Shown: one piece after another, positions 1 to 15,727 of the stretch
How positions within the stretch are numbered: the first letter of the stretch is position 1
How the letters are laid out: the number at the start of each line of letters is the position of its first letter
DNA from: Prevotellaceae bacterium
GTDB taxonomy: Bacteria; Bacteroidota; Bacteroidia; Bacteroidales; Bacteroidaceae
Direction of reading: 5' to 3'
Assembly: GCA_030523505.1 (NCBI GenBank)
Contig: JAUNIK010000017.1
Location: 1 to 15,727 of the forward strand
DNA: 15,727 bases
Notes under the pieces: model-generated
The model's input: the letters and a program-made list of their open reading frames with translations, nothing else
Databases searched by the model: none
Told to the model about the DNA's origin: nothing
Program-made: the position numbers and the translations under genes

Positions 1-2
1 TC

Positions 3-128
3 TTTGCTCAGATCCTGATCTATGCTGGTTCGGTATTCGGCATCAGTGCTTACATCGACAACTTTCGTGCAAACGAGAAGAATGAAAGGAATTTGAATTC
101 TCGAGAGCAGCCGAAAGTCAAGGAATGA
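3..128 (+). CDS. C-terminal end of an unidentified membrane protein (5' end outside window)
   Basis: Only frame 3 stays open from the window edge to a TGA at 126-128, giving 41 residues. The first part is hydrophobic (FAQILIYAGSVFGISAYI) and looks like the end of a transmembrane helix. It is followed by a polar, charged tail (DNFRANEKNERN...) ending in KVKE, as expected for a cytoplasmic C-terminus. I do not recognise the family. The gene runs on the plus strand, convergent with the amylase gene, and the hairpin at 342-377 could be its terminator although it lies more than 200 bases downstream. The coding call rests on the open frame, the amphipathic layout and the convergent context. Confidence 0.55.
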   Translation, partial: FAQILIYAGSVFGISAYIDNFRANEKNERNLNSREQPKVKE

Positions 129-136
129 AATTCATT

Positions 137-308
137 AAGGCAGTGATATAGAATTAGACCCTTTTTTAGACAGAATGACATAATGACAATTTTTTTTATG
201 ATAATATGAATAATATCAGAAAAGCATATTGTTAAAGTTAAATATTTTTATCATTCTGTCATTCTGTCTAATAAATTAATTCGGGGTCAAGTCCTATATT
301 ATTACCTT
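137..308. repeat. Long imperfect inverted repeat (MITE-like or large hairpin)
   Basis: Two arms read as reverse complements. The inner core is strongest: 166-186 and 251-271 match at 20 of 21 positions and contain the tandem octamer-like unit TGACAGAA/TGACATAA. Outside it, the block AAGGYARTRATATAG followed by A(A/C)TT..GACCC recurs at the far ends (about 137-161 and 283-308), with an indel of roughly nine bases between the two blocks. The central part is about 60 bases and very AT-rich, with no open frame. It could be a non-autonomous transposon remnant or a structured transcript end. No transposase is present. This occupies most of the gene-free stretch 129-439. Confidence 0.6.
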
Positions 309-341
309 CATTAAACTTAAAGACAAGTAACATTACAAAAT

Positions 342-377
342 CAGCTCGGGAGTTTTTTAGGCTCTCGAGCTGTTTTT
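342..377 (+). terminator. Rho-independent terminator, plus strand
   Basis: An 11-bp stem (342-352 with 362-372, one G-U pair) around a 9-base T-rich loop is followed by five T at 373-377. It suits the plus-strand gene ending at 128. On the minus strand only four T follow after an A, so it may act weakly for the amylase transcript as well. Confidence 0.65.
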
Positions 378-404
378 ATGATTATCCCAAGCTAACTACA
401 ATTG

Positions 405-441
405 CTCCCTCTCCTTCGGAGAGGGCGGGGGGTGAGGCTTT
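405..441 (+). repeat. GC-rich palindromic repeat, copy A
   Basis: A perfect 8-bp hairpin (407-414 with 418-425, loop TTC) is followed by a G-rich tail ending GAGGCTTT. The same layout, palindrome then a GGGgaGAGGcT-like tail, recurs at 2062-2101, 2580-2611 and 15630-15665. The tail runs into the TAA stop codon of the amylase gene. On the minus strand no T-run follows the stem, so it is a weak terminator candidate. Confidence 0.7.
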
Positions 442-2116
442 AGAATTTCAATACCACTCCACTGTTGGCTGGGATGGTGACCTTTACGGCGGCATCACGA
501 CGGAAGGTGAGGGATGCCTTGCTGCCTGAAAGGAGGTCAGTGGCTTCCTTGGTGCCTTCAGCGAGATGGAGATAGTCGAAGGCGTGGGCAGGAATTACAA
601 CCTCTACTTCCTCGTCGTAATCGCAGAAGTTGACGGCTACGAGCATGTCATTACTGCGGAGGAACGCATACTGGTTCTGACCGAGATGTGGGTTGACATA
701 CATAAGATCGTAGGTGGCACCCTTGACAACACTCTTGTCCTTGCCTGCTATATGAAGGATGGTCTTGTAGGTTTCTTCAAGGGCTTTCTCCTGCGCAGTG
801 AGTTTACGGCGGTCGTAATAACCGTGACGAAGGGTGTCAACACACCAGTAGTCGAAGATGGTGGTGCGACCATCGCATCCGGAGAATCCTTCCTTGTCCA
901 TGCCTCGTTCGCCAAACTCCTGACCTGCATAGATCATCAACGGATTCTTATAGAGAAGGGCGGAGATGATGAGAGCTGGTATGGCTTTCTGGGCGTTGCC
1001 GGCAAAGAAGTCGGAGGCAATGCGCTGCTCGTCGTGGTTCTCGAGGAAATAGAGCATGTGGTCGCGGATGTCATCGACAACCTGCCACTGATGGGTGATG
1101 GCTGATGTAGGACACTGATCGCAGGTGATGGCGCGAAGGGTGTCGTACATGCCGACCTTGTCGTAGAGGTAGTCGAAACCGGAATTGATATAGTTACGAT
1201 ACTGCGCTGGGTTATACACCTCGCCGATGAGGAGTATGCCGGGATACTGCTCTTTGAGTTTCTGCGAAGCATACCACCAGAAGGCGCATGGCACCATCTC
1301 TGCCATATCGCAACGGAAGGCGTCAACGCCCTTCGATGCCCAGAAGAGGAGTATGGCGGTCATCTTCTCCCATGTCGATGGCACTGGGGTGAAATGCTCT
1401 GATGGATGACCCGACCAGTCGTTGTAGTCGATGCCGTAGTTGAGTTTGATGGTCTCATACCAGTCGTTGATCGATGGGCGCGCGGTGAACTGGTCGTTAC
1501 CTGTAGCGCGAGCCGGTGATTCTACATATCCAGGACCGTTAGGCGACACAAAGTCCTCGCCTACGCAGTAGTAGAAATTGTTCTGTGGAGAGAAGTGCCA
1601 GTGGCGATTGTCATCGAAACCGAGGTCCTGCACTCCGGCAGGCTTGGCGATGGAACGATACTGACGAGCGACATGGTTTGGCACGAAATCCATGACGACC
1701 TTAAGACCAGCCTCATGAGAGCGCTCGATGAGGCTCTCCCACTCTGCCATACGGTTTTTCACGTCGGTGGCAAGGTCAGGATCGACATCATAGTAGTCGC
1801 AGATAGCATAAGGCGAACCGGCATTGCCTTTCACCACCGATGGGCTCTGTGTAGGGATGCCGTAGGCGCTATAGTCGGTGCAGGTGGCATGGCGTATTAC
1901 ACCGGTGTACCATATATAGTTGGCACCGAGGTTCTTGATGCGCTTGAGAGTCTTTGCATCGAAGTCGGCAAACTTACCCGTGCCGTTCTCTTCGAGGGTG
2001 CCATTCTCCTTGCAAGAATTATTCTTATTGCCAAAAAGACGCGTAAATACTTGATAGATTAGAAGCCTCTCCCCGGCCCTCCCCATTAGGGAGGGAGTAT
2101 TGATTACCTTTTTCAT
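440..2116 (-). CDS. GH13 alpha-amylase-type glycoside hydrolase, cytoplasmic, with a repeat-encoded N-terminal insert
   Basis: At 558 residues this is an (alpha/beta)8-barrel enzyme acting on alpha-glucans. All four GH13 regions are visible: DFVPNHV (D143-V149), FRCD with the likely nucleophile D270, GEV with the acid/base E299, and NHD (N360-D362) with the transition-state aspartate. The tail from about residue 460 to the end looks like the usual beta-sandwich C domain. There is no signal peptide, so it probably works on cytoplasmic maltodextrin or glycogen; the exact substrate cannot be read. Relatives as I recall begin MKK followed directly by (I/L)IYQVFTRLFGN. Here about 15 extra residues (VINTPSLMGRAGERL) sit between MKK and the conserved IYQVFTRLFGN, and they are translated from a palindromic repeat. 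The upstream neighbour is the DUF559 gene, 53 bases away. I see no clear promoter immediately upstream. Confidence 0.93.
   Translation of the reverse strand: MKKVINTPSLMGRAGERLLIYQVFTRLFGNKNNSCKENGTLEENGTGKFADFDAKTLKRIKNLGANYIWYTGVIRHATCTDYSAYGIPTQSPSVVKGNAGSPYAICDYYDVDPDLATDVKNRMAEWESLIERSHEAGLKVVMDFVPNHVARQYRSIAKPAGVQDLGFDDNRHWHFSPQNNFYYCVGEDFVSPNGPGYVESPARATGNDQFTARPSINDWYETIKLNYGIDYNDWSGHPSEHFTPVPSTWEKMTAILLFWASKGVDAFRCDMAEMVPCAFWWYASQKLKEQYPGILLIGEVYNPAQYRNYINSGFDYLYDKVGMYDTLRAITCDQCPTSAITHQWQVVDDIRDHMLYFLENHDEQRIASDFFAGNAQKAIPALIISALLYKNPLMIYAGQEFGERGMDKEGFSGCDGRTTIFDYWCVDTLRHGYYDRRKLTAQEKALEETYKTILHIAGKDKSVVKGATYDLMYVNPHLGQNQYAFLRSNDMLVAVNFCDYDEEVEVVIPAHAFDYLHLAEGTKEATDLLSGSKASLTFRRDAAVKVTIPANSGVVLKF
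2062..2101 (-). repeat. GC-rich palindromic repeat, copy B, inserted inside the amylase reading frame
   Basis: On the minus strand the order is palindrome (CTCCC...GGGAG type) then tail GGGGAGAGGCTT, the same as copies A, C and D. It is bounded by GATTA on both sides (2057-2061 and 2102-2106, plus-strand reading). The 40-base insert plus one 5-base copy equals 45 bases, exactly 15 codons. Removing that unit would give M-K-K-V-I-Y-Q-V-F-T-R-L, the family-like start. This is good evidence for insertion with a 5-bp target duplication. Confidence 0.75.
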
Positions 2117-2169
2117 ATAAAAACAATGTCCTTACCCCAGTAGAATATAAATAATTAAGAAACTACTGT

Positions 2170-2562
2170 TTATAGGGGTGAATTGATTTTTTCCTTTAAT
2201 AATTCAAGAACGGATTCTATACGGCAGTTGATATCTTCGTTGGAGAATCTTATGACCTCAAAGCCCAAAGCATTCAACTGCATTGTACGGATTTCATCCT
2301 CTTTTTTCTGCTCCGTAGAATCGTGATAGCCACCATCGACCTCAATGACAAGACCCAAAGATATGCATGCAAAATCAGCGATATAATCGCCTATTGCATG
2401 TTGTCTTCTGAATTTCACACCAAGCTTACTATTGCGCAGATGCTCCCAAAGCAGCATCTCCTCGTGAGTCATGGTTTTACGATTCGAACATGAATTTGCC
2501 TTCAGGATAGCATATCTATCAGGATGTGCAGTTCTGAAAAAACGGTTATCGTCCTTTACCAT
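2170..2562 (-). CDS. DUF559 family protein, Vsr-like PD-(D/E)XK endonuclease fold
   Basis: A 130-residue protein with the DUF559 signature: LWEHLRNSKLGVKFRRQH at 39-55, then DYIADF (D63), IEVDGGYH at 73-80 with E74, D76 and H80, and a late VIRFSNEDI (103-111). These residues correspond to the metal-binding core of very-short-patch-repair-like nucleases; the length is normal for the family and the gene appears intact. Biological roles of DUF559 proteins are largely unknown; DNA nicking or cleavage is inferred from the fold. The start codon is 47 bases downstream of the fabD stop and just past the fabD terminator, with no clear promoter of its own, so expression may depend on readthrough. The gene lies between two inverted copies of the GC-rich palindromic repeat, suggesting it is an accessory or mobile-derived insert. 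Confidence 0.85.
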   Translation of the reverse strand: MVKDDNRFFRTAHPDRYAILKANSCSNRKTMTHEEMLLWEHLRNSKLGVKFRRQHAIGDYIADFACISLGLVIEVDGGYHDSTEQKKEDEIRTMQLNALGFEVIRFSNEDINCRIESVLELLKEKINSPL

Positions 2563-2574
2563 ACGCTACAGAAC

Positions 2575-2599
2575 AAAAAGCCTCCCCTAATGGGGGAGG
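2575..2599 (-). terminator. fabD terminator formed by a palindromic repeat
   Basis: On the minus strand a 7-bp perfect GC stem (CCTCCCC, plus-strand 2581-2587 with 2593-2599) is followed by C and five T (2575-2579). It starts 10 bases after the fabD stop codon. The stem is the palindromic half of repeat copy C. Confidence 0.75.
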
Positions 2600-2611
2600 T
2601 TGGAGGGGGCT
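2580..2611 (+). repeat. GC-rich palindromic repeat, copy C
   Basis: Palindrome 2581-2599 followed by the tail TTGGAGGGGGCT, same order as copy A and opposite to copy B. The last bases overlap the fabD stop codon (2610-2612). Together with copy B it brackets the DUF559 gene with palindromes inward and tails outward. Confidence 0.7.
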
Positions 2612-3506
2612 ATTGAATTCCCTTTATTGTCACACCTTCAACACCCTTGGCAATCTTGGCAAGCATGCCCTGAAGAGCCTTACCAGGACCGCACTCGGTG
2701 AACTCTGTTGCACCAGCAGCAATCATGTTCTGTGCCTCCTGTGTCCAACGAACGCTTGCTGTGAGCTGAGCGATGAGGTTTGCCTTGATCTCAGCAGCCT
2801 CAGTGTGAGCCTTTGCATCTACATTCTGATAGATAGGGCACTTTGGTGTGTGGAACTCTGTTGCTTCGATAGCCTTCTGGAGCTCCTCCTGTGCAGGGAG
2901 CATGAGTGGTGAGTGGAATGCACCACCAACAGGCAACATCAACGCACGCTTTGCACCTGCAGCCTTGAGTTTCTCACAAGCAGTCTCGACAGCTTCCTTG
3001 TTACCACTGATAACGAGCTGACCAGGGTTGTTGTAGTTTGCACAAACAACTGGCTTCTCAGGTGTTGTTACCTCTGCACAGATACCTTCGATAACATCGT
3101 CAGCCAAACCGATGATTGCAGCCATACCACCAGGTACTACCTCGCAGCACTTCTGCATTGCCATAGCTCGAGCGGCAACGAGTTTCAAACCGTCCTCGAA
3201 ACTTACTGCACCAGCAGCAACGAGAGCAGAGAACTCGCCGAGAGAGTGACCGGCAACCATTGCTGGCTGGAACTCATCGCCGAGGCAGAGAGCTGTGATG
3301 ACGCTGTGGAGGAACACTGCTGGCTGTGTCACCTTTGTCTGCTTGAGTTCCTCGTCGGTACCGGCGAACATAATATCAGTAATCTTAAAGCCGAGGATCT
3401 CGTCGGCCTTGTCGAACAATTCTTTTGCGAGTGGGTTTGTATCGTAGAGGTTCTTGCCCATACCTACGAACTGGCTACCCTGACCAGGAAAAACAAATGC
3501 TTTCAT
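2610..3506 (-). CDS. fabD: Malonyl-CoA:ACP transacylase (FabD)
   Basis: 298 residues, normal length. It transfers malonyl from CoA to the acyl carrier protein, supplying the extender unit for type II fatty-acid synthesis in the cytoplasm. The N-terminal FPGQGSQ (7-12) forms the oxyanion region, the nucleophile is S88 in GHSLGE (86-91), R113 would bind the malonyl carboxylate, and H198 in GGAFHSP completes the dyad. It begins 72 bases downstream of the tamL stop but has its own strong promoter at 3542-3573, so it can be expressed independently of the tetR-tamL block. The stop codon TAG is fused to repeat copy C, which also supplies the terminator. The fabG gene lies in the same orientation upstream, so two fatty-acid synthesis genes flank the TAM genes. 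Confidence 0.96.
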   Translation of the reverse strand: MKAFVFPGQGSQFVGMGKNLYDTNPLAKELFDKADEILGFKITDIMFAGTDEELKQTKVTQPAVFLHSVITALCLGDEFQPAMVAGHSLGEFSALVAAGAVSFEDGLKLVAARAMAMQKCCEVVPGGMAAIIGLADDVIEGICAEVTTPEKPVVCANYNNPGQLVISGNKEAVETACEKLKAAGAKRALMLPVGGAFHSPLMLPAQEELQKAIEATEFHTPKCPIYQNVDAKAHTEAAEIKANLIAQLTASVRWTQEAQNMIAAGATEFTECGPGKALQGMLAKIAKGVEGVTIKGIQ

Positions 3507-3541
3507 ATCTTCAAATTTTTAATTTTCAATTAAACCGAGTG

Positions 3542-3573
3542 CAAAGGTACTAAAAATTTCACGAAATAGCAAA
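3542..3573 (-). promoter_or_regulatory. Promoter of fabD (Bacteroidota type)
   Basis: Minus-strand TTTG (3570-3573), 20-base spacer, TACCTTTG (3542-3549), followed by CAC. This matches the TTTG/TAnnTTTG consensus of the Bacteroidota housekeeping sigma factor. The predicted start of transcription near 3535 leaves a leader of about 30 bases before the fabD ATG. Confidence 0.85.
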
Positions 3574-3578
3574 TTATT

Positions 3579-5909
3579 CTAGAATGGATATCCTACTGCG
3601 AGGTGGAGGCTGTGGGCATCGCTGAAACGACCGATATTGAAATATCCTGACTTACCGGTGTCGAACGGCATGTGAAGTCCTAATCCCCAATCGATGCGGA
3701 TAACGAAGAAGTCGAGGTCGTAGCGGATGCCGATACCGGTGGCTAAAGCCATATCGTTGAGGAAATTCTTCGGTTTGAACACAGAGTCATCGCCACGAAT
3801 GCCATCATCCTTCATCGCCCACACATTACCTGCATCGAGGAACACAGCACCATAGAGGTTGCCGAAGAGACGCGGACGGTATTCAAGGTTTGCCACGAAC
3901 TTGATATCGCCCGTCTGATCGAGATACGACAATCCTGCGACATCAGTGTGATAGCGTCCAGGACCAATACTGCGCACGGTGAACGCACGGATGCTGTTGG
4001 CACCACCGACATAGAACTGCTCGGAATATGGAGCCGCCTCGGAGTTGCCGTAACTCCATATTATTCCCGCGTTGATATGCGCCACAAGGTCGGTATGCTC
4101 TGACACGAGCCATTTCTTTGAAAAATCTGTTTCGAGTTTCACATACTGTGCATACGGATTCTTAATAAGGTGCTTTCCCTTCTCACTCCAACTCTTTCCG
4201 GCAATGGCATAACCCAAAGAAAGGAGGTTTGCCGATTCTGAAACAGAGGTCTCCCAGGTGATAGGATTGCGATAACGCGCCGGAGAGGTATATATGAAGG
4301 TATAGCGCATTTTCGGAATGAACTGATCCTGCATGGAAATATATAGATACGGATTCTCCTCAAGAATCTTCATAAACTCTTCCGAAGCACGGTTCATATA
4401 GTCGTATTCAAGGATGAGAGGCGAGAGGATATGCTTTCGCGTATCGTTCGGCTGGAAAGTGTAGGTGAGTTCGCCCGACATGATATGGCGGTTGAAGAAC
4501 GATCCGCGGTTGATAACCTGGTTGGACGCCTTGACGAGTGTCTGCGGAGCATAGTTCCAGCGATGCCGCTGCCAGAAAGGCAGCAGCAATCGAGGCATCT
4601 CGAGTGTCAGGTCGGCACCATACTCGTAGGAGTTGATTCCCACCTTGCTGTTCGTATATGAACTACCCGTCTGCCACTCGTAGGAGCCATAGGCATTGAG
4701 TGACAGTTTCTCCCCACCACGGAAGGCATTGCGCTTGGCGAAACTGAGTTTCGCTCCCGGACCTATACGGCTCGAGGTCTTGCCAGTAAGGTTTCCCTCG
4801 ATGGTGAGGTCGTAAGGCTTGTCGAACACACAGTCGAGTTTCATATCGAGTATATTGCACTCGGCGGTGGTGTCGCGAGGAGTGAACGAGAAGTCGATTG
4901 ATGAGAATGTGTCGTTGGCAGTGAGTCGGCGCAATGACTCCTGGAAGGCATCCTCGCGGAAAACACTTCGCGAACGGAGTTTCAAGTCTTTGAGAATCAC
5001 TCGCGGACGGATTGGCGGTTTCTTGCCGTTGAAATGGAGCGTGAGAGTGCGACGACGGGTAGTGTCGGGAGTCACACGGTTGTTAAACTTGCGGAGATAG
5101 ATATCGGTGTTGCCAATATACCACTGCTTATACACATTCCGATCGAGCGAATCGGCCAACTGCAACTGCAACTGCACCTTACCCGGCACGGCAAGCGTGT
5201 CGGCGAGATATTTCGAATAACCCGACTGATAATAATAATAGCCATTGTTGCGGAAAACGCTCGCCAGGCGCTGACGCTCAAGGTCGAGGGTGGAGATGTT
5301 GAAGCCATCGCCCTGATGGAGCAGTGTCTCACCGAGGGTTGACGTAACGAGGGTGTCCATCGCCTCTGGATAGTTGGCGTATGAAATGGTGTCGAGGGTA
5401 AAGAGATGATCCATATTCACGGTATAGGCAATCTTTCCCTCCTTTGGGTTCTTCATCGTTATCTCCTGATAATCGACAGTGCCACGGAAATAGCCGTAAG
5501 AGGCTAATGTTGACTGTGCAACTGATGCTCGCAACGCAGGATTGATATCGCTCATAAGCACTGGCGGAGTGCTGAACGACGAGCGCAACCACTTCGAAAT
5601 GCCATCGGTGTCACCCTCTGTGGCGTTCCATATCCACAAACCTATAGGAAACGGTGTGCGATAGAATGACGAACCGAAAAGTGCACCATTAGGTGCGGCA
5701 TCGAGGGCGGCTCCAATCTCTTCCTGGGTGATGATGAAATGGTTGCATGGCTCATAGTTGCGATATTCTATTTTCTTCAATCCAGCATAGAGTTGTTCAT
5801 CATCAGGCAGTGCACTTGTTGACGAGCACCCAGTGAAGAGCACCGTCAGAAGTACTGCCAACGACAGCATTGCGAGAAGGGAGCGGCATATAGTGAGCGT
5901 TCTATTCAT
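3579..5909 (-). CDS. tamL: TamL, lipoprotein Omp85-family outer-membrane protein of the translocation and assembly module
   Basis: 776 residues. A basic N-terminus and hydrophobic stretch end in the lipobox LFTGC with C28, so the protein should be lipidated; this is the known hallmark of TamL, the Bacteroidota counterpart of TamA. Residues from about 45 to 360 look like POTRA-type periplasmic repeats, and the remainder alternates like a 16-strand Omp85 barrel ending in the aromatic terminus VGYPF. The Omp85 loop-6 motif (V/I)RG(F/Y) appears as SIRAF near residue 639 within GGANSIRAFTVRSIGPG. Its start overlaps the tamB stop by 8 bases (ATGAATAG), indicating translational coupling. TamL with TamB is thought to help place proteins or lipids in the outer membrane. 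An alternative is a general BamA-like protein, but the lipobox and the tamB partner argue for TamL. Confidence 0.9.
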   Translation of the reverse strand: MNRTLTICRSLLAMLSLAVLLTVLFTGCSSTSALPDDEQLYAGLKKIEYRNYEPCNHFIITQEEIGAALDAAPNGALFGSSFYRTPFPIGLWIWNATEGDTDGISKWLRSSFSTPPVLMSDINPALRASVAQSTLASYGYFRGTVDYQEITMKNPKEGKIAYTVNMDHLFTLDTISYANYPEAMDTLVTSTLGETLLHQGDGFNISTLDLERQRLASVFRNNGYYYYQSGYSKYLADTLAVPGKVQLQLQLADSLDRNVYKQWYIGNTDIYLRKFNNRVTPDTTRRRTLTLHFNGKKPPIRPRVILKDLKLRSRSVFREDAFQESLRRLTANDTFSSIDFSFTPRDTTAECNILDMKLDCVFDKPYDLTIEGNLTGKTSSRIGPGAKLSFAKRNAFRGGEKLSLNAYGSYEWQTGSSYTNSKVGINSYEYGADLTLEMPRLLLPFWQRHRWNYAPQTLVKASNQVINRGSFFNRHIMSGELTYTFQPNDTRKHILSPLILEYDYMNRASEEFMKILEENPYLYISMQDQFIPKMRYTFIYTSPARYRNPITWETSVSESANLLSLGYAIAGKSWSEKGKHLIKNPYAQYVKLETDFSKKWLVSEHTDLVAHINAGIIWSYGNSEAAPYSEQFYVGGANSIRAFTVRSIGPGRYHTDVAGLSYLDQTGDIKFVANLEYRPRLFGNLYGAVFLDAGNVWAMKDDGIRGDDSVFKPKNFLNDMALATGIGIRYDLDFFVIRIDWGLGLHMPFDTGKSGYFNIGRFSDAHSLHLAVGYPF

Positions 5910-8900
5910 TTTGATTCTCCTTTGCGTTAGAAAGACTGTCGGATGGCTGTGTCACGACAGCATTGCTTGATGTACCCTTAAAGCGGAAGATGTCGGCAAG
6001 GCTTTGCAACTTGCGCTTCCATGCGATACCAACACCATACTGACCTACATAACCTTCGAGGTAATCGTACTTTGCACGATCGTAGAAGAGTTTGAGGTTG
6101 GTGTTGGCACTCTGGTCGAGGCGATATTCAAGCGACACATTATTGAAGAGGCTCTGGTTGATAGCATCGGTTGTTGACACCTTGCCACCAACAACAACAC
6201 TGATACGGTTGTTCCAGAATCGCTTGGCAAACTTGAAGGCATAGTCGGTGTGGAGCACTCCGGCAGCATCGGTGGTATTGTCAAGACCGATAGAGAGGTC
6301 GAGCGTGCGGAGGGCATTGCCGGTGATGTTGTTGATCTCGCTCTGAAGGAACGAGCTGAGGGCGTTGTTCATCGTAAACGACGAGGTGTTGCCATCGGTG
6401 AGATACATTCCCGTGGTGAGCATCGTCACGGCGGCCTTGCCACGTTCCTCCACCGACATTGTCTGCAACTGGCCGTTGACGGTCATATCCTCCGGAGCAT
6501 TGATAATGAACTCGAGGCCCATGTCGTTGAGGGTTTTCGTGATGACAACGCCACAAAGGAAGAGCACCGAGCGACTGACACCATCGACCGATACAGCGGC
6601 GTGATTCTCCTCGACGGCAGTGATATTGAGCGTAGGGTTCATAACCTCACCCGTGAACTCCACATACGAACCGTTTTGGATGACGAAGGTCTTGAGCGGA
6701 ATCACCGGCAGTGAATACTTCATCTCACCCTCGCTGATGGTGTAGCGACCATTGAGACGCATCTCGTCAGACTTATATATCAGGCGGAGGTTACCACCAC
6801 CGATAATATCAAGATAGTTGGTTTTGTTGGCATTGAGAGCACAGAGGATGCGCGCTCCCTGATCGATGGCGATGGAAAGATCCATTGACAAGCCTTCGAT
6901 GGTAGGGCGTTCAACGACATTTTCTACTTCATCGTCGTGGAGGTCGGTGAATGTGACGAGTTCCGCCAGACGGTTGTCGGTGGTGAGAGGGGTGTCGCGC
7001 ATTATGTATGTCATGTCGGTCGAACCGAGCACATCGACCTTACCATTGACGGCAAGCGCAGTGAGAGGACCCTTCACACGGGCATCGAAATTGATGAAAG
7101 TCTTACCGAACACCTCACTCTTGCGTTGCTCCTTGGAATCGATTACGAGGAAGTTGCGGGCCTTCATATTCAGTGCCACAGCAATGTTTTCAAGGCTTGA
7201 GAAATCGACATTGCCGCTGATATCAAGCGGCTGGTCGTTGTGACTATACATCTTGAAGTCGTTGAGCACCATACGACTCGACTGGATCTTCACAGGACAG
7301 TCATCGAAGCGCAGTTCTACACCGTAAGGCACACTGACAAGATAAGCCTCGTGGAGCTCTACGACACCATTGATATCCATCTTATCCAAAGGACCGTGGA
7401 TACGTAGTTTTCCATCGCCGAAGCCACGCAAACCGATTATCTGATCAGGTATGAAACCATTGACGAGGTCGAGTGGCAAGCGTGCAAGATCGGCATCAGC
7501 ATCGAGGATATCACCACCGTCGGAAGGGGTGTACTTTCCCTTGATGGTGCCCACATCCTTTCCATTGTGCATGAGCATTCCATCGACATAATGACTACCG
7601 TCCTCGAGTGGCATATACACGAACTCCGACGACAAGTCGCCCATAGGATATCCTTCGTAAACAAGAGCATCTATACCAAGCGAACTTGATACGGAGAGAT
7701 GTTCCTCGGTTTGAATCATATGGAAGTCGCCATTGAGGATTCCCTTAACCTGTGGGAAGTAAGGGATGATGGACACTATCGACGCGAGGTCGAGATGGTT
7801 GATGCCGAGGGTGATATCCTGCAGGGCATCAAGATTGTCATCATCTGAATATATCTGAAGACCAGTACCATCGGCTGCCTTCAAAAGCATATTGGCCGAC
7901 ACTCGCTTATCATCAGCGAGGAACACAAAGTTGTCGGCATTGGCGGTGAAGTTACGATAGCCAAGAACAGCATTGGTGTCAGCAAGTTTCACGCGGATAC
8001 CGTTCTGTTCGAGCATTGCACGCAATCCCATCTTGATGCCGAGTTTATCTTCCTTATCATAAAGGGCAACATTGATATCACTGCCTGTCTCGAACAGGCT
8101 TCCGTCGAAGAGGGCATTGAAGCAATACTGCGGATTGTCCTTCTCATTCTTTATCTGACCTTTGTATTTGAAACCGTCCTCATCGCTGACAAGGTCAAGA
8201 CGAATCTTGTCGAGTTGATAGCCAGCAGTAACGAGGGAGTCAACCTGCACAAAACCATTGATGCCATCGACTGGAGATGTGCATATATGAGCATCGGCTT
8301 TGCGGAACACATAATCCATACGGTCGGCATAGCGTGCAAGCATATTGTTAGGACCGGAATGGAAATCGAGATGACCTTCAGGCAACACCAGCTTGAGGCT
8401 ATCCTGATCGATATATTTACGGTTGAACTGGCGTTGGAACTCGTTCGTGAGATTGTCTGCCACATTCATCAGCACCTTGTAGCCACCACTGGCGGCGAGG
8501 TCGAGGTGCATATCTCCACTGCTCACTTTCGCCCAAGTGGTATCGACACGGGTAAGGATATCAACCTGCAATTCCTCCGGACGGAATATCGAGGCACTGT
8601 CGCGAATAACGACATCGCTGACAAAGCCATCGACCTTATAATAGTCTTTTAAATCGCTCGCCACATCAACATGCGCACAAAGCGATGTCGAGAGCGGGTT
8701 CTTGGTGAGTTTCATGCCGTAGAAATCGGCTTTATCCAACGAACAGGCAATGGTGGCCTTGATGTTATGGAGATCCATCATGGCATCAAGGTCGATGTCA
8801 CCATTGAGCAGTTTGTTGACACAACGAACACATGCTTTCACCTTTCCGTCGCTTACATCGGCTTTGGCTGTAGTGCCCGAGAGGTCAAAGTCAGCATAAT

Positions 8901-10524
8901 GGAACGAATCGATTTTTGCATCGGCATGCAGACGGGTTCGCGGAGAGAACATATCAGTGCCTGAACCAACGGCCTTGACAGTTCCGCTGAATGGCGACAG
9001 ATGCATGCCCGGCAGGAATCGCTGAACAGGGAACGAGCGGGCGGTGACATCAGCATTATAGGTCATTGTATTGGTGTTGCACTTTCCTTTCAGCGCAACA
9101 TATCCCCCACCCTGACTGAGACGGAGGTCGGCATCGTAGTTGGAACCGTTAGCGAAGACTTTTCCCTTCATGCTGACACCACTCGGGATGCGAATCATCT
9201 TTCGAAGGTCCTTATCAAGAAAACTGTTCGTGAGGAAATCGACATTATAGGTTGTGACATCAAGATCGACATTCGCCATGAGATTTTTCATCTCGAGCAC
9301 ATTGCTGACATATCCCTTCGCCGAAGCCTTGAATGCTGACGGGAGATCGGCTGTGAATCGGTTGATGTTGAGATAGCGCATCGTGCCGTCAACATCTGCT
9401 TCGATTGCCAGAGGATAACGAGGCCACTGCGACTGGAGGTTCTTCGGCATATCGGTCATGAAAAGCATGACATCGTTCTTGCCAAGTTGCGCATTGCCTT
9501 TCACAGCAATCTGTCCGGGGGTATGAGCATCGAAGGCATTGAGATCCATCGTCATTCCGAGCTGGAGATGCGAATCGGTGGTTTCGGCAGTAAGACGAGG
9601 GATATAGAGGGTGGTTGAATCCATCTTCACTGCACCCGACAGAGAGCGCAAAGCAAGGCCGTTCTTTTCACGGAAAGAGGCATTACGGACCTTCAGATAC
9701 AGGTCGGGCGAGAGATAGCGCAACGAATCGACACCTACACTCACATCAGTAAGTGCGAGGTGGTTGTAATCGAATCCTGGCACTGACGGCTCGTAGCGCT
9801 GGTCGTAGTTAACACGGCATCCGGCAAGGTCGGTGCGACTAATCTGATAAAGACCTTCACCAAGATCGAAAAGTCCATCGCTGACATCGGCATTGCCCAC
9901 ATAAGCAGCCATCCGCAAAGAATCGCCTGGCATTGTGAGATGGAGGTCGGTATTCTTTATCTGCAACTGCTGGAGAGCTATCTTCCACTTGTTGGTGCTT
10001 TCTGTGGTATCCTCCGGTACACTGTCGTTGAGCTGGATATCAAAATCACCGCCATCAAGGAGCACTTCATCGAGTTTCACTGTCTCGCCCTTGAGGTCGA
10101 TACCATGACTCTTTAACTGGAGTTTCTCGGCAAAGCCTTTCACACGGGCAGCATCAACGAAATCGACAGTATTGAACTGTGCTGACTGGATATCAAGCAG
10201 ATCCACCTCCACCTGTTTCCTAAACAACGGGAGGAGCTGGATGCCCACAACGGTACGCTTGATATCGGCAACGGTGTCTTTCTGCTGTGGGATAGAGTCG
10301 TTAGGTTTGATGACTCTCACACCATCAACGGCTAAATCAAGTGGGAAAGAGAGGTTTACATGCTCCACGGTGATTTCCATGCCGGTCTTCTCTGACGCAA
10401 TAGAAGCTACCTGCTTTACTGCCCAGTTCTGGAAAGGTGGGAAGTAAAACAGTGCTGCGAGAAGCAAAAAGAGGACAACCGGAGTAGCAAGAACAATGCC
10501 GGTTATCTTGGCAGTTTTCTTCAT
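5902..10524 (-). CDS. tamB: TamB, translocation and assembly module periplasm-spanning protein (DUF490 C-terminus)
   Basis: 1540 residues, a large AsmA/TamB-like protein. An N-terminal anchor (ITGIVLATPVVLFLLLAALFYF, residues 8-29) is followed directly by the AsmA-type start (PFQNWAVKQVASIASEKTGMEI). The middle is a long run of short beta strands, as in the hydrophobic groove proteins that bridge the inner and outer membrane. The last 450 or so residues fit the TamB (DUF490) domain, including LRIHGPLDKMDINGVVEL and the terminal GVGIAWKRK. After that comes a polar tail of about 30 residues (SSNAVVTQPSDSLSNAKENQNE) that may be lineage-specific. Family role: with TamA/TamL in outer-membrane protein insertion and, for AsmA-like proteins, phospholipid transport. 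The ORF is intact, follows the pseudouridine synthase gene by 42 bases and overlaps tamL. Confidence 0.93.
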   Translation of the reverse strand: MKKTAKITGIVLATPVVLFLLLAALFYFPPFQNWAVKQVASIASEKTGMEITVEHVNLSFPLDLAVDGVRVIKPNDSIPQQKDTVADIKRTVVGIQLLPLFRKQVEVDLLDIQSAQFNTVDFVDAARVKGFAEKLQLKSHGIDLKGETVKLDEVLLDGGDFDIQLNDSVPEDTTESTNKWKIALQQLQIKNTDLHLTMPGDSLRMAAYVGNADVSDGLFDLGEGLYQISRTDLAGCRVNYDQRYEPSVPGFDYNHLALTDVSVGVDSLRYLSPDLYLKVRNASFREKNGLALRSLSGAVKMDSTTLYIPRLTAETTDSHLQLGMTMDLNAFDAHTPGQIAVKGNAQLGKNDVMLFMTDMPKNLQSQWPRYPLAIEADVDGTMRYLNINRFTADLPSAFKASAKGYVSNVLEMKNLMANVDLDVTTYNVDFLTNSFLDKDLRKMIRIPSGVSMKGKVFANGSNYDADLRLSQGGGYVALKGKCNTNTMTYNADVTARSFPVQRFLPGMHLSPFSGTVKAVGSGTDMFSPRTRLHADAKIDSFHYADFDLSGTTAKADVSDGKVKACVRCVNKLLNGDIDLDAMMDLHNIKATIACSLDKADFYGMKLTKNPLSTSLCAHVDVASDLKDYYKVDGFVSDVVIRDSASIFRPEELQVDILTRVDTTWAKVSSGDMHLDLAASGGYKVLMNVADNLTNEFQRQFNRKYIDQDSLKLVLPEGHLDFHSGPNNMLARYADRMDYVFRKADAHICTSPVDGINGFVQVDSLVTAGYQLDKIRLDLVSDEDGFKYKGQIKNEKDNPQYCFNALFDGSLFETGSDINVALYDKEDKLGIKMGLRAMLEQNGIRVKLADTNAVLGYRNFTANADNFVFLADDKRVSANMLLKAADGTGLQIYSDDDNLDALQDITLGINHLDLASIVSIIPYFPQVKGILNGDFHMIQTEEHLSVSSSLGIDALVYEGYPMGDLSSEFVYMPLEDGSHYVDGMLMHNGKDVGTIKGKYTPSDGGDILDADADLARLPLDLVNGFIPDQIIGLRGFGDGKLRIHGPLDKMDINGVVELHEAYLVSVPYGVELRFDDCPVKIQSSRMVLNDFKMYSHNDQPLDISGNVDFSSLENIAVALNMKARNFLVIDSKEQRKSEVFGKTFINFDARVKGPLTALAVNGKVDVLGSTDMTYIMRDTPLTTDNRLAELVTFTDLHDDEVENVVERPTIEGLSMDLSIAIDQGARILCALNANKTNYLDIIGGGNLRLIYKSDEMRLNGRYTISEGEMKYSLPVIPLKTFVIQNGSYVEFTGEVMNPTLNITAVEENHAAVSVDGVSRSVLFLCGVVITKTLNDMGLEFIINAPEDMTVNGQLQTMSVEERGKAAVTMLTTGMYLTDGNTSSFTMNNALSSFLQSEINNITGNALRTLDLSIGLDNTTDAAGVLHTDYAFKFAKRFWNNRISVVVGGKVSTTDAINQSLFNNVSLEYRLDQSANTNLKLFYDRAKYDYLEGYVGQYGVGIAWKRKLQSLADIFRFKGTSSNAVVTQPSDSLSNAKENQNE

Positions 10525-10566
10525 GGGCGCACGCGTAAAATAAACAGGCTGGTGAATCCAGCCAAA

Positions 10567-11241
10567 TTAGAGACCTGATGTTATGTCACGCCAGAGATTG
10601 TCGTTAGGTATAGGCGCAACGACATCAATAGATTCTTTTGATACAGGGTGAACGAACTGCACCCTATGCGACAGCAGCGAGATACTGCCATCAGGATTGC
10701 TACGGGGTGAACCGTATTTGAGGTCGCCTTTGATTGGGCAACCAATGGACGCTAACTGACAACGAATCTGATGATGACGGCCGGTGAGCAGGTTGACTTC
10801 AATGAGTGTGTAATTGTCTGTCTGCCCTATGACCTTGTACTTTAGAATCGCTTTCTTTGAGTTCTTCACTTCGTGGTCGTAAGAGTAGGTCTTATTCTGC
10901 TTCTCGTTACGCACAAGCCACGAGGTGATAGTTCCTTCCTCATGGGCAGGACGGTTCTTCGTGATTGCCCAGTAGGTTTTATGGATATCGCCGTCACGGA
11001 ACATATTACAGAGCCGCGGCAGCGCTTTTGACGTTTTTGCAAAGACAACAAGCCCACTAACAGGACGGTCAAGGCGATGCACCACGCCGAGAAAGACATT
11101 TCCCGGCTTATGGTACTTCTCCTTGATATACTGTTTCACTATCTCCGACAGCGGTTCGTCGCCGGTCTTATCGCCCTGAACGATTTCTCCACTTGCCTTT
11201 GAGACAATGATGATATGGTTATCTTCGTAAATGACCTGCAT
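10567..11241 (-). CDS. RluA-family RNA pseudouridine synthase without S4 domain
   Basis: 224 residues, a catalytic domain only. It opens with the RluA strand pattern VIYEDNHIIIVSKASG (3-18), has motif II HRLDRPVSGL (55-64) with the catalytic aspartate D58, and a late LLTGRHHQIRCQLA plus GCPIKGDLKYG, typical of the family. It isomerises uridine to pseudouridine in rRNA or tRNA; which position cannot be read from the sequence, so no specific symbol is given. The lack of an N-terminal S4 domain separates it from RluC/RluD-type proteins. It begins 8 bases after the fabG stop and ends 42 bases before tamB, so it is probably co-transcribed, though its function has no evident link to fatty acids or the envelope. 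Confidence 0.92.
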   Translation of the reverse strand: MQVIYEDNHIIIVSKASGEIVQGDKTGDEPLSEIVKQYIKEKYHKPGNVFLGVVHRLDRPVSGLVVFAKTSKALPRLCNMFRDGDIHKTYWAITKNRPAHEEGTITSWLVRNEKQNKTYSYDHEVKNSKKAILKYKVIGQTDNYTLIEVNLLTGRHHQIRCQLASIGCPIKGDLKYGSPRSNPDGSISLLSHRVQFVHPVSKESIDVVAPIPNDNLWRDITSGL

Positions 11242-11249
11242 TTTCTGAA

Positions 11250-12008
11250 TTACATGTTCATACCACCGTCAACCTGGATAATCTGTCCAGTGACATAGCT
11301 TGACAAGTCTGATGCGAGGAAAAGGCATACGTTTGCGATGTCCTCTGTCTGACCACCACGACGGAGTGGAATCTTTGCCATCCAGCCCTTGCGAACCTCG
11401 TCTGAGAGTTGTGCTGTCATTGGAGTCTCGATGAAACCAGGAGCTACGATGTTTGCACGAACGCCCTTAGGACCGAGCTCATGAGCAATAGACTTTGCAA
11501 GACCGATCATACCTGCCTTTGAAGCAGAGTAGTTGCACTGACCTGCATTGCCGTGAACACCTACTACCGATGACATGTTGATGATAGAACCACCACGCTG
11601 ACGGAGCATGATTGGAGAACAAGCATGGATGAAGTTGAATGCCGACTTGAGGTTTACGTTGAGAACTGCGTCCCACTGTGCCTCTGTCATACGGAGCATC
11701 AAACCGTCCTTTGTGATACCTGCATTATTTACAAGAACATCGATTGAACCGAAGTCTGCATGAATCTGCTTAACAACAGCCTCTGTCTCGGCGAAATCTG
11801 CTGCATTGCCTGCATAAGCACGGCATGTAACACCGAGTGCCTCAATCTCCTGGCGTGTTGCCTCGAGACCTGCTGCCATCTCGTCATTAAGAACAAGGTC
11901 AGTGAATGCAATGTTTGCACCTTCGCTGGCAAACTTCATTGCCACTGCCTTACCAATACCACGGGCAGCACCTGTAACAAGGGCTGTCTTACCTGAAAGT
12001 AATCCCAT
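11250..12008 (-). CDS. fabG: 3-oxoacyl-ACP reductase FabG
   Basis: 252 residues, a classical short-chain dehydrogenase. It has the NADPH-binding TGAARGIG (12-19), NNAG (94-97), an active-site N near 117-119, S147, Y160 and K164 in the Y-x-x-x-K motif (YSASK), and the FabG-like GFIETPMT and C-terminal YVTGQIIQVDGGMNM. It reduces 3-oxoacyl-ACP to 3-hydroxyacyl-ACP during chain elongation in the cytoplasm. Other SDR reductases share most of these motifs, but the ending and NNAGITKDGLMLRM favour FabG. It lies 40 bases downstream of the tetR gene and 8 bases upstream of the pseudouridine synthase gene, in the same direction, so it is likely the second gene of the operon. Confidence 0.94.
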   Translation of the reverse strand: MGLLSGKTALVTGAARGIGKAVAMKFASEGANIAFTDLVLNDEMAAGLEATRQEIEALGVTCRAYAGNAADFAETEAVVKQIHADFGSIDVLVNNAGITKDGLMLRMTEAQWDAVLNVNLKSAFNFIHACSPIMLRQRGGSIINMSSVVGVHGNAGQCNYSASKAGMIGLAKSIAHELGPKGVRANIVAPGFIETPMTAQLSDEVRKGWMAKIPLRRGGQTEDIANVCLFLASDLSSYVTGQIIQVDGGMNM

Positions 12009-12048
12009 AATTTTATTTAAATGAATTTATTGTTGAATATTTCTACTT

Positions 12049-12642
12049 CTAAAACACTCTATGCTTGCCCAAAGCGCCATATACCACCTTTGCCACCAAC
12101 GGCTTGCTCGCCTCTTCGCTCAAACAAGGAGCAATGCGACCATAGATGAACGGTACTTCAAGACCTTTAATACAATAATGTGTGATGTCGGCAACAAGTT
12201 CTATGTTCTCAATGTCAAACTCACCGCTGGCATTGCCTTCCTCATAGACCTTGCGGAATATTTTCAGTTCCTCATCGTCAAACTTCTTGCGAACACCTTC
12301 CACAAGCCAAATATTGCGAAAGAACTCTGCTCGGAGGTTACCATTGCGCACAACAGTTTCGCGTATCTGGGTGAGATGGGTATAGATGAGTTCAATGATT
12401 TTCTCCTGCGGACGGATATTGCGTGCAGCTACTTCATCGAGCTTGTCAGAAAGTCGCTCCAACTCCGACTCGATGACAGCAGAGAATATCTCTTCCTTGC
12501 TGTTGAAATATGTATAAAGGGTTCGACGACCTTTTCCGGATGCTACAGCAATATCATTCATGGTGGTGTTGGCCAGACCTTTCTTTGCAAACAATTGTCT
12601 TGCCACTTCTACCAATGTTGTTCGAGTCTTTGATATTGACAT
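12049..12642 (-). CDS. TetR-family transcriptional regulator
   Basis: 197 residues. The N-terminal helix-turn-helix is clear: LVEVARQLFAKKGLANTTMN (10-29), DIAVASGKGRRTLYTYFNSKEEIF (30-53). The C-terminal half is a divergent all-helical ligand and dimer domain whose effector cannot be predicted. A good ribosome binding site (AAGGAG, plus-strand 12650-12655) is 7 bases before the ATG, better than most in this window. It is the first gene of the run tetR-fabG-pseudouridine synthase-tamB-tamL, under a strong promoter with a palindrome over the start of transcription, so self-repression and control of the operon are likely. E. coli FabR, a TetR-family regulator of fatty-acid genes, is a functional precedent, not evidence of orthology. 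Confidence 0.93.
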   Translation of the reverse strand: MSISKTRTTLVEVARQLFAKKGLANTTMNDIAVASGKGRRTLYTYFNSKEEIFSAVIESELERLSDKLDEVAARNIRPQEKIIELIYTHLTQIRETVVRNGNLRAEFFRNIWLVEGVRKKFDDEELKIFRKVYEEGNASGEFDIENIELVADITHYCIKGLEVPFIYGRIAPCLSEEASKPLVAKVVYGALGKHRVF

Positions 12643-12708
12643 TTTCTTTCTCCTTAAATAGAAACAACAGTCGATGGAATTTTCACTCCCACTGCCGCCT
12701 GATTATCA

Positions 12709-12733
12709 TTGCACATAATTTTTAACTGTGCAA
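12709..12733. promoter_or_regulatory. Candidate TetR operator (inverted repeat)
   Basis: A perfect 7-bp inverted repeat TTGCACA-N11-TGTGCAA. One half overlaps the end of the -7 element of the tetR promoter and the spacer covers the predicted start of transcription. That geometry fits autorepression. One caution: TTTGCAC after the -7 box is also common to the other promoters here, so one half-site may be promoter sequence; the matching half downstream is what makes it notable. Confidence 0.5.
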
Positions 12734-12761
12734 AGTTACCAATTATATTACACACCACAAA
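12731..12761 (-). promoter_or_regulatory. Promoter of the tetR-fabG-tamB-tamL operon
   Basis: Minus-strand TTTG (12758-12761), 19-base spacer, TAACTTTG (12731-12738), followed by CAC. Excellent match to the Bacteroidota consensus. The expected start near 12724 leaves a leader of about 80 bases before tetR. Confidence 0.85.
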
Positions 12762-12819
12762 ACAAAATGAGCAAAAAATAGGGCATTTAGAGCAAATTTC
12801 ATAAAAAAGACCTCAAATA

Positions 12820-12851
12820 TTTGGCCAGGTCAGAAAAAATGTGTACCTTTG
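12820..12851 (+). promoter_or_regulatory. Promoter of tRNA-fMet
   Basis: TTTG (12820-12823), 20-base spacer, TACCTTTG (12844-12851), then CAC, about 40 bases before the mature tRNA 5' end. It is divergent from the tetR promoter, with about 60 bases between the two upstream elements. Confidence 0.85.
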
Positions 12852-12891
12852 CACTCGCAAATGAGGGATGCCCCATTTGAATGGTTAATAT

Positions 12892-12964
12892 CGCGGAGTG
12901 GAGCAGTTGGTAGCTCGCCAGGCTCATAACCTGGAGGTCGCGTGTTCGAGTCTCGCCTCCGCAA
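12892..12964 (+). tRNA. Initiator tRNA-fMet (CAT anticodon)
   Basis: A cloverleaf of 73 bases with anticodon loop CTCATAA. Position 1 is C and position 72 is A, the unpaired C1-A72 end that marks bacterial initiator tRNA; the remaining six acceptor pairs (GCGGAG with CTCCGC) are perfect. The sequence otherwise follows bacterial initiator tRNAs closely, including the D-arm GAGC...GCTC and the TTCGAGT T-loop. Two differences from E. coli: the anticodon stem has A29-U41 instead of the third consecutive G-C pair, and position 52-62 in the T-stem is a U-U mismatch. CCA is not encoded. It has its own promoter and terminator. Confidence 0.95.
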
Positions 12965-12969
12965 CTATA

Positions 12970-12995
12970 AGCAAGCTTTCGGGCTTGCTTTTTTT
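12970..12995 (+). terminator. Terminator of tRNA-fMet
   Basis: Stem AGCAAGC (12970-12976) with GCTTGCT (12983-12989), loop TTTCGG, then six T at 12990-12995, starting six bases after the tRNA. Confidence 0.9.
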
Positions 12996-13000
12996 GTTGC

Positions 13001-13030
13001 AAAAAAAAGGGAAGGCACTGTGGCCCTCCC
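13001..13030 (-). terminator. Terminator of the lemA-htpX transcript
   Basis: Minus-strand stem GGGAGGGC with GCCTTCCC (plus-strand 13023-13030 and 13009-13016, one G-U pair), followed by eight T (13001-13008), 30 bases after the protease stop codon. Confidence 0.85.
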
Positions 13031-13059
13031 ATATGATAACTAATAATATTATAGTTCCA

Positions 13060-14058
13060 TTAGAACTGCTCAAGGATTGCAATTCGCTTCCTTGGATCTG
13101 GATGTGTCGAGAACAATGAGTTCATGAATCCCATCACGCCCGTCTTCATCTCGTCTGGATGCATAATAAACAATTGTGCTACATCTTCACGGTTTACATT
13201 ATCCAACCCCGGATCGTTAGAGATCTTTCTCAATGCTGATGCTAATGCACGAGGATTGCCACACAGTTCGGCACCCCCAGCATCAGCCATGTACTCTCTT
13301 CTTCGTGATATCGCAAAACGAGTAACGAGGGTGAAAACATAAGCTATGGCACAACACACAACGCCTATAAGCAGGGCTACTATCAGCGACACTCCGTTGC
13401 CTTCGTTATTGTTTCTGTTGGATCTGCCATAGTACATTGTATTCTCCAAGAAACGCAGTACGAGATTCATCGCTGTGGAAATAATTCCTACGAACACAAT
13501 GCTGGTAATGAGCAAACGTGTATCCTTGTTTCGTATATGAGTAAGTTCGTGACCAATAACACCTGCGAGTTCTTCATCATCGAGAAGATCTATGATACCT
13601 GTTGTAAGAGTTACCGTGTATGACTCCTTATTGATGCCACTAGCAAAAGCATTCAATTGCGGATCATCAACGACATTGATTTTTGGCATATCCATTCCAC
13701 ATGTCATACAGAGATTCTCCACAATATTATAAATACGTGGATTCTCCCTACGCTCCAAGGTACGAGCTCCAACAGCGTTCTTCACCATTGATGCATTTGC
13801 AAAATAGGCAATGCCAAACCACACTCCTACTCCACTTGCTACCCATGGAATGACATGAACGAACTGGGAGTTGACACTGTCAATATTCACTCCCTGAACG
13901 AAATAGCCAGCAGAATCGTAATATCCTCCTCCAAAATAGTTAAGCAGAGCCATGAATATCCATACCATGACAAGAATAATGCATGGAAAGGCTAAAAGCA
14001 ACAGCACCGAATAGGTGTTGTTCCTTGCTATCTGGGTCTGCATACCAACATATTTCAT
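13060..14058 (-). CDS. htpX: M48-family membrane zinc metalloprotease (HtpX-like)
   Basis: Inner-membrane protease of the Ste24/HtpX family, thought to degrade misfolded membrane proteins with the active site on the cytoplasmic side. Counting from the longest frame (GTG at 14106, 348 residues), it has hydrophobic segments near 33-56 and 83-103, the zinc motif HELTH (H186, E187, H190), two more membrane segments near 198-216 and 240-262, and the third ligand E271 in RRREYMADAG. I start it at the ATG at 14058 (MKYVGMQTQIARNN, 332 residues), because relatives as I recall begin there and the 16 residues before it (from GTG, SFFRRMMPFST) look like untranslated sequence. The start is not certain, since neither site has a clear ribosome binding site. 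It follows lemA by 72 bases (24 if GTG is used) and shares its terminator; the LemA-HtpX pairing is common in bacteria. Confidence 0.9.
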   Translation of the reverse strand: MKYVGMQTQIARNNTYSVLLLLAFPCIILVMVWIFMALLNYFGGGYYDSAGYFVQGVNIDSVNSQFVHVIPWVASGVGVWFGIAYFANASMVKNAVGARTLERRENPRIYNIVENLCMTCGMDMPKINVVDDPQLNAFASGINKESYTVTLTTGIIDLLDDEELAGVIGHELTHIRNKDTRLLITSIVFVGIISTAMNLVLRFLENTMYYGRSNRNNNEGNGVSLIVALLIGVVCCAIAYVFTLVTRFAISRRREYMADAGGAELCGNPRALASALRKISNDPGLDNVNREDVAQLFIMHPDEMKTGVMGFMNSLFSTHPDPRKRIAILEQF

Positions 14059-14130
14059 AATTATATGCGTAGAGAAGGGCATCATTCTGCGAAAGAACGA
14101 TGCCACACTATTATATTAAGGAATGATTGA

Positions 14131-14694
14131 TTAGAACTGAATCTCTGGTGCCTTCTCTACTGAAGCACGCTCTTCTCTTGGAATCTCAAACATTGGTTCC
14201 TTATGGAAACCGAACATACCAGCCAATATGTTTGCAGGGAAACTCTGAACAGCTGTGTTGAATTCCTTTGTAGCAGAATTGAAGAAACGACGAACAGCAG
14301 CAATCTTGTTCTCAATATCTGACAACTCACTCTGCAACTGGAGGAAGTTCTGGTTGGCCTTCAACTCTGGATAAGCCTCTACAGAAACCTTCAAACCTGC
14401 AAGAGCACTGCTCAACTGATTCTCTGCTTCAATCTTATCATTGATAGTAGTAGCACCCATAGCAGCACTACGAGCCATTGTAACCTTCTCGAGGAGTTCC
14501 TTCTCATGAGTAGCATAGCCCTTGACTGTCGCAACCAACTGTGGAACAAGATCATAACGCTGCTTCAACTGAACGTCGATATTAGCAAAAGCCTGTTCAC
14601 GGTTGTTACGCAAACCAACAAGACGATTATACACACCGGCAGCCCACAAGCCTACCAATACTACAATACCTAAGATAACAAGTAATACTGTCAT
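14131..14694 (-). CDS. lemA: LemA family protein
   Basis: 187 residues, normal for the family. One N-terminal membrane segment (VLLVILGIVVLVGLWAAGV, 3-21) is followed directly by the LemA signature YNRLVGLRNN and AFANIDVQLKQRYDLVPQLV, then long helices predicted as coiled coil (ATHEKELLEKVTMARSAA and the ELSDIENKIAAVRRFFNSA region) and a short C-terminal tail. The LemA family has no settled biochemical role; it is an inner-membrane-anchored helical bundle and commonly sits beside HtpX-type proteases. It is the first gene of a two-gene unit with the protease, and a -7 element for the pair lies 32 bases upstream. Confidence 0.95.
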   Translation of the reverse strand: MTVLLVILGIVVLVGLWAAGVYNRLVGLRNNREQAFANIDVQLKQRYDLVPQLVATVKGYATHEKELLEKVTMARSAAMGATTINDKIEAENQLSSALAGLKVSVEAYPELKANQNFLQLQSELSDIENKIAAVRRFFNSATKEFNTAVQSFPANILAGMFGFHKEPMFEIPREERASVEKAPEIQF

Positions 14695-14725
14695 AATTAA
14701 TTCTATTTATAAGTTATTCTAAATG

Positions 14726-14733
14726 CAAATATA
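14726..14733 (-). promoter_or_regulatory. Probable -7 element of the lemA-htpX promoter
   Basis: Minus-strand TATATTTG followed by CA matches TAnnTTTG exactly. No good TTTG is seen at the usual 19-20 base spacing upstream; the nearest TTTG is only 12 bases away. The start of transcription would fall about 25 bases before lemA. Confidence 0.55.
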
Positions 14734-14847
14734 CTTATTTAGACTCAAATAACATGCCAATAATTACAAAAAAAACAAATTATTAACATATTAGCATATC
14801 TATAAACGCTTTTTATGTGCTTTTCCTTAAAAAGATGGGTATAAAAC

Positions 14848-14875
14848 AAAAAAAGAGCCAGATAGCTCTGACTCT
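14848..14875 (-). terminator. Terminator of the lysozyme-like gene
   Basis: Minus-strand stem AGAGTCAG with CTGGCTCT (plus-strand 14868-14875 and 14854-14861, one G-U pair), loop of six, then seven T (14848-14854). It starts 12 bases after the stop codon. Confidence 0.85.
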
Positions 14876-14887
14876 ATAACGATTAAT

Positions 14888-15304
14888 TTACCTTTTCATT
14901 GCAGCGACCACTCGGTTGAAATAACCATTGGTCGATTTCTTGTTGAAACGAGGGCCTCCATTCCATGCGCGAATGGCCCACTCAACATCATTGTTAGGAT
15001 TGTATTTCTCCTGAAACAGTCGAAACATCTCCTTCGATTTCTTCAAATCAAAACGATCTGCCAGTGTAAAGCGAGTTTTAATATTCTTCTCTTCAAGAAT
15101 AGAATTACACTCTTTCACCACGATCGGAGCAATTTGTAGAGCTCCAGCATAGATACCACACTTGGCATTTGCATTACCACGACTTTCAACATGAATGATT
15201 GCATCTATAACATCTGACCAGTCGGGCTTCTCATTTTCTGCAGCCTATGCAGACATTGAGAATAAAACACTAATTGTAAATAGTACGCTTTTTCTAAAAA
15301 TCAT
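14888..15304 (-). pseudogene. Secreted lysozyme/lytic-transglycosylase-like protein, interrupted by an amber codon in the signal peptide
   Basis: From an ATG at 15304 the frame gives a signal-peptide start (MIFRKSVLFTISVLFSMSA), then TAG at codon 20 (15245-15247), then an uninterrupted 118-residue domain. That domain has the SLT-type motifs in order: HVESRGN with the likely catalytic E40, GALQIAP (the GLMQI-like turn), and AIRAWNGGP (the AYNxG-like motif), so it would cleave peptidoglycan in the periplasm. A one-base change (CAG to TAG, Q20) explains the break, since SMSAQA|A is a normal signal-peptidase site. No usable start lies between the TAG and the catalytic glutamate; the first candidates are GTG codons near 15121, after it. 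The gene otherwise looks maintained, with a strong promoter and terminator. Alternatives are a sequencing error or amber suppression. Confidence 0.8.
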
Positions 15305-15465
15305 AATATATGCTTTTCGGAGTTTGAGCTGGACAAAGCATTCAAATACAAAATGAATGAAACTCGCGAATTAGCATTATTTCAAACGCAAATAATTCTA
15401 ACGCCATTAAACCATCAAGTTATTTTTCTAAACAACAGAAAACATAACTCGTTCATTATCAAGTG

Positions 15466-15497
15466 CAAAGGTACGAAAAATAATCGAGAATACCAAA
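15466..15497 (-). promoter_or_regulatory. Promoter of the lysozyme-like gene
   Basis: Minus-strand TTTG (15494-15497), 20-base spacer, TACCTTTG (15466-15473), followed by CAC. The predicted start near 15459 gives a leader of about 155 bases, which holds two tiny frames with ATG starts (13 and 21 codons) but no evident ribosome binding sites. Confidence 0.8.
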
Positions 15498-15571
15498 CAT
15501 TTGGAGTAAACCTTGACCTACGTTAAGTCTCAGAAGCAGCTCAAAGCCAACTATTGATATAGGTCTATCTT

Positions 15572-15607
15572 AAACGAAAACGAAGACAGAAACGATAACG
15601 ATTACCG
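15572..15607. repeat. Degenerate hexamer tandem repeat
   Basis: Six successive 6-base units of the form AAACGA: AAACGA, AAACGA, AGACAG, AAACGA, TAACGA, TTACCG. It lies in the gene-free stretch 15305-15727 upstream of the lysozyme-like promoter. No open frame or promoter is seen in it. Confidence 0.5.
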
Positions 15608-15629
15608 AATATCGATAATAGTATTAAAA

Positions 15630-15665
15630 CTCCTCCCCATCATGGGGGAGGGCTGGGGAGAGGGT
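15630..15665 (+). repeat. GC-rich palindromic repeat, copy D
   Basis: Palindrome CCTCCCC...GGGGGAGG followed by the tail GGCTGGGGAGAGGGT, same order as copies A and C. It lies immediately beyond the terminator of a minus-strand gene entering from the right, so again at a gene 3' end. Confidence 0.7.
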
Positions 15666-15672
15666 CCCCAAC

Positions 15673-15700
15673 AAAAAAGCCCCGAGATTACTCTCGAGGC
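15673..15700 (-). terminator. Terminator of a minus-strand gene beyond the right edge
   Basis: Minus-strand stem GCCTCGAGA with TCTCGGGGC (plus-strand 15692-15700 and 15679-15687, one G-U pair), loop of four, then six T (15673-15678). The gene it serves is outside the window or ends within its last bases. Confidence 0.85.
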
Positions 15701-15727
15701 TCTCTTTCAAAGAAGGCGGCTTCCTAC

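Follow-up and report, generated by a model that had tools for sequence, protein, structure and literature searches.

The window, the whole stretch of 15,727 nucleotides analysed here, corresponds to contig C265 in the assembly of a Prevotella-type bacterium. This assembly, which is split into 662 contigs and 80% complete, is referred to below as the own genome (G000). On its reverse strand, a gene for an acyltransferase, which we take to be fabD, is followed in coding direction by a gene for a DUF559 protein and by a gene for a GH13 alpha-amylase (Table 1). The predicted amylase carries an N-terminal extension, TPSLMGRAGERL, within which a palindromic repeat (copy B) is translated. Across the DUF559 gene lies another repeat (copy C), whose outer edge falls on the stop codon of fabD. 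Copy A adjoins the GH13 stop codon and in this resembles the left ends of the cassettes described below, which lie at upstream stop codons.

Table 1. Genes, repeats and short motifs of the window (positions counted from its first letter)
Feature	Position	Strand	Evidence
GH13 alpha-amylase gene with N-terminal extension	440..2116	-	PF00128, E 2.5e-22
DUF559 gene, 130 aa, Vsr/homing-endonuclease-like nuclease (predicted)	2170..2562	-	PF04480, E 2.6e-32; predicted structure
fabD-like acyltransferase gene, conserved upstream neighbour of GH13	2610..3506	-	PF00698, E 1.9e-44; synteny
Repeat copy B, proposed right terminal palindromic repeat of the DUF559 cassette	2060..2098	-	Sequence, own-genome relatives, R1, hairpin
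GATTA (coding strand TAATC), GH13-side copy	2057..2061	+	Sequence
GATTA, start-codon-side copy, inside codons 4-5	2102..2106	+	Sequence
Stretch from DUF559 stop to repeat, with start codon (2114-2116) and MKKVI; probably cassette-supplied	2102..2169	-	
Repeat copy C, proposed left terminal repeat, inverted relative to copy B	2575..2612	-	Inverted-repeat pair I9
Repeat copy A, solo, abutting the GH13 stop codon	404..442	+	R1, 47.9 bits; sequence
Further repeat copy close to the contig end	15629..15669	+	R1, 25.9 bits, E 1.4e-6

Direct reading confirms what a sequence-only reading of this DNA had described, namely that a GC-rich palindromic repeat sits in frame shortly after the GH13 start codon and is flanked on either side by GATTA. 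Its arithmetic is also correct: the 40-base insert (GAAGCC...GAGTATT, 2062-2101) plus one GATTA makes 45 bases, or 15 codons, and excising these on paper leaves MKKVIYQVFTRL. The insert had been placed after codon 3; it follows codon 5, GTA and ATC being codons 4 and 5. In the own genome, a BLAST search with an 86-base query for copy B returned 14 further places, of which the top one matches at 92% over 37 bases (E 1.1e-8), while E exceeds 0.1 for five; the repeat model R1 finds at least 115 places. Copy B scores 44.3 bits with R1, although copies A and B are among the 18 sequences behind the model, so that the scores of these two arise by construction; copy C is a weak match (8.2 bits).

Copy B can be drawn as a hairpin (CCCTCCC-loop-GGGAGGG), and the hairpins of the repeat fold at about -8 kcal/mol as DNA. 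In alignment A2, whose 18 related rows were mostly chosen for intact hairpins, one pair varies on both sides (6 cells) with a covariation score above all 500 shuffles, and further pair types are no more frequent than in the shuffles. Given this fold and the position of copies at gene ends, including copy A, the repeats could be read as non-mobile regulatory hairpins acting as terminators or in mRNA stability, with the GH13 extension a product of local mutation and slippage. We regard this as very improbable: single hairpins have an energy that is unexceptional for their composition (z -1.4 to -2.0), the repeat recurs across the own genome in the numbers given above, copies occur in frame within genes identified by eye as those of LeuRS, a CCA-adding enzyme and others, and presence/absence data disfavour it, a 606-bp unit being missing from an otherwise 98-99% identical locus (see below).

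That the repeat adds a peptide to the protein is borne out by the GH13 homologues. The extra residues occur in none of 109 other GH13 loci (93 distinct sequences, some genomes being present in both collections), which start with M, a few residues (e.g. MKP, MEK, MKT) and then [IV][IV]YQ or similar. A search of about 5.8 billion proteins, in which the 8000 candidates sharing most words were scored and the best 120 listed, likewise showed that the same residues are not found across homologues: among these 120, only P0002 (82%) has a comparable leader, MKNVKNINNSSTSLPSLGRGGERLLIYQVF, while P0017 and P0063, truncated at the N-terminus, are uninformative on this point. The top-ranking homologue, P0001, shares 530 of 543 aligned residues (98%) with the amylase of the window and starts MEKIIIYQVF without the repeat. 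Excision of the insert had been expected to restore the family start, yet this nearest empty allele is 14 residues shorter and does not read MKKVIYQVF. Because MEKII and MKKVI differ at two of the first five residues while the rest is 98% identical, a start brought by the insert is favoured over a retained host start, and the GH13 start codon is probably supplied by the inserted DNA; the likeness of MKKVI to the family start, as expected for a retained host start, points the other way. At the nucleotide level, an empty site of the GH13 locus was not found in 398 genus genomes, where the best other listed matches have about 72-79% identity over about 300-400 nt, nearly all in fabD, nor among 100 relatives, where the best GH13 match is 67%.

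The GATTA pair had been interpreted as a 5-bp target duplication. A regular-expression scan of the fetched loci gave 286 copies of the repeat, of which 68 solo copies and 152 copies forming 76 inverted pairs were used, and direct repeats within 12 nt of both ends were counted against shuffled partners. Among the solo copies, 5-mer duplications were found at 8 of 68 (5.6 expected; 38 of 200 shuffles reach 8), the chance frequency of a 5-base direct repeat being about 8% per copy; 4-mers were found at 24 (19.1 expected; reached by 18 of 200 shuffles), 6-mers at one (1.2 expected) and 7-mers at none. Among the inverted pairs, 5-mers were found at 6 of 76 (3.45 expected; 23 of 200 shuffles) and 4-mers at 17 (15.1 expected), with no 6- or 7-mers. 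Neither the 68 solo nor the 76 paired copies showed a preferred offset. A fixed-length target duplication, the trait of a classical insertion sequence or MITE, was therefore rejected for want of a clear excess, and, with 5-base duplications near their expected frequency, the GATTA pair is unremarkable and probably due to chance.

The gene order of the window differs from that at the 109 homologue loci. In 106 of them, GH13 comes immediately after fabD, with both genes in the same direction and 4-309 nt apart, and DUF559 was found at none of the 109 (tblastn with the DUF559 protein of the window, in limited flanks of at most 3 kb for one locus set). The own genome holds eight DUF559 matches, and palindromes are seen by eye on both sides of seven; at the locus L101 the right palindrome is present and the left is cut by the contig end. 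One of the own-genome copies (L103, G000:C161:14046-14357) has an internal TAG and has probably decayed, with both repeats kept. In the genus there are 191 DUF559 matches, in 87 of 150 genomes. Among the 97 loci analysed (8 own, 29 returned as loci and 60 fetched, mostly from the top of the list), the repeat motif lies on both flanks of 55, on one flank of 23 and on neither flank of 19, some of which carry other inverted repeats. The same scan found the motif in 4 of 191 windows 740-1000 nt away and in 1 of 120 GH13 flank windows.

The flanks of DUF559 genes are also related to each other. Over the 95 DUF559 loci with full flanks, the median inverted-repeat score is 31, compared with 13 for swapped partners and 10.25 for 60 GH13 genes; 80 of the 95 exceed the GH13 maximum and 46 exceed the 99th percentile of the swaps. 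The two ends of one cassette thus tend to match each other. The cassette of the window is an exception, as its ends match poorly, and its score of 13.5, at the level of swapped pairs, counts against the cassette reading. At five loci (L136, L152, L216, L242 and L189), the flanking repeats appear by eye to be reversed, with the G-rich block inward, which suggests a second architecture.

Based on these comparisons, we propose that a mobile cassette of about 550 bp, made up of a palindrome, a DUF559 gene and an inverted palindrome, sits at the fabD-GH13 junction, with copy B as its right terminal repeat; we give this reading a probability of roughly 0.7. Alternatively, copy B could be a solo repeat that was inserted after codon 5 of GH13 with GATTA as a 5-bp duplication, the DUF559 gene having arrived separately. 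This would explain the GATTA on both sides, the resemblance of MKKVI to a GH13 start such as ATGAAAACGGTAATCTATCAA in L025 and the difference between copies B and C. It is nevertheless unlikely, since the 98% identical empty allele (MEKIIIYQ) differs at two of the five residues preceding the repeat and is shorter by 14 rather than 15 residues, since 5-base duplications have no clear excess in either set of copies, and since the arrangement of the window is common among DUF559 cassettes (33 of 88, see below). The sequence-only reading, which had made the repeat mobile, was upheld as regards insertion and a repeat family with presence/absence differences between close genomes, and was not upheld as regards a solo repeat entering after the gene's own start with a 5-bp target duplication.

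The cassette reading draws further on the reading frames at the ends of DUF559 cassettes. By motif or alignment criterion, a right repeat is present at 88 of the 97 loci. The DUF559 frame reads through it in 24 of the 88; in 33, including the window, a start lies before the repeat and the frame is open through it into the next gene (class S); the remaining 31 have neither. Open frames thus run through the right repeat into the downstream gene in 57 of 88 cassettes. The scoring of these classes had no chance control, and since roughly two in three frames of the repeats are free of stop codons, some class S cases may be accidental. In 24 of the 33 class S cassettes, the start lies no farther along than the last base of the DUF559 stop codon, whereas that of the window lies 53 nt past it, which counts against the cassette reading. 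No ATG follows within 16 codons of the repeat in 43 of the 57 in-frame cassettes. Seven of the 57, four of them among these 43, lie inside genes, where no start is expected; of the 50 others, 39 have no such ATG and have apparently lost the host start. The proteins downstream, which we presume from their motifs by eye, include guanylate kinase, IspF, ArgC, ArgG, TsaD, acetolactate synthase and RmlD, and the in-frame cassettes inside genes lie in genes read by eye as LeuRS, CCA-adding enzyme, ABC-F protein, helicase, epimerase and aminotransferase. At the left end, 38 of 82 loci have the upstream stop codon no more than 4 nt away from the repeat, as scored by a heuristic frame test that left 15 loci unscored.

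Alleles with and without the repeats were found in close genomes. A DNA search showed that G003 is without a 606-bp cassette of G026 at a locus that is otherwise 98-99% identical, between genes named by eye as an electron-transfer gene and an acyl-CoA dehydrogenase gene. The junction is unclean, with about 14 nt beside the dehydrogenase start in G026 and about 5 nt in G003. As the cassette is also present in G124, G132 and G146, G003 may have lost it, and these data give presence and absence without a direction. DUF559 cassettes with different end types were seen by eye at the electron-transfer/acyl-CoA dehydrogenase junction in eight genomes (L149, L156, L188, L192, L198, L206, L237 and L238), either a recurrent site or an old insertion with changing ends. 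In about 140 kb of alignment between G003 and G026, several size differences carry repeats, two of which were examined closely. One site has a 109-nt inverted pair in G003 and 22 nt in G026, a net difference of 29 codons, and both versions are stop-free in translation (NKYK...FIANGD). Between G132 and G146 (about 156 kb at 94.3%), one site carries different repeat subtypes in each genome. No clean cut rule was found at the junctions of these two genome pairs.

The abundance of the repeat follows the presence of DUF559. R1 was run on 40 chosen genus genomes, some with cassettes already known, and its counts are at-least values from the best 150 or fewer candidates scored per genome. The median is 82.5 copies in the 22 genomes with DUF559 and 1 in the 18 without (Mann-Whitney p = 1.5e-6); with four near relatives left out, p = 7e-6, and without the genomes that supplied the model (G000, G026, G044, G117, G124 and G132) the medians are 49 (16 genomes) and 1 (p = 2.0e-5). 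The exceptions are G032 and G098, with 41 and 18 copies and no DUF559 match, and G061, with no copies and two DUF559 matches, the better one at E 5.3e-7 only. From this association we infer that DUF559 drives the movement of the repeats and cassettes. Conversely, another enzyme, for instance a RAYT-type Y1 transposase, may move the repeats, with DUF559 a passenger that hitch-hikes or was trapped; the role of DUF559 being an inference, the repeats in G032 and G098 and the Y1 transposases in 20 of the 40 genomes, the sole other enzyme class compared, leave some room for this. It is improbable in light of the copy numbers, which have a median of 13.5 both with and without Y1 (20 genomes each, p = 0.80), a result on which Y1/RAYT transposases were rejected as partners of the repeat. 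Furthermore, no Y1 match was found in G000 (PF01797, 80% complete assembly), G003, G026, G124, G132 or G146, which have 28-138 copies, and the ends of one cassette are more alike than those of different cassettes.

The DUF559 protein of the window matches PF04480 with 111.4 bits (curated cut-off 20.6), and a Vsr-like PD-(D/E)XK fold is predicted for it. Its AlphaFold2 model, built with 50 sequences, has a mean pLDDT of 85, and the first seven Foldseek matches include a gonococcal endonuclease-like protein (3hrl, 3.1e-7), the catalytic domain of I-Bth0305I as second hit (3r3p, 4.7e-4) and E. coli Vsr (1cw0 and 1vsr, 2.7e-2). A profile search found the first two as well (3hrl 1.4e-28, 3r3p 1.3e-6). 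In the 50 sequences, E35, E74 and D76 are invariant and D63 nearly so. PADLOC gave only weak matches to restriction and Dpd proteins, and NCBIfam gave matches only below cut-off. In Caulobacter, one DUF559 protein, VsrA, is reported to be tied to a DNA damage response in cells lacking a methyltransferase (PMC12907096). Literature searches, judged by title and the start of the abstract with subscription papers and bioRxiv outside their reach, returned no account of DUF559 mobility, and a prior description is possible; over the same range, none was found for DUF559 with inverted repeats, for REP with Vsr or for Vsr endonucleases with palindromic repeats, and nothing relevant to in-frame palindromic repeat insertion in Prevotella appeared among the matches listed.

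At the locus of the window, the cassette would have landed at the tight fabD-GH13 junction, leaving fabD to end at the left repeat and replacing the first GH13 codons with its own start codon and the in-frame right repeat, so that GH13 could still be made with a putative N-terminal leader of about 18 residues. The DUF559 protein would nick or cut the palindromic ends or the target, and the cassette and its non-coding relatives (solo repeats and inverted pairs) would be copied by repair into new or allelic sites, leaving no fixed target duplication. Open frames through the ends, together with a start that often overlaps the DUF559 stop, may make insertion at or inside operon genes tolerable.

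Several known systems share parts of this anatomy, as described in four papers (PMC3733652, PMC10969869, PMC3116915, PMC2884548). REP and REPIN sequences are short palindromes with an asymmetric tag that occur solo or as inverted pairs, and in the REP/RAYT system (REPtron) a gene is flanked by the same repeats (PMC3116915; PMC3733652). The cassette is similar in having solo and paired palindromes and a gene of DNA-cutting type between the same repeats. As in REPINs, inverted pairing is frequent, with 76 of 133 adjacent copies within 900 nt in -+ order, a count inflated by the fetching of loci largely around DUF559 genes; the spacer is of cassette size (350-700 nt) in 36 of the 76 and below 200 nt in 37. 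Unlike in REPtrons, the flanked gene encodes DUF559 (PD-(D/E)XK, Vsr-like) and not an HUH/Y1 transposase, the right ends are often translated in open frames, and as many as 8 DUF559 matches occur in one genome, against the single copy described for RAYTs (PMC3116915). In contrast to REP sequences, no GTAG or CGTC tag was seen on inspection of alignments A1 and A2, the consensus ending in ACTCCC and GGCTT. TIRtrons also carry a gene between inverted repeats that form repeat families, but their TIRYT enzymes are tyrosine transposases of Y1 type (PMC3733652), and the enzyme here is DUF559.

The use of reading frames is shared with another system. Rickettsia palindromic elements (RPE) are described as palindromic DNA of about 150 bp inserted in frame into unrelated genes, to whose products they add a peptide (PMC10969869). 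The repeat studied here is likewise inserted in coding frames, in GH13, at nucleotide level between G003 and G026, and by eye in LeuRS, CCA-adding enzyme and epimerase. The two were compared by description, and they differ in that a nuclease gene accompanies the present repeat, the right end of which gives rise mostly to N-terminal leaders. With I-Bth0305I and other homing endonucleases of the Vsr fold, the cassette shares the catalytic domain, by profile and by Foldseek; unlike those, it has no recognised intron or intein (in the window, Rfam matched only a tRNA, and a Pfam scan of six proteins gave no intein domain) and appears to stay in the open frame rather than being spliced out. The cassette would therefore seem to work like a REPtron with a different enzyme and like an RPE in its use of reading frames, and its enzyme would place it outside the REPtrons as these are defined.

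Tentatively, at odds somewhat short of even, palindrome-ended DUF559 genes may form a separate class of mobile elements, in which a nuclease of Vsr/homing type, without kinship to known transposases, moves DNA with palindromic ends, the solo and paired repeats are non-autonomous, and the start codon and translatable end suit operons and coding sequence. If so, an element of a separate class would make leaders or nuclease fusions of essential proteins and would account for the many unexplained palindromic repeats of high GC content in Bacteroidota, and perhaps for those of Cyanobacteria, Deinococcota and Alphaproteobacteria. This would give DUF559, a widespread family of unknown function, a mobile context and palindromic repeats a source. 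It also provides a testable case of mobile DNA that rewrites N-termini, here those of proteins taken for guanylate kinase, IspF, ArgC and TsaD, and that keeps the frame where it lies within LeuRS and MetH (read by eye). For annotation, start codons and DUF559 fusions at such loci may reflect mobile DNA and not domain function.

Beyond the genus, DUF559 matches were found in 138 of 247 genomes of a phylum sample. Of the 29 loci returned, 28 had usable flanks, and 15 of these, but not the other 13, score above the 95th percentile of swapped pairs; by eye, open frames at phylum loci join DUF559 to LeuRS, MetH and restriction subunits. From a plasmid collection, nine named records were taken of 38 with a DUF559 match. 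Clear palindromic ends were not seen at the loci of E. coli (score 14), Azospirillum (18) and Sinorhizobium (12). The other six were judged to have them: two Deinococcus, Sphingomonas and Pseudanabaena score 22-68, whereas for Synechocystis (19) and Picosynechococcus (16.5) the call is by inspection only, at scores close to the negative at 18.

Other palindromic sequences were encountered alongside the repeat. A second palindromic family (GGGACAGACG...CGTCTGTCC) occurs in stretches of G026 that are missing from G003, at G026:C9 near 26164 (L326) and at G026:C5 near 21119 and 28577 (L313). At 162-275 of the window lies a 37-nt inverted repeat, 81% complementary with its arms 40 nt apart, that contains TCATTCTGTCATTCTGTCTAA; similar text is found in L015 and may represent another dispersed palindromic family.
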